Origin: Thermoanaerobaculia bacterium | Lineage (GTDB): Bacteria; Acidobacteriota; Thermoanaerobaculia; Multivoradales; Multivoraceae | NCBI GenBank assembly: GCA_022823665.1 | Contig: JAJEHN010000032.1 | Span: 1 to 64,000 of the forward strand | DNA length: 64,000 nt | Direction: 5' to 3' | Shown here: positions 1 through 64,000 of the stretch, in pieces | How positions within the stretch are numbered: the stretch's first letter is position 1 | Layout: every line of letters begins with the position of its first letter | Program-made: the position numbers and the translations under genes | The notes under the pieces: model-generated | Seen by the model: the letters and a program-made list of their open reading frames with translations, nothing else | Told to the model about the DNA's origin: nothing | Databases searched by the model: none

Positions 1-259
1 CCTGATCCGGCTCGCCCGTCTGCAGCCCGGATCGACCTGACCAACCGCCGCCTCCGTCGCCCGACACCCGGTCACAAACCAACCGGAAGCTTCCCCCGTG
101 GGCGGCATCTCGCGGAGGTGACCAAAACCCGCCAACCGCCGGCGGATTCACTCCCCGGGCACCGCCGCTACACCCCGAAACAGCCTCTGAAGACTCTCAA
201 CCAGCCTGCGATTCCGCCTTCCTGAAGCGCAGAAAACCGCGTTTCTGGACGAGAACTAG

Positions 260-1231
260 CTAGAGGTCGTAGTAGCTGCGGTACCAGTCGACGAAGCGGG
301 GGATGCCGACGGCGATCGAGGTCGTTGGTTCGTAGCCCAGTGATTCCCTGGCGCGCGTGAGGTCGGCCGAGGTCCGCACGACGTCGCCGGGCTGCATGGG
401 CAGGAACTCCTTCTCGCCCTCGCGGCCGCAGCTCGATTCGATCTGCCGGATGAACTCCATCAGTTCCTCCGTGCGGCCGGCGGCGAGGTTGCAGACGAGG
501 TCCTCGTGGTTGCGGTCGATCGCCGAGACGACGCCGGTCACGATGTCCTCGATGTAGGTGAAGTCCCGGTGCATCCGGCCGTGGCCGAAGACCCTGATCG
601 TCTCGCCGCGCAGCAGGGCGCCGGTGAAGAGGAACAGCGCCATGTCGGGCCGGCCCCAGGGGCCGTAGACCGTGAAGAAGCGCAGGCCGGTGACCCGCAG
701 GCCGTAGAGGTGGTTGTACACCGAGGCCATCAGCTCGTTCATCTTCTTCGTCGCGCCGTAGAGGGAGCACTGGGACGACGTGCTGTCCGCTTCGCTCAGC
801 CGCTCCCGTGCGCTGTCGCCGTAGACCGAGCTGCTGGAGGCATAGACCAGGCCGCCGACCTCGCGCTTGCGGCACAGTTCGAGGACGTATGTGAAGGCCT
901 GCACGTTGTCGCGCACGAACTGGTTCGGATGGTCGATCGAGTGACGGACCCCGGCCTGGGCCGCCAGGTGGCACACCCTCGTTTCCGCGCCGGCGGCGCC
1001 GCGGACGAGGTCGTCGAAGGCGTCCTGCAGGGCCTCGCGGTCGCCGATGTCGGCACGCACCAGGCGGAAGTTCGGTTGCTCCTCGAGGATCGCGTTGCGC
1101 CGTTCCTTGAGCCGCGGGTCGTAGTACGGGTTGAAGTTGTCGTAGCCGATCACCTCGTCGCCGCGCTCGAGCAGGGCCCTGGCGACGTGGAAACCGATGA
1201 AGCCGGCGCTGCCGGTGAGCAGGACCCTCAC
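260..1231 (-). CDS. NAD-dependent nucleotide-sugar epimerase (UDP-glucuronate 4-epimerase-like)
   Basis: A short-chain dehydrogenase/reductase-type sugar epimerase of 323 residues. The NAD-binding turn G-S-A-G-F-I-G is at residues 7-13, the catalytic serine lies in S-S-S-S around 132-135, and the Y-x3-K pair is Y158/K162. The segment T-V-Y-G-P-W-G-R-P-D-M near 187-197 is typical of UDP-glucuronate/UDP-galacturonate 4-epimerases. The frame stays open upstream, but homology begins at the GTG at 1231, which overlaps the TGA of the GlmS-like gene as GTGA, so translational coupling is likely. The neighbour, an amidotransferase/isomerase for hexosamine phosphate, suggests a nucleotide-sugar pathway feeding surface polysaccharide. 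The exact substrate cannot be read from the sequence. Confidence 0.88.
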   Translation of the reverse strand: MRVLLTGSAGFIGFHVARALLERGDEVIGYDNFNPYYDPRLKERRNAILEEQPNFRLVRADIGDREALQDAFDDLVRGAAGAETRVCHLAAQAGVRHSIDHPNQFVRDNVQAFTYVLELCRKREVGGLVYASSSSVYGDSARERLSEADSTSSQCSLYGATKKMNELMASVYNHLYGLRVTGLRFFTVYGPWGRPDMALFLFTGALLRGETIRVFGHGRMHRDFTYIEDIVTGVVSAIDRNHEDLVCNLAAGRTEELMEFIRQIESSCGREGEKEFLPMQPGDVVRTSADLTRARESLGYEPTTSIAVGIPRFVDWYRSYYDL

Positions 1232-4200
1232 GAGACGCCCCCGGAATGGGTGCTCTGCCAACGTTCCGCGAGCTGGGCCACCGGGTCGACCAGCAGGTCC
1301 TCGACCGGGAGTTCGGCGAGCAGACCGTCGTCGAACTCCGGCGCCCTCTTGAGTACCTGGTCGCGCAGGCCGGAGTAACGCTCCCGGTAGCCGGAGAGCA
1401 GGCGGCGCAACTCGGGCGCGGGCGCCCGTTCCCGGAAGCGCACATGGATCAGGTTGAGCGCAGAGACCCCGCCGTCGCTCCACTCGGGCACGCCGATGAA
1501 CACCCGGCCATCCGTCCGGCCGCGAGCCGCCATCAGCCGGCCTTCGACCGCGACCGCGTACTTGGTGCCCTGGAGCAGCGGCTCCCGCACGGTCCGCGAC
1601 TGGAGATCGCGGCAGAGGCCGCCGGCGCGCAGGACGCGGATCGTGGCGGCGTCGCCCGGCGGCGGGCCGTCGCCGCCACGCCAGAGTTGATAGCGGACGT
1701 AGCCGAGCACCTGGTCGACGAAGGGGTCGAGCGCGCTCATCGTCCGCCGGTCTTCGGACGAGATCGCCCCCTCCGGAGCACCGGCCTCCACCAGGGCGGC
1801 CGCAAGGGACATCCGGCCGAGGGTCTGGTCGTGGCGGGAGATGCCCACGGTGACCGTCTTCGCCTGGTGCTTGATCGTGTCGACGTGCCGGGTGAGGTCG
1901 TCGATCGCGGCATCGAGAGCGTCCCGGAGGCTGTCCAGCGCTGACGCTGCGGCCTCTTCCCCGGAATCCCCTAAACCGCTACTCAGGCGGTTCAGGGCCA
2001 GGGCCAGCCTCACCGCCAGGCCAACATGGAGGTTGCCGTCGTAGCCGCCGTCGACCAGCTCCCTCCAGGCCGTATCGATCTCGAAGAAGGCAGCCTCGCG
2101 CAGGCGAACCAGCGACCGCAGCGCCGGGCTCCCGCCGGACGCCCCGACCGAAGACCGATCGCTCTCCGCAACCTCATCGAGCCCGGCCCGGATCGCCCGC
2201 AACGGCCTGGCGAGGTCGTCGATGGCGAGGGCCGCGTGGTAACCGAAGAGGTGGCCGACAACGGTCGCCAGCACGAAGGACAGCTCGGGCGCCACCTCGG
2301 GCACTTCGATCGCCGCTGCCGCAGACGGAAACGCCGCGCCCTCGGAGGCGATGACGATCGGCGTCGCGCGATGGGCGCGGTAGACGTCGATCTCCTTCCT
2401 CGTGTCCGCCGCCGTCGAGCCCTGGACTCCGGTCGCGCAGACCAAGATCAGGGGCTCGGACGACAGGTCGATGTGCTTCTTGTCTTCCGTCGTGTCGCAG
2501 GCGATCGCCTTGTAGCAGAGTTCGGAGAGCTTGATCCGAATCTCCTCCGCGGCGATCCGGTCGAGGCCGTTGCCGACGACCGACCAGTCGCGCAGCCGCG
2601 GCGCGTACTCCCTCGCGGCCTCGGCGATCGCAGGGCGCAGGGCGAGGGTGCGCTCCATGGCGTCCGGCAGGCGCCCGAGCTCACGCAGCAGGCGGTCGGC
2701 CGCGGGGCGTTCGTCGGGGCCGCCGGCGACCTGGTCGGCGATCGCCACGGCGAGCAGCATCCCGGCCGCGATCTGGGAGTAGAAGGCCTTGGTGGACGCG
2801 ACGCTCATCTCCACGTCCCGACCGTCCGAGGTGTAGAGCACGCCGTCCGCCCGCTCGGCCAGATCGGAGTTGCGGCGGTTCACGATCGCGACCGCGCGGG
2901 CGCCCCGCCGCTGCGCCAGGTTGACCGTGCGCAGCGTGTCGGTCGTCGTGCCGGACTGGCTGACCGCGACGACCACGGTGTCGTGCATGTCGGCCACCAG
3001 GTGGAAGCCAGAGAACTCGGTCGCGGGCATCGCGTCGACTCGCGGACGGCTCAGGCCCCGCTCGCGCAGCCGTCCCTCGATCGCCGCGGCGATCCCCTGG
3101 CCGGCAACGGCCGCGGTGCCCTGGCCGGTGACGACGATGCGGCCCGTAGTTCCGTCCCGGAGGCCGCGCGCGACCGCCTCCGGCAGCGTCCGCTCGCCGA
3201 GGGAGACCCGCAGGCGCCCGGTCGCGTCCTCCCGAAGCTTGCCGCGCAGCGTGTTGCGTACGGAGCGCGGCGCCTCGCTGATCTCCTTGAGCAGGAAGTG
3301 CGGGTACTCGCCCCGGTCGATGTCGCGGGTCGTGATCTCGGCGCGGTCGAGCTCATCCGGCGACACCGGCAGGGGCGTACCTCCGGCGGAGAATCGTTCG
3401 ATGCCCTCCAGTTCGCCGGCGCGGGCGGCGTCGAGCACCACGATCTGTCCCCAGCCGGCGCCCGCGGTGTCCGGTTCCGCCTCGCCATCCAGGCGCAGCC
3501 AGGTCGAGGTCTCCTCGACCAGGCCGTAGGGTTCGCTGGCGACCACGAAGGCGTGATCGGCCAATCCCACGTAGAGACCCTGGCCGCTGCCCTGGGTCGC
3601 CAGGTAGAGCCGTGACGGGTCGTCCCAGGTGAGCGCGCCGACGGCGACCGAACCCTCGAACGCCGCCACCGTGTCGCGGAAGGAGTCGAAAGGCGTGTCG
3701 CCTCCGGCCAGCCGGCGCGACATGAGAACCGGCATCACCTTCGCGTCCGTCGTGATCCCGGGGTCGAGCTCCAGCTTCTCCAGCACCGCCAGGTCGCCGT
3801 GGTTGTCGATGTCGCCGTTGATCGCGGCGATCACCCGGGGCGACGCCTGGCCATCGGCACCGCCGTTCCCGGCCTCCGTCTCGTTCAACGGATGCGCGTT
3901 GGCCTCGTTGATCCGGCCGACGCTCGCCCAGCGGGTATGCCCGAGCACGGCCGCCTCGACCTCCGGGCTCTCGAGCGCCGCCGCCAGCAGCGGATCGGCG
4001 GCGACCGCCTCGCGCAGGAAACGGACGTTGTCGCCCAGTTCACCGACCTCCTCCGCGCACTTGTAGACCAGGCCGATCCGTCCTCCGCCCCGAATCACCG
4101 CGCGATGACTGAACAACGGATCCCCTGCCCGTCCGTCGAGTCCGGCGCGGATCGCCGGATCGTCCGGGTCGAGGCCGTGTCCGGAAAGAAGCAGAAACAG

Positions 4201-4743
4201 CCCGGCCGAATCGCGGCCCCGGATCTCGAGGCGGTCGAGCGACGAGAAAGCCTGCTGGACGGCGATGAGCACGTCGAGTCCCGCGTCGCCGGCGCCGGCC
4301 GGCGCCAGTTCGTCCACTTCGGCAGCGGTCCGCAGCCGGTCACGGCGAATGGCCCACTCGGCGTCGGCCAGCGCCGCCGCGGCCCGGTTCACCGCCTCCA
4401 GCCCGGCATCGCCGAAACGGGCGCCGCCGGTATCGAGGCCCGCTTTCAACCGGTTCACCGCCGCCGAGCACGGCCGCAACGCATCGGCGATCGCGGCCCG
4501 CAGAGTCTCGTCTCGCACCAGGGACCGCACAGCCGGCCGGGCTCGCAACCGCTGGTCGCAGTCGGCCAGTTCGGAAGCGGCAGCGGACAGGGCCGCAGCC
4601 AATGACTGTGCCTCGGCTCGGTCGCTATCGGCAACGGCGGCTTCGGCCGCTCGGCCCGCGGCCGCGAGGCCCTCCAGCAGCTCGCGCGAGTCGATCGCCG
4701 GTCCGGGGTGGGGGCGCATCAGGATGCCGACGATCCCGCACAT
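1228..4743 (-). CDS. Very long GlmS-like amidotransferase/isomerase with split GATase domain and C-terminal extension
   Basis: 1171 residues, about twice the roughly 610 of ordinary glutamine--fructose-6-phosphate aminotransferase. The start at 4743 puts the predicted nucleophile at C2 in M-C-G-I-V-G, as in class II amidotransferases. About 160 Ala/Arg-rich, probably helical residues (10-170) then interrupt the domain, which resumes with R-G-R-D-S-A-G (175-181), H-T-R-W-A-S (269-274) and N-G-D-I-D-N (309-314). The linker motif K-E-I-S-E-A-P is near 486-492. A first SIS domain carries S-Q-S-G-T-T-T-D-T (595-603) and a second starts near 735. The last 300 or so residues match no part of GlmS that I know, and I do not see the usual C-terminal L-A-K-S-V tail. 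It may make glucosamine-6-phosphate or act on another ketose phosphate. It is coupled to the downstream epimerase. Confidence 0.8.
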   Translation of the reverse strand: MCGIVGILMRPHPGPAIDSRELLEGLAAAGRAAEAAVADSDRAEAQSLAAALSAAASELADCDQRLRARPAVRSLVRDETLRAAIADALRPCSAAVNRLKAGLDTGGARFGDAGLEAVNRAAAALADAEWAIRRDRLRTAAEVDELAPAGAGDAGLDVLIAVQQAFSSLDRLEIRGRDSAGLFLLLSGHGLDPDDPAIRAGLDGRAGDPLFSHRAVIRGGGRIGLVYKCAEEVGELGDNVRFLREAVAADPLLAAALESPEVEAAVLGHTRWASVGRINEANAHPLNETEAGNGGADGQASPRVIAAINGDIDNHGDLAVLEKLELDPGITTDAKVMPVLMSRRLAGGDTPFDSFRDTVAAFEGSVAVGALTWDDPSRLYLATQGSGQGLYVGLADHAFVVASEPYGLVEETSTWLRLDGEAEPDTAGAGWGQIVVLDAARAGELEGIERFSAGGTPLPVSPDELDRAEITTRDIDRGEYPHFLLKEISEAPRSVRNTLRGKLREDATGRLRVSLGERTLPEAVARGLRDGTTGRIVVTGQGTAAVAGQGIAAAIEGRLRERGLSRPRVDAMPATEFSGFHLVADMHDTVVVAVSQSGTTTDTLRTVNLAQRRGARAVAIVNRRNSDLAERADGVLYTSDGRDVEMSVASTKAFYSQIAAGMLLAVAIADQVAGGPDERPAADRLLRELGRLPDAMERTLALRPAIAEAAREYAPRLRDWSVVGNGLDRIAAEEIRIKLSELCYKAIACDTTEDKKHIDLSSEPLILVCATGVQGSTAADTRKEIDVYRAHRATPIVIASEGAAFPSAAAAIEVPEVAPELSFVLATVVGHLFGYHAALAIDDLARPLRAIRAGLDEVAESDRSSVGASGGSPALRSLVRLREAAFFEIDTAWRELVDGGYDGNLHVGLAVRLALALNRLSSGLGDSGEEAAASALDSLRDALDAAIDDLTRHVDTIKHQAKTVTVGISRHDQTLGRMSLAAALVEAGAPEGAISSEDRRTMSALDPFVDQVLGYVRYQLWRGGDGPPPGDAATIRVLRAGGLCRDLQSRTVREPLLQGTKYAVAVEGRLMAARGRTDGRVFIGVPEWSDGGVSALNLIHVRFRERAPAPELRRLLSGYRERYSGLRDQVLKRAPEFDDGLLAELPVEDLLVDPVAQLAERWQSTHSGGVS

Positions 4744-4805
4744 GGGTCCCCGAAGCTTAGCCCGGAACGTGGCGGTAAGCTCCCGGCGAGAGGGAAGCAA
4801 CCGGA

Positions 4806-5639
4806 ATGAACGACACGACGACATTCCTCGCCGCGGTGGTCCAGATGGGCTCCACCTCGGACGAGCAGGCGAACTGGGAAACCGCCCGGCACTGGATCGA
4901 GACGGCGGCGGACCGCGGGGCCACGTTCGTGTCGACGCCCGAGAACACGAACTACCTCGGGCCGCACAAGGAGAAGGTCAGGCTGGCCGAACCGACCTCC
5001 GGCGCCACCTGCGCCCGCTTCGCCGATCTCGCCCGCGACCGCGGCATCTACCTCCTGCTCGGCTCCTACAACGAGAAGGCCCCGGACGAGAGCGAGCGCT
5101 GCTACAACACGAGCGTCCTGTTCGACCCGCAGGGGGAGATCGTCGCCACCTACCGCAAGATTCACCTCTTCGATGTCGACGTTTCCGCCGAGGTGCGGTT
5201 CCTGGAGTCGAAGACGGCCGTGCCCGGAGAGGATGTCGTGACCGTCGACACGCCGCTCGCGCGCCTCGGTCTCACGATCTGCTACGACATGCGCTTCCCC
5301 GAGCTCTACCTGAAGCTCGCCCGGGAAGGCGCGGAGATCCTGACCATCCCCTCCGCCTTCACCCTGATGACCGGCAAGGACCACTGGTTTCCGCTGTTGC
5401 GCGCCCGCGCGATCGAAACCCAGTGCTACGTGCTGGCCGCCGCCCAGACCGGCCGCCACGACGACCGCGGGCTGCGGCACAGCTACGGCCACTCGGTGAT
5501 CATCGACCCGTGGGGCCACGTCCTGGCCGATGCCGGCGACGGGCCCGGTATCGCGATCGCGGAGATCGACCGCCGGCGGGTGGCCGAGGTGCGGCGTTCG
5601 ATGCCGGTCGCCTCGCACCGGCGGCTGCCGGTCGGCTGA
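4806..5639 (+). CDS. Carbon-nitrogen hydrolase, Nit1/Nit2-type amidase
   Basis: 277 residues, the normal size for a single nitrilase-superfamily domain. The catalytic Glu-Lys-Cys triad is visible: E46 in P-E-N-T-N-Y, K118 in Y-R-K-I-H-L-F-D, and C159 in I-C-Y-D-M-R-F-P-E. These surroundings are those of the Nit branch, whose members are omega-amidases or deaminated-glutathione amidases that repair or salvage 2-oxo-acid amides in the cytoplasm. Choosing between those two substrates is not possible by eye. It is divergent from the GlmS-like gene (62 bp apart) and is followed after 15 bp by a transporter gene, so the two probably form an operon. Confidence 0.88.
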   Translation: MNDTTTFLAAVVQMGSTSDEQANWETARHWIETAADRGATFVSTPENTNYLGPHKEKVRLAEPTSGATCARFADLARDRGIYLLLGSYNEKAPDESERCYNTSVLFDPQGEIVATYRKIHLFDVDVSAEVRFLESKTAVPGEDVVTVDTPLARLGLTICYDMRFPELYLKLAREGAEILTIPSAFTLMTGKDHWFPLLRARAIETQCYVLAAAQTGRHDDRGLRHSYGHSVIIDPWGHVLADAGDGPGIAIAEIDRRRVAEVRRSMPVASHRRLPVG

Positions 5640-5654
5640 GCGCCGGAACCGCCG

Positions 5655-7433
5655 ATGGACATCTGGATCCTCATCGCCGTCATCGTCTTCACGTTCCTGG
5701 CGTTCAGCTTCGAATGGCTGCGGATCGACGCGGTCGCCCTCTCGAGCCTGGGGCTGCTGCTCCTGTTCGGTCTGGTGACGCCCCAGGAGGCGATCCGGGG
5801 CTTCAGCAACGACGCCGTCATCACGGTGATGATGATGTTCATCCTGAGTTACGGGCTGACCCACACCGGCCTGATCGACCGCTTCGGCCAGAAGCTCGCG
5901 CAACTCTCCGGCAGCACGCACTGGGCCGCCGCGATCGCCCTGATCCTCGTCTGCGGCGTGCTCTCGGCCTTCATCAACAACACCGCCGCGCTGGCGATCC
6001 TGATGCCGGTCGGCATCCAGATCGCGAAGCACTACGGCGTGTCGCCGTCGCGGATCCTGCTTCCCCTCTCCTACCTCTCGATCATCGGCGGCACCTGCAC
6101 CCTGATCGGCACGTCGACGAACCTGCTGGTCGCCTCGATGTCGGCGGAGTACGGCTTCGGAGCCTTCAGCATGTTCGAGTTCCTGGCGCTCGGACTGATC
6201 CTCCTTGTCGTCGGCCTCGCCTACATCGTGTTCGTGCCGATGCGACGCCTCCCGGATCGCGCCGGGGCCTCCGACCTGACGACGAAGTACCAACTGTCTT
6301 CGTTCCTGACCGAGGTCCAGGTACCGGAGGGAAGCTCGCTCGTCGGCAACAACGTGGTCGACGCACACATCAACGAGCGTTTCCGCCTCACGGTGCTCGA
6401 GATCCTGCGCGGCGAGGAACGGATCGCCGTCGAACTCCGCTCCACGCCCATGCAGGGCGGCGACGTCCTGATCGTCGAGGGCCTGATGGACGACATCGTC
6501 AGCTTCCGCGATCACTACGGCCTGCGCCTTCGCACGGAAACGAAGATCGGCGACCGCGACCTCTCGGACCAGAACAACATCATGGCGGAGATCCAGCTCT
6601 CGCCGGTTTCCCGGTTGACCGGATCGACCATCCGCGATCTGGACTTTCGCCGCCGCTTCGGCTGCTTCGTGCTGGCGCTCAACCGCACCGGCGACCCGAT
6701 CCGCGAGAAGCTGGCCCACATCGTCCTCCACAACTGGGACACCCTGCTCGTCTTCGGCCCCCGGTCCCGGATCGAAGCTCTCTACGAGACGGAGGACTTC
6801 ATCCCGTTGCAGCAGGACGTCAAGCTGCGCCTCGTCATCCCGCGGCGCTGGTGGCTCGCGGTGGTGATCATCCCGATCGTCGTCATCGTCGCCGCCACGG
6901 GCGTCACCTCGATCCTGAAGGCGTCGATCCTGGGCGCCGTGGCGCTCATCGTCTTCGGCGGCATCTCGGTACAGCAGGCGTACGAGGCGATCAACTGGAC
7001 AGTCATCTTCCTGCTCGTCGGCATCCTGCCGATGGGCATCGCGATGGAGAAGACCGGCCTCGCGGCGATGATCGGAGAGACGATCGCGAATGCCGGCGCC
7101 GACTACGGGCCCTGGGCGGTCATCGCGCTGGTCTACCTGGCGACAGCCCTGCTCTCCGAGATCGTCTCGAACAACTCGACCGCGGTGCTCATGGTGCCGA
7201 TCGCCGGCACCGCCGCGGCCTCGATGGGCCTGGAACCGAAGCCCTTCATGATGACCGTCGCGTTCGCCGCTTCGGCCAGCTTCCTGACCCCGATGGGCTA
7301 CCAGACCAACGCGATGGTCTTCGGCCCCGGCGGCTACCGCTTCATGGACTACGTGAAGTTCGGCGCGCCGCTCAAGATCGTGTTCTGCGTTCTTTCCGTG
7401 TGGCTGATCCCGATGTTCTGGCCGCTCACCTAG
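5655..7433 (+). CDS. SLC13/CitT-type membrane transporter with central TrkA-C domains
   Basis: 592 residues with hydrophobic helices in two blocks (about 1-195 and 395-592) separated by a soluble region carrying two TrkA-C-like segments. The paired membrane signatures N-N-T-A-A (first half) and S-N-N-S-T-A-V (second half) are the inverted-repeat cation/substrate sites of the DASS/SLC13 fold. Family members carry sulfate, citrate or dicarboxylates across the inner membrane with sodium or protons. The TrkA-C insertion is common in bacterial members and probably binds a regulatory ligand. It starts 15 bp after the amidase gene, suggesting co-expression. It ends 3 bp before the convergent fpg gene. 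Confidence 0.87.
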   Translation: MDIWILIAVIVFTFLAFSFEWLRIDAVALSSLGLLLLFGLVTPQEAIRGFSNDAVITVMMMFILSYGLTHTGLIDRFGQKLAQLSGSTHWAAAIALILVCGVLSAFINNTAALAILMPVGIQIAKHYGVSPSRILLPLSYLSIIGGTCTLIGTSTNLLVASMSAEYGFGAFSMFEFLALGLILLVVGLAYIVFVPMRRLPDRAGASDLTTKYQLSSFLTEVQVPEGSSLVGNNVVDAHINERFRLTVLEILRGEERIAVELRSTPMQGGDVLIVEGLMDDIVSFRDHYGLRLRTETKIGDRDLSDQNNIMAEIQLSPVSRLTGSTIRDLDFRRRFGCFVLALNRTGDPIREKLAHIVLHNWDTLLVFGPRSRIEALYETEDFIPLQQDVKLRLVIPRRWWLAVVIIPIVVIVAATGVTSILKASILGAVALIVFGGISVQQAYEAINWTVIFLLVGILPMGIAMEKTGLAAMIGETIANAGADYGPWAVIALVYLATALLSEIVSNNSTAVLMVPIAGTAAASMGLEPKPFMMTVAFAASASFLTPMGYQTNAMVFGPGGYRFMDYVKFGAPLKIVFCVLSVWLIPMFWPLT

Positions 7434-7436
7434 CGG

Positions 7437-8261
7437 CTACCTCTGACACCGCGGGCAGTAGTACGTGCTGCGATTCGAGAGACTCACGCGACTGATGCTC
7501 GCCCCGCAGCCGACCGGGCACGGCTCGCCTTCGCGGCCGTAGACATCGAGAGAGACCTGGAAGTAGCCCGAGTTGCCCTCGCCGTCGGCGAAGTCGTTGA
7601 GGGTCGTGCCGCCCTGCTCGATCGCCTCGGCGAGCACCGCGCGCACCGCCTGAGCGAGAACGTCGAACCGACGTCGCGCGATCCGCGCCACGGACCGGCG
7701 CGGGTGGATGCCGGAGCGGTAGAGCGCCTCCGACGCGTAGATGTTCCCGACGCCGACGACGACCGAAGCGTCCATCAGGAAGTTCTTGACCGGGGCCGTC
7801 CGGCCGCGGGCCAGGCCGGCGAGACGGACGCCGTCGAACCCGGCCGACAGCGGTTCCACGCCGAGATGGCGGAAGTGCCGGTCGCCGTCCAGAGTCTCCG
7901 TCGACGCGACGAAAGCCATGCCGAAGCGCCGTGGATCGCGGAACCGCAGGCGGCGGCCGGAAGCGAGATCGAAGCCCAGGTGTTCATGGTCCACGAGCGG
8001 CGCCGTTCGATCGACCAGGGTGAGCCGGCCGCTCATTCCGAGATGCACGGCAAGAGTCTCGCCGCCCGAGGCGTCGATCAGGAGGTACTTCGCGCGACGC
8101 CGCAGGCCGACGACCTCCCGGCCTTCCAGGCGGCGCAGCCGGCGCTCGCAGAGCGGCTCGCGCAGAGTCGGGAAGTGGACGCGAACGGTCTCGAAGCGAT
8201 CGCCCAGAAGCGGCCGTTCCAGGCTCCGGCGAAGAACCTCGACTTCAGGCAGTTCCGGCAC
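7437..8261 (-). CDS. mutM: Formamidopyrimidine-DNA glycosylase (Fpg/MutM)
   Basis: 274 residues with a GTG start placing P-E-L-P-E-V-E directly after the initiator. The N-terminal proline, exposed after methionine removal, is the catalytic residue and E3 the partner acid. The C-terminal zinc finger C-P-V-G-C ... C-P-R-C is intact, as is the H2TH region with V-G-V-G-N-I-Y-A. The enzyme excises 8-oxoguanine and formamidopyrimidines and nicks the strand. The upstream extension of the frame was rejected because it is unlike the family and overlaps holA. The GTG lies 1 bp after the holA stop, making this the last gene of the rlmH-dksA-like-holA-fpg operon. Confidence 0.95.
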   Translation of the reverse strand: MPELPEVEVLRRSLERPLLGDRFETVRVHFPTLREPLCERRLRRLEGREVVGLRRRAKYLLIDASGGETLAVHLGMSGRLTLVDRTAPLVDHEHLGFDLASGRRLRFRDPRRFGMAFVASTETLDGDRHFRHLGVEPLSAGFDGVRLAGLARGRTAPVKNFLMDASVVVGVGNIYASEALYRSGIHPRRSVARIARRRFDVLAQAVRAVLAEAIEQGGTTLNDFADGEGNSGYFQVSLDVYGREGEPCPVGCGASISRVSLSNRSTYYCPRCQR

Positions 8262-8262
8262 G

Positions 8263-9753
8263 TCAGCCGGCGCGACGGCCCGGCGGGCCTCCCCCGGCAA
8301 CCGCCAGGACCAGGGCCTCGAGCGCGGCGTCCTCTTCGCCGCTGCCACCCCGCAGGCGAATCTCTGTCTCGAGGACCTTCCAGGGAAGCTCACCCATCGC
8401 CGCAACAGCCTCCGGACTGCGACGGGCCATCGCCGCCTTGTAGAGGTTGAACAGAGGCCACGGGCTGGGCTTCTTCGTCGCACCTGGCCAGTCCGCCATC
8501 AGTTTCGGCAACACCCGGGCCTTGAAGCCGTTGTAGTTCCTCGCTTCCGGCAGACCGTGAGCCATGGCGAGGCCGTGGACGGCGGCCAACTGCTGACAGC
8601 GGCCGGCCAGAAGGCTCAGGAACCGGAACCGCTCGCCCTTTCGGTCTGCCGCACTGTCGAAGTAGCGTCGAAGCGCCGCCACTGCCGCGCCAGGCTTCTG
8701 GGCATCCATCGCATTGAAGACATCCCACACGTCCTGTTCGCCCCGGTCCACCACCGACTCTTCCACCGTGGCGCGGTCGATCCGGCGGCCGCCCTCCGGC
8801 ATGCCGGCGGCAATCTTCCGATACTCGGCGGCGAAGCGTGCAGCCGAGGCCTCATCCGCCTCGCCGGCGCCCCAGCCCTCCTTCCGCAACGTACGGCGCG
8901 CCAGCTCCTGAGCCGCGGCCCGGTCGATCTGCACGCCCGTCTCCCGCTCCAACTCGGCCAGGACCGGGTCGAGGCCTGTGGCCTTGCCACTGCGGTCGAG
9001 GCCGAGCTCCCCGACCTCGAAAGCCGATTTCCGGCCAAGAAGACGGCTGACGAGGGGATGCTTGCGGTCGACACTGCGTTCGGCGAACACCAGGGCGTGG
9101 CCTTCCGGCAGGCCGCCTCCCGAGGCCCGGTCGAGTTCCGCAAGGTTGCTTGTCGACCAACCGGTCAGATCTTCCGCCCGCGCCGCCTCCAGCAGCGCCG
9201 AAAGCCCCTTCGCCAGTTGAACCCGCTCCTTCTTCGGCCGGCCACGGCGACCGCCCTTGCGCTGGCTCTTTCCACCCGCCAGAGCCGACTCGGGCAGCGC
9301 GGCGATCGCCTCCTCGGCGGCCCCGCTAGCCGGGTCGATTCCAAACACCCGCAGCGTCTGAAGAAGCGGACCTGCCGCCCTTCTCTCGGCCGTGGAGAGT
9401 CCCGCACCGGCCACACCACCCAGGCCGTAGTCATCGCCAAGAATCGCGGCCGCCTCGTCGATGAGATCAGCCGCGGCATCCCTGTCGGCAAGCTCCGCGC
9501 TCGCGACCACCAACGCGACCTTGGCCGGCTCGAACAGGGAGAACGTGAACAGATCGGCGAGGATCGACCCCAGTTCCGCGCCGGCCGCTCCCTTGTGAAC
9601 CGCCACATCGCAGCCGGCCGCTGCGGCCAAGGCCTCCGCAATCCGGGTCGCCTCCCGCGTGGCCAGCACCTGCTCACCGATCACCAGGTAGAGCGGCTGG
9701 CGGTCGCCGCCTTCGATTCGCTCGATGGCGGCGTCGATTTCGGGCGCTTTCAC
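8263..9753 (-). CDS. holA: DNA polymerase III delta subunit (HolA), enlarged
   Basis: 496 residues from a GTG that overlaps the preceding stop as GTGA; typical HolA is nearer 340. The N-terminal clamp-loader fold is recognisable (P-L-Y-L-V-I-G-E-Q, then a D-L-F-T-F-S-L-F-E strand-turn), as are the C-terminal helical collar segments (N-G-F-K-A-R-V, P-W-P-L-F-N-L-Y-K-A). The excess length lies in the middle, around a basic patch (K-S-Q-R-K-G-G-R-R-G-R-P-K-K) and about 100 further residues. The protein would open the beta sliding clamp as part of the clamp loader. The identification rests on overall pattern rather than a single diagnostic motif. Confidence 0.78.
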   Translation of the reverse strand: MKAPEIDAAIERIEGGDRQPLYLVIGEQVLATREATRIAEALAAAAGCDVAVHKGAAGAELGSILADLFTFSLFEPAKVALVVASAELADRDAAADLIDEAAAILGDDYGLGGVAGAGLSTAERRAAGPLLQTLRVFGIDPASGAAEEAIAALPESALAGGKSQRKGGRRGRPKKERVQLAKGLSALLEAARAEDLTGWSTSNLAELDRASGGGLPEGHALVFAERSVDRKHPLVSRLLGRKSAFEVGELGLDRSGKATGLDPVLAELERETGVQIDRAAAQELARRTLRKEGWGAGEADEASAARFAAEYRKIAAGMPEGGRRIDRATVEESVVDRGEQDVWDVFNAMDAQKPGAAVAALRRYFDSAADRKGERFRFLSLLAGRCQQLAAVHGLAMAHGLPEARNYNGFKARVLPKLMADWPGATKKPSPWPLFNLYKAAMARRSPEAVAAMGELPWKVLETEIRLRGGSGEEDAALEALVLAVAGGGPPGRRAG

Positions 9754-11009
9754 TCGTCTGCGGGGAGCCGGCCCTTCTCTTCGAGTTCCTGACAGTCGAT
9801 GCAGTAGGGCGCCCACGGCACCGCCTCCAGCCTGGCGCGGCCCAGCTCGTTGCTGCAGTGGACGCAGATGCCGAAGGTGCCGTCGTCCAGCCGGGCCGTC
9901 GCTTCGACGATCCGGTTGAGCAGGATGCCGTCGCTGTCCGAGAGCGAGAAGTTCAACTCCCGGCTGTAGGCGTGATTCGCCCGGTCGACCAGGTCCTCCG
10001 CGCCCTCGCCGGTAGACGCCTTGAGGCCGGCGGTGAGATCGCGGTTGTAGCGGCCGAAGAGCTCCCGCCGCTTCTCTTCGAGCCGTTCCCGCACCCAGTC
10101 GAAGTCGACCTCCGTGTTCCTTCTCCGGGCGCCCGGACCTCCATCGCCATTGGCACGCTGCGGCCGAAGCAGAAGCGTCGGCGGCTTTCTCGGCTGCGGT
10201 TTCTTGCGTGCGGCCTTCTTCCGGACGGGCGGCCTCTTCGCCGGCTTCTTCGCGGATTCGACCTGGACTTCTTCGGGCGGCGCCGCCACCTGCTCGGCCG
10301 CCTTGTCCGCGGCCGCCTTCTCGGCGGCCTCCGCCTTCGCCACCAGCTTCTCCGCCGACGCGGCGGCCCGAGCGGCATCCCTGGCGGCGGCCTTCGCCGC
10401 TTGCGCAGCCTTCGCGGCCTTCTCTGAGGCCGCCGCCCTGGAGGCGGAGGTTCGGGCCAGCTTTCGGGCGGCAACGCCCTTGGCGGAAGCATCCTTCGCG
10501 GCCGCCTGCGCCGCGGACTTGCGATCAGCCAGGACCTTCGCGGCCCTGGCTGCCGCACTGCCGGTCGTAGCCGCCAGCCGGCCGGACTGCGCGGCTGCCT
10601 TCTTCCGGGCGGCCGCTTCTTCCCGGGCCTTGGCCGCGGCTTCGGCAGCCTTGGTCGACGCTGCCCGTTCAGCAACCGCCGTCCGCTCGGCCTTCTTCGC
10701 CGCGGCACGCCGCGCCGACGCCTCCTTCTCGGCGGCGGCGGCGGCCTCCTTCCTGGTCGCGGCGGTCTTTCCGGCCCTGGCCGCGGCCGCGGCGCCGGCT
10801 TTCTCTTCCCGGGCCGCCTTCTGTGCCGCTGCCTTCTTCTCCGACGCTGCCTTCGCAGCCCGATCCGCCGTCGCGGCCTTGCGGTCCGCCGCGGCCTTCG
10901 CCTTCCTGGCCGAGGCGCGGGCCGCCGTCAACTCTCGGGCCGCGGCCGCTGCCGCTTCCTTGAGGTCGTTCGTTCCGTCGGTTCGAGAAGCCTCGTCCGC
11001 GCTTGCCAC
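9750..11009 (-). CDS. DksA/TraR-type zinc-finger protein with long histone-H1-like Ala/Lys/Arg-rich N-terminus
   Basis: 419 residues. The C-terminal 120 or so form a DksA/TraR unit: a helical hairpin, then a four-cysteine finger C382-x2-C385 ... C403-x2-C406. Canonical proteins of this family are only about 70-150 residues. Residues 15-240 are almost entirely Ala, Lys, Arg, Glu and Ser, resembling histone H1 or bacterial H1-like tails, and are followed by a Pro/Lys-rich basic linker. DksA-family proteins bind the RNA polymerase secondary channel; the tail suggests DNA binding, but both roles are inferred here. The start at 11009 is favoured because a GGAGGG lies about 6 nt upstream; a GTG at 11024 is possible. 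The 3' end overlaps holA. Confidence 0.83.
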   Translation of the reverse strand: MASADEASRTDGTNDLKEAAAAAARELTAARASARKAKAAADRKAATADRAAKAASEKKAAAQKAAREEKAGAAAAARAGKTAATRKEAAAAAEKEASARRAAAKKAERTAVAERAASTKAAEAAAKAREEAAARKKAAAQSGRLAATTGSAAARAAKVLADRKSAAQAAAKDASAKGVAARKLARTSASRAAASEKAAKAAQAAKAAARDAARAAASAEKLVAKAEAAEKAAADKAAEQVAAPPEEVQVESAKKPAKRPPVRKKAARKKPQPRKPPTLLLRPQRANGDGGPGARRRNTEVDFDWVRERLEEKRRELFGRYNRDLTAGLKASTGEGAEDLVDRANHAYSRELNFSLSDSDGILLNRIVEATARLDDGTFGICVHCSNELGRARLEAVPWAPYCIDCQELEEKGRLPADE

Positions 11010-11029
11010 CTGTTCCCTCCGCACAAGGC

Positions 11030-11503
11030 TCAGTAAAACGGGCGCCGATGATAGTTGATTCCCTCGAGGATGGTGAACGCTCTGTAAATCTGCTCATAGA
11101 GAGTCAGTCGGGCGAGTTCGTGAGCGAGCGTGAGCGGCCCCAGAGAGAGCCGGAAACGGCACGAACTCACGAGGTTGCGGTCGAGTCCCAGGTCCGAGCC
11201 CACGATCCACGCAACAGGGCGTTGCCACTCCGAGCGCAACCGCCTCACCTCGGTCGCGAGGCCGGTCGAGCTCAGGCGCCGCCCCGTCCGATCGAGACAG
11301 ACCGTCCAGGCGTCGGCCGGCAGGGCGGAACGGATCGCCTTCCCTTCGAGCCGCAGTCGAGTCCGGTCGTCGCCGCGGGCGGGGCGAACGACGAGTTCGC
11401 GCACCGGCGCGAACCTCTCGATCCTCCGCCGGTAGTCGCCGCAGAGTGCCTCCCAGGGTTCGCGGCGGCGACCCACCCAGACGACCGCGATCTCGAACGC
11501 CAC
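11030..11503 (-). CDS. rlmH: 23S rRNA (pseudouridine1915-N3)-methyltransferase RlmH
   Basis: 157 residues from GTG, almost exactly the usual size of this SPOUT methyltransferase. Diagnostic parts are the N-terminal strand A-V-V-W-V-G, the knot region W-I-V-G-S-D-L-G-L, the segment L-S-L-G-P-L-T-L-A-H-E-L, and the ending Y-H-R-R-P-F-Y. It uses SAM to methylate pseudouridine 1915 in helix 69 of 23S rRNA. The longer upstream frame was discarded because homology begins at this GTG and the extension would run through the divergent hydrolase gene. It heads the operon that continues with the DksA-like gene 20 bp downstream. Confidence 0.95.
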   Translation of the reverse strand: MAFEIAVVWVGRRREPWEALCGDYRRRIERFAPVRELVVRPARGDDRTRLRLEGKAIRSALPADAWTVCLDRTGRRLSSTGLATEVRRLRSEWQRPVAWIVGSDLGLDRNLVSSCRFRLSLGPLTLAHELARLTLYEQIYRAFTILEGINYHRRPFY

Positions 11504-11543
11504 CGGGCCATTATGCACAGCCCTCACTGTTATTCTCCGCCCC
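11504..11543. promoter_or_regulatory. 40-bp divergent promoter region, possibly leaderless on both sides
   Basis: The whole gap between two divergent start codons is 40 bp. On the minus strand a CATAAT box (11515-11510; 5 of 6 to TATAAT) ends 6 bp before the rlmH GTG. On the plus strand a TATTCT (11531-11536) ends 7 bp before the hydrolase ATG. With normal box-to-start distances both transcripts would begin at or next to their start codons. Neither side has a convincing -35 or Shine-Dalgarno sequence. Confidence 0.35.
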
Positions 11544-12557
11544 ATGGCGCGCTCCGCCAACCAGGAATCCCGGCGCTTGATCAGGCGGCGCCTGACGAAC
11601 GGCCTGGTCATCGGCGGCATCGCGCTCGGGGCTCCGGCCCTTTTCAACGCGATCGTGGCCCGCAGGGCGGGGCGCCTGCCTCGACCCCGATGGGGTTCTA
11701 CCCGGCACATCGAGGTCGACGGCCGCCGCGTGGCCTTCGTCCACCTGGAGTCACCCAGCCGCGGCGGCAAGCCACCGATGGTCCTGCTCCACACGTTCGG
11801 CCCGGGGCACACCGGCCTGCTATGGCGCGAAACCGCCGAACGCCTGGCCCGGAGCCACGACTGCTTCGTGCCCGACTGGCTCGGCTGGGGCGACTCGGAA
11901 CGGAAGAACCGGCGCTACACCGCCGAGCTCTACATCGACCTGCTCGGCCGGTTCCTCCAGGAAGTCGTCGGCGAACGCGCCGTGCTCGTCGCCCCCCACC
12001 GCGCCGCCGCCTACGCTGTCGAGGCCGCCCTGAACGTCCCGGACCGGGTCGCCGCCCTGGCCCTCGTCGGGCCTCAGGGCATCGGCGCCGAGGTCACCGA
12101 CGAGCGCAGCGACCCGGTGATTCACGCGCTGCTCCGGGCGCCGGTGCTCGGCAGGTCGGCGCTCAACCTGGTGACCGGCGAGCGGGCGCTCGAGACCCAC
12201 CTGCGACGCGAGACCCTGTTCGGCGCCGAGGGCCTGGGAGAGTCCATGGTGGAGCAGCTCTACCGTGCGAGCCACCTTCCCGGCGCCAGCCACGCCCTGA
12301 TCGACTCGCTCTGCGGCCGCCTCGGCCACCGCCTGCAGGCCGGCTTCGGCGAGAAGGTCAGCCAGCCGGCATGGCTGGCCTGGGGCCGCCAGGCGACCAA
12401 CCCACCGCTCGAAAACGCCGACCTCTGGCTACAGGAAATGCCGAACGCCCACCTGGACGTTTTCGACGGCTGCCGCAACCTGCCCCACGTCGAACGACCG
12501 GCCAAGTTCGCGGCGGCGCTGACAGCGTTCATCGAGCGCCAGCGCTTCGCCGCCTGA
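11544..12557 (+). CDS. Alpha/beta-hydrolase-fold protein lacking the nucleophile serine
   Basis: 337 residues with an alpha/beta hydrolase layout: oxyanion strand L-L-H-T-F-G-P-G, then D-W-L-G-W-G-D-S, and a late histidine in L-P-H-V-E-R-P. The elbow that should read G-x-S-x-G is A150-P-H152-R-A, so the usual serine is replaced by His and both flanking glycines by Ala. A hydrophobic N-terminal stretch (about 21-39) preceded by arginines looks like a signal anchor. The fold is probably kept for a non-hydrolytic role, or another residue serves as nucleophile. It precedes ileS by 27 bp. The hydrolase-fold assignment is firm; the function is unknown. Confidence 0.75.
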   Translation: MARSANQESRRLIRRRLTNGLVIGGIALGAPALFNAIVARRAGRLPRPRWGSTRHIEVDGRRVAFVHLESPSRGGKPPMVLLHTFGPGHTGLLWRETAERLARSHDCFVPDWLGWGDSERKNRRYTAELYIDLLGRFLQEVVGERAVLVAPHRAAAYAVEAALNVPDRVAALALVGPQGIGAEVTDERSDPVIHALLRAPVLGRSALNLVTGERALETHLRRETLFGAEGLGESMVEQLYRASHLPGASHALIDSLCGRLGHRLQAGFGEKVSQPAWLAWGRQATNPPLENADLWLQEMPNAHLDVFDGCRNLPHVERPAKFAAALTAFIERQRFAA

Positions 12558-12584
12558 GCGGCCGCCGCGCCCAAGGCCCTCGCC

Positions 12585-15500
12585 GTGTCCAGGGATCCCG
12601 CGTTTCCGCCCGTTCCCGGCGGCTATCCCTTCCCCGAGCTCGAGCGCGAGACGCTGGAGTTCTGGCGTCGCGAGCGGGTGTTTGAAACCTCTCTTGAGTC
12701 TCGCGACGAGAGCGGGGAAAAGGAGTTCTCCTTCTACGAGGGGCCGCCGACCGCGAACAACGTGCCTCACGTCGGCCACGTCGTCACCCGGGTGGTGAAG
12801 GACCTCTATCCGCGCTTTCGCACGATGACCGGGCGGCCCGTTCCGCGCAAGGGCGGCTGGGACACGCATGGCCTCCCCGTCGAAATCGAGGTCGAGAAGC
12901 AGCTCGGCTTCTCCGGCAAGCAGCAGATCGAGGACTACGGCATCGAGAAGTTCAACAGCGCCTGCCTCGAGAGCGTCAGCGCCTACGAGCGGCAGTGGCG
13001 GCGGATGACCGAGCGGGTCGGCTACTGGCTCGACATGGACGGCGCCTACCTGACCTACAGGAACGCCTACATCGAGTCGGAGTGGTGGGCGCTGGCCGAA
13101 CTCTGGAAGAAGGACCTGCTCTACGAAGGCCGGAAGATCCAGCCCTACTGCGCCCGCTGCGGCACCACCCTGTCGAGCCATGAAGTGGCGCAGAACTACC
13201 GCGACACGGAGGATCCTTCGATCTGGGTGCGCTTCCCGCTGCGACGCGGCCAGTCCATCGCGGGCGAGTTCAGCACCGACCGGCCGATCGACATCGTCGC
13301 CTGGACGACGACGCCGTGGACGCTGCTCTCCCACGCCGGCATCGCGGTGCATCCCGACCTGACCTACCGCGCCGTGGAAGACCCGACGGACCCGGAACGG
13401 CTGCTGCTCATCGCCGACGGCCTGGAGCAGCCGGTCCCCGTGCTTCTGCCCGGCGACGGCAAGCCGACGCGAGTCGATCTCCGGGAAGCCGGCACCGTCG
13501 CGCGTTTCTCCGGCCGGTCCCTCGAGGGCATCCTCTACGACCGCCCCTTCGCGGTCGAACCTCGCCGCTCCTACCAACCCGCCGAGGTGTCGGACCACGC
13601 CGGCTTCCGCATCCTGCTCGCGGACTACGTGACCCTCGCCGAGGGGACAGGCGCCGTGCACACCGCGCCGCTGTTCGGCGAGGACGACCTGCGCAGCGGT
13701 CGCGAGTACCGCCTGCCCGAGCTCCAGGCCGTCGACGCGGAGGGAAGGGTCGCGCTCGACCCGGCCGGAAGCGCCCAGGACCCGGCGACTCAGGGCCTGA
13801 TCGACGAGATCAACGGCGCGTGGTTCAAGGACGCCGACCCGTCAATCGTCCGCTCGCTGCGCCAGCAGGGCCGGCTGCTCCACGGCGAACGACAAGGCCA
13901 CAACTACCCCTTCTGCTGGCGCTGCGACCAGCCGCTCCTCTACTACGCGACGACGAGCTGGTTCGTCCGCACCACCGCCGCCCGCGACCGGTTGATCGAG
14001 AAGAACCGTCAGGTCAACTGGCACCCGGAGCACGTCGGCCAGGGCCGGTTCGGCGACTGGCTCGAGAACGTCGTCGACTGGGCCCTGTCGCGCAGCCGTT
14101 ACTGGGGCACGCCGCTGCCGGTCTGGAAGTGCGCCGGATGCGACGCCGTGGACGTCGTCGGCTCGTTCGAGGAGCTCTTCCGCAAGGCGGGCCGGCCCCT
14201 GCCGGATGACCCCTACGACCGCGACTGCTTCGACCCGCACCGGCCCTTCATCGACGACGACTTCCAGTGGCCGTGCACGGCTTCGGGCTGCTCCGGCACC
14301 ATGAAGCGGGTCGAGTACGTGATCGACGCCTGGTTCGACTCGGGCGCCATGCCCTTCGCCCAGTACCACTACCCGTTCGAGAACGAGGAGATCTTCCGCT
14401 CGCGCTTCCCGGCGGACTTCATCTCCGAGGCGGTCGACCAGACCAGGGGCTGGTTCTACACCCTGCACGTCCTGGGCTGCCTGCTGTTCGACAGCCCCGC
14501 CTACCGCAACTGCATCGTCCTCGGCCACGTGAACGACGAGAACGGCCGCAAGATGTCCAAGCGCCTCGGCAACGTCGTCGAGCCGATGGAGGTGCTGGCC
14601 GAGACCGGCGCCGACGCGCTCCGCTGGTACTTCTGCGTCAACAACCCCGAGCAGCCGTCGCGGTTCTCGGCGCGCCTGGTGCGGGAGGCAGCCCAGACCT
14701 TCCTGCTGCCGCTGTGGAACGCACTGTCGTTCTTCGTGATCTACGCGAACCTCGACGGCTGGCGGCCAGGGCGCGCGGAGATTCCGTTCGCGGAGCGGGG
14801 GTCGCTGGACCGCTGGATCCTGCTCCGGCTCTACCGGCTGGTCCGCACCACCACCGATCACCTGCGGGCCTACCGGACGGCGCCCGCCGCGCGCGGAATC
14901 GAGACGTTCCTGGACGAACTGACGAACTGGTACATCCGGCGCAGCCGCGACCGCTTCTGGGCGGCCGGCGATGACGAAGGGACCGGCGCCGGCGAACCGG
15001 GCGCGGACAAGGAAAGCGCCTACCAGACCCTCTACGAGGTGCTGACGACGATTCGCCTGCTGATCGCGCCGTTCGTGCCCTTCGTAGCCGAGGAGCTCCA
15101 CCGGCGCCTCGTCTCGAGCCAGGGCGAGGGCAGCGTCAGTTGCCACCTCGAGTCCTGGCCGGAAGCGCCAGCGGACCGTACAGACGAGCGCCTCGAGGCG
15201 GCGATGGCAACCGTGCTTCAGGTGGCCCGCAACGGCCGCTCCGCACGAAACGCGAACGGCATCAAGATCCGCCAGCCGCTGCGCACCGTCACCCTGGTCA
15301 GCGCCGACCCGCAACTCGAGGGACTCGTCGCGCCCTACGTCGACCTGCTTCAGGACGAGCTGAACGTCCACGAAGTGCGCTGGGCCGCCGACAGTTCGGA
15401 GTACGTGTCCTTCGACGTGGTGCCGCACTACCCGAAGTGCGGGCCCCGGTTCGGCCGCGCCATGCCGGCCGTGCGCTCCGCGCTCGCCGCCCGCGACGGC

Positions 15501-15944
15501 CTGGAGCTCAAGCGGGAACTCGATCAGTCGGGGCGCATCGCGATCGAAGTCGACGGCGAAACGGCTCACCTGGAGCCGGACGAGGTCGAGGTGCGGCTCG
15601 AGGAGCGGCCCGGGGTGGCCGTCCACGGCGACAGCGAGCTGCTGGTCGCTCTCGACGTCGAACTGGACGACGAACTGATCGCAGAGGGCCTGGCGCGGGA
15701 AGTCGTGCACCGGGTCCAGAACCGGCGGCGCGCCGCGGACCTCGACTACGCCGACCGCATCGCCGTCCGTTACCGGGCCGCCGAGGACGTCGAGGCGGCG
15801 ATCGACGCGCATCGCGAGTGGATCTGCGGCGAGACGCTCGCCGTCACCCTGCGGGAGGTGAACGGCGACGGCCCGGACGGCCTGGAAGACGCGCCGATCG
15901 AAGGGCGTGCCTTCTCCCTGGCGATCGAAGTGCGGCCCCACTGA
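12585..15944 (+). CDS. ileS: Isoleucyl-tRNA synthetase, IleS2-like
   Basis: 1119 residues from a GTG start. The class I motifs are H62-V-G-H65 (HIGH) and K656-M-S-K-R (KMSKS). The intervening editing domain carries W-T-T-T-P-W-T, and the tRNA-binding region and C-terminal Cys-containing segments are present. G-W-D-T-H-G-L-P-V-E and K-M-S-K-R-L-G-N, with the length above 1000, resemble the IleS2 (eukaryote-like, actinobacterial/Thermus) lineage rather than the roughly 940-residue IleS1. IleS2 enzymes are generally insensitive to mupirocin; that this one is insensitive is inference. A weak AAGG lies 8 nt before the start. The phosphohexomutase gene follows after 19 bp. Confidence 0.96.
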   Translation: MSRDPAFPPVPGGYPFPELERETLEFWRRERVFETSLESRDESGEKEFSFYEGPPTANNVPHVGHVVTRVVKDLYPRFRTMTGRPVPRKGGWDTHGLPVEIEVEKQLGFSGKQQIEDYGIEKFNSACLESVSAYERQWRRMTERVGYWLDMDGAYLTYRNAYIESEWWALAELWKKDLLYEGRKIQPYCARCGTTLSSHEVAQNYRDTEDPSIWVRFPLRRGQSIAGEFSTDRPIDIVAWTTTPWTLLSHAGIAVHPDLTYRAVEDPTDPERLLLIADGLEQPVPVLLPGDGKPTRVDLREAGTVARFSGRSLEGILYDRPFAVEPRRSYQPAEVSDHAGFRILLADYVTLAEGTGAVHTAPLFGEDDLRSGREYRLPELQAVDAEGRVALDPAGSAQDPATQGLIDEINGAWFKDADPSIVRSLRQQGRLLHGERQGHNYPFCWRCDQPLLYYATTSWFVRTTAARDRLIEKNRQVNWHPEHVGQGRFGDWLENVVDWALSRSRYWGTPLPVWKCAGCDAVDVVGSFEELFRKAGRPLPDDPYDRDCFDPHRPFIDDDFQWPCTASGCSGTMKRVEYVIDAWFDSGAMPFAQYHYPFENEEIFRSRFPADFISEAVDQTRGWFYTLHVLGCLLFDSPAYRNCIVLGHVNDENGRKMSKRLGNVVEPMEVLAETGADALRWYFCVNNPEQPSRFSARLVREAAQTFLLPLWNALSFFVIYANLDGWRPGRAEIPFAERGSLDRWILLRLYRLVRTTTDHLRAYRTAPAARGIETFLDELTNWYIRRSRDRFWAAGDDEGTGAGEPGADKESAYQTLYEVLTTIRLLIAPFVPFVAEELHRRLVSSQGEGSVSCHLESWPEAPADRTDERLEAAMATVLQVARNGRSARNANGIKIRQPLRTVTLVSADPQLEGLVAPYVDLLQDELNVHEVRWAADSSEYVSFDVVPHYPKCGPRFGRAMPAVRSALAARDGLELKRELDQSGRIAIEVDGETAHLEPDEVEVRLEERPGVAVHGDSELLVALDVELDDELIAEGLAREVVHRVQNRRRAADLDYADRIAVRYRAAEDVEAAIDAHREWICGETLAVTLREVNGDGPDGLEDAPIEGRAFSLAIEVRPH

Positions 15945-15963
15945 ACAGGAGCGAGAAGGCGAC

Positions 15964-17346
15964 ATGGCAGGGATCTTCAAGGCGTACGACGTGCGCGGCC
16001 TCTACCCGGGGCAGTTGAACGAGGAGCTGGCGCGGCGGATCGGAATGGCCTTCGAGCGCCTGGTCACGCTCGAGGGCGACCAGGGCGCGGCGCTGCCCCG
16101 CACCGTCGTGGTCAGCCGCGACATGCGCGACCACAGCGTGCCGCTCTCCGCCGCACTCTGCGCCGGGCTCACGTCGGCCGGTCTCGACGTGCTCGACATC
16201 GGCCTCGCCACGACGCCGATGAACTACTTCGCCACCGGCCATCTCGGCGCCGCCGGCGGCATTCAGGTCACGGCCAGCCACAACGCCGCCGAGTACAACG
16301 GTCTCAAGTTCAGCCTCGCCGGGGCCGTGCCGGTGTCCGGCGACCACGGCATCCCGATCATCGAGCGGCACGCGCTGGGCGACGAGCCGGCGCCGGCAGC
16401 GGCCCCCGGCCGGGTCGACGCGCGGAGCATCGAGACGGAGTACACCGAACACGTCCTCTCCTTCCTCGACCGCTCCTTCAAGGCGACCGGAACTCCGAAG
16501 CTGCTGCTCGCCGCCGACGCCGCGAACGGCATGGGCACGATCTACCGGCCTCTGCTCGAGGCGTGCGGCGTGGAGCTGCTGCCGCTCTACTTCGAGCTGG
16601 ACGGGACCTTCCCGAACCACGAGGCGAACCCGCTGCTGCCGGAGAACCTCCGCGACCTGAGCGACCTCGTCGTCCAGCAGAAGGCCGACTTGGGCGTCAG
16701 CTTCGACGGCGACGGCGATCGCGCCGCCTTCGTCGACGAACGGGGCGAACCGATCGGCTCCGACCTGATCACCGCCCTGATCGCCGGCCAGATGCTCCAG
16801 CGCGAGTCCGGCGGCGCCGTGATCCACGACATCCGCTCCTCCCGGGCGGTTTCCGAGTACATCCGCGAGCACGGCGGCACGCCGCTGCCGGAACGGGTAG
16901 GCCACTCCTTCGTCAAGGCGACGATGCGCCGGACGGGAGCGATCTTCGGCGGCGAGCTCGCCGGCCACTACTACTTCCGCCAGAACTACTGCGCCGACAG
17001 CTCGATCCTCGCCGTGGTCGCGGTGCTCAACCTGCTCCGCCGCTCCGGCAAGCGATTCTCCGAGCTCACCGCGCCTCTGCGCCGCTACGCCAAGAGCAGC
17101 GAGATCAACTTCGAGGTCGAGGACAAGGACAGGACGATGGAGGCCCTCGTCGCGCGCTACGCCGGAGAGCAGGGCGGCACGCTGGACCGCCTCGACGGCA
17201 TCCGCATCGACTTCGACGACTGGTGGTTCAACGTCCGCCCCTCGAACACCGAGCCGCTGCTGCGGCTCGTCCTCGAAGCGTCGACGCCCGAACAACTCGC
17301 CGCCCGTCAGGCCGAACTGACGGCGCAGCTAGGCGAACCGATCTAG
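15964..17346 (+). CDS. Phosphomannomutase/phosphoglucomutase
   Basis: 460 residues, normal for the alpha-D-phosphohexomutase family. All four domain signatures are present: the phosphoserine loop T-A-S-H-N with S105, the metal-binding D-G-D-G-D-R near 248-253, the sugar-recognition loop G-G-E-L-A-G-H, and the phosphate-binding R-P-S-N-T-E-P near the C-terminus. It interconverts 6- and 1-phospho-hexoses for nucleotide-sugar synthesis. The ATG at 15964 is chosen because it is preceded by AGGAG and begins M-A-G-I-F-K-A-Y-D-V-R-G, the family N-terminus. Its stop shares CTAG with the stop of the convergent peptidase gene. Confidence 0.94.
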   Translation: MAGIFKAYDVRGLYPGQLNEELARRIGMAFERLVTLEGDQGAALPRTVVVSRDMRDHSVPLSAALCAGLTSAGLDVLDIGLATTPMNYFATGHLGAAGGIQVTASHNAAEYNGLKFSLAGAVPVSGDHGIPIIERHALGDEPAPAAAPGRVDARSIETEYTEHVLSFLDRSFKATGTPKLLLAADAANGMGTIYRPLLEACGVELLPLYFELDGTFPNHEANPLLPENLRDLSDLVVQQKADLGVSFDGDGDRAAFVDERGEPIGSDLITALIAGQMLQRESGGAVIHDIRSSRAVSEYIREHGGTPLPERVGHSFVKATMRRTGAIFGGELAGHYYFRQNYCADSSILAVVAVLNLLRRSGKRFSELTAPLRRYAKSSEINFEVEDKDRTMEALVARYAGEQGGTLDRLDGIRIDFDDWWFNVRPSNTEPLLRLVLEASTPEQLAARQAELTAQLGEPI

Positions 17347-18032
17347 TCCCTCCCGCCGAGCAGCCCGGCCCGCATCAGGAAGTAAAGCAGCGTCAGCAGC
17401 GAGGAGACGGCCGCGGCGACGTACGTCAGCGCAGCCGCGTTCAGCACCCGGTCCATCCCCACACGCTCCGTCTGCAGAATCAGTCCCTGGTCCACGGCCA
17501 GGCGCTTCGCCCGCGCCGTGGCGTCGAACTCCACCGGCAACGTGACGAGCTGGAAAAGGACGACCGCCGAGAACATGACGACGCCGACCAGGAACATCCC
17601 CATCGAGCCGAGGATCAGGCCGAAGAACATGACGAAGTAGCCGATGTTGCTGCCGATGCCCGCCATCGGCACGAGGGTCGACCGGAGCCACAGCGGTGCG
17701 TAGTTCTTCGCGTGCTGGATGGCGTGTCCGGCCTCGTGGCAGGCGATGCCGATCGCGGCCACCGAGTTCGAGCCGTACACCTGTTCGGACAGGGCGAGCT
17801 TCTTCGTCACGGGGTTGTAGTGGTCGGACAGCCGGCCCCGGGTGGCGACCACCTGGACGTCCGTGATGCCGGCGTAAGCCAGCAGGCGCTGCGCCGCCTG
17901 GGCGCCCGTCATGCCGGTGACGGAGCGCACCTTGGAGTACTTCTTGAACGCCCGCTTGACCCGGAAGCTGGCCCAAAGGGACAGCAGCAGGCCCGGCGCC
18001 AGAAAGACGAAGTACATGGGATCGAAGATCAT
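17343..18032 (-). CDS. Membrane neutral zinc metallopeptidase, YugP family
   Basis: 229 residues. An N-terminal membrane helix precedes the zinc-binding H-E-A-G-H (A-C-H-E-A-G-H-A-I-Q-H), followed by two central hydrophobic segments and a C-terminal one, as in the YugP/Zn-peptidase-2 family. Conserved features include D-H-Y-N-P-V-T-K-K-L-A-L-S and the later acidic P-V-E-F-D-A-T-A-R-A. The active site is predicted near the membrane. Family substrates are not established. It is divergent from the following hydrolase gene. Confidence 0.88.
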   Translation of the reverse strand: MIFDPMYFVFLAPGLLLSLWASFRVKRAFKKYSKVRSVTGMTGAQAAQRLLAYAGITDVQVVATRGRLSDHYNPVTKKLALSEQVYGSNSVAAIGIACHEAGHAIQHAKNYAPLWLRSTLVPMAGIGSNIGYFVMFFGLILGSMGMFLVGVVMFSAVVLFQLVTLPVEFDATARAKRLAVDQGLILQTERVGMDRVLNAAALTYVAAAVSSLLTLLYFLMRAGLLGGRD

Positions 18033-18159
18033 CGAACGGACTCCTTGATGCGTGTCCGGACTGAGTTACGGGCCGTGCGGGGCAGTGTTTCGCGAGGCGT
18101 CCAGGGCGACCCGGCGCCGCGACAGGGCTGCGGGAAGGTCAATCCGGGACCTCGAGGAG

Positions 18160-18165
18160 TATATT
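18160..18165 (+). promoter_or_regulatory. -10-like box for the downstream hydrolase gene
   Basis: TATATT (5 of 6 to TATAAT) stands out in GC-rich DNA in the 166-bp divergent gap, 33 bp before the ATG at 18199. No good -35 is visible at the expected distance. The rest of the gap shows no gene. Confidence 0.4.
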
Positions 18166-18198
18166 CCGCGCTTCCTCCGCGGACTTGACGCCAGACCA

Positions 18199-18831
18199 AT
18201 GCCTCCAATCACCCCTCTCGAACTGCAGGGTCCCGCCGGGGCGCTCCAGGCCGAACTGCTCGAGCCGGATGCGACGCCGTCCTTCGTCGCGACGGTGGCG
18301 CATCCCCATCCGCTCTACGGCGGCGACATGGACAACCACGTCGTCACGACCGCCGCCGACGCCGTGGTCGAACTTGGTGGCGCCGCGCTCCGCTTCAACT
18401 TCCGGGGCACCGGCGGCAGCGAGGGACGCCACGACGCCGGCCGCGGCGAAACCGACGACCTGGCCGCCTGCGAGCAGGAACTCCGCAGCCGCTTCCCGCG
18501 GCTGCCACGCATCGGTATCGGCTATTCCTTCGGCGCCGTCGTCACGATGGCGCGGCTGCCGCAGGCGGCGCAGGACCCGCCCGGCGGGCTCCTGCTGATT
18601 GCGCCGCCGCTCACGCACTACGACTTCGAGGCCGCGACCAGTGCCTCGGTGCCCGTCGCCGTGGTCTACGGCCAGCTCGATACCTTCACGACGGACGCGA
18701 TGATCCGCCGGCTACCGAAGCGCTGGCCCTCGCTGGGCGCGTGCCTGGAAGTCTCCGGTGCCGGCCACGACCTGTCCTCGCCGCTGCTCGGCGCGACGAT
18801 CCGGCAGGCGCTCAACGGCCTGCTTTCGTAA
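18199..18831 (+). CDS. Alpha/beta hydrolase with H-P-H-P-L-Y-G-G signature
   Basis: 210 residues. The triad is complete: S110 in G-Y-S-F-G, Asp in Y-G-Q-L-D-T-F, and His in G-A-G-H-D. The N-terminal H-P-H-P-L-Y-G-G-D-M-D-N and N-F-R-G-T-G-G-S-E-G are hallmarks of a widespread small cytosolic hydrolase family related to dienelactone hydrolases and carboxylesterases; the substrate is unknown. The ATG at 18199 starts just before the family region, and the upstream in-frame extension lacks similarity. It stands as a single gene and converges on tdk. Confidence 0.85.
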   Translation: MPPITPLELQGPAGALQAELLEPDATPSFVATVAHPHPLYGGDMDNHVVTTAADAVVELGGAALRFNFRGTGGSEGRHDAGRGETDDLAACEQELRSRFPRLPRIGIGYSFGAVVTMARLPQAAQDPPGGLLLIAPPLTHYDFEAATSASVPVAVVYGQLDTFTTDAMIRRLPKRWPSLGACLEVSGAGHDLSSPLLGATIRQALNGLLS

Positions 18832-18858
18832 CGCCCGCGGGCCTCACCCACTGGGTGC

Positions 18859-18902
18859 GCCGGCGCCCTCGCCGGCTTGAGAGGCTGCGCCGCGAAGCGG
18901 CG
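18859..18902. repeat. Paired GC-rich dyads at a convergent gene junction
   Basis: Two perfect inverted repeats lie between the convergent hydrolase and tdk genes. GCCGGCG/CGCCGGC has a 4-nt loop (18859-18876) and CGCCGC/GCGGCG has a GAA loop (18888-18902). Similar pairs occur at 20086-20128 and 29758-29799. No U-tract follows, so they may be bidirectional terminators or REP-like elements. Confidence 0.5.
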
Positions 18903-18916
18903 ACCATTCTTCCGCG

Positions 18917-19510
18917 CTAGCTGGCGCGGACTTCGCCGATCTCCTCGGACGAGCTGTAGCAGCGGCGACAGCGGGCCTCGTAGGTCTCAACGTCCCCGAC
19001 CAGGACCTGCTGGTCACCGCCAGCGATCCGCAGCGAGTACTGGGCGGCGGCTCCGCAGCGCACGCACACCGCGTGCATCTTGTCGACGTACTCCGCGATC
19101 GCCATGAGTTCCGGGATCGGCCCGAACGGTCGCCGCCGGAAGTCCAGGTCGAGTCCGGCCACAATGACCCGCACGCCCAGGTCGGCCAGTTCCGTCGCCA
19201 GCCCGACCAGGCCAGCGTCGAAGAACTGGGCTTCGTCGATGCCGACGACCTCCACGCCCAGCGTCAGCTTCTCGCGCATCTCGTCACTGGAAGCGACCGT
19301 CTCCGCGGACAGGCTCCGATTGTCCCGGGTGGTCAGCACGTCGACCTCGCCATCCCGGGTGTCCGTCACGATCCGGAACACCTGAACGCGCTGGCGGGCG
19401 ATCAGGGCGCGGCGGAGCCGGCGCAGCAACTCCTCGCTCTTCCCCGAGAACATGCCGCCGGTGATGACCTCGATGCAGCCGCCGTCGCCCCGGCCCTGTT
19501 CGCGGATCAC
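18917..19510 (-). CDS. tdk: Thymidine kinase, type II
   Basis: 197 residues, the usual size. The P-loop G-G-M-F-S-G-K-S is at 18-25, the D-E-A-Q-F motif with catalytic E93 at 92-96, and the lasso-domain zinc pairs are C-V-R-C and C-R-R-C near the C-terminus. It phosphorylates thymidine to dTMP in nucleotide salvage. The GTG at 19510 has a GGAG about 10 nt upstream. The frame is open further upstream but has no family similarity there. The 126-bp divergent gap to erpA shows a weak GATACT (19590-19595) and no gene. Confidence 0.95.
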   Translation of the reverse strand: MIREQGRGDGGCIEVITGGMFSGKSEELLRRLRRALIARQRVQVFRIVTDTRDGEVDVLTTRDNRSLSAETVASSDEMREKLTLGVEVVGIDEAQFFDAGLVGLATELADLGVRVIVAGLDLDFRRRPFGPIPELMAIAEYVDKMHAVCVRCGAAAQYSLRIAGGDQQVLVGDVETYEARCRRCYSSSEEIGEVRAS

Positions 19511-19636
19511 CGGCCTTCTCCGCTCGCATCGCGGCTGCCCGCGGCGGGCCGCATCGAACCCTCCAACGTCCCGGTCAGCACGCCTCGATGATACTCTCGG
19601 GCAACGAGGCCGCACCTTACGCGCCTCACTGAACAG

Positions 19637-20026
19637 ATGCCCGAGATCGACTTTCCCACCCCGCCGGCGCCGACGCCCGCACCCGCGCAGGTCCCGGAGA
19701 CCCTGCACGTGACCGCCAAAGCGGTGCGGATGATCAAGCTCACCCGCGAGGACGAAGGTCTGTCTTCCGACCACGGCCTGCGGGTCGCGGTCCGGGGCGG
19801 CGGCTGCAGCGGTTTCGAGTACGCGCTCGACTTCGAGACGAACCAGCGCGAGACGGACGAGGTCTTCGAGTACGAGGGCCTGCAGGTCTACGTCGATCCG
19901 ATCAGCGCCCGCTACCTCAAGGGCACGACGATCGACTACCAGCTCGGCGTCGCCGGCACCGGGTTCAAGTTCTCGAACCCCAAGGCCGTCGGCACCTGCG
20001 GCTGCGGCTCCTCGTTCGCGGTCTAG
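19637..20026 (+). CDS. erpA: A-type iron-sulfur carrier (ErpA/IscA family)
   Basis: 129 residues with the three conserved cluster ligands, C57 in G-G-G-C-S-G-F and C121/C123 in T-C-G-C-G-S-S-F. The protein receives or delivers iron-sulfur clusters to target apoproteins. An extra 20 or so residues at the N-terminus are rich in Pro and Ala (P-P-A-P-T-P-A-P) and are probably disordered. ErpA and IscA are hard to separate by eye, so the symbol is tentative. It is monocistronic, with a dyad-rich convergent gap downstream. Confidence 0.9.
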   Translation: MPEIDFPTPPAPTPAPAQVPETLHVTAKAVRMIKLTREDEGLSSDHGLRVAVRGGGCSGFEYALDFETNQRETDEVFEYEGLQVYVDPISARYLKGTTIDYQLGVAGTGFKFSNPKAVGTCGCGSSFAV

Positions 20027-20066
20027 CAGCAGCGTCGGTCCGCGCCGACCGCGGTGCTCTGGGTGC

Positions 20067-20128
20067 GCGGGTCTTCTGACCCGCTGCCGCCGAAGGCGGC
20101 TTCAAGACGCGCCGGCCGTCAGGCCGGC
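20067..20128. repeat. Triple GC-rich dyad element at a convergent junction
   Basis: Three consecutive perfect inverted repeats lie between convergent erpA and moaDE: GCGGGTC/GACCCGC with a TTCT loop (20067-20084), GCCGCC/GGCGGC with a GAA loop (20086-20100), and GCCGGCC/GGCCGGC with a GTCA loop (20111-20128). The second and third match in type the paired dyads near 18859 and 29758. Termination on both strands is the simplest role. Confidence 0.5.
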
Positions 20129-20153
20129 ACCGCTAGCGTAGCCTCACAGGCCT

Positions 20154-20843
20154 CTAGTCCAGCGGTTCTTCCTCACGCCACGAGGACGCGCCGTCCGCGT
20201 AGTGCTCCCGTTTCCAGATCGGGACTTCGGCTTTGAGGCGTTCCAAGGCGAGGCGGTTGATGTCGTAGGCCTGACGGCGATGGGCCGAAGCAGTGGCGAT
20301 GACGACGCTGGCGTCGCCGACTTCCAGGGTGCCCAGACCGTGGACGATCTCGACTCTCGTTCCGGGTTCCGTGGATTCGAGTTCGTTCACGATCCGTTCG
20401 AGACGCCGCTCCGCCATCGCCGGATACGCGGAGTACGTGATCCGCTCGACCGGGCGGCCGCCGAAGGAGTTGCGGACGTTGCCGACGAAAACGACGACGG
20501 CGCCCTTGCCGGCGTCCTCGACGCGGGCGCGCACGGAGGACACCGTGTCCGCGTCGACGGCGCCGTCGCGGAGACGGCCGGCGCCGGCGCCGCATGAGCC
20601 GCCCGATACCGGCGGCAGGAGCGCCACTTCGGCGCCCTCGTGAAGGGGCGCGGTACGGTCCGCGGCCACCTCGCCGTCCACGGCGATCGCGAGACGCGGC
20701 CACAGCGGCTCGATCGCCGGGTACGCCGCCGTCAGGCGCTCGACCAGGTCGGCGACCGTGGCGCCGTCCGGGAGGTCGTGTTCCGTCTCGGCGCTGCCTA
20801 CAGCGTCCAGCGCGGTCGCGAAGCTCAGCACGCGTACGATCAA
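20154..20843 (-). CDS. MoaD-MoaE fusion (molybdopterin synthase, MoaX-like)
   Basis: 229 residues. Residues 1-82 are a ubiquitin-fold MoaD ending P-P-V-S-G-G, the motif that is normally the free C-terminus carrying the thiocarboxylate. A short Gly/Ala linker leads into MoaE, with K-G-A-V-V-V-F-V-G-N-V-R-N (113-125), H-R-R-Q-A-Y, and P-I-W-K-R-E near the end. Molybdopterin synthase inserts the dithiolene sulfurs into precursor Z. The fusion buries the di-glycine, so cleavage after G82 would be required, as known for mycobacterial MoaX. The start is a TTG; no good ribosome site is visible. The moeB-like activator is encoded at 26025. Confidence 0.92.
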   Translation of the reverse strand: MIVRVLSFATALDAVGSAETEHDLPDGATVADLVERLTAAYPAIEPLWPRLAIAVDGEVAADRTAPLHEGAEVALLPPVSGGSCGAGAGRLRDGAVDADTVSSVRARVEDAGKGAVVVFVGNVRNSFGGRPVERITYSAYPAMAERRLERIVNELESTEPGTRVEIVHGLGTLEVGDASVVIATASAHRRQAYDINRLALERLKAEVPIWKREHYADGASSWREEEPLD

Positions 20844-20913
20844 GACGGGGAAGGCTAACAGTCACCCGCGCTGCGGATAGTCTCCCCGCCTACTCGGAAA
20901 CGACCGCTACGCG

Positions 20914-21618
20914 ATGCGCCTTCTGCTCTTCGACATCGACGGCACCCTGGTTCGGTGCGGCCCCCAGATCGGGCCCATCTTCATGGGTGCGCTCAAGCGC
21001 ACCTTCGGCCGGACGGGCAACGTGCGGGCCTACGACTTCGGCGGACGGACGGACACCGAAGCCGTCATCGACCTGATGACCGACGCGGGCCTGCCGCGAG
21101 ACGAGGTCGAAGGCCGCCTGGGCGAAGTGCGCTCCCATTACAGCGACCTGCTCGAACGGCTCGACCCGGAGCAGATGCGTCTCCTGCCTGGTGTTACCGA
21201 GCTGCTCAAGGAACTCGCCGACCACGACGACACCTGCGTCGCCCTGCTCACCGGAAACTGGGAAATCGGCGCCCGGGCCAAGCTCGAACCGTTCGGCCTC
21301 AACCGCTTCTTCGACTTCGGCGCCTTCGGCGAGGACGGCGTTCGGCGCAACGAGCTCGTGCCGGTGGCCGTCGACCGGGCCACGGCGCACCTCGGCGCGC
21401 CGCCGCAGCCGAGCGACGTCGTCATCATCGGCGACACGGTGCGCGACATCGCCTGCGGCGACGCCCACGGGGTGCCGGTGCTGGCGGTCGCCACCGGCTT
21501 CACGCCGGACCACCGACTCGAGGAAGCTGGTGCCCGCTGGGTCGTGCCCGACCTTCGCCACGCCTCGGTGCGGGAGATTCTCCTCGACGGCCAGCCCACC
21601 TCGCGCCCAACGCCATGA
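20914..21618 (+). CDS. HAD-superfamily phosphatase (Gph/PGP-like)
   Basis: 234 residues. Motif I is D7-I-D9-G-T, motif II is L-L-T-G-N, and motif IV is G-D-T-V-R-D, with a helical C1 cap between, all typical of phosphoglycolate-phosphatase-like HADs. The nucleophile is predicted to be D7. The substrate cannot be fixed by eye. The stop overlaps the ygfZ start as ATGA, so the two are translationally coupled. The 70-bp gap upstream shows a GATAGT (20876-20881) as a weak -10 candidate. Confidence 0.88.
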   Translation: MRLLLFDIDGTLVRCGPQIGPIFMGALKRTFGRTGNVRAYDFGGRTDTEAVIDLMTDAGLPRDEVEGRLGEVRSHYSDLLERLDPEQMRLLPGVTELLKELADHDDTCVALLTGNWEIGARAKLEPFGLNRFFDFGAFGEDGVRRNELVPVAVDRATAHLGAPPQPSDVVIIGDTVRDIACGDAHGVPVLAVATGFTPDHRLEEAGARWVVPDLRHASVREILLDGQPTSRPTP

Positions 21619-22583
21619 GCTTCGAACGCGACGTCGAACTGCTGACCACCGAAGCCGCCCTGTGCGAACCGCCGCGGGCATCCCGGCTCGAACTGATGGG
21701 CCCGGACCGCGAACGCTTCTTCGGCGGCATGGTCACCGCGGCGGTCGAGAGCCTGGAGCCCGGCCGGGGCGTGTTCGGCTTCATCACCGACGTCCGCGGC
21801 CGCATCCTCGCCAGCGCCGCCGTGCTGGCGCTCGAAGACCGCCTCTGGCTCGAGATCCCGAAGGGCCGCGGCAGGACGATCATCGAGCACCTGGAGAAGT
21901 ACATCGTCACCGACCAGGTCGAGATCCTGCCCCTCGGCGACATGGCCTCGGTGCGGGTCGCCGGGCCGAAGAGCGCCAAGGTCCTGGCGGATCTCGGGGC
22001 CACGGCCGCCCGCGACCTGACCGGACCCTGGAGCCATGGCCAGGTCGAGATCCTCGACTACCAGGCCCGTCTGGTGCGCGAAGGGCACAGCCCGGTGCCC
22101 GCGTTCTCGCTCTGGCAGTCCTCGGCCATCGCGCCGCTGATGGCCGAGGACCTGGCGGAAGCCGGGATCCCCCAGGCCGGCATCGAGGCAACCGAGGCGC
22201 TCCGCATCGAGCAGGGCCACCCCCTCTGGGGCATCGACTACGACGACTCGAACCTGCCCCAGGAGACCGGGATCGAGGACGCCGTCGACTACGAGAAGGG
22301 CTGCTACCTGGGCCAGGAAATCGTCGCCCGGATCCACTACCGCGGCCAGCCGGCCCGGAAGATGTGCCGGCTCGTCTTCGAGTCCGGGCACAAGCCGACC
22401 GCCGGTGCCGAAATCGAGTTCGACGGCCGAGCCGCCGGTACGGTCACGAGCGTTTCTCCGTCGTGCTGCGACGACGCCGCGATCGGCCTCGCCCTGCTGC
22501 CTCGGCGAGCTGTCGAGGCACTGCCCGATGCACGGGCTCAGGTTGAAGCCAGGGACGTCCGGTTCAAGCCGGCGCGCGGCTGA
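21615..22583 (+). CDS. ygfZ: YgfZ/GcvT-family folate-binding Fe-S maintenance protein
   Basis: 322 residues with the family fingerprint K-G-C-Y-L-G-Q-E near residue 228 and the GcvT-like fold (R-G-V-F-G-F-I-T-D-V-R-G-R early on). YgfZ proteins bind tetrahydrofolate and support repair or assembly of certain iron-sulfur enzymes. The start overlaps the upstream HAD stop as ATGA. It converges tightly (3 bp) on the accessory cassette, so this is the left boundary of that segment. Confidence 0.92.
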   Translation: MSFERDVELLTTEAALCEPPRASRLELMGPDRERFFGGMVTAAVESLEPGRGVFGFITDVRGRILASAAVLALEDRLWLEIPKGRGRTIIEHLEKYIVTDQVEILPLGDMASVRVAGPKSAKVLADLGATAARDLTGPWSHGQVEILDYQARLVREGHSPVPAFSLWQSSAIAPLMAEDLAEAGIPQAGIEATEALRIEQGHPLWGIDYDDSNLPQETGIEDAVDYEKGCYLGQEIVARIHYRGQPARKMCRLVFESGHKPTAGAEIEFDGRAAGTVTSVSPSCCDDAAIGLALLPRRAVEALPDARAQVEARDVRFKPARG

Positions 22584-22586
22584 CCG

Positions 22587-23318
22587 TCAGTCGTCGAAGA
22601 GCAAACCGCCAATCAAGACACCTGCACCCACCGCAAGAGCGGTGCTCCAGAAGACCGCGTCGGCCTCGTCACGCAGCCTCAGGTCCTCAAGGCGATCCGT
22701 CAGTTCCCGATCCACCGGAGGAACCGTCGTCTCCGTACCAGCAAGAGCGATCCCGGCATCCCGCTCTCGGAGTTCACGATCCACCCAGTCCTGGAGTTCC
22801 GCAAACTGCTGAGGCGCATCCATGTTCAGTTTGCACGACAGTTTGATGTCTCCGCTCGTCGGCAGCCCCTTTCTTTCCGCTGCGGCGAGAGGATCAGCAA
22901 TGGACTCGACAAGGTCCTCCAACCAGTCTTCGATGCGGCCGAGAAAACAATCGTAGACGTTCCCGAGCAATCGAGCCCCTTCCAGGAACTCGCCTTCCGC
23001 GCGACACCGGAGGTCGGCGCCATCGTCAATGAGGTCGTCAATCCGGCTCTCAAGGCGAGCGACAGCCCGGTACACGTCGGTGTCATCGGCGCCTTCCTTG
23101 GCTATCACGTCGGTCATCATCGCTTTGATCGCAGCTTCGAGACGCGCTAGGGCCCTGTTCGCTGCCCCAAGGCGGTGAGACAGGAACTCCATCGTGACCG
23201 GCTCCGCCGCTTCGCCGACAGCGGGCGCGCCCGTCCTCTCCTTCAGCTTCGACAACAACGGACGCAGGGCCTCACCCATGCGAACCACGCGGGGAGGCAG
23301 AAGCGGTTCAGAAGTCAC
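22587..23318 (-). CDS. Unknown helical protein with C-terminal membrane anchor, third gene of an ATPase cassette
   Basis: 243 residues, not recognised. It is acidic and helix-rich (many Glu/Arg/Leu heptad-like stretches around 45-150), has two cysteines near the middle, and ends in one hydrophobic segment (F-W-S-T-A-L-A-V-G-A-G-V-L-I-G-G-L-L-F) right at the C-terminus, as in tail-anchored proteins. There is no signal peptide. The GTG at 23318 is preferred because AGGAG lies 6 nt before it; a TTG at 23324 directly abuts that site. It follows the DUF4276 gene by 42 bp on the same strand. A membrane-located effector or sensor for the two upstream gene products is a guess from position only. Confidence 0.72.
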   Translation of the reverse strand: MTSEPLLPPRVVRMGEALRPLLSKLKERTGAPAVGEAAEPVTMEFLSHRLGAANRALARLEAAIKAMMTDVIAKEGADDTDVYRAVARLESRIDDLIDDGADLRCRAEGEFLEGARLLGNVYDCFLGRIEDWLEDLVESIADPLAAAERKGLPTSGDIKLSCKLNMDAPQQFAELQDWVDRELRERDAGIALAGTETTVPPVDRELTDRLEDLRLRDEADAVFWSTALAVGAGVLIGGLLFDD

Positions 23319-23360
23319 GATCAACTCCTCTCGTCCCGGCAGTTCAGGTCGATTCTAAGT

Positions 23361-23924
23361 TCAGCCATCCAAGACCTCCACGATCCGGTTTCGCAGCTCG
23401 GCGATCTCCGGACAAAGCCGAAAAAACCGACGACGCCGTCCGATCGATTCTTCCGTCATCGCGCCTCGCCCGTGACCCGGCCGTCGAGGGTCCCCATGCG
23501 CTTTGAGCAGCGGCTCGAAGATGGTCTCCTTGAATCGCCGGTGCGAGCGCGCGTCGGTCCATGAACCCCGAATCTCCTCACGATAGGCCACACAGGCGTA
23601 CACCTCGACTTCGGGCTCGGCGGGACAGCAAAGGAGCGTCACGCCTTCCTTCCCGAGGCTCCGTTCGAGATGGCGCATCGCATCGTCGCTGGCCCTGTCC
23701 GCATCCGGGAAGAACAGCCACAGATCCATGAAGCGGTACCTTGAGCACAGCTCGCCGCGGATGACTCCGACCGCCTCGTCGTAGCCACGGACTCTGGGGT
23801 TCGTCAGTACCGTCACTCTGGCAGCGGGTTTGCCAGCTTCCGCCAGGACCATCTCGACCAGTGGTTTCAGAATGTAGCCATTGAGAGTTGGATCTTCCGG
23901 GATGACCAGAACCCGCACACTCAC
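23361..23924 (-). CDS. DUF4276-like protein with TOPRIM-type acidic residues
   Basis: 187 residues. An N-terminal strand ends V-L-V-I-P-E10-D-P, and a central strand reads L-W-L-F-F-P-D74-A-D76-R. A glutamate after strand one plus D-x-D after a later hydrophobic strand is the TOPRIM metal-binding pattern. P-A-E-P-E-V-E-V-Y-A near 101-110 resembles the conserved acidic block of DUF4276 proteins, which are usually encoded beside AAA ATPases. A TOPRIM nuclease role is inference. The GTG start overlaps the ATPase stop as GTGA, so the two proteins are probably made together. Confidence 0.75.
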   Translation of the reverse strand: MSVRVLVIPEDPTLNGYILKPLVEMVLAEAGKPAARVTVLTNPRVRGYDEAVGVIRGELCSRYRFMDLWLFFPDADRASDDAMRHLERSLGKEGVTLLCCPAEPEVEVYACVAYREEIRGSWTDARSHRRFKETIFEPLLKAHGDPRRPGHGRGAMTEESIGRRRRFFRLCPEIAELRNRIVEVLDG

Positions 23925-25144
23925 AAGGCTGCCTCCAGCCAGCCTTCGGCGAACAGATCGGCAAGCGAGTGCGTCTTCGCCACGTCCCGAAAACCGGGAA
24001 CGTCGCGGAGCCGCGTAATCGTCGCTTCACTCGTGTCCTTGTCGCGCCGGCAGACGTAGGTCGTGACGTACTCGGCCGGCTTCAACCACTCGAGCACAAC
24101 CGGCGAGTGGGTCGTCGCGAGGATCTGCGTTGGACCCGCCTCGGCGTTGGCTCGAAGGAGTTCCAGGATCAGACGCGTTCGACTCGCATGTATGCCGTTT
24201 TCGATCTCCTCAATCGTCATGATCTGGGGCATGTCGGGCTGAAAGAAGGCTGCGGCGATCGCAGCGAACCGGAGCGTCCCGTCGCTCAACACCGGCGCGG
24301 GAAACTCCCTGCCTCCTTCTCGCAGCATGAAGAGCGGCTCTCCCACGGCGCCGGACAGGGTCGCCACGCTGTCCACTTCGGCCGGGCGCAACTCACGCAG
24401 CCACTCCAGGTACCCGGCCTCTAAGTCGGGGTCGGCACAGATCCCCCTAACCAAGGCGGCGAAGTTCTCGCCGTGTTCACCCATGCGGGCCACCTGCCTT
24501 GCCTGGGAGTAGCCCCTCAGCACCGTCGGCGCGGGGTCGACGCGTTGCATGTCGGCGAGCACGTCCGCGACTCTCGCGGCGATGGCCCAATCCCGCGGCT
24601 TTACTCGGTTGGCTCCTTCAAGCTGCCGCAGAACTGGCCGAGAACGCGCGAACTCCAGATGCGGAGGTCGGCCGCGTCCTCCGTGCTGATAATCGACCTT
24701 GAGAACCGGGCTTCCGGCGCCGCCCTTGTCGGCATAGCGGGAGTCGTAGATGGCACGACGGCCGTGGATCAGGCTTTCCGCCACCACATGCCCGAGGCGC
24801 GGCGAGAGAGTTACTGAGTACTGCCACCATCTGGTGGCCGTTCCCTCCCCCAGCTTGCCGGCCGCGCTAATGGAGAAGGTCTCGGGCTGCTCTGCACCCT
24901 CGAAACACACCTTCCCGCTCCCGCCTCGCACTCCCTCCCAGACCTCGCTGGTCGCGCTCCTCGGCTTGCCGTCGAGGATCTCGCTCACGGTGAAGCCGTT
25001 GCCTATGCCCTGGAGCACTCGAAGCGCATCGAAGAAGTTCGACTTGCCGCTGGCATTCGTACCGACGAACAGGTTCAACCCGCCAAGGCCGACGGTCACG
25101 TCGCGAAAGCTCTTGAAGTCTCTGATGGTGATTCGGTCAATCAT
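23921..25144 (-). CDS. RecF/OLD-like ABC ATPase (AAA_21 type)
   Basis: 407 residues. It starts M-I-D-R-I-T-I-R-D-F-K-S-F, the classic opening of RecF/SMC/OLD ATPases. Walker A is G29-T-N-A-S-G-K-S36, the signature L-S-D-G-T is at 286-290, Walker B is I-M-T-I-E-E-I-E-N-G (308-317), and the switch histidine is in T-T-H-S (344-347). No TOPRIM domain is present in the protein itself; one appears to be supplied by the next gene. Paired ATPase/TOPRIM proteins of this kind (OLD, PARIS AriA/AriB, AbiL-like) act in phage defence. Base composition here is lower in GC than in flanking core genes, consistent with transfer. Confidence 0.88.
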   Translation of the reverse strand: MIDRITIRDFKSFRDVTVGLGGLNLFVGTNASGKSNFFDALRVLQGIGNGFTVSEILDGKPRSATSEVWEGVRGGSGKVCFEGAEQPETFSISAAGKLGEGTATRWWQYSVTLSPRLGHVVAESLIHGRRAIYDSRYADKGGAGSPVLKVDYQHGGRGRPPHLEFARSRPVLRQLEGANRVKPRDWAIAARVADVLADMQRVDPAPTVLRGYSQARQVARMGEHGENFAALVRGICADPDLEAGYLEWLRELRPAEVDSVATLSGAVGEPLFMLREGGREFPAPVLSDGTLRFAAIAAAFFQPDMPQIMTIEEIENGIHASRTRLILELLRANAEAGPTQILATTHSPVVLEWLKPAEYVTTYVCRRDKDTSEATITRLRDVPGFRDVAKTHSLADLFAEGWLEAAL

Positions 25145-25303
25145 GGGACTTCCAGGGCACGTGGATCGCTACCGGGGAGTGCTCCTGAGAAGAGCGTCCT
25201 CCGGGGGTCGCGCCCCTGCGCTGCGTCGCGGAGCGTACCAGCGGACGGGCCTCACAGCCGCCGACGGTCCACACCGAACGCGTCCTGGGGCAGACCCTGA
25301 CGC

Positions 25304-25333
25304 TTGACAGGACGCACCCCTTAGTCCTACGGT
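25304..25333 (+). promoter_or_regulatory. Sigma70-like promoter for the antitoxin-toxin pair
   Basis: A perfect TTGACA (25304-25309) is followed after 18 bp by TACGGT (25328-25333; 3 of 6), giving a transcript start about 25340 just before the antitoxin gene. The rest of the 213-bp divergent gap (25145-25303) holds no gene. Confidence 0.5.
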
Positions 25334-25348
25334 TAGCCAAGCAACCGT
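25329..25348. promoter_or_regulatory. Candidate toxin-antitoxin operator (ACGGTT-N8-AACCGT)
   Basis: A perfect 6-bp inverted repeat with an 8-bp spacer overlaps the -10 box and lies just upstream of the ribosome site. Phd/VapB antitoxins normally repress their own operon through such palindromes, so this is a likely autoregulatory site. Confidence 0.5.
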
Positions 25349-25363
25349 CTTGAGGGGATGGAT

Positions 25364-25594
25364 GTGTCGATAGTGAACGTGCATCAAGCGAAGACCCAAC
25401 TGTCGCGCCTGCTCGCCCAGGTCGAACAGGGAGAGGAAGTCGTCATCGCGCGGAACGGCGAACCGGTCGCGCGGCTCGTCAGCTGCCGGCCCAGGGTCAA
25501 GCGCGAGTTCGGGGCCCTTGCCGGCCGAATCCATCTCGACGATTCCTTCTTCGATCCCCTGCCCGAATCCGAACTGGCCGCGTGGGAGAAGTGA
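25364..25594 (+). CDS. Phd/VapB-type antitoxin
   Basis: 76 residues. The N-terminal half (V-N-V-H-Q-A-K-T-Q-L-S-R-L-L, G-E-E-V-V-I-A-R-N-G-E-P-V-A-R-L) is the Phd/YefM DNA-binding fold; the acidic C-terminal part with D-D-S-F-F-D-P-L-P would wrap the toxin. The GTG at 25364 is preferred: GAGG lies 7 nt upstream, whereas the in-frame ATG at 25358 directly abuts that site. It is followed by the PIN toxin in the same reading frame after a single TGA and a three-base gap. It neutralises the toxin and probably binds the palindrome upstream. Confidence 0.88.
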   Translation: MSIVNVHQAKTQLSRLLAQVEQGEEVVIARNGEPVARLVSCRPRVKREFGALAGRIHLDDSFFDPLPESELAAWEK

Positions 25595-25597
25595 GCT

Positions 25598-25987
25598 CTG
25601 CAGCTCCTGCTCGATACGCATGCCCTGATCTGGTGGCTTGAGGGCAGCAAGCGGCTGTCGCCGGACGCGCGTCAAGCGATCTCCGAGGAAGAGAACGAGA
25701 TCCTGGTCAGCGCCGCCTCCGCCTGGGAGATTGCCACCAAGCATCGACTCGGCAAGCTCCCGAGCCTCGAGGCGGCGTTCGCGGCGGACATTGCGGGCGG
25801 AATCGCCAGCCAGGGCTTCACGGAACTGGCGATCAGCGTTCCCGACGCCACACGCGCCGGAGCGCTGCCAGGTCCCCTTCGCGATCCGTTCGACCGCATG
25901 CTGATTGCGCAAGCGCTCGGGCACGATCTGGTCCTCGTTTCGATCGAGGACCTGTTCGACTCGTATGGCGTGCGGCGCGTCTGGTAG
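25598..25987 (+). CDS. VapC-type PIN-domain toxin with apparent CTG start
   Basis: 129 residues, the normal VapC length. The acidic PIN residues are D6 in L-L-L-D-T-H, E44 in S-A-W-E-I, D96/D99 in R-D-P-F-D-R-M, and D118 in I-E-D-L-F-D. Family members are endoribonucleases that cut tRNA or rRNA. No ATG, GTG or TTG lies between the in-frame antitoxin stop (25592-25594) and the conserved first strand. The best start is CTG at 25598, which gives the family-like L-Q-L-L-L-D-T-H and has GGAG 9 nt upstream. Coupled reinitiation or stop readthrough into an antitoxin-toxin fusion is possible. The 37-bp gap after it contains only a GC-rich segment before the convergent moeZ-like stop. Confidence 0.85.
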   Translation: MQLLLDTHALIWWLEGSKRLSPDARQAISEEENEILVSAASAWEIATKHRLGKLPSLEAAFAADIAGGIASQGFTELAISVPDATRAGALPGPLRDPFDRMLIAQALGHDLVLVSIEDLFDSYGVRRVW

Positions 25988-26024
25988 CGAGGCGCCGGCG
26001 CACCCTGTACCCAGCCCGCGACTC

Positions 26025-27482
26025 CTAGTACCGCGGCAACGACGGATCCACTTGCTCCGCCCACGCATCGATCCCGCCGGCCAGGTTGTACGCCTGCTGG
26101 AAGCCGTTGTCGCGGAGGATGTTGGTCGCCCGGGTCGACCGTGGGCCGTGGTGGCAGTGGACGACCCAGAGCTTCGAGGGGTCGAGTTCATCCAACCGGC
26201 CTTCGAGTTCCGCGACCGGGATCAGGGTCGAACCGTCGATCCGGCAGATCGCGTACTCCTGCGGGCCCCGGACATCGAGGATGCTGAAGTCGCGGCCGTC
26301 GTTCATCCAGGACTGGACCTGGCTGGGGGTCACGTCGATCATGTCGTTGAGCGCCGGTTCCTCGGCGACGGCGGGGACGCCGCAGAACTGCTCGTAGTCG
26401 ATCAGTTCGGTCTGGGTCGGGTTCTCCGAGCAGACGGGGCAGTCCGGGTTCTTGCGCAGCTTCAGCTCGCGGAAGCTCATGCGCAGGGCATCGAAGAGGA
26501 CCAGGCGGCCGATCAGCGGATCGCCCTGACCGATGATCAGCTTGATCACCTCGTTCGCCTGCAGGCTGCCGATGATGCCGGGGAGCACGCCGAGGACGCC
26601 GCCTTCGGCGCATGAGGGGACGAGTCCCGGCGGCGGCGGCTCGGCGAACAGGCATCGGTAGCAGGGGCCCTCGGCGCCCCAGAACACGGACACCTGGCCC
26701 TCGAAGCGGAAGATGGAGCCGTAGACGTTCGGCTTGCCGAGCAGGACGCAGGCGTCGTTGACGAGGTAGCGGGTCGGGAAGTTGTCCGTGCCGTCGACGA
26801 TCAGGTCGTAGTCCTCGAAGATCTCGAGCGCGTTGCTCGAGTTGAGCAGTACCGGGTGCGGCGTGAGTTCGATGTGCGGGTTCACCTCGCGCAGCCGTTC
26901 GACCGCGGCGTCGATCTTGGGACGGCCGACGTCCGCGTTGCTGTAGAGCAACTGACGGTGCAGGTTCGATTCGTCGACGACGTCGAAGTCGACCAGGCCG
27001 AGGCGGCCGACGCCGGCCGCGGCCAGGTACATGCCGAGCGGCGAGCCGAGCCCGCCGGTGCCGATCATCAGCACCTTGGCCTGCTTGAGCTTCAACTGCC
27101 CTTCGGAGCCGACCTCGGGCATGATGAGGTGGCGGCTGTAGCGGAGGATCTCCTCCGGGCTCAGTTCCGTCGCGGTCGACTGCGCCGCGGCCGGCGGCTC
27201 GGCCACGGCGCCGCCGGCGATCGACGGGATGATCGCCAGTGTCGCGTCGCCGTTGATCGGCGTCGCCTCGCGCTCCAGGTAGCGCACGTCCTCATCGTTC
27301 AGGAACAGGTTGACGAAGGTGCGCAGCTTGCCGTCGTCGCCGAAGAGGTGCGGCCGCAGCCCTTCGTAGCGGGTCACGAGCTGTTCCATCGCCTCGCCGA
27401 CCGTCGCGGCGGCAACCGCCACCTCGGCCTGTTCGTCGGCGAAGCCCCGCAGGGGCGTGGGAATCTGTATGAGTACGGTCAT
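26025..27482 (-). CDS. CysO/ThiS-like carrier fused to MoeB/ThiF E1 and rhodanese domain (CysO::MoeZ)
   Basis: 485 residues in three parts. Residues 1-91 are a ubiquitin-fold sulfur carrier ending S-I-A-G-G (G90-G91). A Pro/Ala linker follows. Residues 110-360 are the MoeB/ThiF adenylating enzyme, with nucleotide loop G-T-G-G-L-G-S-P (141-148), zinc pairs C-Y-R-C and C-P-V-C, and the conserved S-C-A-E-G-G-V-L-G. The last 105 or so are a rhodanese domain with active-site Cys in V-V-H-C-H-H-G. In Mycobacterium, MoeZ adenylates and thiolates the separate carrier CysO; here carrier and activator are one chain. As the last gene of a cysM-mec operon it should supply sulfur for cysteine and perhaps also for MoaD. 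Confidence 0.92.
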   Translation of the reverse strand: MTVLIQIPTPLRGFADEQAEVAVAAATVGEAMEQLVTRYEGLRPHLFGDDGKLRTFVNLFLNDEDVRYLEREATPINGDATLAIIPSIAGGAVAEPPAAAQSTATELSPEEILRYSRHLIMPEVGSEGQLKLKQAKVLMIGTGGLGSPLGMYLAAAGVGRLGLVDFDVVDESNLHRQLLYSNADVGRPKIDAAVERLREVNPHIELTPHPVLLNSSNALEIFEDYDLIVDGTDNFPTRYLVNDACVLLGKPNVYGSIFRFEGQVSVFWGAEGPCYRCLFAEPPPPGLVPSCAEGGVLGVLPGIIGSLQANEVIKLIIGQGDPLIGRLVLFDALRMSFRELKLRKNPDCPVCSENPTQTELIDYEQFCGVPAVAEEPALNDMIDVTPSQVQSWMNDGRDFSILDVRGPQEYAICRIDGSTLIPVAELEGRLDELDPSKLWVVHCHHGPRSTRATNILRDNGFQQAYNLAGGIDAWAEQVDPSLPRY

Positions 27483-27519
27483 CGTCGGTCTCCGTGGGAC
27501 TCTTCGGTCCTATACGTGT

Positions 27520-27978
27520 TCAGATCGCGGGCGGTTCAGGGGTGCGGATGGGTTCCTCGTCAAAGCGGGAACGGTCGTTGCTGAGCCGCCAGCTCCGCTC
27601 GTCCCTGGCGCGGCCCTCGCGCACAGAGACGATCAGGTAACTGTAGCCCGGCCAGGCGTGGTCCCGGTCGAAGTCGCTGGGCCGCGAGGGGTGGTCCGGG
27701 TGCGAGTGGTAGTAGCCCACCACGTCGAGGCCTTCCGCGCGCGCCTCACGCTCGGTTCGCAGGATGACCTCGGGCGGGATCAGGTAGCGGTTGTGTCGGT
27801 TCTCCTGTTCCCGCGTGTTCTCGGCGCCCACGAGCCGCGCAACCCGGGCCAGAGGCGTACCCTCATCGTCGGCAGCCTTCTCGCTGCTGCCGACCAGGAT
27901 GCCGCAGCATTCCTCCGGGTACGTCGCCTCGCCGTGCGCGCGGATGCGCGCCAGGTCGCCCTGGGACAGTTCGATCAT
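27520..27978 (-). CDS. mec: JAMM metalloprotease, Mec-like (CysO-cysteine peptidase)
   Basis: 152 residues forming one JAB/MPN domain. The zinc motif H-S-H-x7-S-D-F-D is complete and the catalytic Glu lies in Y-P-E-E-C-C-G-I-L-V-G. In M. tuberculosis, Mec releases cysteine from the CysO-cysteine adduct. The ATG at 27978 lies 3 nt after the cysM stop, and the frame upstream of it is a cysM shadow. The moeZ-like gene follows after 37 bp. The enzyme might also cut the carrier out of the downstream fusion protein; that is a hypothesis. Confidence 0.93.
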   Translation of the reverse strand: MIELSQGDLARIRAHGEATYPEECCGILVGSSEKAADDEGTPLARVARLVGAENTREQENRHNRYLIPPEVILRTEREARAEGLDVVGYYHSHPDHPSRPSDFDRDHAWPGYSYLIVSVREGRARDERSWRLSNDRSRFDEEPIRTPEPPAI

Positions 27979-27980
27979 TC

Positions 27981-28988
27981 TCAGTCCTCGTCCCAGAACG
28001 GCTCGGAAAGGTACTTGTCCGCGCCGTCGCAGAGGATGGTCACGACCACGGCGCGCTCCCCGGCCTCCGCGGCGCGCTCGGCGATCCGCCGCGCCGCGAC
28101 TACATTGGCGGCCGCCGAGATGCCGACGAGCAGGCCGCTCCGCCGGGCGAGCGCCTTGACCTCGGCGTAGGCGTCCTCGGTGCTGACCGCGGCTTCCTCG
28201 TGGGCGATCGAAGCGTCGTAGATCGCCGGCACCAGGGCGCTCGGCATGTGCTTCATGCCTTCCAGTCCATGGAAAGGACCGTCCGGCTGCATCGAGACGA
28301 GCCGGACCCGGGGAGCGCGCTCGGTCAGGTAGCGCGCCGTGCCGCAGAAGGTGCCGCTCGTGCCGAGACCCGCGACGAAGTGGGTGAGCCGACCCTCCGT
28401 CTGCATCCAGATCTCGGGACCGGTCGTCTCGAAGTGGGCCCGCCAGTTGGCGGTGTTGCTGTACTGGTCCACGTAGCAGAACGCGTCCGGATCCGCCTCG
28501 ATCATCCGCCGCGCTTCGCGGATCGCGCCGTCCGAGCCCTCCATCGGATCGGTGAGGACGAGTTCGGCGCCGAACGCGCCGAGGATCCGGCGGCGCTCGA
28601 TGGAGGCGTTCTCCGGCAGGCAGAGCGTCACGCCGACGTCCATCGCCGCGCCGATCATGGCGAGCGCGATGCCGGTGTTCCCCGAGGTCGCGTCCAGGAC
28701 GCGGCGGCCGCCGTCGAGCTGGCCGGCGTCCCGGGCCGCCAGCATCATGTGACGGGCCGGCCGGTCCTTGACCGAGCCACCGGGATTCGCCATCTCCGCC
28801 TTGGCCAGGAGTTCGGATCCGCGTTCCCGCGCGGCCGGTCCGAGGACGTGGCTCAGGTCGAGCAGCGGCGTGTTGCCGATCCGCGACAGGAGCCGCCGCG
28901 CGCCGTCGCCGAGCCCCTCCGGAATCGGCGGGCCGGCCAGCTCGACAACGGCTGCTGCGTACTCGCTGGAAGCGGATTCTGTGATCAT
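27981..28988 (-). CDS. cysM: Cysteine synthase, CysM type
   Basis: 335 residues of the PLP fold-type II family. The PLP lysine is K74 in G-G-S-V-K-D-R-P and the phosphate loop T-S-G-N-T-G is present. G-L-G-T-S-G-T and the C-terminal P-F-W-D-E-D complete the pattern. Its operon partners Mec and a CysO-like domain indicate the O-phosphoserine/protein-thiocarboxylate route of the mycobacterial CysM rather than free sulfide. The ATG at 28988 with GGAG 10 nt upstream is preferred over an ATG at 29054. The 126-bp divergent gap to the molybdenum enzyme gene has GATAGT at about 29098, a weak plus-strand -10. Confidence 0.93.
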   Translation of the reverse strand: MITESASSEYAAAVVELAGPPIPEGLGDGARRLLSRIGNTPLLDLSHVLGPAARERGSELLAKAEMANPGGSVKDRPARHMMLAARDAGQLDGGRRVLDATSGNTGIALAMIGAAMDVGVTLCLPENASIERRRILGAFGAELVLTDPMEGSDGAIREARRMIEADPDAFCYVDQYSNTANWRAHFETTGPEIWMQTEGRLTHFVAGLGTSGTFCGTARYLTERAPRVRLVSMQPDGPFHGLEGMKHMPSALVPAIYDASIAHEEAAVSTEDAYAEVKALARRSGLLVGISAAANVVAARRIAERAAEAGERAVVVTILCDGADKYLSEPFWDED

Positions 28989-29114
28989 CGTGCGGACTCC
29001 GGCGAGCGGCTCGGGGCGAGCCGCGGCGCGGGGACCGGGAATTGTTGACCACATCGCTCACATTTACAACCGGCGGGCTGCACGGCGCCGCGCGTGTCGA
29101 TAGTCTCCCTCGCC

Positions 29115-29744
29115 ATGAACGATGTCCCGAGGCGCGGCGACGACCGGATCCCTCCCGGCCAGTACGTCACGAAGAAGTGGCCGGTGCTGTCCGTCGGCGA
29201 CACGCCGGAGGTCGACATGGCCGGCTTCGAGCTGCGGCTGTTCGGCCGCGTCGAGGCCGAGCACGCGTTCGACTGGCGCGCGCTTCAGTCGCTGCCGCGA
29301 CGCGAAGTGACGGCGGACTTCCACTGCGTCACCCGCTTCTCGACCCTTGACAACCCGTGGTCCGGGTTCGCGACCCGGGACGTGCTGGGGGCGGTTGCGC
29401 TGTCTCCGGACGCTACACACGCGATGATCCACTGCTACGGCGGCTACACGACGAACCTGCCGCTCGACGACCTGCTTTCCGAGCACGCGTTGTTCGCCGA
29501 TCGTCACGGCGGCGAGCCGCTGGCGCCGGATCATGGCGGGCCGCTCCGGCTCGTGGTGCCGCATCTCTACGCCTGGAAGAGCGCGAAGTGGGTAGAAGGC
29601 ATCGAGTTCCTCAACGCGGATCAGCGGGGCTTCTGGGAGGAGAACGGGTACCACACCTACGGAGACCCGTGGGCCGAGCAGCGATTCTCGTCGCAGGAGA
29701 CGCGGCAGGCGTGGCAGGTGCGGCGGGCCGTGCAGGGCGGCTAG
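29115..29744 (+). CDS. Small sulfite-oxidase-family molybdopterin oxidoreductase (YuiH-like)
   Basis: 209 residues containing a single oxidoreductase molybdopterin-binding domain. The molybdenum ligand is C71 in D-F-H-C-V-T-R-F-S. Other family marks are W-S-G-F, H-C-Y-G-G-Y-T-T-N-L-P and R-L-V-V-P-H-L-Y-A-W-K-S-A-K-W. No signal peptide or Tat motif is visible, so it is probably cytosolic, unlike YedY/MsrP. The substrate is unknown. It needs Mo-cofactor, consistent with the moaDE and moeZ-like genes in the same window. The ATG at 29115 is chosen over an upstream ATG at 29094 because the family pattern starts there. Confidence 0.88.
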   Translation: MNDVPRRGDDRIPPGQYVTKKWPVLSVGDTPEVDMAGFELRLFGRVEAEHAFDWRALQSLPRREVTADFHCVTRFSTLDNPWSGFATRDVLGAVALSPDATHAMIHCYGGYTTNLPLDDLLSEHALFADRHGGEPLAPDHGGPLRLVVPHLYAWKSAKWVEGIEFLNADQRGFWEENGYHTYGDPWAEQRFSSQETRQAWQVRRAVQGG

Positions 29745-29757
29745 GAATTCGGGCTCG

Positions 29758-29799
29758 CCGCTTCGCGGACTCGCGCCTGGTGCCGGCCAGAAGGCCGGC
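29758..29799. repeat. Paired GC-rich dyads at a convergent junction
   Basis: CCGC/GCGG with a TTC loop (29758-29768) and GCCGGCC/GGCCGGC with an AGAA loop (29782-29799) lie between the convergent oxidoreductase and argR genes. This is the same two-dyad arrangement seen at 18859-18902 and 20086-20128. Confidence 0.5.
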
Positions 29800-29823
29800 G
29801 CACCGACGTTCCGGCGACGTGGA

Positions 29824-30282
29824 TCAGTCGCCTTCTAGCAGCGCGGCGAGGGACTCGCGGATGCGGTCGCGTGCGGCGGCGCTCTTGAGGACCAGGAGAA
29901 CGGTGTCGTCGCCGGCGATCGTGCCGGCGACGTCGGGCCAGTCGGCCTGGTCGATCACGACGGCCAGCGCGTTCGCGTTGCCGCTGCGCGTCCTCAGCAC
30001 GAGGAGGGCCTCGCCCTCGCTCACGCCGGTCACGAACATCCGCATCGCGCGCTCGACGTCGGGGCGGACCGGTCCCACGGCCTGCTCCGCCGGCGCGTAG
30101 CGGAAGCCGCCGCCGGCCAGGGGCACCTTCAGCAGGCCGAGCCGGCGCACGTCGCGCGACACGGTGGCCTGGGACACCTGGAAGCCGCGGCGGCCGAGAG
30201 CCCGCACCAGGTCCTTCTGGCTCGACACCGGCCGCCGGCCGATGATGTCCAGGATGGCGCCGTGGCGGATCGCGGTCGTCAT
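29824..30282 (-). CDS. argR: Arginine repressor ArgR
   Basis: 152 residues. The winged-helix domain reads S-S-Q-K-D-L-V-R-A-L and S-Q-A-T-V-S-R-D-V-R-R-L-G (the ArgR recognition-helix hallmark). The C-terminal domain carries N-A-L-A-V-V-I-D-Q and the G-D-D-T segment for hexamer formation and arginine binding. It overlaps argH by ATGA and so is the last gene of the operon it should control. Arginine-bound ArgR would bind an ARG box; a candidate lies before argC. Confidence 0.96.
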   Translation of the reverse strand: MTTAIRHGAILDIIGRRPVSSQKDLVRALGRRGFQVSQATVSRDVRRLGLLKVPLAGGGFRYAPAEQAVGPVRPDVERAMRMFVTGVSEGEALLVLRTRSGNANALAVVIDQADWPDVAGTIAGDDTVLLVLKSAAARDRIRESLAALLEGD

Positions 30283-31784
30283 GAGCCGGCTCCCGGGAGG
30301 TTCTCGGCCAGCAACCCACCGTCCAGGTGAGCCCGGTAGATCGGAGGCGGTTCCTGCTCGCCGAGCCAGCGCCGCTCGGCAGCAAGCCGCTCGCCGATCT
30401 CGTCGATCTGCTCCCGGACCCGCTCCGGCGCCGGCCCGCCGTAGCTCCGATGAGCGGCAAGCGAGGCCTCGGGCCGTAACGCGGCCAGCAGCCCTTCCCG
30501 GTCCTCGATCTCCGGCACGAGTTCTTCGAGATCCGACGCCGGAAGCTGCCACAGCTCGACGCCGCGCTCGCCGGCGGCCCGGACCACCGCGCCGGTGCGC
30601 TCATGGGCGCTGCGGAACGGCACGCCCGCCGCGGCCAGGAGATCGGCCAGATCGGTGGCGGTGATGTAGGAGCCCTCGAGCGCCGCCGCCATCGTCTCGC
30701 GGTCGAACTCGAGACTCTCGCCCAGCACCCGGGCCACCCCGAACGAGGCGGTCACCGTGTCGAACGCGTCGAACAGGGCCTCCTTGTCCTCCTGCAGATC
30801 GCTGTTGTAGGTCAGCGGCAGGCCCTTGACCGTCACCAGCAGCGACACCAGGTCGCCCACGGCGCGGCCCGACTTGCCACGCAGGATCTCCGCGGGTTCC
30901 GGGTTCTTCTTCTGCGGCATGATGCTCGAGCCCTTGGCGGCACGGTCCTGGAGCCGGCCGAAGGAAAACTCGCTCGACGTCCAGAGCACGACTTCCTCGG
31001 CCCAGCGGGAAAGATGGACCATGGCGAGCGCGCAGGCGAAGAGGGCCTCGGCGACGTAGTCGCGGTCCGCCACCGCCCACATGCTGTTCGGATAGGCGGC
31101 GTCCATGCCGAGCAGTTCGGCGCTGCGGACGGGGTCGATCGGGTGCGGCGAGCCGGCCATCGCCCCGGCGCCGAGCGGGCTCAAACCCGCCGACCGGTGG
31201 GCGCGCCGGAGCCTTCCCGCGTCCGCCAGGACCGACCAGGCGTGGGCGAGCAGGTGCTGCGCCAGCGTCGTCGGCTGGGCTCGCTGCATGTGCGTGTAGC
31301 CGGGAAGAGCCGTGTCCACGTGCTCCCGCCCCTGGCTGAGCAGGGCCTCGACCAGTCCCAGGGCCGCGGCGACCGCGCGCTCGGCCTCCGCCCGCTGCCA
31401 CAAGCGGAAGGCGACCGCCGTCTGGTCGTTGCGGCTGCGGGCGGTGTGAAGCCGCCGCCCCGCGTCGCCGATCTCCTCGGTTAGCTGCCGCTCGATCCAG
31501 GTGTGGACGTCCTCGTCCACGCCGCCGACCTCGAGCTCGCCCGCCTCGACGCGCCGGAGCATCGAGCTCAGGCCGGAGAGGATGGCGGCGGCCGAATCCC
31601 GGTCGACGACACCGGTCTCCAGCAGCATCCGGGCGTGCGCCAGCGAGCCGATCAGGTCCGCGGCGGCGAGCCGGTGGTCGAACGGCAACGACCGCGTGTA
31701 GGCGTCGATGACCGGATCGACCTCCGCGTCGAACGCGCCGCCCCAGAGACGGGGCGTAGCGGGCCCGCCGGCCTTCCCGCTCAA
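30279..31784 (-). CDS. argH: Argininosuccinate lyase
   Basis: 501 residues from a TTG overlapping the argD stop as TTGA. The fumarase/ASL signature is S-S-I-M-P-Q-K-K-N-P, with T-A-R-S-R-N-D-Q and Y-T-H-M-Q-R-A-Q-P upstream. It cleaves argininosuccinate to arginine and fumarate, the last step of the pathway. The C-terminus runs about 40 residues beyond the usual 460 and is Arg/Glu-rich. No argG gene is seen in the window, so argininosuccinate synthase must be elsewhere. Confidence 0.96.
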   Translation of the reverse strand: MSGKAGGPATPRLWGGAFDAEVDPVIDAYTRSLPFDHRLAAADLIGSLAHARMLLETGVVDRDSAAAILSGLSSMLRRVEAGELEVGGVDEDVHTWIERQLTEEIGDAGRRLHTARSRNDQTAVAFRLWQRAEAERAVAAALGLVEALLSQGREHVDTALPGYTHMQRAQPTTLAQHLLAHAWSVLADAGRLRRAHRSAGLSPLGAGAMAGSPHPIDPVRSAELLGMDAAYPNSMWAVADRDYVAEALFACALAMVHLSRWAEEVVLWTSSEFSFGRLQDRAAKGSSIMPQKKNPEPAEILRGKSGRAVGDLVSLLVTVKGLPLTYNSDLQEDKEALFDAFDTVTASFGVARVLGESLEFDRETMAAALEGSYITATDLADLLAAAGVPFRSAHERTGAVVRAAGERGVELWQLPASDLEELVPEIEDREGLLAALRPEASLAAHRSYGGPAPERVREQIDEIGERLAAERRWLGEQEPPPIYRAHLDGGLLAENLPGAGS

Positions 31785-32974
31785 GCCGCGCCATCCTCCA
31801 GAGTTTGGGCCTCCAGGCAATGCGCGAGGATCCCGACCGCCCGCTCGATCTCCGGGTCGCGGACCACGAGGGGCGGCAGCATCCGGATGCTGTGCGGACG
31901 GGGCGCGTTGACGATCAGGCCGTTCTCCAGGCAACGGGTCGCGACATCGGCCGCGTCGGGCGTGCACTCGATCGCCGCCATCAGCCCCTGGCCCCGCACC
32001 TCGGTGACCAGGCCGCCCGCCTTGAGCTGACCGAGCAGCGCCCTCAGGTACTCGCCCGCGCGGACCACCCGCTCGAGGAAGTCAGGATCGAACACCGTCT
32101 CGAGCACGGCCCGGACCGCGGCGCTCGCGAGAGGGTTGCCGCCGAAGGTGGTGCCGTGGGTGCCCGGCACCAGCGCCGAAGCGACCTCGCTCCGCGCCAG
32201 CACAGCGCCCACCGGAACGCCGCCGCCGAGCCCCTTGGCGAGAGTCACGACGTCCGGTTCGACGCCGTAGTGCTGGAAGCCGTAGGGCCGGCCGAGACGG
32301 CCGATCCCGGTCTGCACTTCGTCGAGGATGAACAGAGCACCGCGTTCGCGGCAGAGCGCCTGCAGACCTTCGAGATAGCCGTCCGGCGGCTCGATCACGC
32401 CGGCCTCGCCCTGGATCGCCTCGATGAGGACCGCGCAGGTGCTGCCGTCGATCTCGCCGGCCGCCGCCTCCAGATCGCCGAAGGGCACCGAGGCGAACCC
32501 TCCCGGGAGGGGACCGAAGCCGACCTGGTAGGCGGGCGTGGCGGTCGCCGCCAGGGCCCCCAGGGTACGGCCGTGGAAGCCGCCCTCCGCGGTGACGATC
32601 CGGTGCCGGTCGCCCGAGCCGTCGCGGTCGTAGGCGTAGCGCCGCGCCAGCTTGATCGCCGCCTCGACCGCCTCGGCGCCGCTGTTGCAGAAGAAGGCGC
32701 TGTGGAGCAGACCCTTCGTCGCCTCCACCAGCAACTCGCCCGCCCGCTCCTGTTCGCGGATCCTGAAGAGGTTCGAGACGTGCAGATAGCGCCCGGCCTG
32801 ACGCGTGATCGCCTCGGTCAGAGCCGGGTGGCTGTGGCCCAGGGACGAGACCGCGATACCCGCCAGGAAGTCGAGGTACTCGCGGCCCTGGGTGTCCCAC
32901 AGACGCACTCCGTCGCCGTGGCTGAACGCCACCGGCGCCCGCTTGTAGTTTGCGAACAGGCTGTCGTCGGTCAT
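31781..32974 (-). CDS. argD: Acetylornithine aminotransferase
   Basis: 397 residues of the class III aminotransferase family. The PLP lysine is in T-L-A-K-G-L-G-G-G-V-P, preceded by the L-D-E-V-Q-T-G-I-G-R motif, with F-C-N-S-G-A-E-A-V-E-A-A near the phosphate site. It converts N-acetylglutamate semialdehyde to N-acetylornithine. It is joined to argB (ATGA) and argH (TTGA) by four-base overlaps. Confidence 0.95.
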   Translation of the reverse strand: MTDDSLFANYKRAPVAFSHGDGVRLWDTQGREYLDFLAGIAVSSLGHSHPALTEAITRQAGRYLHVSNLFRIREQERAGELLVEATKGLLHSAFFCNSGAEAVEAAIKLARRYAYDRDGSGDRHRIVTAEGGFHGRTLGALAATATPAYQVGFGPLPGGFASVPFGDLEAAAGEIDGSTCAVLIEAIQGEAGVIEPPDGYLEGLQALCRERGALFILDEVQTGIGRLGRPYGFQHYGVEPDVVTLAKGLGGGVPVGAVLARSEVASALVPGTHGTTFGGNPLASAAVRAVLETVFDPDFLERVVRAGEYLRALLGQLKAGGLVTEVRGQGLMAAIECTPDAADVATRCLENGLIVNAPRPHSIRMLPPLVVRDPEIERAVGILAHCLEAQTLEDGAA

Positions 32975-33852
32975 GAAAGGTCTACTCCCTGAATCAGGCT
33001 CTGCTGGGTTGCGGGCTTGATCATCGTTCCGATGCCGCCTTCGGTGAAGAGCTCCACCAGGAGCCCATGCGGTTCGCCGGCGGCAACGATGTGGGCGCTC
33101 CCGACTCCGGCCTCGATGGCGCTGAGGCAGGCTCGCACCTTCGGCACCATGCCGGCGGACACGACGCCGGAGTCGATCAGTTCCTGGGCTTCGCCGGGAG
33201 TGAGCCGCGACCGGAACGAGCCGTTGTCGTTGATCCCGCGCACGTCGGTGAGCAGGAGGAGCTTCTCGGCGGAGACCTCGGCGGCGAGCGCAGCGGCCGC
33301 GGTATCGGCGTTGACGTTGTAGGTGTCGCCGCCCGGCCCGACGCCGAGCGAGCCGATCACCGGCACGTAGCCCGAATTCGTGAGCTGGTCGAGCAGCGAG
33401 GTGTCGACCCTCTCGATCTCGCCGACGAAGCCGAGCTCGTCCGCCCGCGCGTGGGGGCGCACCCGCAGCAGGTCGCCGTCCTTGCCGGTGAGACCGACGG
33501 CGCGGCCGCCGGCGCGCTGGATCATCCCCACCAGGCGCTTGTTGACCGAACCGCCGAGGACCATCTCGACCACCCGCATCGTGTCCTTGTCCGTGACGCG
33601 CAGACCGTCGACGAAGCGCGGCTCGATGCCCATCGTCTCGAGCATGGTCGAGATCTCGGCACCGCCGCCGTGGACCAGCATCGGGCGCAGACCGGCGCTC
33701 CGCAGCAGCACCAGGTCCTCGATCAGGGTGCCGAATTCCTCGCCGGCCATCGCGCGGCCGCCGTACTTTACGACGACGCGCTTGCCGCGCCAGGCCGAGG
33801 CGTAGCGCAGCGCCGCCGCCATCTCCTGGCCGAGATCCCGCTCTGCTTTCAT
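32971..33852 (-). CDS. argB: Acetylglutamate kinase
   Basis: 293 residues with the amino-acid kinase fold: V-V-V-K-Y-G-G-R-A-M at the N-terminus, L-V-H-G-G-G-A-E-I, and the nucleotide-site lysine near G-M-V-P-K-V. It phosphorylates N-acetylglutamate. The ATG at 33852 gives the expected N-terminus; a TTG at 33870 would overlap the argJ stop as TTGA like the other junctions here and is a real alternative. The N-terminal extension linked to arginine feedback in some NAGKs is short, so sensitivity is uncertain. Confidence 0.94.
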   Translation of the reverse strand: MKAERDLGQEMAAALRYASAWRGKRVVVKYGGRAMAGEEFGTLIEDLVLLRSAGLRPMLVHGGGAEISTMLETMGIEPRFVDGLRVTDKDTMRVVEMVLGGSVNKRLVGMIQRAGGRAVGLTGKDGDLLRVRPHARADELGFVGEIERVDTSLLDQLTNSGYVPVIGSLGVGPGGDTYNVNADTAAAALAAEVSAEKLLLLTDVRGINDNGSFRSRLTPGEAQELIDSGVVSAGMVPKVRACLSAIEAGVGSAHIVAAGEPHGLLVELFTEGGIGTMIKPATQQSLIQGVDLS

Positions 33853-33866
33853 TGCCGCGCCCGTCC

Positions 33867-35069
33867 TCAACTGATGTAGCTCGCGTTGATTTCGATGTAG
33901 CCCTCGGACAGGTCGCAGGTCCAGACCGTCCAGCGGCCGGAGCCGAGGCCGAGGTCGACCTCGAGAACCGTGTGGTCCGCGAGCATCGTCCGCGCCAGAC
34001 CCTCGAGGTTGTCGCTGGCGCCCAGGCCGCCGCGCACGACCTCGACCCGCTCGCCGTCGGCCAGCACCGCGATGCCGATCCGCTGCTCCACGATGTCGAC
34101 TCCGGCGCGCCCGATCGCCCCCATGAACCGGCCCCAGTTCGGCTGACCGGAACGGTAGGCCGTCTTGACGAGGGGCGAGTTGGCGATCGTGTTCGCGACC
34201 TGCCGGGCCGCCGCGTCGGTGCGCGCGCCCTTCACCCGGACCTCGATCACGCGGTTCGCTCCCTCCGCGTCGGCGATCAGGGCGACGGCTAGCCGGCCGA
34301 GCACGCGCTGCAGGCCTGCCGTGAAGCGCTCCATGTCATCCGCGGACTCGGCCTCGACCCCGGCGGCGCCGTTGGCAAGCACCAGGACGCAGTCGTTCGT
34401 GCTCGTGTCGCCGTCGACCGTGACGCTGTTGAACGTTGGTTCCACCGCCTTCCGCAAGGCGAGGTCTAGCGTCTCCGGCGACGCCTTCACGTCCGTCGTG
34501 ACGAAGGCAAGGGTGGTCGCCATGTCCGGCGCCATCATTCCGGCCCCCTTCGCGATGCCGCCGATCGTCACCTCGCCGCCCGCGAGACCGACCTTCTCGA
34601 CTTTGATCTTCGGCCGCGTGTCCGTCGTCAGGATCCCCTCCGCCGCCGACACGCCGCCCCGTGGCCCGAGCTCGGTCGCCGCCTGGTCGATGCCGGCGAG
34701 CACGGTAGGCATCGGCAGAGGGACCCCGATCACGCCGGTCGAGGCGACCAGGACGTGGCCCGGATCCATGTCGAGCGCCGCGCCGGCCCGCTCGGCCATC
34801 GCCCGCGCGTCGGCCAGGCCCGGCTCGCCCGTGCAGGCGTTCGCGTTGCCGCTGTTCGCCACGATCGCCCGCGCCCGGCCTCCCGCCGCGACCTCGCGGC
34901 AGTAGAGCACGGGCGCGGCCTGGACCTGGTTGCGCGTGAACACGGCCGCAAGCGTTGACGGCTCGTCGGCGGTCGAGGCGATGATCGAGAGGTCGAGCCG
35001 CCTCTTCTTCAGGCCGCAGTGCACGCCGGCGGCGACGAAGCCCCGCGGGGCGGTGACGCCGCAGCTCAC
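33867..35069 (-). CDS. argJ: Bifunctional ornithine acetyltransferase/N-acetylglutamate synthase
   Basis: 400 residues. The self-cleavage region K-G-A-G-M-M-A-P-D-M-A-T-T-L has the threonine that becomes the N-terminal nucleophile of the beta chain. N-S-G-N-A-N-A-C-T-G and the C-terminal N-x-S-Y-I-S ending fit the family. It transfers acetyl from N-acetylornithine to glutamate, giving a cyclic pathway. The GTG start overlaps argC by GTGA. Confidence 0.96.
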   Translation of the reverse strand: MSCGVTAPRGFVAAGVHCGLKKRRLDLSIIASTADEPSTLAAVFTRNQVQAAPVLYCREVAAGGRARAIVANSGNANACTGEPGLADARAMAERAGAALDMDPGHVLVASTGVIGVPLPMPTVLAGIDQAATELGPRGGVSAAEGILTTDTRPKIKVEKVGLAGGEVTIGGIAKGAGMMAPDMATTLAFVTTDVKASPETLDLALRKAVEPTFNSVTVDGDTSTNDCVLVLANGAAGVEAESADDMERFTAGLQRVLGRLAVALIADAEGANRVIEVRVKGARTDAAARQVANTIANSPLVKTAYRSGQPNWGRFMGAIGRAGVDIVEQRIGIAVLADGERVEVVRGGLGASDNLEGLARTMLADHTVLEVDLGLGSGRWTVWTCDLSEGYIEINASYIS

Positions 35070-36106
35070 GGGAACACCGGAATGGCCGAGAGGCCCGTGG
35101 TTTCTTCGATATCGAACATCACATTCATGTTCTGCACCGCCTGTCCGGCGGCTCCCTTGACGAGGTTGTCGAGCGCCGCGAACACGACCGCGAGCCCGCG
35201 TTCGGTATCGACGCGGACGGCGAGGTCGCAGTAGTTGGAGCCCAGGGTGGCCTTCGTCTGGGGCAGGACCGAACCGGTCAGCACCCGCACGAAGGGCTCG
35301 CTGGCATAGCGATCGAGGTACGCCGCCTCGAGCTCGTCGCGGCTCGGCGGCGCGGTCATCGGCACGTAGCAGGCGGAGAGGATGCCCCGGGTCATCGGCA
35401 CGAGATGGGGCGAGAAGAACACGCGGGGCGCCACACCCGAGGCGGCCAGTTCCTGCTCGATCTCGGGCTGGTGGCGATGAGCGCCCGAACCGTAGGGCTT
35501 CAGGTTCTCGTTCAGCTCCGAGTACTGGTAGCCGTCCCGGGCGTTCCTGCCCGCTCCCGAGACCCCGGACTTCGCGTCGATGACCACCGCGGCGGCGACA
35601 CGATCGCCGAAACGCTCGAAGAGCGGCTTGAGCGCCAGGGCGGAGGCGGTCGGGTAGCAGCCGGGATTGGCGACCAGGCGCGCTCCGGCCACCGCGGAGC
35701 GCCGCCACTCCGTCAGGCCGTAGACCGCTTCCGCGAGCAGGGCAGTCGCCGTGTGCTCGCCGCCGTACCAGCGCCGGTAGGCGGACGGGCTCCGGAGCCG
35801 GAAGTCCGCGCCGATGTCGATGACCCTGGCCCCGGCCTCGAGCAATCGGCCCGCGGCGCCGAGCGCCTCGCCGTGCGGCAGGGCCAGGAACACGACGTCG
35901 GCGCCGTCTCCCAGGCGATCCCAGTCCGTCTCCACCAGGTCGGCGGTGACGGCGTCGCCCAGGTGGGGGAACACCTCACTCGCGGAGCGGCCGGCCTGGC
36001 GGCCCGCCGCGAGCGCGCCAAGCTCCACTTCCGGGTGGCCTTGCAGCCACCGGACGAGTTCCGCTCCACTGTAGCCGGACGCCCCGGCGATCGCAGCCCG
36101 AATCAC
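35066..36106 (-). CDS. argC: N-acetyl-gamma-glutamyl-phosphate reductase
   Basis: 346 residues. The Rossmann turn G-A-S-G-Y-S-G-A-E-L opens the protein. The catalytic cysteine is in N-P-G-C-Y-P-T-A, and H-R-H-Q-P-E-I-E carries the catalytic-site histidine. It reduces N-acetylglutamyl phosphate with NADPH. As the first gene of argCJBDHR it starts with GTG and lacks a clear ribosome site. A dyad resembling an ARG box lies 28 bp upstream, in a locally AT-rich patch. Confidence 0.96.
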   Translation of the reverse strand: MIRAAIAGASGYSGAELVRWLQGHPEVELGALAAGRQAGRSASEVFPHLGDAVTADLVETDWDRLGDGADVVFLALPHGEALGAAGRLLEAGARVIDIGADFRLRSPSAYRRWYGGEHTATALLAEAVYGLTEWRRSAVAGARLVANPGCYPTASALALKPLFERFGDRVAAAVVIDAKSGVSGAGRNARDGYQYSELNENLKPYGSGAHRHQPEIEQELAASGVAPRVFFSPHLVPMTRGILSACYVPMTAPPSRDELEAAYLDRYASEPFVRVLTGSVLPQTKATLGSNYCDLAVRVDTERGLAVVFAALDNLVKGAAGQAVQNMNVMFDIEETTGLSAIPVFP

Positions 36107-36133
36107 AAGGCCGCGAATAGTACACCACTTTGG

Positions 36134-36147
36134 CGAAAAGTTATTCG
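36134..36147. promoter_or_regulatory. ARG-box-like dyad upstream of argC
   Basis: CGAAAAGTTATTCG (on the plus strand) has CGAA/TTCG half-sites spaced like the TGAAT-N4-ATTCA of ArgR operators, within the only AT-rich patch of the 69-bp gap before argC. A second, weaker half-site (TATTCGC on the minus strand) lies toward the start codon. ArgR is encoded in the operon. Confidence 0.42.
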
Positions 36148-36175
36148 TCCGCGGGCAGAGCCGCCTCCAGGTCGA

Positions 36176-37021
36176 TCAGAACGACCAGGAGATGAACGAG
36201 AGCGGCACCGCCAGCAGCGATACGACGAGCAGCACGAGAGCGGTGAGAACCTGCCCGGGGCGCTCTTCCGTGTTCGGACCGTAGCGGCTCGCCAGCAGGT
36301 ATCCCCCGGCCAGCCCGCCGAGATGAGCCCAGTTGTCGATCCCCGGGATCAGCAGGCCGAACAGCACCAGGGGTATCGCCATGCCGAGCACCTGCCTCAT
36401 GAACATCCGCCCGCCACTCTGGCGCGAGTAGCAGATCAGCGCTCCAAGCCAGCCGAACACGGCCGCCGAAGCGCCGAGGGTCACGCTGGCGCGATGAGTA
36501 AACGGCATCCAGGGCGCCACGATCGGCATGGCGCTGGTCACGAGGAAGCCCATCGCCGAAGAGAGCAGGTAGATGATCGCCGCGCGGGGAACGCCGTAGA
36601 GCCGGGCCATGACCGGCCCGAGCTGATGCACCCAGTACATGTTGAAGGCGATGTGCAGCAGGCCGCCGTGCAGCCAGCCGGCGCTCAGGATCGTCCACCA
36701 GCGACCGTAGTCGAAGACGATCAGCGCGCCGCTGGCGCCGAGCCGGACGCCGACCTCGAGGTCCGGCGCCAGGAAACCGAAGCCGAGCTGCGTGTTGACC
36801 CGGCCAGGGGCCATCAGGAGTTCGAGCAGGTAGATGACGACGCAGAGACCGATCACGACGGTCGAGAACACCGCCTCGTTGCCGAGGTTCTGCAGGGCGC
36901 GCGAGAAGCCGAAGAGGCTGGGCCGGGTCCGGCCGCAGTTCCAGCAGCGTTCGTCCTGCACGCCGACCAGCCGGCCGCAGCCGGGGCAGACGACGGAGCC
37001 TGTCTTCTGGCGCTCGAACAT
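36176..37021 (-). CDS. Rhomboid-family intramembrane serine protease with N-terminal zinc ribbon
   Basis: 281 residues. An N-terminal ribbon has C12-x2-C15 and C26-x2-C29. Six hydrophobic helices follow. The catalytic serine is S185 in G-A-S-A-A-V-F-G (usually G-A-S-G) and its partner is H233 in N-W-A-H-L-G-G; H-x3-N lies in H-I-A-F-N-M-Y. It should cleave membrane proteins within the bilayer; the targets are unknown. The A-for-G change next to the serine may alter activity. Its ATG shares one base with the xseB stop (TGATG). Confidence 0.9.
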   Translation of the reverse strand: MFERQKTGSVVCPGCGRLVGVQDERCWNCGRTRPSLFGFSRALQNLGNEAVFSTVVIGLCVVIYLLELLMAPGRVNTQLGFGFLAPDLEVGVRLGASGALIVFDYGRWWTILSAGWLHGGLLHIAFNMYWVHQLGPVMARLYGVPRAAIIYLLSSAMGFLVTSAMPIVAPWMPFTHRASVTLGASAAVFGWLGALICYSRQSGGRMFMRQVLGMAIPLVLFGLLIPGIDNWAHLGGLAGGYLLASRYGPNTEERPGQVLTALVLLVVSLLAVPLSFISWSF

Positions 37022-37341
37022 CAGAACGGGATGTCGTCCTGGTCGTCAGGCGACGCGGGCTCCGTGGCGGGCGATTCGGCCTCCGGCGCCTCCGGCGTCG
37101 CGGCCCCCGAGTCGGTCCCGTCCTCCTCGATCTGTTCGACGATCTGCCGGACCTCGACCTCGGCCCGGCGAATCTTCTTCCGGCAGACCTCGAGCAACCG
37201 GGCCGCACGGCCCAGCTCGCGGCCCAGTTGATCGACGTCGATCTCGTCGCCCTCGATCCGCCGGAGCACGCTCTCGAGTTCTTCCATCGCCTCGCTGAAG
37301 CTCAGTTCCGCCACTTCACCACCGGTCCGGTCGCCGCTCAT
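37021..37341 (-). CDS. xseB: Exodeoxyribonuclease VII small subunit
   Basis: 106 residues. The first 65 match XseB (S-F-S-E-A-M-E-E-L-E-S-V-L and a following coiled-coil segment). The remaining 40 form an acidic Pro/Glu/Ala tail that is probably disordered. It partners XseA in bidirectional degradation of single-stranded DNA. It overlaps xseA by ATGA. Confidence 0.93.
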   Translation of the reverse strand: MSGDRTGGEVAELSFSEAMEELESVLRRIEGDEIDVDQLGRELGRAARLLEVCRKKIRRAEVEVRQIVEQIEEDGTDSGAATPEAPEAESPATEPASPDDQDDIPF

Positions 37342-38756
37342 GCCGTCTCCTTGCCGCCCGGATTGCCCGCGTCGACGGTGCTTTCCACCGTGCCGTCGGC
37401 AAGCCGGGTACGAAGCTCGTCACCCGCCGCCACGTCCGAAGCTCGCCGCACGAGTCCGCCGTCGGCGCGGCGGGTGACGCTGAAACCGCGGGCGAGCGTC
37501 CGCTCCGGCGAGAGCTGCTCGCAGAGCCGGCCGTGCGCCTCCAATCGCTCGGCCGCCCGGCCAACCGGCTTGAGGGCGCCGCGGACCAGGCCATCGCGCT
37601 GCACCTCCTCCTGCTTCCTGGCGGCCGCCACCAGCCGCTCGGCGGCAGTCCGCGCCCGGCCGGCCGCCAGACGGCAGTCCACCGTGCGTGCGGACAGCGT
37701 CCTCCCGGCCGCCCGCCCCAGGTCGCGCCGGAGGGCCCGACAGTCGCGGACGCGGTTCCTGAGCAGGGCGCGGCTCGGCGACGCCAGCCGCGGCGGGAGG
37801 GAAGAGACGCGTTGCCGAGCGACGCGCAGGAGGTCCGTAGCCTCCCGCGCGAGGGCACGGCCCGCCTCCTCCACCCGGTACGCCGCCTCTCCGACCCTGC
37901 CGGCCAGGAACTCGGCCGCTTCCGTCGGGGTCTTGCAGGAGGTGTGGGCGACGATGTCCGCGATCGATACGTCGATCTGGTGGCCGATGCCGCAGATCGT
38001 CGGCACCGGCGACCGGGCGACCGCGCGCGCCACCCGCCGACTGTCGAAAGTGGCCAGGTCGGAGCGCGAGCCGCCGCCACGGATCAGGGCGATCGCATCG
38101 AGCCGCCGGCCACCGCGCGCGTAGGTGCCGAGCAGGTCGAAGGCGCGCTCGATCTCAGCCTCGGCCGCCGCTCCCTGGACCGCGGAATGGACGAGGTACA
38201 CGCGAAAGCCCAGGCCGGAGTTGACCAGCGTGTCGAGGAAGTCGTGGTAGGCGGCGCTCCCCTCGGACGTGATGAGCCCGATCTCCAGGGGCGCCGGCGG
38301 CAGCGGCACCTTCTTGTTGCGCTCGAGCAGGCCCTCGGCCTCCAGCGCCCGGAGCGTCTCCCGGCGCCTTCTCTCGAGCGCGCCGAGCGAGAACAGCGGA
38401 TCGACCTCGCGGACCGTGAACTGGAGCCGGCCGCCGCCGGGCCAGAACTCGGGACGGCCGCAGCAACGCAGCACGACGCCCTCGGCCAGCTCGACTCCGG
38501 CCTCGCGCAGTTGAGCCTCGGCGACGGCGCGTTCGTCCGCCCAGAGCACGCAGTCGATCTTCGCCCGGATCCGGTCGCCGCGGCCCTTCTCGATCAACTC
38601 GAAGTAGAGCTGGCCCCTGGCCGCCGACCGCAGCCGCTGGACTTCCCCCGCGACCCATACCGCGGGGTACGCGTCGGCGAGCAGGCCCTTCATCTCCCAG
38701 GCGAACTCGGAGACCGTGTAGGTGCCGGCCGGCAGTTCGGAATCGAGGCGGTTCAA
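37338..38756 (-). CDS. xseA: Exodeoxyribonuclease VII large subunit
   Basis: 472 residues. The N-terminal OB domain (Y-T-V-S-E-F ... W-V-A-G-E-V) is followed by the catalytic core with G-L-I-T-S, I-R-G-G-G-S, D-L-A-T-F-D and the V-A-H-T-S-C-K-T-P-T-E-A-A-E-F motif. A long coiled coil and a C-terminal R-G-F-S-V-T-R segment complete the family. The start is a TTG, 7 nt after the preceding stop, because no ATG or GTG lies before the OB domain. Confidence 0.95.
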   Translation of the reverse strand: MNRLDSELPAGTYTVSEFAWEMKGLLADAYPAVWVAGEVQRLRSAARGQLYFELIEKGRGDRIRAKIDCVLWADERAVAEAQLREAGVELAEGVVLRCCGRPEFWPGGGRLQFTVREVDPLFSLGALERRRRETLRALEAEGLLERNKKVPLPPAPLEIGLITSEGSAAYHDFLDTLVNSGLGFRVYLVHSAVQGAAAEAEIERAFDLLGTYARGGRRLDAIALIRGGGSRSDLATFDSRRVARAVARSPVPTICGIGHQIDVSIADIVAHTSCKTPTEAAEFLAGRVGEAAYRVEEAGRALAREATDLLRVARQRVSSLPPRLASPSRALLRNRVRDCRALRRDLGRAAGRTLSARTVDCRLAAGRARTAAERLVAAARKQEEVQRDGLVRGALKPVGRAAERLEAHGRLCEQLSPERTLARGFSVTRRADGGLVRRASDVAAGDELRTRLADGTVESTVDAGNPGGKETA

Positions 38757-38763
38757 CTGCGGC

Positions 38764-39312
38764 TCAGTGAAAGCCGGTGAGTTCGGCCATGGATTCCATC
38801 GGAATCGCCTCGGCCCACTCCAGGGCGTTCTTGTCGCCGATCGTCAGCTTGTCCAGGAACTGGCGCGCCTCGTCGCGGTGCGTGAACAGCCGCCAGATGA
38901 AGGTGTGGCCGGCCGGCGCGGTGAAGTACGTGTAGTTGCGCATCCCCTCGCTCAGGTCGAAACCGAGATCCGATTCGCCGTTCACGCCGACGCAGGCCAT
39001 GGCAATCGCCCGGTACGCCAGCGCGAGCGCCTTCAGCGGCTCCTCGAAGTCCGACAGCTCCTCGCGCGAGAGCGGGGAGTGGAAGAGGGCGATCTTCGAA
39101 CCGTCCTCCTCGGCGAGCAGGTTGTACGGCACGTCCGACCGGTCGAGCGCGTCCCGCGTCTCGCTGGTCATGACGAAGACGTCGTCCGTGTCCTCGACTT
39201 TGTAGGCGATCGCGAAGGTGTCCGAGTCCAGCCCCCCGAACGACTCGGCGAGGATGCCCTCGTCTTCGATCGTGAAGTAGAAGAGGCGCGAAATCATCCG
39301 ACGGGTAGCCAT
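38764..39312 (-). CDS. Conserved-looking hypothetical protein upstream of xseA
   Basis: 182 residues; I do not recognise a family. It is soluble and acidic, with an F-Y-F-T-I-E-D-E-G opening, E-E-D-G-S-K-I-A-L-F in the middle and a G-H-T-F-I-W-R-L-F-T-H-R-D-E-A-R-Q-F segment late on. No signal peptide, membrane span or metal-binding cysteine pattern is visible. The ATG at 39312 has AGGAG 8 nt upstream, which settles the start against an in-frame alternative at 39402. It precedes xseA by 7 bp, so co-expression is likely. Confidence 0.75.
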   Translation of the reverse strand: MATRRMISRLFYFTIEDEGILAESFGGLDSDTFAIAYKVEDTDDVFVMTSETRDALDRSDVPYNLLAEEDGSKIALFHSPLSREELSDFEEPLKALALAYRAIAMACVGVNGESDLGFDLSEGMRNYTYFTAPAGHTFIWRLFTHRDEARQFLDKLTIGDKNALEWAEAIPMESMAELTGFH

Positions 39313-39373
39313 GGGTACTCCTGGTCGGCCGTAGCGGCCGAGCGGCGCGAATCCTACCGGATCGCCGCCAACT

Positions 39374-39396
39374 CCGGGGGTTCGCTCGACCCCCGG
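39374..39396 (-). terminator. Strong GC hairpin after the secreted-protein operon
   Basis: CCGGGGG/CCCCCGG pairs around a 9-nt loop, 11 bp beyond the stop of the gene ending at 39408. There is no T-run, so the mechanism is uncertain. It separates that operon from the hypothetical-xseA-xseB-rhomboid unit. Confidence 0.4.
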
Positions 39397-39407
39397 GGCC
39401 AAGTCGT

Positions 39408-40070
39408 TCAGTGCGTCCGGTGCTGGAGCAGAAACCTGTCGAGTTCCCCTCTTTCTTCCGGGGTCGTGTCCTCCAGAGCGATCAGGTACTCGCCGCCCGC
39501 CTCGGGCAGCGGAACGTTGATCAGGGTGACGGCGCGCTCGATCGCTTCGCAGTCCAGACTGACCAGGACCAGCGCCATCTGCCGGCAGACCGTGAAGAGC
39601 TGGGTGCCGAGCTCGCTCTCGATCCGCACCTGGGTCGTCGCCGGCATGCGTTCCGTGCGGATCCAGTAGCCCTCGTCGTCGCGCCGGATGGCGATCGCGC
39701 CCTCCAGACGCAATGTCTGGGCAGGCACGACGAGTTCCTGGGTCAACTGACTCTCCAGGCTGCCGATGACCACGTCCGCGTCGATCCGTCCCGAACCCGA
39801 GATGTCCAGCTCGAGCTCGGCCTCGAAGACGCCGTCGTCGCCGGCGGTGAGCGTCGCCGCGTGGCGACTGACGGTCAGCGAGTGCTCGGGAGAGCGCAGG
39901 GCCACCTCGGCCGGGCCGATCCGGATGAGGGAGAGGTCCTCGATCAACTGCTCGTAGACCCGGTTCAGCCGCTCGAACGCGACCGTCCGCACGCCGTCCC
40001 TCTCCTGTGCCGCGACCGGCGCGGAGACGGCGAGCAGCAGCGCGAGCGCGAACCGCCGCCGGCCGATCAC
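39408..40070 (-). CDS. Secreted protein of unknown function, coupled to the VWA gene
   Basis: 220 residues with a signal peptide (basic M-I-G-R-R-R, hydrophobic L-A-L-L-L-A-V-S, cleavage after A-A-Q or thereabouts). The mature part is beta-rich with alternating hydrophobic strands and two cysteines (V-C-R-Q, L-D-C-E) that could pair. No family is recognised. The GTG start overlaps the VWA gene stop as GTGA, so it is translated with it and may act with it in the periplasm. Confidence 0.75.
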   Translation of the reverse strand: MIGRRRFALALLLAVSAPVAAQERDGVRTVAFERLNRVYEQLIEDLSLIRIGPAEVALRSPEHSLTVSRHAATLTAGDDGVFEAELELDISGSGRIDADVVIGSLESQLTQELVVPAQTLRLEGAIAIRRDDEGYWIRTERMPATTQVRIESELGTQLFTVCRQMALVLVSLDCEAIERAVTLINVPLPEAGGEYLIALEDTTPEERGELDRFLLQHRTH

Positions 40071-42598
40071 GGGTAGTAGCCGCTGATCGTCCGCGCCTTG
40101 AAGCGTCCCTTCACCCGCACTTCGACCTCGCGGTACTCGTCGCTTTCGCCGCCGCGGTCGGAGGTGTAGGCGAGCAGGTACTGGGAGCGCAGTTCGCGTT
40201 CGATGTCGTCGTAGACCGGCGCGAGGTCCTCGGCCTTGGAGATGAAGAACGAGCGCCCTCCGGTGGCCTTCGCGAGGTCGTTCAGCTTGTTGCGCAGGAT
40301 CATCTGCGTGCGGCCGACGCCGAGGCCGATCGTGTAGATCGCGACGCCCGAGCGCCGCGCGTACTCTTCGACGTCCCGGAACTCGACCGTGCTCGAGGTG
40401 TCCTCCCCGTCCGACAGCAGCACGAGCGCGCGGCGGCCCCGAACGCCCCGGAAGTAGTAGAGGCTGGTGATCACCGCGTCGTGCAGGGCCGTGGCGCCCG
40501 CGGCCCGCAGTCTCTGGATCACCGAGGCCACCGCGCTGACGTCCGAGGTCCGCCCGATCAACAACGCCGGCCGCGAGGCGAAAGCCACGGCGAAGGACCG
40601 GTCGCGCGGCGTGATCATGTTCGTCAGGAACTGCGAGGCGGTCCGGCGCGCCTCGCCCAGCGACGTCTCCATCGAGCCCGAGGTGTCGATCACCACCCCC
40701 AGGGTGAGCGGCAGGTCCTCGACCAGCTCGAACTTCGCGAGTTCCTGCCGCCGCTTGTCCTCGAAGACGGTGAAGTCGCTCTCGGCCAGACTGGTCACCG
40801 GCCGGTTCTGGCCGTCCACCACCGTGGTGTAGAGCTCGACGAGATCGACCTCCAGCGACTCGGTGAACGCGGGCGCGTTCAGGAAGCGGACATCCTCGGC
40901 GCGGCTTCCGTCGTCGAGCGTCGCCGCGACCGTCAGGTAGACGAGATCCTGCTCGCCCGCCCCGGGAGGCACTTCGACCTCGGCCCGCCAGGGCGGCTGG
41001 CTCAGGACGGTCTGGACCTCCCCGCCGACGCTGAACTCGACTTCCTCGACGATGCGCTCCTCGGGCACGACGATCGTCGCCGACGCCTCCACGCTGCCCG
41101 AGACGCGGGCGCCCCTGCGCGGCTCGTTGATCGTCACGCGAAGCTCCCCCCGCTGCTGGTTCAGCACGATCTCGTCGGCGTCCACCACCTCGCGCTCGGC
41201 GTTCAGGCCCTCGACGCGGACCACCTGTTCCTCGGGGTACTTGGCCAGCCGGACCTCGGCGGTGAACGGCGGCCGGCGGCGGGTCACCTGCACCCTGCCG
41301 TCCACCAGAAAGCGCACAGCGACGATGTTCTCGCCCGTGATCAGGGTATCGGCCCGCCAGAGACCGAGCACCACCTCGCTCTCGGGCGGCACCAGCATGA
41401 TCGCGTTCCGCGCGTCGAGGACGGTCTCCGGCAGATCCTCGGTCGCCATGACCAGCCGCAACTGATCTTCGGGTTCGACGGGAACCGCCTCCGGCCTCAG
41501 TGGCACCTCGACCGGCACCGAGGCGAACGCGGCCGCGCCGCCGACCTCGTCACGGACCAGGAGCCGCAGCAGGAGGACCGAGCCCGGCCGGAAGAGCTGT
41601 TCGACCGGCAGCGCCATGGAGCGCTCCGGGTCCGGCGCGCTGCCGACGAACCGCATCTTGAAGGTGTCGAAGACCCGGCCCGGCAGTTCGACCATGCCCT
41701 CCACGTTGATTCGCGTCTGCTGCCTGCCGGCGTCGTCGACGAAGGGCTCGACCGGAGCGCCCGGCGGCAGCGAGAGGAGAATCCGCGTGAGGATCCGCTG
41801 CCCCCGCTCCTCCGGAAAGGTGAGGATCGGATCCTCCAGTTCCAGCGGCGCCGGCCCGGGCACGACGTCGCCTGCCGCCTCTCCCGCCCACGCCTCGACA
41901 TCCGCGGGCGGCGCCACCCAGGCCAGGAAGTCCTCGTCGGTGCGACGGTCGCGGCGGAAGCCGAACAGGCCGCGGATACCCGTGATCTCGTCGACCCGGC
42001 GTGCCTTCTCGCAGACCTGCAGGTCGAAGCGGCGGGCCCGCAGCAGGCCGCGGAGTTCCTCGTACTGTTCGAGGAAGTACTCCATCTCCGGCATGTAGAG
42101 GGCGCGCTTCGTGTCCTCCGGCAACCACAGCCGGAAGACCTCGGCCGGCTTCGGCTGGTAGATGACGAGGTTCGTGTGCTCGCCGTCCTCCGGCCCGTAG
42201 CGCCAGAGCTGGAGCGGCCGGAACGTCTGGTCGCAGTCGACCGGGTCGATCGCGTCCGGCTCGCCGTGGAGGAACAGCAACCGGGCGCGGACATCGAAGA
42301 AGGGCAGCCCCGCCATGCGCACCCGCTGGCGCCGGTGCTCTACGGCCTCGGCCACCCTGCCGCGGTCCAGGAAGGTGTCGATGTACTCCAGCCGGGACAG
42401 CGGATCCAGATTCCGCACCCGCTCCAGTTCGGCCGGCGCGAGCAGGAACTGGGGCCCGTCGAGAAAGAACTCCCGCTCATCGCTGGTCCACTCGGCGAGC
42501 CGCCACTCGGGTTCCTGGGCGGCCGCGAGCGGCGGCAGCAGGCCCGCCGCCAGAAGCAGCACGCAGACGGCGCGCACACGGTTTGCCGCGAAAGTCAC
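40067..42598 (-). CDS. Secreted VWA-domain protein with GWxTD-like N-terminal region
   Basis: 843 residues. After a signal peptide (hydrophobic C-V-L-L-L-A-A-G-L-L) comes a region with F-L-L-A-P-A-E-L-E-R and R-A-R-L-L-F-L-H-G-E-P-D, as in the GWxTD proteins common in Acidobacteriota. The centre has immunoglobulin-like beta segments. The C-terminal von Willebrand A domain has a complete MIDAS: D-T-S-G-S-M near residue 637, G-A-T-A-L-H-D-A, and S-D-G-E-D-T-S near 729. The domain order resembles the 'VWFA-related acidobacterial' family. Protein-protein adhesion at the surface or periplasm is likely. It overlaps the DUF420 gene by GTGA. Confidence 0.87.
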   Translation of the reverse strand: MTFAANRVRAVCVLLLAAGLLPPLAAAQEPEWRLAEWTSDEREFFLDGPQFLLAPAELERVRNLDPLSRLEYIDTFLDRGRVAEAVEHRRQRVRMAGLPFFDVRARLLFLHGEPDAIDPVDCDQTFRPLQLWRYGPEDGEHTNLVIYQPKPAEVFRLWLPEDTKRALYMPEMEYFLEQYEELRGLLRARRFDLQVCEKARRVDEITGIRGLFGFRRDRRTDEDFLAWVAPPADVEAWAGEAAGDVVPGPAPLELEDPILTFPEERGQRILTRILLSLPPGAPVEPFVDDAGRQQTRINVEGMVELPGRVFDTFKMRFVGSAPDPERSMALPVEQLFRPGSVLLLRLLVRDEVGGAAAFASVPVEVPLRPEAVPVEPEDQLRLVMATEDLPETVLDARNAIMLVPPESEVVLGLWRADTLITGENIVAVRFLVDGRVQVTRRRPPFTAEVRLAKYPEEQVVRVEGLNAEREVVDADEIVLNQQRGELRVTINEPRRGARVSGSVEASATIVVPEERIVEEVEFSVGGEVQTVLSQPPWRAEVEVPPGAGEQDLVYLTVAATLDDGSRAEDVRFLNAPAFTESLEVDLVELYTTVVDGQNRPVTSLAESDFTVFEDKRRQELAKFELVEDLPLTLGVVIDTSGSMETSLGEARRTASQFLTNMITPRDRSFAVAFASRPALLIGRTSDVSAVASVIQRLRAAGATALHDAVITSLYYFRGVRGRRALVLLSDGEDTSSTVEFRDVEEYARRSGVAIYTIGLGVGRTQMILRNKLNDLAKATGGRSFFISKAEDLAPVYDDIERELRSQYLLAYTSDRGGESDEYREVEVRVKGRFKARTISGYYP

Positions 42599-43005
42599 CA
42601 CGACATGCGATACAGCATCCAGTACACGACGACCCCGGTCACCGACACGTAGAGCCAGATCGGCAGCGTCACGCGGGCGATCTTCCTGTGCCGCTCGTAC
42701 CGGCCCCGAAGACCCAGCACGACCGTGATGATCGCCAGCGGCGGCACCGCCGCCGCCAGCACCGTATGGGTCAGCAGGATGCCCAGATACACGGTCCGCA
42801 CGGTCCCCTCGCCCTCGAAATGAACCGAACCGACCTGGTAGTGGTAGTAGAGATAGGAGATCAGGAACGCCGCCGAACACCCGAGCGCCGACAGCATGAC
42901 CTGCTTGTGCCGCTCCCGGTTGCCGCGCCGGATCAGCACGTAGCCGATCACCAGCAGCGTCGCCGCGGTGGCGTTCAGAATCGCGTTGAGAGTCGGCAGG
43001 TGCAT
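42595..43005 (-). CDS. DUF420 membrane protein (CtaM-like)
   Basis: 136 residues with four predicted membrane helices. Conserved features of DUF420 are the R-E-R-H-K pair, the Y-Y-H-Y segment, T-V-Y-L-G-I-L-L-T-H-T, and H-R-K-I-A-R. The family is often encoded with heme-copper oxidases and includes CtaM, needed for cytochrome oxidase maturation in some Gram-positives. No oxidase gene is near here. It starts at ATG 43005; the 90-bp gap upstream shows no gene. Confidence 0.85.
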   Translation of the reverse strand: MHLPTLNAILNATAATLLVIGYVLIRRGNRERHKQVMLSALGCSAAFLISYLYYHYQVGSVHFEGEGTVRTVYLGILLTHTVLAAAVPPLAIITVVLGLRGRYERHRKIARVTLPIWLYVSVTGVVVYWMLYRMSW

Positions 43006-43095
43006 CGGGCATGGAGCTTAGCCGGGTGCGATGCACAGGTTGTGCCGGACGGGGAGCCGACGCGCCGGAGACTTGGTGCCTCGTTGACGACCCGC

Positions 43096-44160
43096 CTACC
43101 GGCGCTCCCGCCAGTACCGCACCTGCCAGCGGGCGACGTTGCGGTTGTGCTCGGCGAGGGTCTCGGCAAAGACGTGGGTGCCATCGTTGCGGCTGACGAA
43201 GTAGAGATAGGGGACGTCGGCGGGCCGGGCCGCGGCTCGCAGGCTGTGCTCGCCGGGCGAGCAGATCGGGCCCGGCGGCAGGCCCGGATGGACATAGGTG
43301 TTGTAGGGCGAGTCGAGCTCGAGGTCACGGCGGCGCAGGTTGCCGTCCCAGGTGCCTGCCAGCTTCAGGGCGTAGATGATCGTCGGATCGGCGTAGAGGC
43401 CGATGCCGCGCTCCAGCCGATTGTGGAAGACGGCCGAGACCAGGGGGCGCTCCTCGATCGCGCCGGCCTCCTTCTCGACGATGCTCGCCAGCGTCACGAG
43501 GCCCCGCGGATCGAGACCGTGGCCGGCAGCGGCGTCCAGGTGGTCCTCGACGCGGCGGCGGAAGTTGCGGACCATGGCCTCCACGATCTCGGTTTCGCCG
43601 GTGCCTCGCGGGAAAGCGTAGGTGTCCGGGAACAGGTAGCCCTCCAGGGATTCGGCGGCCGGATCGAGGTCGGCGATCGGCGCTGGCGAAGACATCGCCC
43701 GAAGGAACGCGTCCAGGTCGCCGAAACCCTCCGCCGCCAGGTGCTCCGCGGTTTCCCGCAGGGTCAGGCCCTCGACCACCGTCACCGGGTAGGTCACGAC
43801 CTCGCCCCGGATCACGAGGTCGAGCGCCTCCACCGTGCTCATCGGCTGCTCGAATCGGTACTCGCCGGCCTGCAAGACGTCCTCGGGACGCCGGTAGTCG
43901 AGGTAGAGACGCGCCAGCAGGGGATCGCCGATGACCTCTGCCGCGGACAACTGGTCGAGGATCGCCGCCAGAGGAGCGCCGCGCTCGACAACCAACTCCA
44001 CGTGGTCCGAGCCCAGCGGCCGCTCGAGTTCCCGTTCCGCCCAGGCGACAAGACCGGCCGCCGCGGCGGCAAGGGCCGCCAGCACCGCCACGGCACCCAC
44101 CGCGAGCCACGGCAGCAGACGCCGTCTGCGCCGACGTCGCGGCGGCGTCCTCCGCTTCAT
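43096..44160 (-). CDS. mltG: Endolytic transglycosylase MltG
   Basis: 354 residues. A very basic N-terminus (M-K-R-R-T-P-P-R-R-R) precedes one membrane helix. The YceG/MltG domain has a LysM-like first part, then E-G-Y-L-F-P-D-T-Y, the catalytic Glu in S-I-V-E-K-E-A, and S-P-Y-N-T-Y near the end. It cuts nascent peptidoglycan strands at the inner membrane. It overlaps ruvX (ATGA). Confidence 0.95.
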   Translation of the reverse strand: MKRRTPPRRRRRRRLLPWLAVGAVAVLAALAAAAAGLVAWAERELERPLGSDHVELVVERGAPLAAILDQLSAAEVIGDPLLARLYLDYRRPEDVLQAGEYRFEQPMSTVEALDLVIRGEVVTYPVTVVEGLTLRETAEHLAAEGFGDLDAFLRAMSSPAPIADLDPAAESLEGYLFPDTYAFPRGTGETEIVEAMVRNFRRRVEDHLDAAAGHGLDPRGLVTLASIVEKEAGAIEERPLVSAVFHNRLERGIGLYADPTIIYALKLAGTWDGNLRRRDLELDSPYNTYVHPGLPPGPICSPGEHSLRAAARPADVPYLYFVSRNDGTHVFAETLAEHNRNVARWQVRYWRERR

Positions 44161-44570
44161 CCGCTCTCCCGGCTCAGCTCCTCCTCGAGGAGGATCTGCG
44201 CCGCCACCGCGTCAACGCGGTCCGGGTGCCGCCGCGGATCGACTCCCGCCGCCCGCAGCCGCCGCTCCGCCTCCACCGAGGTCAGGGACTCGTTCACCGT
44301 CCGCACCGGCAGATCGCAGGCCTCGCCGAGCTTGCGCGCGAAGGCGCGGGCGCGCTCGGCCGCCGGCCCGACGGAGCCGTCCAGCCTCCGCGGCTCGCCG
44401 ACCACCAGTACCTCGGCTTCGGAATCGGCCGCCAGCGCCCTCAGTTCCGCGATCACCTGCCGGTCCCCGGTGCGCCGGATCGTCGAGTGCGGCACCGCGA
44501 TCCCCACCTGCGAATCCCCCGTCGCCACCCCGACGCGTTTCTCGCCGAGATCGATGCCGAGAAGACGCAC
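44157..44570 (-). CDS. ruvX: Holliday junction resolvase-like RuvX/YqgF
   Basis: 137 residues, the usual size. The RNase H-like core shows G-I-D-L-G-E-K-R-V-G, V-V-G-E-P-R-R-L-D-G, N-E-S-L-T-S and the late D-A-V-A-A-Q-I-L-L. The family acts on 16S pre-rRNA 5' maturation or on branched DNA. The GTG at 44570 is chosen since homology begins there. Transcription may start only a few bases upstream. Confidence 0.93.
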   Translation of the reverse strand: MRLLGIDLGEKRVGVATGDSQVGIAVPHSTIRRTGDRQVIAELRALAADSEAEVLVVGEPRRLDGSVGPAAERARAFARKLGEACDLPVRTVNESLTSVEAERRLRAAGVDPRRHPDRVDAVAAQILLEEELSRESG

Positions 44571-44579
44571 AGTGCGATC

Positions 44580-44608
44580 ACTCTGAAACGGGCCAGCGGG
44601 ACTGTCAA
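44580..44608 (-). promoter_or_regulatory. Sigma70-like promoter for ruvX-mltG
   Basis: On the minus strand TTGACA (44608-44603) is followed after 17 bp by CAGAGT (44585-44580; 3 of 6). The predicted start of transcription would be about 44573, only a few bases before the GTG. The rest of the 153-bp divergent gap to lptD shows no gene. Confidence 0.35.
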
Positions 44609-44723
44609 CCGACCGGGACCGATGCCTGAAGTTGGCCCGGCAATTGCTACCATCACCACCATGCACAGGGCGTCCCGGACGGCGGAGCCGTCATCGCGAT
44701 CCTGACGGTGGTTCCTGGCCGAG

Positions 44724-47084
44724 ATGTCTAGTGCTGACCAACCGGTCGCCGCCCTGTTGCTGGCCCTGACCATCACGGCCGCCGCCGAGGCTCAGGAGCT
44801 TGAAACCGCCCAGGCAACCCCCGAAGACGCTACGGCCGCGGTCGAAGAACCCGCCCCCGACGCAGCAGAAGCCGTGGAGGAGGAACCCGCCGATACTGGT
44901 CCGCCACCGCCTCCCGGCGCCAGCACCTTCAGCTTCGGGGTCGAGGACGAGTCCGGCCCTGGACGGGTGGAAGGTTGGGCCGGCGTCATGGAAGGCACGT
45001 TCGAGGAACAGCACACACTGTCGAACGGATTCTGGATCCGGCTTCGCGACTACCAGGTCTCCGGCAACCGGGCGGTGTACGACCACGCGAACGAACGCTT
45101 CGAGGCCGAGGGGCCGGTTGTCCTGATGCGAGGCAACGAAGTGCTGCGGGGTTCGCGACTCGAGTTCGACGTGGCGGCCGAAACGGCCTCGATCTTCGAC
45201 GCGGACGGGAACATCGGCGCCGACCTCTTCTTCACCGGCGCGGCGGTCCACATGCTGAGCGAGGACCGCTTCACGATCCTCGACGCCCAGTTCACGGCCT
45301 GCGAAGTCGAGGACGACGGCCGGGCGCCGGACTGGAGCTTCCGCGCGAAACGGGTCGACGTGAACGCCAACGGCTACGCCAAGACGCGCGGCGTCTCCTT
45401 CCGGACGAGGAAGGTGCCGCTCGTCTACCTCCCCTACATGCTGTGGCCGGTCCAGAGCTCCAGGGTGAGCGGCTTTCTGACGCCGAAACCGGGCTTCTCG
45501 ACCAGGCGCGGCCCGTCGCTCGGCCTCGCCTACTACTGGGCGATCAACCGGAGCTACGACGCCACCTTCAACGTGGACCTCTACGCCGGCGCCCCGAGTG
45601 GCAGCAGTCAGGCCTTCTCGACCGAGGCCTTCTGGGGGCTCGGCACCGAGTTCCGCTACCGGCCGACCCAAGGGACGGCGGGCGAGTTCGACGGCTACCT
45701 GATCGACGACACGGAGCGCGGCGAGCGCCGCTGGCGCATGCGCTGGAACCATCAGTCGCAGGACCTGCCCGGAGGATTCCGTGGCGTCATCCGCTTCGAG
45801 GACGTGTCCGACTTCGAGTTCTTCCGCGACTTCGAACGCCGGGTCGACCGCAACAGCCTGCGCCAGCTCTATTCGACGGCCTTCGCCTCGCGAAACTGGG
45901 GCAACCAGTCGCTCAACGTCCAGCTCGACCAGCGCAAGACGTTCATCTCCGCCAGCCGCGAGATCCAGTTGCGCCAGCTTCCCGAGATCGAATACAAGCT
46001 GCGTTCCACGCGACTGGGAAGGTCGCCGCTCTACTTTCAGGTGAAGAGTTCGCTCCACTACCTCGACACGAACCGGTCGGCGCGACGGATCGCCCAATAC
46101 GGGCGCGCCCATCTCGAGCCGGAGATCAGCGTCCCGATTCCGCTGGCGAGCTGGTTCTCGCTGTCGCTTACCGCGGGCGGTCACCTCACCTGGTACGAAG
46201 ACAGCCTGATCAGCGCCCAGGAACGACGGGCGACGATGACCACAACCGACTTTCGGGGAGAAGACCTGATGCGCGTGGTGCCGACGGCGCGCGCCGAGAT
46301 CGTCGGCCCCGGTTTCTCGCGCATCTTCGAACTGGGCGAGGGAGGGCGCTTCTCCAGACTCAAGCACGTCATCGAACCCCGAATCGCCTACGGCTTCTTC
46401 GAGGACTATGACGAACGCTTCCGCATTCCGCTCTTCGACGAGATCGACAACCTCCGCGGCCGGAACGTCGCCCGCGTCAGTCTCTACAACCGGCTACTCG
46501 TGAAGCCCGCCGATCCCGAGGAAGGCGGCGCCTTCGAGATCCTGTCGGTCCAGTTCTTCCGGGACGTGTCACTCGACGCCGACCAACCGCTGCTGCGCTC
46601 CCTCGACCGGTCGTTGACCAGCCAGAACGGTCCGGTCGGCGCCCTGTTGCGCTTCAACCCGTCGCGGCGCACCGGGGTCCGCTTCGACGCGCTCTACGAC
46701 ACCCTCTTCTCGCAGGTCTCCTCTACAGCCATCTCGGGCAGCCTCGGTATCAGCGAGACGGGTTCGGTCGGCCTGCGCTGGGCCGTTCGCCGCAACCCTG
46801 AACTCGACCGGACCCGCCGCCACCACGTCCAGGTTTCGACCGGTCTCGATCTGATCCCGAACAAGCTGCGGGTGAACAGCATGGTGAGCTACGACATCGA
46901 GCAGAAGCTCCTGCAGATCCAGCGTCACATCGTCGACTTCAAGGCCTGCTGTTATGGACTGCGATTCGAGGTGGCCGACTTCCGCACCGCGCTCCGCCGC
47001 GACACCCAGTACCGGCTGCTGGTGACGCTGAAGAGCGTCGGCGCCTTCTTCGACATCACCGGCGGCCAGAGCGAAGCGTTGTGA
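44724..47084 (+). CDS. lptD: LPS-assembly outer-membrane protein LptD
   Basis: 786 residues. A signal-like hydrophobic N-terminus leads into a Glu/Pro/Ala-rich spacer (about 25-65), an OstA/LptA-like domain (V-S-G-N-R-A-V-Y-D, E-G-P-V-V-L-M-R-G), then a long beta-barrel with Y-L-P-Y-M-L-W-P and G-F-L-T-P, both typical of LptD. Cysteines occur at T-A-C-E and K-A-C-C-Y, compatible with the disulfides known in the family. It inserts lipopolysaccharide into the outer leaflet and so marks a diderm. Its stop overlaps the next gene's GTG. Confidence 0.93.
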   Translation: MSSADQPVAALLLALTITAAAEAQELETAQATPEDATAAVEEPAPDAAEAVEEEPADTGPPPPPGASTFSFGVEDESGPGRVEGWAGVMEGTFEEQHTLSNGFWIRLRDYQVSGNRAVYDHANERFEAEGPVVLMRGNEVLRGSRLEFDVAAETASIFDADGNIGADLFFTGAAVHMLSEDRFTILDAQFTACEVEDDGRAPDWSFRAKRVDVNANGYAKTRGVSFRTRKVPLVYLPYMLWPVQSSRVSGFLTPKPGFSTRRGPSLGLAYYWAINRSYDATFNVDLYAGAPSGSSQAFSTEAFWGLGTEFRYRPTQGTAGEFDGYLIDDTERGERRWRMRWNHQSQDLPGGFRGVIRFEDVSDFEFFRDFERRVDRNSLRQLYSTAFASRNWGNQSLNVQLDQRKTFISASREIQLRQLPEIEYKLRSTRLGRSPLYFQVKSSLHYLDTNRSARRIAQYGRAHLEPEISVPIPLASWFSLSLTAGGHLTWYEDSLISAQERRATMTTTDFRGEDLMRVVPTARAEIVGPGFSRIFELGEGGRFSRLKHVIEPRIAYGFFEDYDERFRIPLFDEIDNLRGRNVARVSLYNRLLVKPADPEEGGAFEILSVQFFRDVSLDADQPLLRSLDRSLTSQNGPVGALLRFNPSRRTGVRFDALYDTLFSQVSSTAISGSLGISETGSVGLRWAVRRNPELDRTRRHHVQVSTGLDLIPNKLRVNSMVSYDIEQKLLQIQRHIVDFKACCYGLRFEVADFRTALRRDTQYRLLVTLKSVGAFFDITGGQSEAL

Positions 47085-47959
47085 ACGCCGCTCCCCCCGG
47101 TGCCAGTACCCGGGCCGTGGTGCTCGGCGCGGCGGGTCAACTCGGTAGGGAAGTCGCCGACGAGCTGCGCCGCCGCGGCGCGAATGTCCTGGCCGCCGAC
47201 CGCCGGTGTGCGGACGTCACGGACACCCAGGCAACCGCGGCACTGGCCGCCCGCTTCGGCGCCGCCGCCGTCTACAACTGCGCCGCCTGTACCGACGTCG
47301 ACGGTTGCGAGACGGATCCCGAGGCCGCCCTGGAGATCAACGGCAGGGCACCCGCCCGGCTCGCTGCCGCTCTCCCGCAGGCGTGCCGCCTGATCCACGT
47401 CTCGACCGACTACGTGTTCGACGGCCGCGGCCGGAGGCCCTACCGCGAAGACGACACGACCGCGCCCGGCACCGCCTACGGACGCTCGAAGCTCGACGCC
47501 GAGCAGGCCGTGGCCGACGCGGGCGGACTCGTGGTCCGCACGAGCTGGGTGTTCGGGCCGGAGGGCAGGAACTTCGTCTCCGCGATCGCCGCCCGCCTCG
47601 GCCGCGGCGAGCCGCTCCGCGTCGTCTCCGACCAGATCGGCTGCCCGACCTACGCGCCCTACCTCGCTCGCGCTCTCGTCGACCTCCAGGCGGCCGGTGC
47701 CGGGGGCATCGTCCACTACTGCAACGCACCCGCCACTTCCTGGCACGGTTTCGCGGTCGTTATCGTCGGCGCTCTCGGCCTGAACGCCGAGGTGGAGCCG
47801 ATCGCGACCGCCGACCTGCCCCGTCCCGCCGTCCGGCCGGCCTACTCGGTGCTCGATGTGGCCCGCTTCGAGTCCATCACCGGCCGGCGAGTCGAAGGGT
47901 GGACCGCAGGCCTGGACGACTACTTCGAGCGGCTGGGACAGGGCAAGGCAGAGACGTGA
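47081..47959 (+). CDS. rfbD: dTDP-4-dehydrorhamnose reductase-like
   Basis: 292 residues of the RmlD-type SDR family: G-A-A-G-Q-L-G at the NAD(P)-binding turn, V-S-T-D-Y-V-F-D-G, Y-G-R-S-K for the Y-x3-K, and V-V-R-T-S-W-V-F-G. It would make dTDP-rhamnose for LPS or glycan. Related NDP-sugar reductases cannot be excluded. Starting GTG inside the lptD stop (GTGA), it ties sugar synthesis to LPS export. Confidence 0.88.
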   Translation: MNAAPPGASTRAVVLGAAGQLGREVADELRRRGANVLAADRRCADVTDTQATAALAARFGAAAVYNCAACTDVDGCETDPEAALEINGRAPARLAAALPQACRLIHVSTDYVFDGRGRRPYREDDTTAPGTAYGRSKLDAEQAVADAGGLVVRTSWVFGPEGRNFVSAIAARLGRGEPLRVVSDQIGCPTYAPYLARALVDLQAAGAGGIVHYCNAPATSWHGFAVVIVGALGLNAEVEPIATADLPRPAVRPAYSVLDVARFESITGRRVEGWTAGLDDYFERLGQGKAET

Positions 47960-48894
47960 AGCGCGTCCTGGTCACCGGCGCCGAGGGGTTCGTCGGCGGC
48001 CGCCTGGTGCCGCGACTGGTCGCACGGGGGGCCGCCGTCATCGCCTGCCATGCCCCGGGAATGGTCATCGCCAGCGACGGCGACAACGACGCCCGCGTCC
48101 CCGCCGAGCACGTCGCCCTCGACATCCGCGACCGCGACGCCGTCGACCGCGTGTTCAGGGATACGGCGCCGGATGCGGTCGTCCACCTGGCGGGCCTGTC
48201 CGACGTACAGGCGTCCTGGCGGCGAATCGACGACTACTACCGGGTCAACGTCGAGGGCTCCGAGCATGTCGTCTCCGTGGCCCGCGCCCTGTCCCCAACG
48301 TGCCGCCTGGTCGTCGCCTCGAGCGCCGAGGTCTATGGTCCGGTGCCGGAAGCGGAACTGCCGGTGCGCGAGACGCGCGGCCTCGAACCGGGCTCGCCAT
48401 ACGCCGTGACGAAGGCCGCAGCCGAACGGCTCAGCCTTCCCCTGGGCGCCATCGTGGTCCGTTCCTTCAACCTGATCGGGCCCGGGCAGGGCGCCAACTT
48501 CGCGCTCCCGTCGTTCGCGACCCAGCTCGCGGCGATCGAAGCGCGCCGCGAAGAACCCGTGCTCCACGTCGGCAACCTGACGGCCCGCCGAGACTTCGTC
48601 CATGTCGACGACGGCGCCGACGCCTACGCGCTCCTGGTTGACCGCGGCGAACCGGGAAGCGTCTACAACGTCGCCCGGGGGGAGGCAATCGAACTCGAGG
48701 CGGCACTCAGGCGGCTCATCCGGCTGAGCGGCCTGAAGGTCGAGATCCGGCAGGACCCGGACCGCATGAGACCCGCGGACGTTCCCGTGATGTGCGGCGA
48801 CGCCAGCCGGCTACGCGCCCTGGGCTGGCGCCCGAAACGGGGCTTCGATCAGGCCCTGGAGGCGATCTGGGACGACGCCCGCCGCAGGAGCTAG
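47956..48894 (+). CDS. NAD-dependent sugar epimerase/reductase (GDP-6-deoxy-mannose reductase-like)
   Basis: 312 residues, extended SDR: V-T-G-A-E-G-F-V-G-G at the N-terminus, A-S-S-A-E-V-Y-G, P-Y-A-V-T-K with the catalytic Tyr/Lys, and R-S-F-N-L-I-G-P-G-Q. R-R-D-F-V-H-V-D-D is a typical sugar-dehydratase/reductase segment. The pattern is closest to Rmd-like enzymes, but the substrate is uncertain. GTGA overlap with the previous gene; its stop shares CTAG with the convergent ogt stop. Confidence 0.84.
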   Translation: MKRVLVTGAEGFVGGRLVPRLVARGAAVIACHAPGMVIASDGDNDARVPAEHVALDIRDRDAVDRVFRDTAPDAVVHLAGLSDVQASWRRIDDYYRVNVEGSEHVVSVARALSPTCRLVVASSAEVYGPVPEAELPVRETRGLEPGSPYAVTKAAAERLSLPLGAIVVRSFNLIGPGQGANFALPSFATQLAAIEARREEPVLHVGNLTARRDFVHVDDGADAYALLVDRGEPGSVYNVARGEAIELEAALRRLIRLSGLKVEIRQDPDRMRPADVPVMCGDASRLRALGWRPKRGFDQALEAIWDDARRRS

Positions 48895-49469
48895 TCCTCG
48901 GCGTGCTTGCGTTCCAGGGCGAGCAGATGCGCCTTGCGCTTCTCCCCGCCGATGTAGGACCCGGGACCGCTCCGGCGCGGCACGACCCGGTGGCAGGGAA
49001 CGAGGATCGGCAACGGGTTGGCCATCAGCCTGGAACGGATCAGGCGGTAGGCGCCCGCCTGACCCGATGAGGTGGCCACGTTGCGGTACGTGCGTGTACC
49101 CCCGTAGGGAATCCGGGCCGTTTCCTCGAAGATGCGCCGGGACAGGGCATCGATCCCGGTCCGATCGAGGTCGTAAGGCAGATCGAGGTTCCGCCGGGCG
49201 CCGGCGAAGTACTCCGACAGGCGGCCCAGGGCCTCGTCCACGAAGTCGGTTGTCTCCACCGACCCGAGGGAAGTGAACAGCGCCTTCTCGGCGCCCTTCG
49301 GCGCGATGACCAACCGGGTGATCAGCCGACCGATGAACTCCAGCCCCAGAGAACCGAGCGGCGAGGCAACCAGCACTCGCAAGGGCTCGGCGCCGCGCGG
49401 CGCGGGCCAGGCGGGCGCACCGGCGCGCGCCCCGGCACGGCTCGCGAGTTCATGCACCACGGGAGTCAT
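48891..49469 (-). CDS. ogt: O6-alkylguanine-DNA methyltransferase (Ogt type)
   Basis: 192 residues. The acceptor cysteine is C159 in P-C-H-R-V, preceded by the helix-turn-helix T-R-T-Y-R-N-V-A and followed by G-S-Y-I-G-G-E-K-R-K. The N-terminal domain is the small Ogt/MGMT ribonuclease-like fold. It repairs O6-alkylguanine by suicide alkyl transfer. A small hairpin sits directly before the ATG. Confidence 0.95.
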   Translation of the reverse strand: MTPVVHELASRAGARAGAPAWPAPRGAEPLRVLVASPLGSLGLEFIGRLITRLVIAPKGAEKALFTSLGSVETTDFVDEALGRLSEYFAGARRNLDLPYDLDRTGIDALSRRIFEETARIPYGGTRTYRNVATSSGQAGAYRLIRSRLMANPLPILVPCHRVVPRRSGPGSYIGGEKRKAHLLALERKHAED

Positions 49470-49470
49470 G

Positions 49471-49483
49471 GTAGCATGGCTAC
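49471..49483 (-). promoter_or_regulatory. Hairpin abutting the ogt start codon
   Basis: GTAGC/GCTAC with a 3-nt ATG loop lies 1 bp upstream of the start codon, where a ribosome site would be; no Shine-Dalgarno sequence is visible. It could be a small operator or a translation-limiting stem. Confidence 0.3.
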
Positions 49484-49530
49484 TTTTCTATGTCGACGCG
49501 AAGCGAAGGTCTACTTCTCCCGGCAGGAGT

Positions 49531-50448
49531 TCACTCCTCCCGGAGCACGATGCGCAGGGCCACGTCCTCTCCCCGCGCGGCTTCGAACGCCCGCACTTCG
49601 GCCACGTAGCCGGGACGGGTCACCTCCAGCCGGTGGGCGCCCGGATCGACGATCAGCGCCGAATGGAGGCTCGCCAGATCCGCGCCGCTCCCCAGCAGGC
49701 GGCCGTCCAGATAGACGACGGCGTCGGCGGGTTCGACCTCCACCCGCAGCCGGGCCGGATCCGGCCGCTGGTCCTGCTCGATCGGTCGGCCGCGGTTCTC
49801 GATCCTCCATGACTCGCCTTCCGGCGCCGCGGGCGCCGGCGCCGGCCTCGGCGGCACGGGCCGCGGCCGTTCCGCGGTCCCCGGGACAAGGTCCTCGTCG
49901 ATCCGGATGACCACACCCGGTTGCACCCGGATCCGGCGCTCCAGGGTCTCGTAGCCGTCCATGTAGATCGCGAGCCGGTAGCTGCCGTCGCGCAACCAGA
50001 GGTAGCGCGGGAAGCCGTCGAAGCCGTCGACCCGACCGACCAGCTCGCCGTCGATGTAGACGGAGGCCTTCTTGGGCCGGGTGTTGATGTCGAGCGCACC
50101 CGCGTCCGCGTAGCCGACCGGACCGGAACCCCAACCGTACGGTCCGTAGCCGTAGGAGTACGGCGACCAGGCGTAGGGCCAGAATGGACCGAAACCGCCG
50201 TACCAGCCGAACGACCCGTAGTACGGTCGCACGTAGGTCCGGGAACGGCGGCCCTTGCGGTCGCCGCCTCCGCGGCGATCCCGATCGCCAGCCTCGACCG
50301 CGACCGGCGCCTGTACGGCGAGCGCTTGAAGGACCGGAGCAGTTCCGGCAGCGCCGGTGGCGGCTTCCGCGCCGCCCGCCAGGCCGAGACCCATCATGCC
50401 GGCCAGCGGCAGCGCCATTCCCATCGCGACCCGGGCCCTCGAACTCAC
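49531..50448 (-). CDS. Secreted PEGA-domain protein with Tyr/Gly/Trp-rich segment
   Basis: 305 residues. A basic and hydrophobic N-terminus (R-A-R-V-A-M-G-M-A-L-P-L-A-G-M-M-G) is a likely signal peptide. A spacer rich in Tyr, Gly, Phe and Trp (about 70-110) follows. Two PEGA-type beta repeats come next: one with K-K-A-S-V-Y-I-D-G and D-G-Y-E-T-L near 130-200, and a C-terminal one with D-A-V-V-Y-L-D-G and R-P-G-Y-V-A. PEGA domains occur in surface or glycan-associated proteins. GTG start overlapping the glycosyltransferase stop, so it belongs to the surface-glycan operon. Confidence 0.83.
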   Translation of the reverse strand: MSSRARVAMGMALPLAGMMGLGLAGGAEAATGAAGTAPVLQALAVQAPVAVEAGDRDRRGGGDRKGRRSRTYVRPYYGSFGWYGGFGPFWPYAWSPYSYGYGPYGWGSGPVGYADAGALDINTRPKKASVYIDGELVGRVDGFDGFPRYLWLRDGSYRLAIYMDGYETLERRIRVQPGVVIRIDEDLVPGTAERPRPVPPRPAPAPAAPEGESWRIENRGRPIEQDQRPDPARLRVEVEPADAVVYLDGRLLGSGADLASLHSALIVDPGAHRLEVTRPGYVAEVRAFEAARGEDVALRIVLREE

Positions 50449-51425
50449 GACGCACCTCCCCGGTCCAGGCCGACGCCGTCGGACCAGCCGTTTCTGAGAC
50501 CTTCCAGATAGTGATAACGCATCGTGTTCTCCCACAGCCGGGGCAGTCTGACAGGAAGTCCCTGCAACGTCCGCGCCAATCGTTCCTGCAGCCACTGGCC
50601 AGCACGGTCGCGAACGCCGCCGACCGGAGGCGGCTCGCCGTCGTGGAACCCCAGGAAGGGGCCGAGCTGTTCATGCCGCCGGAAGAAGACAACCGCGGAG
50701 TACCCCGCGCGGTACTGCCGCTTCGCGAACCGCCGAAGACCGGTCGGGTGGTCGTGGGCGACCCGGGCCTTCGGCCGGTAAAGGAGCCGCAAGCCGCGCG
50801 CGGCCAGGCGGTATCCGGCTTCGATGTCTTCCCAGGCAGCAAACGGAAACGCCGGGTCGAAGGGCTCTGCCGCCATCGCTTCGCGATCGATCGAGAGGTT
50901 CGACGTGTAGAAGAAGTTGAACGGTACGTCGTCCTCGTCCTCGATCAGGGCGAATCCGAACTGCAGTCCGTTCTCGTTGATGTAGTCGAGAAACGGCGTG
51001 CGCCGCATCCGCTCGTGCCAGTCGGTGCGGCCGATAACGCCGACACAACCGCCCTCGGCGCGAATCGACCGCGCCAGGGCGTCGTGCTGGGCCCTCTGGT
51101 GGGCTGCCAGCCATCCCGGTGCGGGGACGGTGTCGTCCCCAAGGAAGGCCACCCAGCGGCCGCGGGCCGCCGCGACGCCGCGGTTTCGGGCCACGGCGGG
51201 CCCCTGATTCTCCTGATGAAGGATCCGCAGCTCCGGCTCACAACCGTTCCTGCCCGCGGCGCGTTCATCGAGCCAGGACGCGGTGCCGTCCGTGCTGCCG
51301 TCGTTGACCACGAGGACTTCGAATCGCGGCCCTTCCTGACTGCCCAGAGCCTCGAGAACCTCCTTCAGGGCCCCCAGACGGTTGAAGGTGGGAATGACGA
51401 CGGTCCAGTCCGGCGACCCGGTCAC
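50445..51425 (-). CDS. Glycosyltransferase family 2
   Basis: 326 residues, GT-A fold: V-V-I-P-T-F-N-R at the start, V-V-N-D-G-S-T-D-G-T, and F-L-G-D-D as the metal-binding segment. The second half has A-W-E-D-I-E-A-G-Y-R, the usual catalytic E-D region. No membrane helix is visible. It should add a sugar to a surface glycan; donor and acceptor are unknown. The GTG start overlaps the neighbouring GT2 stop. Confidence 0.9.
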   Translation of the reverse strand: MTGSPDWTVVIPTFNRLGALKEVLEALGSQEGPRFEVLVVNDGSTDGTASWLDERAAGRNGCEPELRILHQENQGPAVARNRGVAAARGRWVAFLGDDTVPAPGWLAAHQRAQHDALARSIRAEGGCVGVIGRTDWHERMRRTPFLDYINENGLQFGFALIEDEDDVPFNFFYTSNLSIDREAMAAEPFDPAFPFAAWEDIEAGYRLAARGLRLLYRPKARVAHDHPTGLRRFAKRQYRAGYSAVVFFRRHEQLGPFLGFHDGEPPPVGGVRDRAGQWLQERLARTLQGLPVRLPRLWENTMRYHYLEGLRNGWSDGVGLDRGGAS

Positions 51426-52765
51426 CGCTCCACCTCCATCACGTCGTCCAGCAGCCGGCGAACCGGCGCCAGGTCCTCCGGCCACAGGGACTCGAAGCCT
51501 GCGCTAGCGAACAGTTCTTCGTCGCCGGGATAGGTCGGCACCACGTACAGCGGAAAGCGCTCCAGGATCTCGCGGTCGGACCGCCGCCGCCGGGCCTGCA
51601 CCTGGCGCCGCCGTTCCGAGGCGCCGTCCAGGCCGCGGACGATCGCCGACAGTGCCCGCACCTGAGCCACGGTCTGGTCATCGACGACGGCCGGGGCCCC
51701 GGCGGGCACGCCGCCCAGACGGCGGGCGAGCCTTCTCAGGCGGGTCCGCAGGGCAACGACGTCGCGCGCCCGCTGCCAGAGACCGCGCGGTGCCACGCTC
51801 GGGTTGGTCCGCGGCGCCGCGTCCCGGTCGCCGGAGGCAGCCTCGCTCGCCTCCCCAGCCGTGCGGAAGGGATCGAGCGCCAGTACGTCGCCGTTCGGAT
51901 TGCAGCGGGCGAGCAGGTGCTGCGTACGGGCGAGCAGCGTCAACTGGACCGCCGGCATCAGTTGCGGCCAGAGCTCGGCGTCGTAGTTCTTGAAGGCGGT
52001 GAAGTAGGCGTTGCGCTCGAACAGCAGGCCCCGGTTGGCGTTGCCCAGCAGGTCGCTGGTCGCCTTGGAACGGTGGTGGACGACGGCCCGCGGCGCCGAC
52101 AGCACCCGTTCGCCACCCGACCAGAACCGCCACCCGAGATCGACGTCCTCGAGATACGCGAAGTAGCTCTCGTCGAAGCCCCCGGCCGCACGAAAAGCGT
52201 CGCGGCGCGCGATCATGTTGCCGCCGCAGGGAAAGAGCAGCTCGGCGCCTTCCGCCGGGATCTCCACCTCCTCCAGGAGGCGGCCGTAGTCGAGCTGGAA
52301 GGCGTGACCGTCGAAGGCCATGACGCCGCGTCCGAAGTCCAGGCGCTCCCCCTCCCAGTCGACGATGCAGCCGGACAGGGCGGCCACATCCGGAGGCGAC
52401 GCCCGCAACGCCGCGACGAGTTCGGCGAGCCAGTCCGGCCGCGGCCGCGTGTCGTTGTTGACCAGCACCAGCGCGTCGGCCGAACTGCCCTCCGCGAGAC
52501 GGTTGTTCGCGGCGGAGAAGCCGAGGTTGACCGGATGTTCGACCACTTCGACCTCCGGGTGTTCGGCGCCGACCCAGGCCGCCGTCCCGTCCGTCGACCC
52601 GTTGTCGAACAGTCGGATCCCTACCGCGGCGCCGGGATCGCGCTGCGCTGCGAGCGCCGGCAGCAGCGTCTCCAGGTGCCGGCGGCCGTTCCAGCTCACC
52701 ACCAGGATGTCGACGCTGTCTACGCGCAGGCCACGGCCGCCTTCGCCGGCACCCCGGTCGCTCAT
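51422..52765 (-). CDS. Glycosyltransferase family 2 with C-terminal extension
   Basis: 447 residues. The GT2 domain covers about the first 270: D-I-L-V-V-S-W-N-G, L-F-D-N-G-S-T-D-G-T, L-V-N-N-D-T-R-P and Y-F-A-Y-L-E-D-V-D-L-G-W-R, a pattern like rhamnosyl/galactofuranosyl transferases. The remaining 170 residues are Arg-rich and helical, of unknown role. Start by ATGA overlap with the next gene upstream. It probably decorates the same glycan as its neighbours. Confidence 0.89.
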   Translation of the reverse strand: MSDRGAGEGGRGLRVDSVDILVVSWNGRRHLETLLPALAAQRDPGAAVGIRLFDNGSTDGTAAWVGAEHPEVEVVEHPVNLGFSAANNRLAEGSSADALVLVNNDTRPRPDWLAELVAALRASPPDVAALSGCIVDWEGERLDFGRGVMAFDGHAFQLDYGRLLEEVEIPAEGAELLFPCGGNMIARRDAFRAAGGFDESYFAYLEDVDLGWRFWSGGERVLSAPRAVVHHRSKATSDLLGNANRGLLFERNAYFTAFKNYDAELWPQLMPAVQLTLLARTQHLLARCNPNGDVLALDPFRTAGEASEAASGDRDAAPRTNPSVAPRGLWQRARDVVALRTRLRRLARRLGGVPAGAPAVVDDQTVAQVRALSAIVRGLDGASERRRQVQARRRRSDREILERFPLYVVPTYPGDEELFASAGFESLWPEDLAPVRRLLDDVMEVER

Positions 52766-54039
52766 GGTCCGCCTGCCGGGAGCGAGCCCGCCAACCGGCG
52801 CCGCAGCCAGCGCCGCAGGCGGAATCCCGGTTCGTCGGCCGGCGCCGCCGTCTCCGGCCGGAACGCAAACCCGGCCTTGGTCGGATCGACGCGCGGCGAC
52901 GAAAGGAAGGCTGTCAGCGGGGCCAGCGTGCGCTCCCAGGAGTAGTCGACGAGCGTCCGCTCCCGGCCGCGGCGCGCCCGCTCTTCCACCTTGCCGCCGC
53001 CCGCCACCAGCTCGGCGAGGCCGGCGCGGAGCCCCTCGACGTCGCCGCAGGGAACAACGAGCCCCGCGTCCCACTCCCGGAGCAGCCGCGGCACGGTTCC
53101 ACCCTCGGTCGTGAGGACCGGACAGCCGACGGCGAGCGCGTCGAGGAACCGGGTGCGCAGCGACAGGTCCGTCTCCAGCCCGGGCCGGTGGCAGGCGGCC
53201 AGCGCGTCGACGTCCCGCAGCAGGTCGTAGCGCCGCTCGAATGGCACCCAGTCGAGGAAGCCGAGGCGATGCGGATCTTCCCTCCGGCTGCGTGCCTCCA
53301 CCTCCGCCAGCAGACGCTGAGGCGCCTGAGCACCGGGTGGCTGCCGCACGAAGAGAAGCCTCGCGTTCGGGTCGGGCAGGCCGGCGAACGCCTCGAGCAG
53401 GGGCTCCGGGTCGTACCAGTCGTACAGCCCGCCGAACAGCACACGGCGCTCGCCGTCCGCCCGCGGCGCCAACAGCGGCCGGTGTTCGGGCAGCGGATCC
53501 GGCACGCCCAGCGGCGCCTCGGCAATCAGGCCGGAAAGCTCCGGATCGTCCCGGTAGCGATGCGGGTTGACCCGTCCGAGAGCGGTCAGAAAGCCGAGAT
53601 AGTAGGCGCGCTGCTCCGGCGAGGAACAGAGGAAGAAGTCGCCGCGGGACAGTTGGTGGATCCAGCTCCGGTGATCGTTGCGGTATGGATCGAGGCCCAG
53701 GGTCTCGAGATGGGTCAGGTTCTCGACGAGGAAGGGATCGTAGAGATCGATCACAGTGGGCAGATCGGGCAACTCGTGGAGCACGTCGTTCGCCAACTGT
53801 CCCTGGGCGACGGCCGCGTCGCAGTCCCTCAACAACTCCGGCAGCGGTGCGGAGTCGAACCGACGCACCTCCACGGAACCGGCCGGCACGTCCGGGGGCT
53901 CGCCCGTGCGCCAGGGCGAAACCAGGGAGACCTCGAAGCCGAAGTCCGGCAACCGCCGCGCCATCTCCAGATAGCGGATGCCGATGCCGGCCGCGCGCTC
54001 CCCGAGCGCCTCGCTGCAGACCAGACCGACCCGGGTCAC
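52762..54039 (-). CDS. Glycosyltransferase family 4-like (GT-B)
   Basis: 425 residues. The GT-B pattern shows an N-terminal G-I-G-I-R-Y-L-E-M-A-R, then L-F-G-G-L-Y-D-W-Y-D, and the C-terminal donor-site region F-L-D-A-L-A-V-G-C-P-V-L-T-T-E-G-G. Two active-site-like acidic pairs (D-L-Y-D-P, D-W-Y-D-P) stand out. The usual G-x-E of GT4 is only partly met (T-T-E-G-G). GTG start. Middle gene of the glycan operon. Confidence 0.8.
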   Translation of the reverse strand: MTRVGLVCSEALGERAAGIGIRYLEMARRLPDFGFEVSLVSPWRTGEPPDVPAGSVEVRRFDSAPLPELLRDCDAAVAQGQLANDVLHELPDLPTVIDLYDPFLVENLTHLETLGLDPYRNDHRSWIHQLSRGDFFLCSSPEQRAYYLGFLTALGRVNPHRYRDDPELSGLIAEAPLGVPDPLPEHRPLLAPRADGERRVLFGGLYDWYDPEPLLEAFAGLPDPNARLLFVRQPPGAQAPQRLLAEVEARSRREDPHRLGFLDWVPFERRYDLLRDVDALAACHRPGLETDLSLRTRFLDALAVGCPVLTTEGGTVPRLLREWDAGLVVPCGDVEGLRAGLAELVAGGGKVEERARRGRERTLVDYSWERTLAPLTAFLSSPRVDPTKAGFAFRPETAAPADEPGFRLRRWLRRRLAGSLPAGGP

Positions 54040-54061
54040 CGGCGTTCTCCCGCGGTCGCCC

Positions 54062-55915
54062 TCACCCGGAACCGCGCAGGGATTGCAGGGTTTCGTGCAG
54101 CCGCCAGGCCCGAGTGGCCTTCATCTTCTCGATCTCGGCCATGAGGTCGCGTTCACGGTCGTGAAGACGGTCGACCTCCGCCCCGCGGGTCCGGTTCGAG
54201 GCCTGGACGAGTTCGAGCTCCCCTTGCGTCTCGCGCAGCATCGCCCGCGTTTCGCGCAGTGTCGCCCGCGTTTCCCGCAGCATCGCGCGCGCCGCCTCGG
54301 CCGCCAGCACCGCTTCGCGCCGCATCCGGATCACGGCGCCCGCCAACACGTCCGGCTCGAGTTCATCCGCATACTTGGCCATGACCCGGGCCTTCAACGC
54401 CTCGAAGTCCTGTCGTTCGGCGGCCGCTCCGCCCAGGGCGTGCCCTCCGGACGACCTGCCCTCGCTCCCACCCAGGAAGTGCCGATACTCACACGTCGTC
54501 CGCGACAGGTGGACGAAGGTCGACCACCGCGACAGCCGGATCAACAGGTCCCAGTCCTCGAACGCCGGCAGCCCGAGATCGAACGAACCGGCCCGCTCCA
54601 GGGCCTCCCTGGTCATCAGTACCGTGTGAAAGGGAATGTAGTTGTCGAGGAGGAGGATCCCCCGATCGAAGTCCCGGCTGTACGGCAGGCCCCGGCTCGA
54701 CTCTCTCCAGCCGTCAGCGCTCGGCTCGTAGCTGACCACGGCGGCGTCGCTGTAGGCGACGTCGACATCGCCTCGAAGCATGGCGGTCAGGCTCTCCAGG
54801 TGTTCCGGCGCCAACAGGTCGTCGTCGTCCAGAAACCCGATGCAGTCGCCGGTTGCCGCCTCGACGCCGGACTGCGCCGCCGCGGCGCGCCCTCGGTTGC
54901 TCTCGTGGTCGACCAGACGCAGCGCGAAGGGAAAGTCCTCCGACACCTCGGGCGGGCGGCCCCCGTCGTTCACCAGCACCGCCTCGACGTTCCGGTAGGT
55001 GCTCCGCGCCAGGCTCTCCAGGGCCTCGGCCAGCCGGCGCGGCCGGTTGAACGTTCGCACCACGATCGAGACGCGGCGGGGCGAATCCACCTCGACCAGC
55101 GCCGGCGCTCCGCCCAGATGGGCTATCAGTTGGGCCGGACTCCGGGTCGTGAAGTCGCTGGCCTTCAACTGGCAGTAGCCCTCGACGAACCGGCAGTCCC
55201 GCGGCAGGCTGTGCGCTCGGAAGCGCCGCAGGCCAAGGCACGATTCGAGGTAGTCGTGCCGCTCCTGCTGGCTCCGATAGTGGGACATCGCCGCGGAAAT
55301 CCCGTCGACCTCGGCCGAGACGTCCACCAGGAGATCCGGGTAGAAGGGGTGGTTGACCTCGTAACAGAGGATCTGGATCGACAGGCTCTCGAGCGAGGAG
55401 TCGTCCGGCAACGCCGCCAAAGAACTCCCATCCGCCCCCTGAATGCGGTGGGCGATCATCGCCTCGTGGAGGGCTCGGAACGTGGCCTGGTGATCCGTCG
55501 TCACTTCGAGCGGCGAAGGGACGAGGACCAGATCCGGCTGGATGTCGTCGAGCAAAGCTCCGATCTGCCCGGTCAGTTCGCCCATCGAAGAGACCAGGCC
55601 ACCGTCCGGAAGGCTCTCCCGATGGCCGACGTGCTCGACGCGGGCAATGCCGAGATCCGCGGCGGCCGCCTCCGATTCGACCCGCCGCAACGCCGAGTAC
55701 TGCTCTCCGCTCAGTCCTTCCGGCGGTCCTTCGGCGCCTCCCGATCCGTCGCTCAGGAAGGCGCACACGATTTCCGCATCGCTGGCGGCGAGCTGCAACA
55801 GCAGCCCGCCGCAGCCGAGCACCTCGTCGTCGTAGTGGGGCGCCAGGACGAGAACCCGCCGGGCGACCACCGAGCCCGGCACGGTCGGCGGCTGCGGCCG
55901 CTCGCGTCTCGTCAT
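54062..55915 (-). CDS. PIG-L deacetylase fused to family-2 glycosyltransferase with coiled-coil tail
   Basis: 617 residues in three parts. Residues 20-250 are a PIG-L/LmbE-type zinc deacetylase, with metal motif P-H-Y-D-D-E (27-31) and T-D-H-Q-A-T-F-R-A-L-H. Residues about 285-500 are a GT2 domain: V-V-R-T-F-N-R, V-L-V-N-D-G, F-L-D-D-D-D and F-E-D-W-D-L-L. The end is a charged coiled coil containing three 7-residue L-R-E-T repeats. The fusion could deacetylate a GlcNAc-like residue and extend the product. It opens the glycan operon and is divergent from argS by 69 bp, where TTATAGG (55967-55973) may be an argS -10. Confidence 0.87.
   Translation of the reverse strand: MTRRERPQPPTVPGSVVARRVLVLAPHYDDEVLGCGGLLLQLAASDAEIVCAFLSDGSGGAEGPPEGLSGEQYSALRRVESEAAAADLGIARVEHVGHRESLPDGGLVSSMGELTGQIGALLDDIQPDLVLVPSPLEVTTDHQATFRALHEAMIAHRIQGADGSSLAALPDDSSLESLSIQILCYEVNHPFYPDLLVDVSAEVDGISAAMSHYRSQQERHDYLESCLGLRRFRAHSLPRDCRFVEGYCQLKASDFTTRSPAQLIAHLGGAPALVEVDSPRRVSIVVRTFNRPRRLAEALESLARSTYRNVEAVLVNDGGRPPEVSEDFPFALRLVDHESNRGRAAAAQSGVEAATGDCIGFLDDDDLLAPEHLESLTAMLRGDVDVAYSDAAVVSYEPSADGWRESSRGLPYSRDFDRGILLLDNYIPFHTVLMTREALERAGSFDLGLPAFEDWDLLIRLSRWSTFVHLSRTTCEYRHFLGGSEGRSSGGHALGGAAAERQDFEALKARVMAKYADELEPDVLAGAVIRMRREAVLAAEAARAMLRETRATLRETRAMLRETQGELELVQASNRTRGAEVDRLHDRERDLMAEIEKMKATRAWRLHETLQSLRGSG
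54225..54287 (-). repeat. Three 21-bp tandem repeats within the deacetylase/transferase gene
   Basis: Three consecutive 21-bp units (54225-54245, 54246-54266, 54267-54287), each a few bases apart in sequence, encode M/T-L-R-E-T-R/Q-A/G heptads. The period equals two turns of a coiled coil, so repeat number could change tail length without a frameshift. Confidence 0.85.
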
Positions 55916-55984
55916 GGCGCCGATCCTCGCACGTCCGTATTCTGGCGCAAGCCGTCCCACGGGCTCTTATAGGCTGCGCGCCCG

Positions 55985-57946
55985 ATGCTGCAGCGCAAAC
56001 GACCCCTCGTCGCCGGCGTGCTGCGACGCGTCCTCTCCGACGTCTTCGGGATCGACCACGATCCGGTGGTCGAAGTACCGCCGCAGCGTCGCCTGGGCGA
56101 CCTCGCGAGTCCCTGCGCCCTGCACCTCGCGCGCGAGCTGCGCCAGGCGCCGCGGGCGATCGCGGAGCGCCTCGTCGAGTGCCTCGAGTTGCCGGAGGGT
56201 TTCGAGCGGGTGACGGTCGAAGGCCCGGGCTACGTGAACTTCCACTTCGCCAGGAGTCGGTTCGCGGCCGTGATGATCGACGCGGCTCCGGTGGTGGAGT
56301 CCGGGGCCTCCGACGCGCCGGCCAAGGTAATCGTCGAGCACACCAACATCAATCCCAACAAGGCCGCGCACATCGGCCACCTGCGGAACGCCGTCCTGGG
56401 CGATGTGCTGGCGCGGGCGCTCCGCGGTCTCGGCCACAAGACCGAAGTCCAGAACTACATCGACGACACCGGGGTCCAGGTGGCAGACGTGGTGGTCGGT
56501 TTCCTCGATCTCCGCGATTGCTCCGTCGCCGACATCGAGGCCCTGCCCGAGCCCTTCGACTACGTCTGCTGGGACCTCTACAGCGAGGTCGGCCGCTGGT
56601 ACGAGGGCGACCCGCAGCGGCTCGAACTCCGCCGACGCACTCTCCACGCACTGGAGGCGGGAGAGGGCCGCCGGGCGGAGGCGGGCCGGCTGATCGCCCG
56701 GCGGATCGTCGCGCGGCATCTCGCCACGATGGCGCGCATCGGCGTCGACTACGACCTCCTTACCCACGAGAGCGAGATCCTCCGTCTCGATTTCTTCGTC
56801 GCGGCCTTCGAACAGTTGAAGGAGACCGGCGCCGTCCGTTTCGAAGAGAGCGGCAAGAACGCCGGCTGCTGGGTCATGCCGCTGGCCGACAGCGAGGAGT
56901 TCCAGGGCCTTGAGGATCCCGACAAGGTGATCGTCCGCTCCGACGGCACGGTGACCTACGTCGGCAAGGACATCGCCTACCAGCTCTGGAAGTTCGGCCT
57001 GCTGGGCCGCGACTTCGAGTACGCCCCCTTCCGGGATGGACCCCGCCGCGGCAGTCCTCTCTGGAAGACCGGGCCGGCGGAACCGGATGCCGGCGACGGC
57101 GGCGCGGAGCGGAGGCCCGACTTCGGAAGGGGCGCCCGCGTGATCAACGTGATCGACGCGCGCCAGGCCTACTTGCAGCGCATCGTCCGCGCCGGCCTGG
57201 AAGCGCTCGGACACGACGGCGAGGCCCGGGACAGCATCCACTTCGCCTACGAGATGGTCTCCCTGTCGGCGAAGACCGCCGAGCGCCTCGGATTCTCCGG
57301 CGACTCGCAGCTCGAGATGTCCGGCCGGAAGGGCATCGGCGTCAAGGCGGACGACCTGCTCGATCAGCTCGAAGCAAAGAGCAGGGGCGAGATCCTGGAG
57401 CGGCGCGCCGCCGACGGTGACGGGGAAGCCGGCGAAGAGGTCGACCTCCTGGCGCGCCAGATCGCCGTCGCCGCGCTGCGCTTCTTCATGGCCCGCGCCA
57501 CGACCACCCGGGTGATCGCCTTCGACATCGACGACGCCACCTCGTTCGAGGGCGAGTCAGGCCCCTATCTCCAGTACTCCATCGTGCGCGCCAGGAACAT
57601 CCGCCGACGCCTGCGCGAAGAAGGGCTGGCGCAGGAGGTCCCCGGGAGCCGCGTCGCGACGCTGCCCGCCGGGGTCTGGTCCGACGACCTCTGGGACCTC
57701 GTTCTGTGCGCATCGCAGTGCCAGGAAGTCGTCGAACGGGCGGCGGCGACGCTCGAGCTCTCCCTCATCGCCCGGCACGCCGTCGACCTGGCGCAGAAGT
57801 TCCACGCGATCTACCACCGTCATCCCATCCTGCACGAACAGGACGCGGACCTCCGGGACGCGCGCCTCGCGGTAACCCAGGTCTTCGAGCGGTCGCTCGA
57901 AGCGCTCGCGGAGATTCTGGGCGTGCCACTGCCCGAGCGGATGTAG
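55985..57946 (+). CDS. argS: Arginyl-tRNA synthetase
   Basis: 653 residues. The N-terminal Add1-like tRNA-recognition region precedes the HIGH motif in H-I-G-H-L-R-N-A and the catalytic core with Y-I-D-D-T-G-V-Q. The usual KMSKS position reads M-S-G-R-K-G, as in many ArgRS. The C-terminal anticodon-binding helices include F-H-A-I-Y-H and V-T-Q-V-F-E-R-S-L. Charging tRNA-Arg with arginine links it functionally to the argCJBDHR operon in the window. Its 3' end faces the ftsZ 3' end, where the duplicated tail lies. Confidence 0.96.
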   Translation: MLQRKRPLVAGVLRRVLSDVFGIDHDPVVEVPPQRRLGDLASPCALHLARELRQAPRAIAERLVECLELPEGFERVTVEGPGYVNFHFARSRFAAVMIDAAPVVESGASDAPAKVIVEHTNINPNKAAHIGHLRNAVLGDVLARALRGLGHKTEVQNYIDDTGVQVADVVVGFLDLRDCSVADIEALPEPFDYVCWDLYSEVGRWYEGDPQRLELRRRTLHALEAGEGRRAEAGRLIARRIVARHLATMARIGVDYDLLTHESEILRLDFFVAAFEQLKETGAVRFEESGKNAGCWVMPLADSEEFQGLEDPDKVIVRSDGTVTYVGKDIAYQLWKFGLLGRDFEYAPFRDGPRRGSPLWKTGPAEPDAGDGGAERRPDFGRGARVINVIDARQAYLQRIVRAGLEALGHDGEARDSIHFAYEMVSLSAKTAERLGFSGDSQLEMSGRKGIGVKADDLLDQLEAKSRGEILERRAADGDGEAGEEVDLLARQIAVAALRFFMARATTTRVIAFDIDDATSFEGESGPYLQYSIVRARNIRRRLREEGLAQEVPGSRVATLPAGVWSDDLWDLVLCASQCQEVVERAAATLELSLIARHAVDLAQKFHAIYHRHPILHEQDADLRDARLAVTQVFERSLEALAEILGVPLPERM

Positions 57947-57950
57947 AGGC

Positions 57951-58032
57951 TCAGTCCATCTGCTTGCGCAGAACCGTCGGGATGTCGTAGTCGTCGACAT
58001 TCGCTCCGGAGTATCGTGGGACGTAGCCGCCC
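57951..58032 (-). repeat. Partial duplicate of the ftsZ 3' end
   Basis: Bases 57951-58002 match 58042-58093 (the true ftsZ end) with a single mismatch (57972 versus 58063), so they encode a second [15 protein letters not shown] and stop. A further shared 11-bp block (58022-58032 and 58107-58117) encodes the G-G-Y of the linker. Between these blocks this copy is 6 bp longer and differs in sequence, yet keeps its own frame. The copy sits 91 bp downstream of the real tail, one frame off from ftsZ, so it is not translated as part of FtsZ without a frameshift. Confidence 0.9.
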
Positions 58033-58041
58033 TGGCGGCTC

Positions 58042-59295
58042 TCAGTCCATCTGCTTGCGCAGGACCGTCGGGATGTCGTAGTCGTCGACATTCCTCCAGT
58101 TCGGTCCGTAGCCGCCCGGATCGATCTTGTGGTGCTCGGCCAGGACGCGATCCCGGAACTCGGCCTTGCCGCCTTCCTCCTTGCCGGCCTCCCCGCCCAC
58201 GGGAACGGCCTCGGCCAACTTCGGATCGGCCGGCGCGGGCGCTCCGGCCTCGGCGGCAGTGACGTCGGGGCTCTCGCCTGGCTGCGGGTCCTCGGAGAAT
58301 CCGGTGGCGATCACCGTCACCTTCACCTCTTCGTCCATCGTCGCGTCGACCACGAGACCCGAGATGATCGTCGCGTCCGGATCGACCGCGTCGGAGATCG
58401 TGCTGGCCGCTTCCGCCACCTCGTGGAGGGTCAGCGAATCGCCGCCGGTGATGTTGATCAGGCAACCCTTGGCGCCCTGGATCGAGTCGTCCTCGAGCAG
58501 GGGCGACGACACGGCCCTCTGCGCCGCTTCGAGAGCCCGGCTCTCGCCCGACGCCACGCCCGTACCCATCACGGCGATGCCCTGGCCGCACATGATCGCC
58601 CGCACGTCGGCGAAGTCCGCGTTCACCTCGCCCGGCATCGTGATCAGGTCGCTGATGCCCTGAACCGACTGCCGCAGGACGTCGTCCGCGGTCACGAAGG
58701 CGTCGGCAAGAGACGTGCCGCGGTCCACGAAGCTCAACAGCCGCTCGTTCGGGATCGCGATGACGGTGTCGACCGCCTTGTGCAGTTCCTCGAGCCCGCG
58801 TTCCGCCAGCAGCATCCGCCGCCGGCCCTCGAACGCGAAGGGCTTCGTGACCACGGCAACCGTCAGGGCGCCGACTTCGGCCGAGAGGGAGCCGATGATG
58901 GGCGCGGCGCCCGTGCCCGTGCCCCCGCCAAGGCCTGCCGCCAGGAAGACCATGTCGGCCCCGTTCAGCATGTCCAGGAGCTTGTCCGTGTCCTCGAGCG
59001 CCGAGTTGCGACCGACCTCCGGGTCGGCGCCGGCGCCCAGGCCGCGGGTGATCTTTCGCCCGAGCTGCAGCTTCGTCGGCGCTTCGCAGCGGCGCAAAGC
59101 CTGCAGGTCGGTGTTGGCGGCAATGAACTCGATGCCGCCCAGATTGGCGGCGATCATCCGGTTGACGGCGTTTCCTCCGGCGCCGCCTACCCCGACGACC
59201 ACGATCTTCGCTGGTCCGAAGCTCTCCTCGGACGAAACCTCGTCGTCGTTCGTCGGCTTGACCTCGGTCGGCTGCTGCTCTTCCATCAGAATCAT
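58042..59295 (-). CDS. ftsZ: Cell division protein FtsZ
   Basis: 417 residues. The tubulin signature [11 protein letters not shown]7-loop N-A-D-F-A-D and a long Pro/Glu/Ala linker lead to the conserved C-terminal peptide [11 protein letters not shown], which binds FtsA and other partners. It forms the division ring under GTP. The ATG at 59295 is chosen since GGAGGG lies 5 nt upstream; the frame also opens at TTG 59343 and other in-frame ATGs, but without such a site. It follows ftsA by 40 bp. Confidence 0.96.
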
Positions 59296-59335
59296 GGTTC
59301 CCTCCATTTCAAACCCTTGGTTCATCAAACTCGAA

Positions 59336-60586
59336 TCAGACAAGACCGCTGAACATCTGGCGCAGATGGCCCATCACCGAGCGCACGCCGCCCAGAGAGC
59401 GGCGGCGCGCGATGGGCAGACGAGCCTCCTCGGAGGCGACCGCATAGCGAAGAAGGCCCGCGGCCGTAGCCCAGGTCGGGTCGGTGAGACCTTCGATCTC
59501 GCTGACCAGACCGAGCGGCACTCCGTAACGAACGTCGCAGGAGAAGACCTGCTGGGCCAGTTCGGGCAGGCCAAGCAGCTTCGAACCGCCCCCGCTCAGG
59601 ACGAGTCCTCCGCGAAGCCGGTCGGCGCAGCCGGCTTTCTCCAGTTCGGCCTGAATCATGTGGAACATCTCCTCGGCGCGCGCCTGCAGGATCTCGGCGA
59701 GGTCCCTGCGCGCGATCGTCTTGCTGCTGCCACCCGCGACGTTCGGCACCACCAGGCCGTCGTCGCCGTCGACCAGGCCGACCAGGCAGCAGCCGTCCCG
59801 CAGCTTGAGCGTCTCGGCGCCGGCGAACGACGTCCGCAGCACGGAAGCCAGGTCGGCCGTGAAGTGACTGGCGCCGAACGGAAGGACCCCGCTGTGCTGC
59901 ACTTCGGCGTGCTGGAAGAAGGCGAAGCCGCAGGTTCCTGACCCGATGTCCAGCAACAGGACGCCCAGTTGGCGCTCGTCGGGAAGAAGGACCGCTTCCG
60001 CGGTGGCGAGCGGTTCGAAGACGATCTCCCGGGCCTCCACGCCGGCGCGGTTCAGGCATCGGACCAGCGTCCTGGTTCGTGGAGCGTGGCACATGACCAG
60101 GTGAACCTTGGCTTCCAGCCGGCTGCCCAGCATCCCGTGCGGATCCGCGATGCCGCCGTGGTCGTCGACCGTGAACTCCTGCGGAATCGCGTGCAGAATC
60201 TCCCGGTCGGGCGGTACCGGCACTCCCCGAGCAGCGTTGAGAACCAGGTCGATATCCGCACGGGCGATCCCCCGGTCGCCGCAGTCGACGTGGGCGGTCC
60301 CGTGGCTGTTCGCCGACCGCAGATCGGAGCCGCCGATGCCGACGAAGGCGCGGGAAATCTCGACGCCCGCCATGGTCTCCGCCTCCTCGGTGGCGCGCTT
60401 GAGCGCGCTCACCGTCGCGTCGAGATGCACGACATGACCCCTCAGCGTCCCGCGGTTGGGCACCCGCCCGACGCCGACGATCTCGAGAGCCGGTTCTCCG
60501 TCGACCTCGGCGCGCTCGGCGATCAACACGGCGACCTTCGCCGACCCCACGTCGATGGCGACCACATGCGTATCCGTCTTCGGCAT
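59336..60586 (-). CDS. ftsA: Cell division protein FtsA
   Basis: 416 residues of the actin-like ATPase family: [11 protein letters not shown] at the first phosphate loop, [11 protein letters not shown] at the second, and L-S-G-G-G-S-K-L near the end. The C-terminal [14 protein letters not shown] is an amphipathic membrane-targeting helix. It tethers FtsZ to the inner membrane and recruits late division proteins. Confidence 0.96.
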
Positions 60587-60605
60587 CCTCTTGCGTCCTC
60601 CCTGG

Positions 60606-61559
60606 CTATGAAGGGGCCTGAACTCCGTCCCCGGTGGCCGGAGCGTCCTCCGCGTCCGTAGCGATCCGCGCGCCCGGCGCTTCCATCGACAGAACGATCC
60701 GATCCCTGAACCGCAGGTCCACGACTTCCGGATCGTTGTGTTCCGTGATCGCGCCGTGCAGCAACTCGAACACGGAAGCCTTGGCCGTCAGGTCGCTGCC
60801 GCGAACGAGCACGGTGGCCGGACGGCCGCTGCAGGCGAGCAGGTAGTCGTCCTCAACGATCCCGAAACTGATGACCTCCACCGCCCGCACCTGACGTCCC
60901 CACTCGAACGCCCTGACTTCGGTCGCCACGTCGAGCGCCCGTTTCAGCGTTCGAGCGAGAACCTCGGCCTGCACGTCCCTGGACCGACCCGCCCCTCTCG
61001 ACGATCCAGCGCCAGGACCCGGGTTCCGCGCAGGGCCGTCCCCCAGACGCTCTCCCGCCAGAGCGCTTTCGATCGACACGCTGACCAGATCGCCATCGCA
61101 GAGGTCGGGCGCCCGCTCGCAAGGCACGATCGTCCGGCCGTCCCGGTCGATCACCCATGCGCGGTCCCCGGCCGTGAACAGGGCCGCCGGTCGATGCTCC
61201 ACCACCCGCACGGTGAGTTCGTTCGGAAGGCGCTTGACCAGTTCCGTCTCACGGATCCACGCGTCGTCGAGCCGTCGAGCAGCGAGGTCCAGGGAGAGCA
61301 GCGGCAGGTTCCGTCCCTCCAGCGGAGCAAGCCGGCTCCGCACCCACTCTTCGGAGATCCGCTCGGCCTCCTCGATCTGGATCTCGAGCTCGAGGTCGAA
61401 CACCGGGGCCGTCGCCAGCCACACGCCGATCCCGACAACGGGGGCGATCCCGAGGAGGACCTTCCCCACGCCCAGCGCCAGCCAGACGACGGGCCGCGGC
61501 CGCCTGCGGCGCACGGGACGGCGAGCGCCCGACAGCCTGCGAGTCGCCCGCCGGCTCAC
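60606..61559 (-). CDS. ftsQ: Cell division protein FtsQ (DivIB)
   Basis: 317 residues. A basic N-terminus (R-R-A-T-R-R-L ... R-P-V-R-R-R-R-P-R-P) leads to one membrane helix, then a POTRA domain and the FtsQ beta-domain, with R-L-P-N-E-L-T-V-R-V-V-E-H-R-P-A-A the recognisable segment. The stretch G-D-G-P-A-R-N-P-G-P-G-A looks like a disordered insertion. It bridges the division ring to wall synthesis in the periplasm. GTG overlaps the murC stop as GTGA. Confidence 0.93.
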   Translation of the reverse strand: MSRRATRRLSGARRPVRRRRPRPVVWLALGVGKVLLGIAPVVGIGVWLATAPVFDLELEIQIEEAERISEEWVRSRLAPLEGRNLPLLSLDLAARRLDDAWIRETELVKRLPNELTVRVVEHRPAALFTAGDRAWVIDRDGRTIVPCERAPDLCDGDLVSVSIESALAGERLGDGPARNPGPGAGSSRGAGRSRDVQAEVLARTLKRALDVATEVRAFEWGRQVRAVEVISFGIVEDDYLLACSGRPATVLVRGSDLTAKASVFELLHGAITEHNDPEVVDLRFRDRIVLSMEAPGARIATDAEDAPATGDGVQAPS

Positions 61560-62980
61560 GAAACGTCCCCCTCGCCGGCGGCGAGTCGATGCGCCAGCCG
61601 GTAGATGTCGCCAGCCCCGAGCGTGAGAATCAGGTCGCCTTCGCCGACCTGGGAACGAAGCCGGTCGGGCGCCGCTTGCCACGGTCCGCAGCCGCTGACG
61701 CTCGGATGACCGGCGCGAGCAGCGGCGGCCACCACCAGACCCGCGTCGACTCCCGGGATGGGCCGCTCGCGGGACGGATAGATGTCGGCGACCAGCACGT
61801 TGTCGGCGAGCAGCAGGGAGCGGCCGAAGTCCTCCGCCAGGTCCCTCGTGCGACTGAACAGATGAGGCTGGAACACGGCGTGGATCCGGCCCGTCCGGGC
61901 GCCGTTCCCGCCGCCGGGACCGATCACCTCGCGGGCCGCCCTCAGCGTCGCCTCGACTTCGGTCGGATGATGCGCGTAATCGTCGATCACCGTCGCACCC
62001 CGCCACTGCCCTACGCGCTCGAACCGCCGGTGAATGCCCCGGAATCCCGAAAGAGCCCTGGCCGCGGCCTTGAAGTCGAGCCCGACGGCCCGCGCCGCCG
62101 CCACAGCCGCGAGGGCGTTCAGGACGTTGTGACGCCCGGGCAACGGCAGTTCCAGGACACCGAGCGGACCAAGATGGGCGTCGGCGACCTCGAACCGGAC
62201 ACCCGCGCCGGTCGGCGACGCATCCAGCGCCCGGAGGTCGACCCCCGGATCGAAGCCGTAGGTGACGATCCGCCGGTCGGCGAGGCGCGGCAGCAGGTCC
62301 CGGACGTTCGGGTCGTCCGCGCAGGCGATCACCTGGCCGAAGAAGGGGACGCGGCCGGCGAAACGCGCGAAGGCATCCTGGATGTCGGCCAGATCGCGGT
62401 AGGTGTCGAGATGATCGACGTCGACGTTCGTGATCACCGCGACCACCGGCGCCAGATCGAGAAAACTCCGGTCGAACTCGTCCGCCTCGGCGACCAGGTA
62501 GTCGCTGCTCCCGTAGCGGGCGCCGGTGCCCGAGACGCGAAGGCGTCCGCCGACGATCACCGTGGGGTCGAGGCCGGCGTCCGTCAGCACGCTGCCGATG
62601 AGCGAGGTCGTCGTCGTCTTGCCGTGCGTACCGGCCACGGCGACGCCGTACTTGAGCCGCATCAGTTCGGCGAGCATCTGGGCCCGGCGCACGACAGGCA
62701 CTCCCCGCCGCCGGGCCGCCACGACTTCCTCGTTCCCGGCCGGAACCGCGGACGAGATGACCACCAGGTCGGCCCGATCGACGTTGTCCGCGCTGTGACC
62801 GATGGCGACTCGAGCGCCGAGCGCCGCGAGCCGCTCGGTCGTTTCGCTCTCTTCCAGGTCGGAGCCGCTGACCTTCAGCTGGTAGTTCAGCAGGATCTCG
62901 GCGATCCCGCTCATGCCGGCACCGCCGATACCCACGAAATGGACCCGCTCGAGCCCCGCGGTGCGCAGGAACAGCAGCAT
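61556..62980 (-). CDS. murC: UDP-N-acetylmuramate--L-alanine ligase
   Basis: 474 residues. The N-terminal Rossmann region reads V-H-F-V-G-I-G-G-A-G-M-S-G-I-A. The Mur ligase ATP loop is G-T-H-G-K-T-T-T-T, with D-E-F-D-R and the C-terminal D-D-Y-A-H-H-P-T-E. It adds the first peptide residue of the wall precursor. The ATG shares one base with the murG stop (TGATG). In the canonical cluster murB and ddl often lie between murC and ftsQ; neither does here. Confidence 0.97.
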   Translation of the reverse strand: MLLFLRTAGLERVHFVGIGGAGMSGIAEILLNYQLKVSGSDLEESETTERLAALGARVAIGHSADNVDRADLVVISSAVPAGNEEVVAARRRGVPVVRRAQMLAELMRLKYGVAVAGTHGKTTTTSLIGSVLTDAGLDPTVIVGGRLRVSGTGARYGSSDYLVAEADEFDRSFLDLAPVVAVITNVDVDHLDTYRDLADIQDAFARFAGRVPFFGQVIACADDPNVRDLLPRLADRRIVTYGFDPGVDLRALDASPTGAGVRFEVADAHLGPLGVLELPLPGRHNVLNALAAVAAARAVGLDFKAAARALSGFRGIHRRFERVGQWRGATVIDDYAHHPTEVEATLRAAREVIGPGGGNGARTGRIHAVFQPHLFSRTRDLAEDFGRSLLLADNVLVADIYPSRERPIPGVDAGLVVAAAARAGHPSVSGCGPWQAAPDRLRSQVGEGDLILTLGAGDIYRLAHRLAAGEGDVS

Positions 62981-64000
62981 CAGCCGGCCCTCTCCCGACG
63001 CCCGGAGGTCCCGCGCTCCGCGATCTGGCACACCCGGGCAGCGATGTCGCTCGCCGCGTCGTTCCGGCTCAAGCCTCGAGCGGCCCCCGCCATCGCCATC
63101 AGACGCCCGCGATCCGCGATGAGCCGCGCGCAGCGGTCCGCCGCCGCTTCGCCCTGCAGGTCGTCCTGGTCGACCAGGATCGCGGCTCCCGCCTCGACCA
63201 TCGCGCGGGCGTTCCCGCGCTGGTGCCCGGCGGCCATCGGCAGCGGGACGTAGACCGCCGGCCGGCCGGCGGCGGCGATCTCGGCCACGGTCACCGCTCC
63301 GGCGCGCGACACGATCAGGTCGTGCGCCTGCATCGCGCCGGCGGTGTCCCGGATGAAGCCGGTCACCGTCGAGGAAAGCGCCGACGTGGCCACTCCCCGG
63401 TATCGGTCCCGGGTCTCGTCGACCCAGACCGGGCCGGACTGGTGCGTGACTTCGACCCGGCTCTGCCCGGCGGCACGGGCGAACAGACCGGGCAGATGAC
63501 GGTTGAGCGCATTGGAACCCTGACTGCCGCCAAGCACCAGGACCCGAACGCGGTCGCCCGGAAGACGCAGCTCCTCGATCTCCTGGAAGGCCCGCCGCAC
63601 CGGCACGCCGACCAGCCGCGCCTCGCACAAGAGGCTCCCGGCCGCGGACTCGAAGGCGACGCCCGCCTCGGTCGCGAAGCGCGACAGTCTCCGGTTGGCG
63701 GCGCCGCTCTCCGCGTTCGGTTCGAGCAGGTAGAGCCCGCAGCCATGGAGCCGGGCGGCCAGAGCCGCCGGCGCGCAGACATAGCCGCCCGTCGCGAACA
63801 CGAGCGCCGCGCGGAACCGGCGCAGCAACGCGGCGGCGCGGAGGGTCGAGAGCAGGAGGACCGCCAGGGCAACCGCACGCTGCGCGCCGCCGCGGTCGAC
63901 GAACGGCCGGGCGGGGAGCGCCCTGAAGTCGACGCCGGCCGACGCCACCAACCGTTCCTCGAGGCTGCCGCGGCGGCCGATCCAGGCGGCGTTCCAGCCC
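62980..64000 (-). CDS. murG: MurG N-acetylglucosaminyltransferase, partial (5' end missing)
   Basis: The gene runs off the right edge; about 340 residues are visible from the first complete codon near 63999 (G-W-N-A-A-W-I-G-R-R-G-S-L-E). GT-B marks are F-A-T-G-G-Y-V, V-L-V-L-G-G-S-Q-G-S, S-R-A-G-A-V-T-V-A-E and P-L-P-M-A-A-G-H-Q. It transfers GlcNAc onto lipid I to form lipid II at the inner-membrane face. It precedes murC by a one-base overlap in the division and wall cluster. Confidence 0.96.
   Translation of the reverse strand, partial: GWNAAWIGRRGSLEERLVASAGVDFRALPARPFVDRGGAQRAVALAVLLLSTLRAAALLRRFRAALVFATGGYVCAPAALAARLHGCGLYLLEPNAESGAANRRLSRFATEAGVAFESAAGSLLCEARLVGVPVRRAFQEIEELRLPGDRVRVLVLGGSQGSNALNRHLPGLFARAAGQSRVEVTHQSGPVWVDETRDRYRGVATSALSSTVTGFIRDTAGAMQAHDLIVSRAGAVTVAEIAAAGRPAVYVPLPMAAGHQRGNARAMVEAGAAILVDQDDLQGEAAADRCARLIADRGRLMAMAGAARGLSRNDAASDIAARVCQIAERGTSGRRERAG

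Follow-up and report, generated by a model that had tools for sequence, protein, structure and literature searches.

The window, a 64,000-nucleotide stretch of contig JAJEHN010000032.1 from a Thermoanaerobaculia bacterium (assembly GCA_022823665.1), encodes a protein of the DksA/TraR family (PF01258; DksA sensu lato) in which the DksA-type head is preceded by a long, selectively maintained extension. Across the genus this extension is an Ala-rich, mixed-charge sequence whose length differs between species in whole heptads, whereas its counterparts in sister genera are Lys-rich and poor in acidic residues. We tentatively propose, with somewhat less than even confidence, that the protein may be a secondary-channel regulator of RNA polymerase that is tethered to the nucleoid through a disordered basic hinge and a predicted helical rod.

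Gene structure and genomic context

The gene, its neighbors, and the parts of its product are arranged as follows.

7437 to 8270, minus strand: fpg (formamidopyrimidine-DNA glycosylase), identified by three Pfam domains; downstream of the dksA-like gene.
8263 to 9753, minus strand: probable holA, for which the NCBIfam score is below the family cut-off (50.7 of 80 bits).
9750 to 11009, minus strand: dksA-like gene with a long N-terminal extension, GTG start, 419 codons.
9753 to 10130, minus strand: head, a DksA-type coiled coil (tip D339xxD342xA344) and C4 zinc finger (C382, C385, C403, and C406).
10131 to 10316, minus strand: hinge, residues 232 to 293, predicted to be disordered from about residue 242.
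10317 to 10961, minus strand: Ala-rich mixed-charge rod, residues 17 to 231, with a 14-residue repeat and predicted helix.
11030 to 11503, minus strand: rlmH (PF02590, E-value 1.1e-34; synteny), directly upstream, 20 nt from the dksA-like GTG.

The boundaries given for the dksA-like ORF in an earlier note on this DNA are exact, with the stop at 9750 and the GTG at 11009. An alternative in-frame GTG at 11024 would give a 424-aa reading, but the Shine-Dalgarno-like GGAGG sits ahead of the GTG at 11009 instead, and such a word is also found at the matching GTG of named loci from the genus wherever that GTG is among the starts listed. The operon proposed in the same note is likewise borne out by rlmH upstream and fpg downstream. 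Its holA member would be an ORF of 496 aa, whose GTG overlaps the dksA-like stop (GTGA); this ORF has no Pfam match, and the sole support for its identity is the sub-cutoff NCBIfam match. In a profile search of the window's genome, the dksA-like protein is the sole match to PF01258. The genome also has a single RelA/SpoT-domain match, and the HU family is matched three times.

The head is of the DksA type and lacks most basic residues of ppGpp site 2

The DksA/TraR zinc finger named in the earlier note is readily recovered. The zf-dskA_traR family (PF01258) matches residues 382 to 417 of the 424-aa reading (E-value 6.4e-9; 36.1 bits against a cut-off of 24.9) and is the only Pfam domain in the protein. 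The four zinc ligands, with the spacing seen in Escherichia coli, are kept in all 21 proteins of the genus. The tip residues D339, D342, and A344 are likewise kept in these 21 proteins and in all 15 rows of alignment A1, and form the DxxDxA sequence that we take to be the defining motif of the DksA coiled-coil tip. PDB matches also place the head with DksA, as does a Foldseek structure comparison, with E-values of 8.5e-5 to 7.7e-4 against 4ijj, 7khi, 1tjl, 5vsw, and 6ptg. Thus, by zinc finger, tip, and fold, the protein belongs to the DksA/TraR family. The NCBIfam DksA models match below their cut-offs, and with 59.7 bits against a curated cut-off of 115.5 for TIGR02420 we do not file the protein as a DksA equivalog.

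PMC7676912 lists R91, K98, R129, and K139 of E. coli DksA as ppGpp site-2 residues and reports that the R129A and K98A variants retain polymerase binding yet fail to support the binding of ppGpp at site 2. At three of these four positions the basic residue is replaced in the genus: the R91 site is S in 20 proteins and G in one, the R129 site is V in 21 of 21, and the K139 site is Q in 21 of 21. The K98 site, which is R throughout (21 of 21), is the sole basic site-2 position retained. The window protein reads S, R, V, and Q at these sites, a combination that does not match a ppGpp-responsive site 2. Separately, two tailed heads from family f3 (L088:4252-4626 and L090:4480-4854) retain only one of the four zinc cysteines, the other three having been lost.

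The extension is H1-like in sister genera but not in the window's genus

The extension comprises 293 of the 419 residues (about 70%). It was correctly described in the earlier note as more than half of the protein. It lies N-terminal to the head, and the "tail" of that note is the front of the protein. Its composition in the window protein is 40% Ala, 23% Lys+Arg, and 11% Asp+Glu, with a net charge of +0.12 per residue, which falls short of a polycation with a strong net positive charge and few acidic residues. The genus as a whole is similar (38-42% Ala, 21-26% Lys+Arg, 10-14% Asp+Glu, and +0.08 to +0.14 per residue). In contrast, the tails of sister genera g2 to g4 are Lys-rich, with 0-4% Asp+Glu and +0.29 to +0.35 per residue. 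Compositions for L082 to L084 cover the whole open frame, including residues upstream of the chosen start, and figures for L085 to L092, which contain upstream frame, were excluded from the comparison.

Sequence periodicity also separates the two groups. Class-wise self-similarity peaks at lags of 14, 28, and 42 residues in all four genus proteins analyzed, whereas a lag-5 peak is found in all three sister-genus proteins. AlphaFold2 models the window protein with helices at residues 3 to 126 and 135 to 241, followed by a low-confidence hinge (about 242 to 302) and the DksA head (mean pLDDT 71.9, pTM 0.35); the helix is interrupted at 127 to 134, where longer relatives carry an insertion. The corresponding model of a sister-genus protein (10 alignment rows) has almost no helix, with block pLDDT values of 33 to 52 over residues 1 to 230. 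The helical prediction is to be read with the caveat that AlphaFold2 readily turns Ala-rich sequence into helix and that the window alignment is shallow (21 rows).

The description "histone-H1-like" therefore suits the acid-poor, predicted disordered tails of the sister genera and, within the window protein, a short basic Pro/Lys/Arg segment of the hinge (about residues 254 to 275), which is accompanied by a PTLLLRP motif conserved across the genus. It does not suit the extension of the window's genus, with its higher acidic content, 14-residue period, and predicted helix. For this reason we consider it improbable that the window protein is a classical H1 fusion, wherein a disordered polycation compacts DNA, as in the published protein DdbA. 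Tails of this sort do occur on the syntenic gene in g2 to g4 and in family f3, but the per-residue net charge in the window's genus is about one-third of that in the sister genera.

The rod changes length in whole heptads

In the window protein, charge and Ala recur with periods of 3.5 and 7 residues rather than 3.6. The charge periods of 3.5 and 7 are shared by the G005 protein; the longer rods of G015 and G018 also have charge periods of 2.8 and 4.67, and the period of 7 is only marginal in G018. When the rod is set in a frame of 14 residues, Ala fills 82% of phase 3 and 85% of phase 6, where basic residues do not exceed 2%; at phase 8 basic residues account for 71%. Ala seams run along phases 3, 6, and 10. 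Salt bridges spaced at i+4 show no significant excess in the window protein (z 1.3).

Rod lengths measured between two fixed anchors in 21 species of the genus take the values 120, 155, 162, 197, 211, and 267, and every one of the 21 equals 1 modulo 7. The six lengths require a safe minimum of five changes (a tree of the flanks gives 10, a count made unsafe by recombination), and the chance that five independent changes would all be multiples of 7 is about (1/7)^5. The hinge, wherein indels of 1, 2, 3, 5, 6, and 10 residues occur, follows no such rule. Plain crossing-over between 14-residue repeats is insufficient to explain the rod lengths, because some differ by 7 or 35 residues, which are not multiples of 14. 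Tandem Repeats Finder returned short, weak arrays and no 21- or 42-bp array, which excludes a nucleotide tandem repeat as the source of the 14-residue period and places that period at the protein level.

These features raise the possibility, doubtful on balance yet substantial, that the rod serves as a spacer or for self-association, as an Ala-core coiled coil through which the regulator dimerizes or bundles while binding little DNA. The 3.5- and 7-residue periods, the Ala seams, the whole-heptad length changes, and the mixed charge would all fit such an arrangement. However, large hydrophobic residues, which would stabilize a coiled coil, make up at most 16% of any phase of the 14-residue frame, a strongly basic hinge is retained beside the rod, and the sister-genus tails in the same place are plain polycations.

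No match to the rod was found among PDB sequences at E-values up to 0.1. A second copy of the extension was not found in the genome among the 150 of 1197 candidates that were scored. A plasmid collection gave 15 records, in each of which less than 80% of the query was covered, and among the matches listed the similarity is to the head only (residues 318 to 406).

The extension is conserved in the genus and under purifying selection

Conservation of the extension among relatives, which the earlier note had put forward as a check, is clear. Matches to the head occur in all 21 genus genomes (81-100% identity), and all 24 genomes of the window's family, namely these 21 and three from sister genera, have an ortholog with a long extension. 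A long in-frame extension in 21 of 21 congeneric genomes rules out an assembly or annotation error.

Pooled dN/dS values are 0.27 for the rod (201 of 210 pairs used), 0.38 for the hinge (178 pairs), and 0.13 for the head (208 pairs), and rod values against each of four relatives taken singly are 0.16 to 0.24. Thus, the extension is under purifying selection. A chance low-complexity ORF is rejected on the basis of dN/dS and the heptad register. A related view, that the extension has drifted as low-complexity sequence without a specific role in a GC-rich genome, could draw on its Ala/Lys/Arg-rich composition, the high GC content at all codon positions, and the differences in length between species. 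We regard this view as very unlikely given the same dN/dS values, the six lengths in one heptad register, and the failure to find a second copy among the candidates scored.

The extension was probably added to an rlmH-linked dksA gene

In family f3, a long extension is present in seven of eight genomes; the match in the eighth (G036) is no more than about 300 bases from the end of a contig, and its frame may be cut. A class-wide search gave matches in 142 of 148 genomes, and outside families f1 and f3 most of the frames listed are short. The long frames of G131, G138, G143, G097, G096, G064, and G106 were read, and an Ala/Lys extension was found in none of the seven; these frames were rejected as extensions and look like out-of-frame upstream sequence. 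G047, where the match is partial and lies at the edge of a contig (317-aa frame), was left out of this reading.

The best named relatives are Acidobacteriota bins labeled Thermoanaerobaculia, Holophagales, or plain Acidobacteriota, along with one Candidatus Multivorans thiocomprendens; several of these bins presumably derive from sponges. Of 80 named Acidobacteriota loci, which are not independent of our genome set because many are the same contigs, 76 have rlmH on the same strand upstream of dksA. The distance from the rlmH match to the head is 171 bp or less in 50 of these 76 and 560 to 1350 bp in the other 26. Since rlmH-linked dksA genes mostly have no tail, untailed is their common state, and the extension is most simply read from these sequences as a lineage-specific addition. 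Family f1 is not monophyletic in a tree of RlmH and head proteins, and the tail may have been gained once and later lost or may have been gained several times.

Several other loci are of note. The gene of L069 (G008) is a mosaic, joining a G015-like rod to a zinc-finger half that is nearly identical to that of the G000 group, and reflects either recombination or a chimeric bin. L172 comes from a bin whose placement is unclear; here a distant DksA head bears a separate Lys-rich tail, and the surroundings give no match to rlmH. Elsewhere in the order, ORFs from other families (L093:875-2353, L094:3707-4822, L096:3-1211, and L098:253-1215) fuse a SpoIIE-type phosphatase domain with a DksA/TraR-type zinc finger. 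PF07228 and PF01258 both match in all four ORFs scanned, with PF01258 below its cut-off in L096, and an unscanned ORF of L099 resembles these fusions by appearance.

A possible nucleoid tether for a polymerase regulator

We consider nucleoid tethering the likeliest role of the extension, ahead of rod self-association, its main rival. The head (about residues 294 to 419) would enter the secondary channel of RNA polymerase and affect transcription without ppGpp at site 2, while the net-positive rod and the strongly basic hinge would bind DNA nonspecifically and hold the regulator at the nucleoid. Tethering is favored by the net charge, the basic hinge, the sister-genus tails, and the precedent of DdbA; counted against it is that the window rod, at +27 over 217 residues, is nearly balanced in charge and much weaker than the sister tails. 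The rival draws its strength from the heptad register and the Ala seams. By analogy with DdbA, the coupling of nucleoid binding to transcription control that the earlier note had suggested may be kept as the leading hypothesis.

The polylysine H1-like tails of the sister genera probably serve as the same kind of DNA-binding tether. In the window's genus, a disordered tail would have been replaced by a rod that keeps its helical register, possibly because the Ala seams allow rods to pair. At 1.5 angstrom per residue, the predicted rod would be roughly 32 nm long in the window protein (about 215 residues) and 55 nm long in G015 (365 residues). A fuller scenario, on the unlikely side when taken as a whole, concerns a clade of uncultured Acidobacteriota. 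In this scenario, a disordered H1-like tail on the only DksA/TraR zinc-finger protein detected would have become a rigid heptad-register rod, with length evolving in whole heptads, so that a polymerase regulator independent of ppGpp site 2 would sit on a charged rod of 30 to 55 nm that links RNA polymerase to the nucleoid as a tether or bridge.

Comparison with known systems

E. coli DksA (1TJL, 5VSW, and 7KHI) likewise has a coiled coil with a DxxDxA tip and a CxxC-x17-CxxC zinc finger, but its 151-residue chain carries no such N-terminal extension, and R91, R129, and K139 of its site 2 are replaced in the window protein. The untailed rlmH-linked DksA proteins of other Acidobacteriota have the same head in the same place after rlmH, without the long extension. 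The literature searched yielded no paper joining DksA with Acidobacteriota and none on the rod form.

The closest parallel in layout is DdbA (SCO2075) of Streptomyces coelicolor, which, as described in PMC9043899 and PMC11942623, has the same domain order, with an N-terminal DNA-binding H1-like domain and a C-terminal DksA-like part. DdbA, compared here by description rather than by sequence, comes from another phylum, and the N terminus in the window's genus differs in being a mixed-charge, heptad-register predicted helix. The H1-plus-DksA layout is thus already known in kind, and the new part is the rod form and its Acidobacteriota setting. Here the layout known from Streptomyces reappears outside its phylum, on a conserved gene linked to rlmH, and the sister genera and the window's genus have what are predicted to be two physically different solutions, a disordered polycation or a charged helical rod. 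The two groups form a natural comparison through which one could ask what these extensions contribute to a polymerase regulator, and whether a DksA can function without the ppGpp site-2 contacts.
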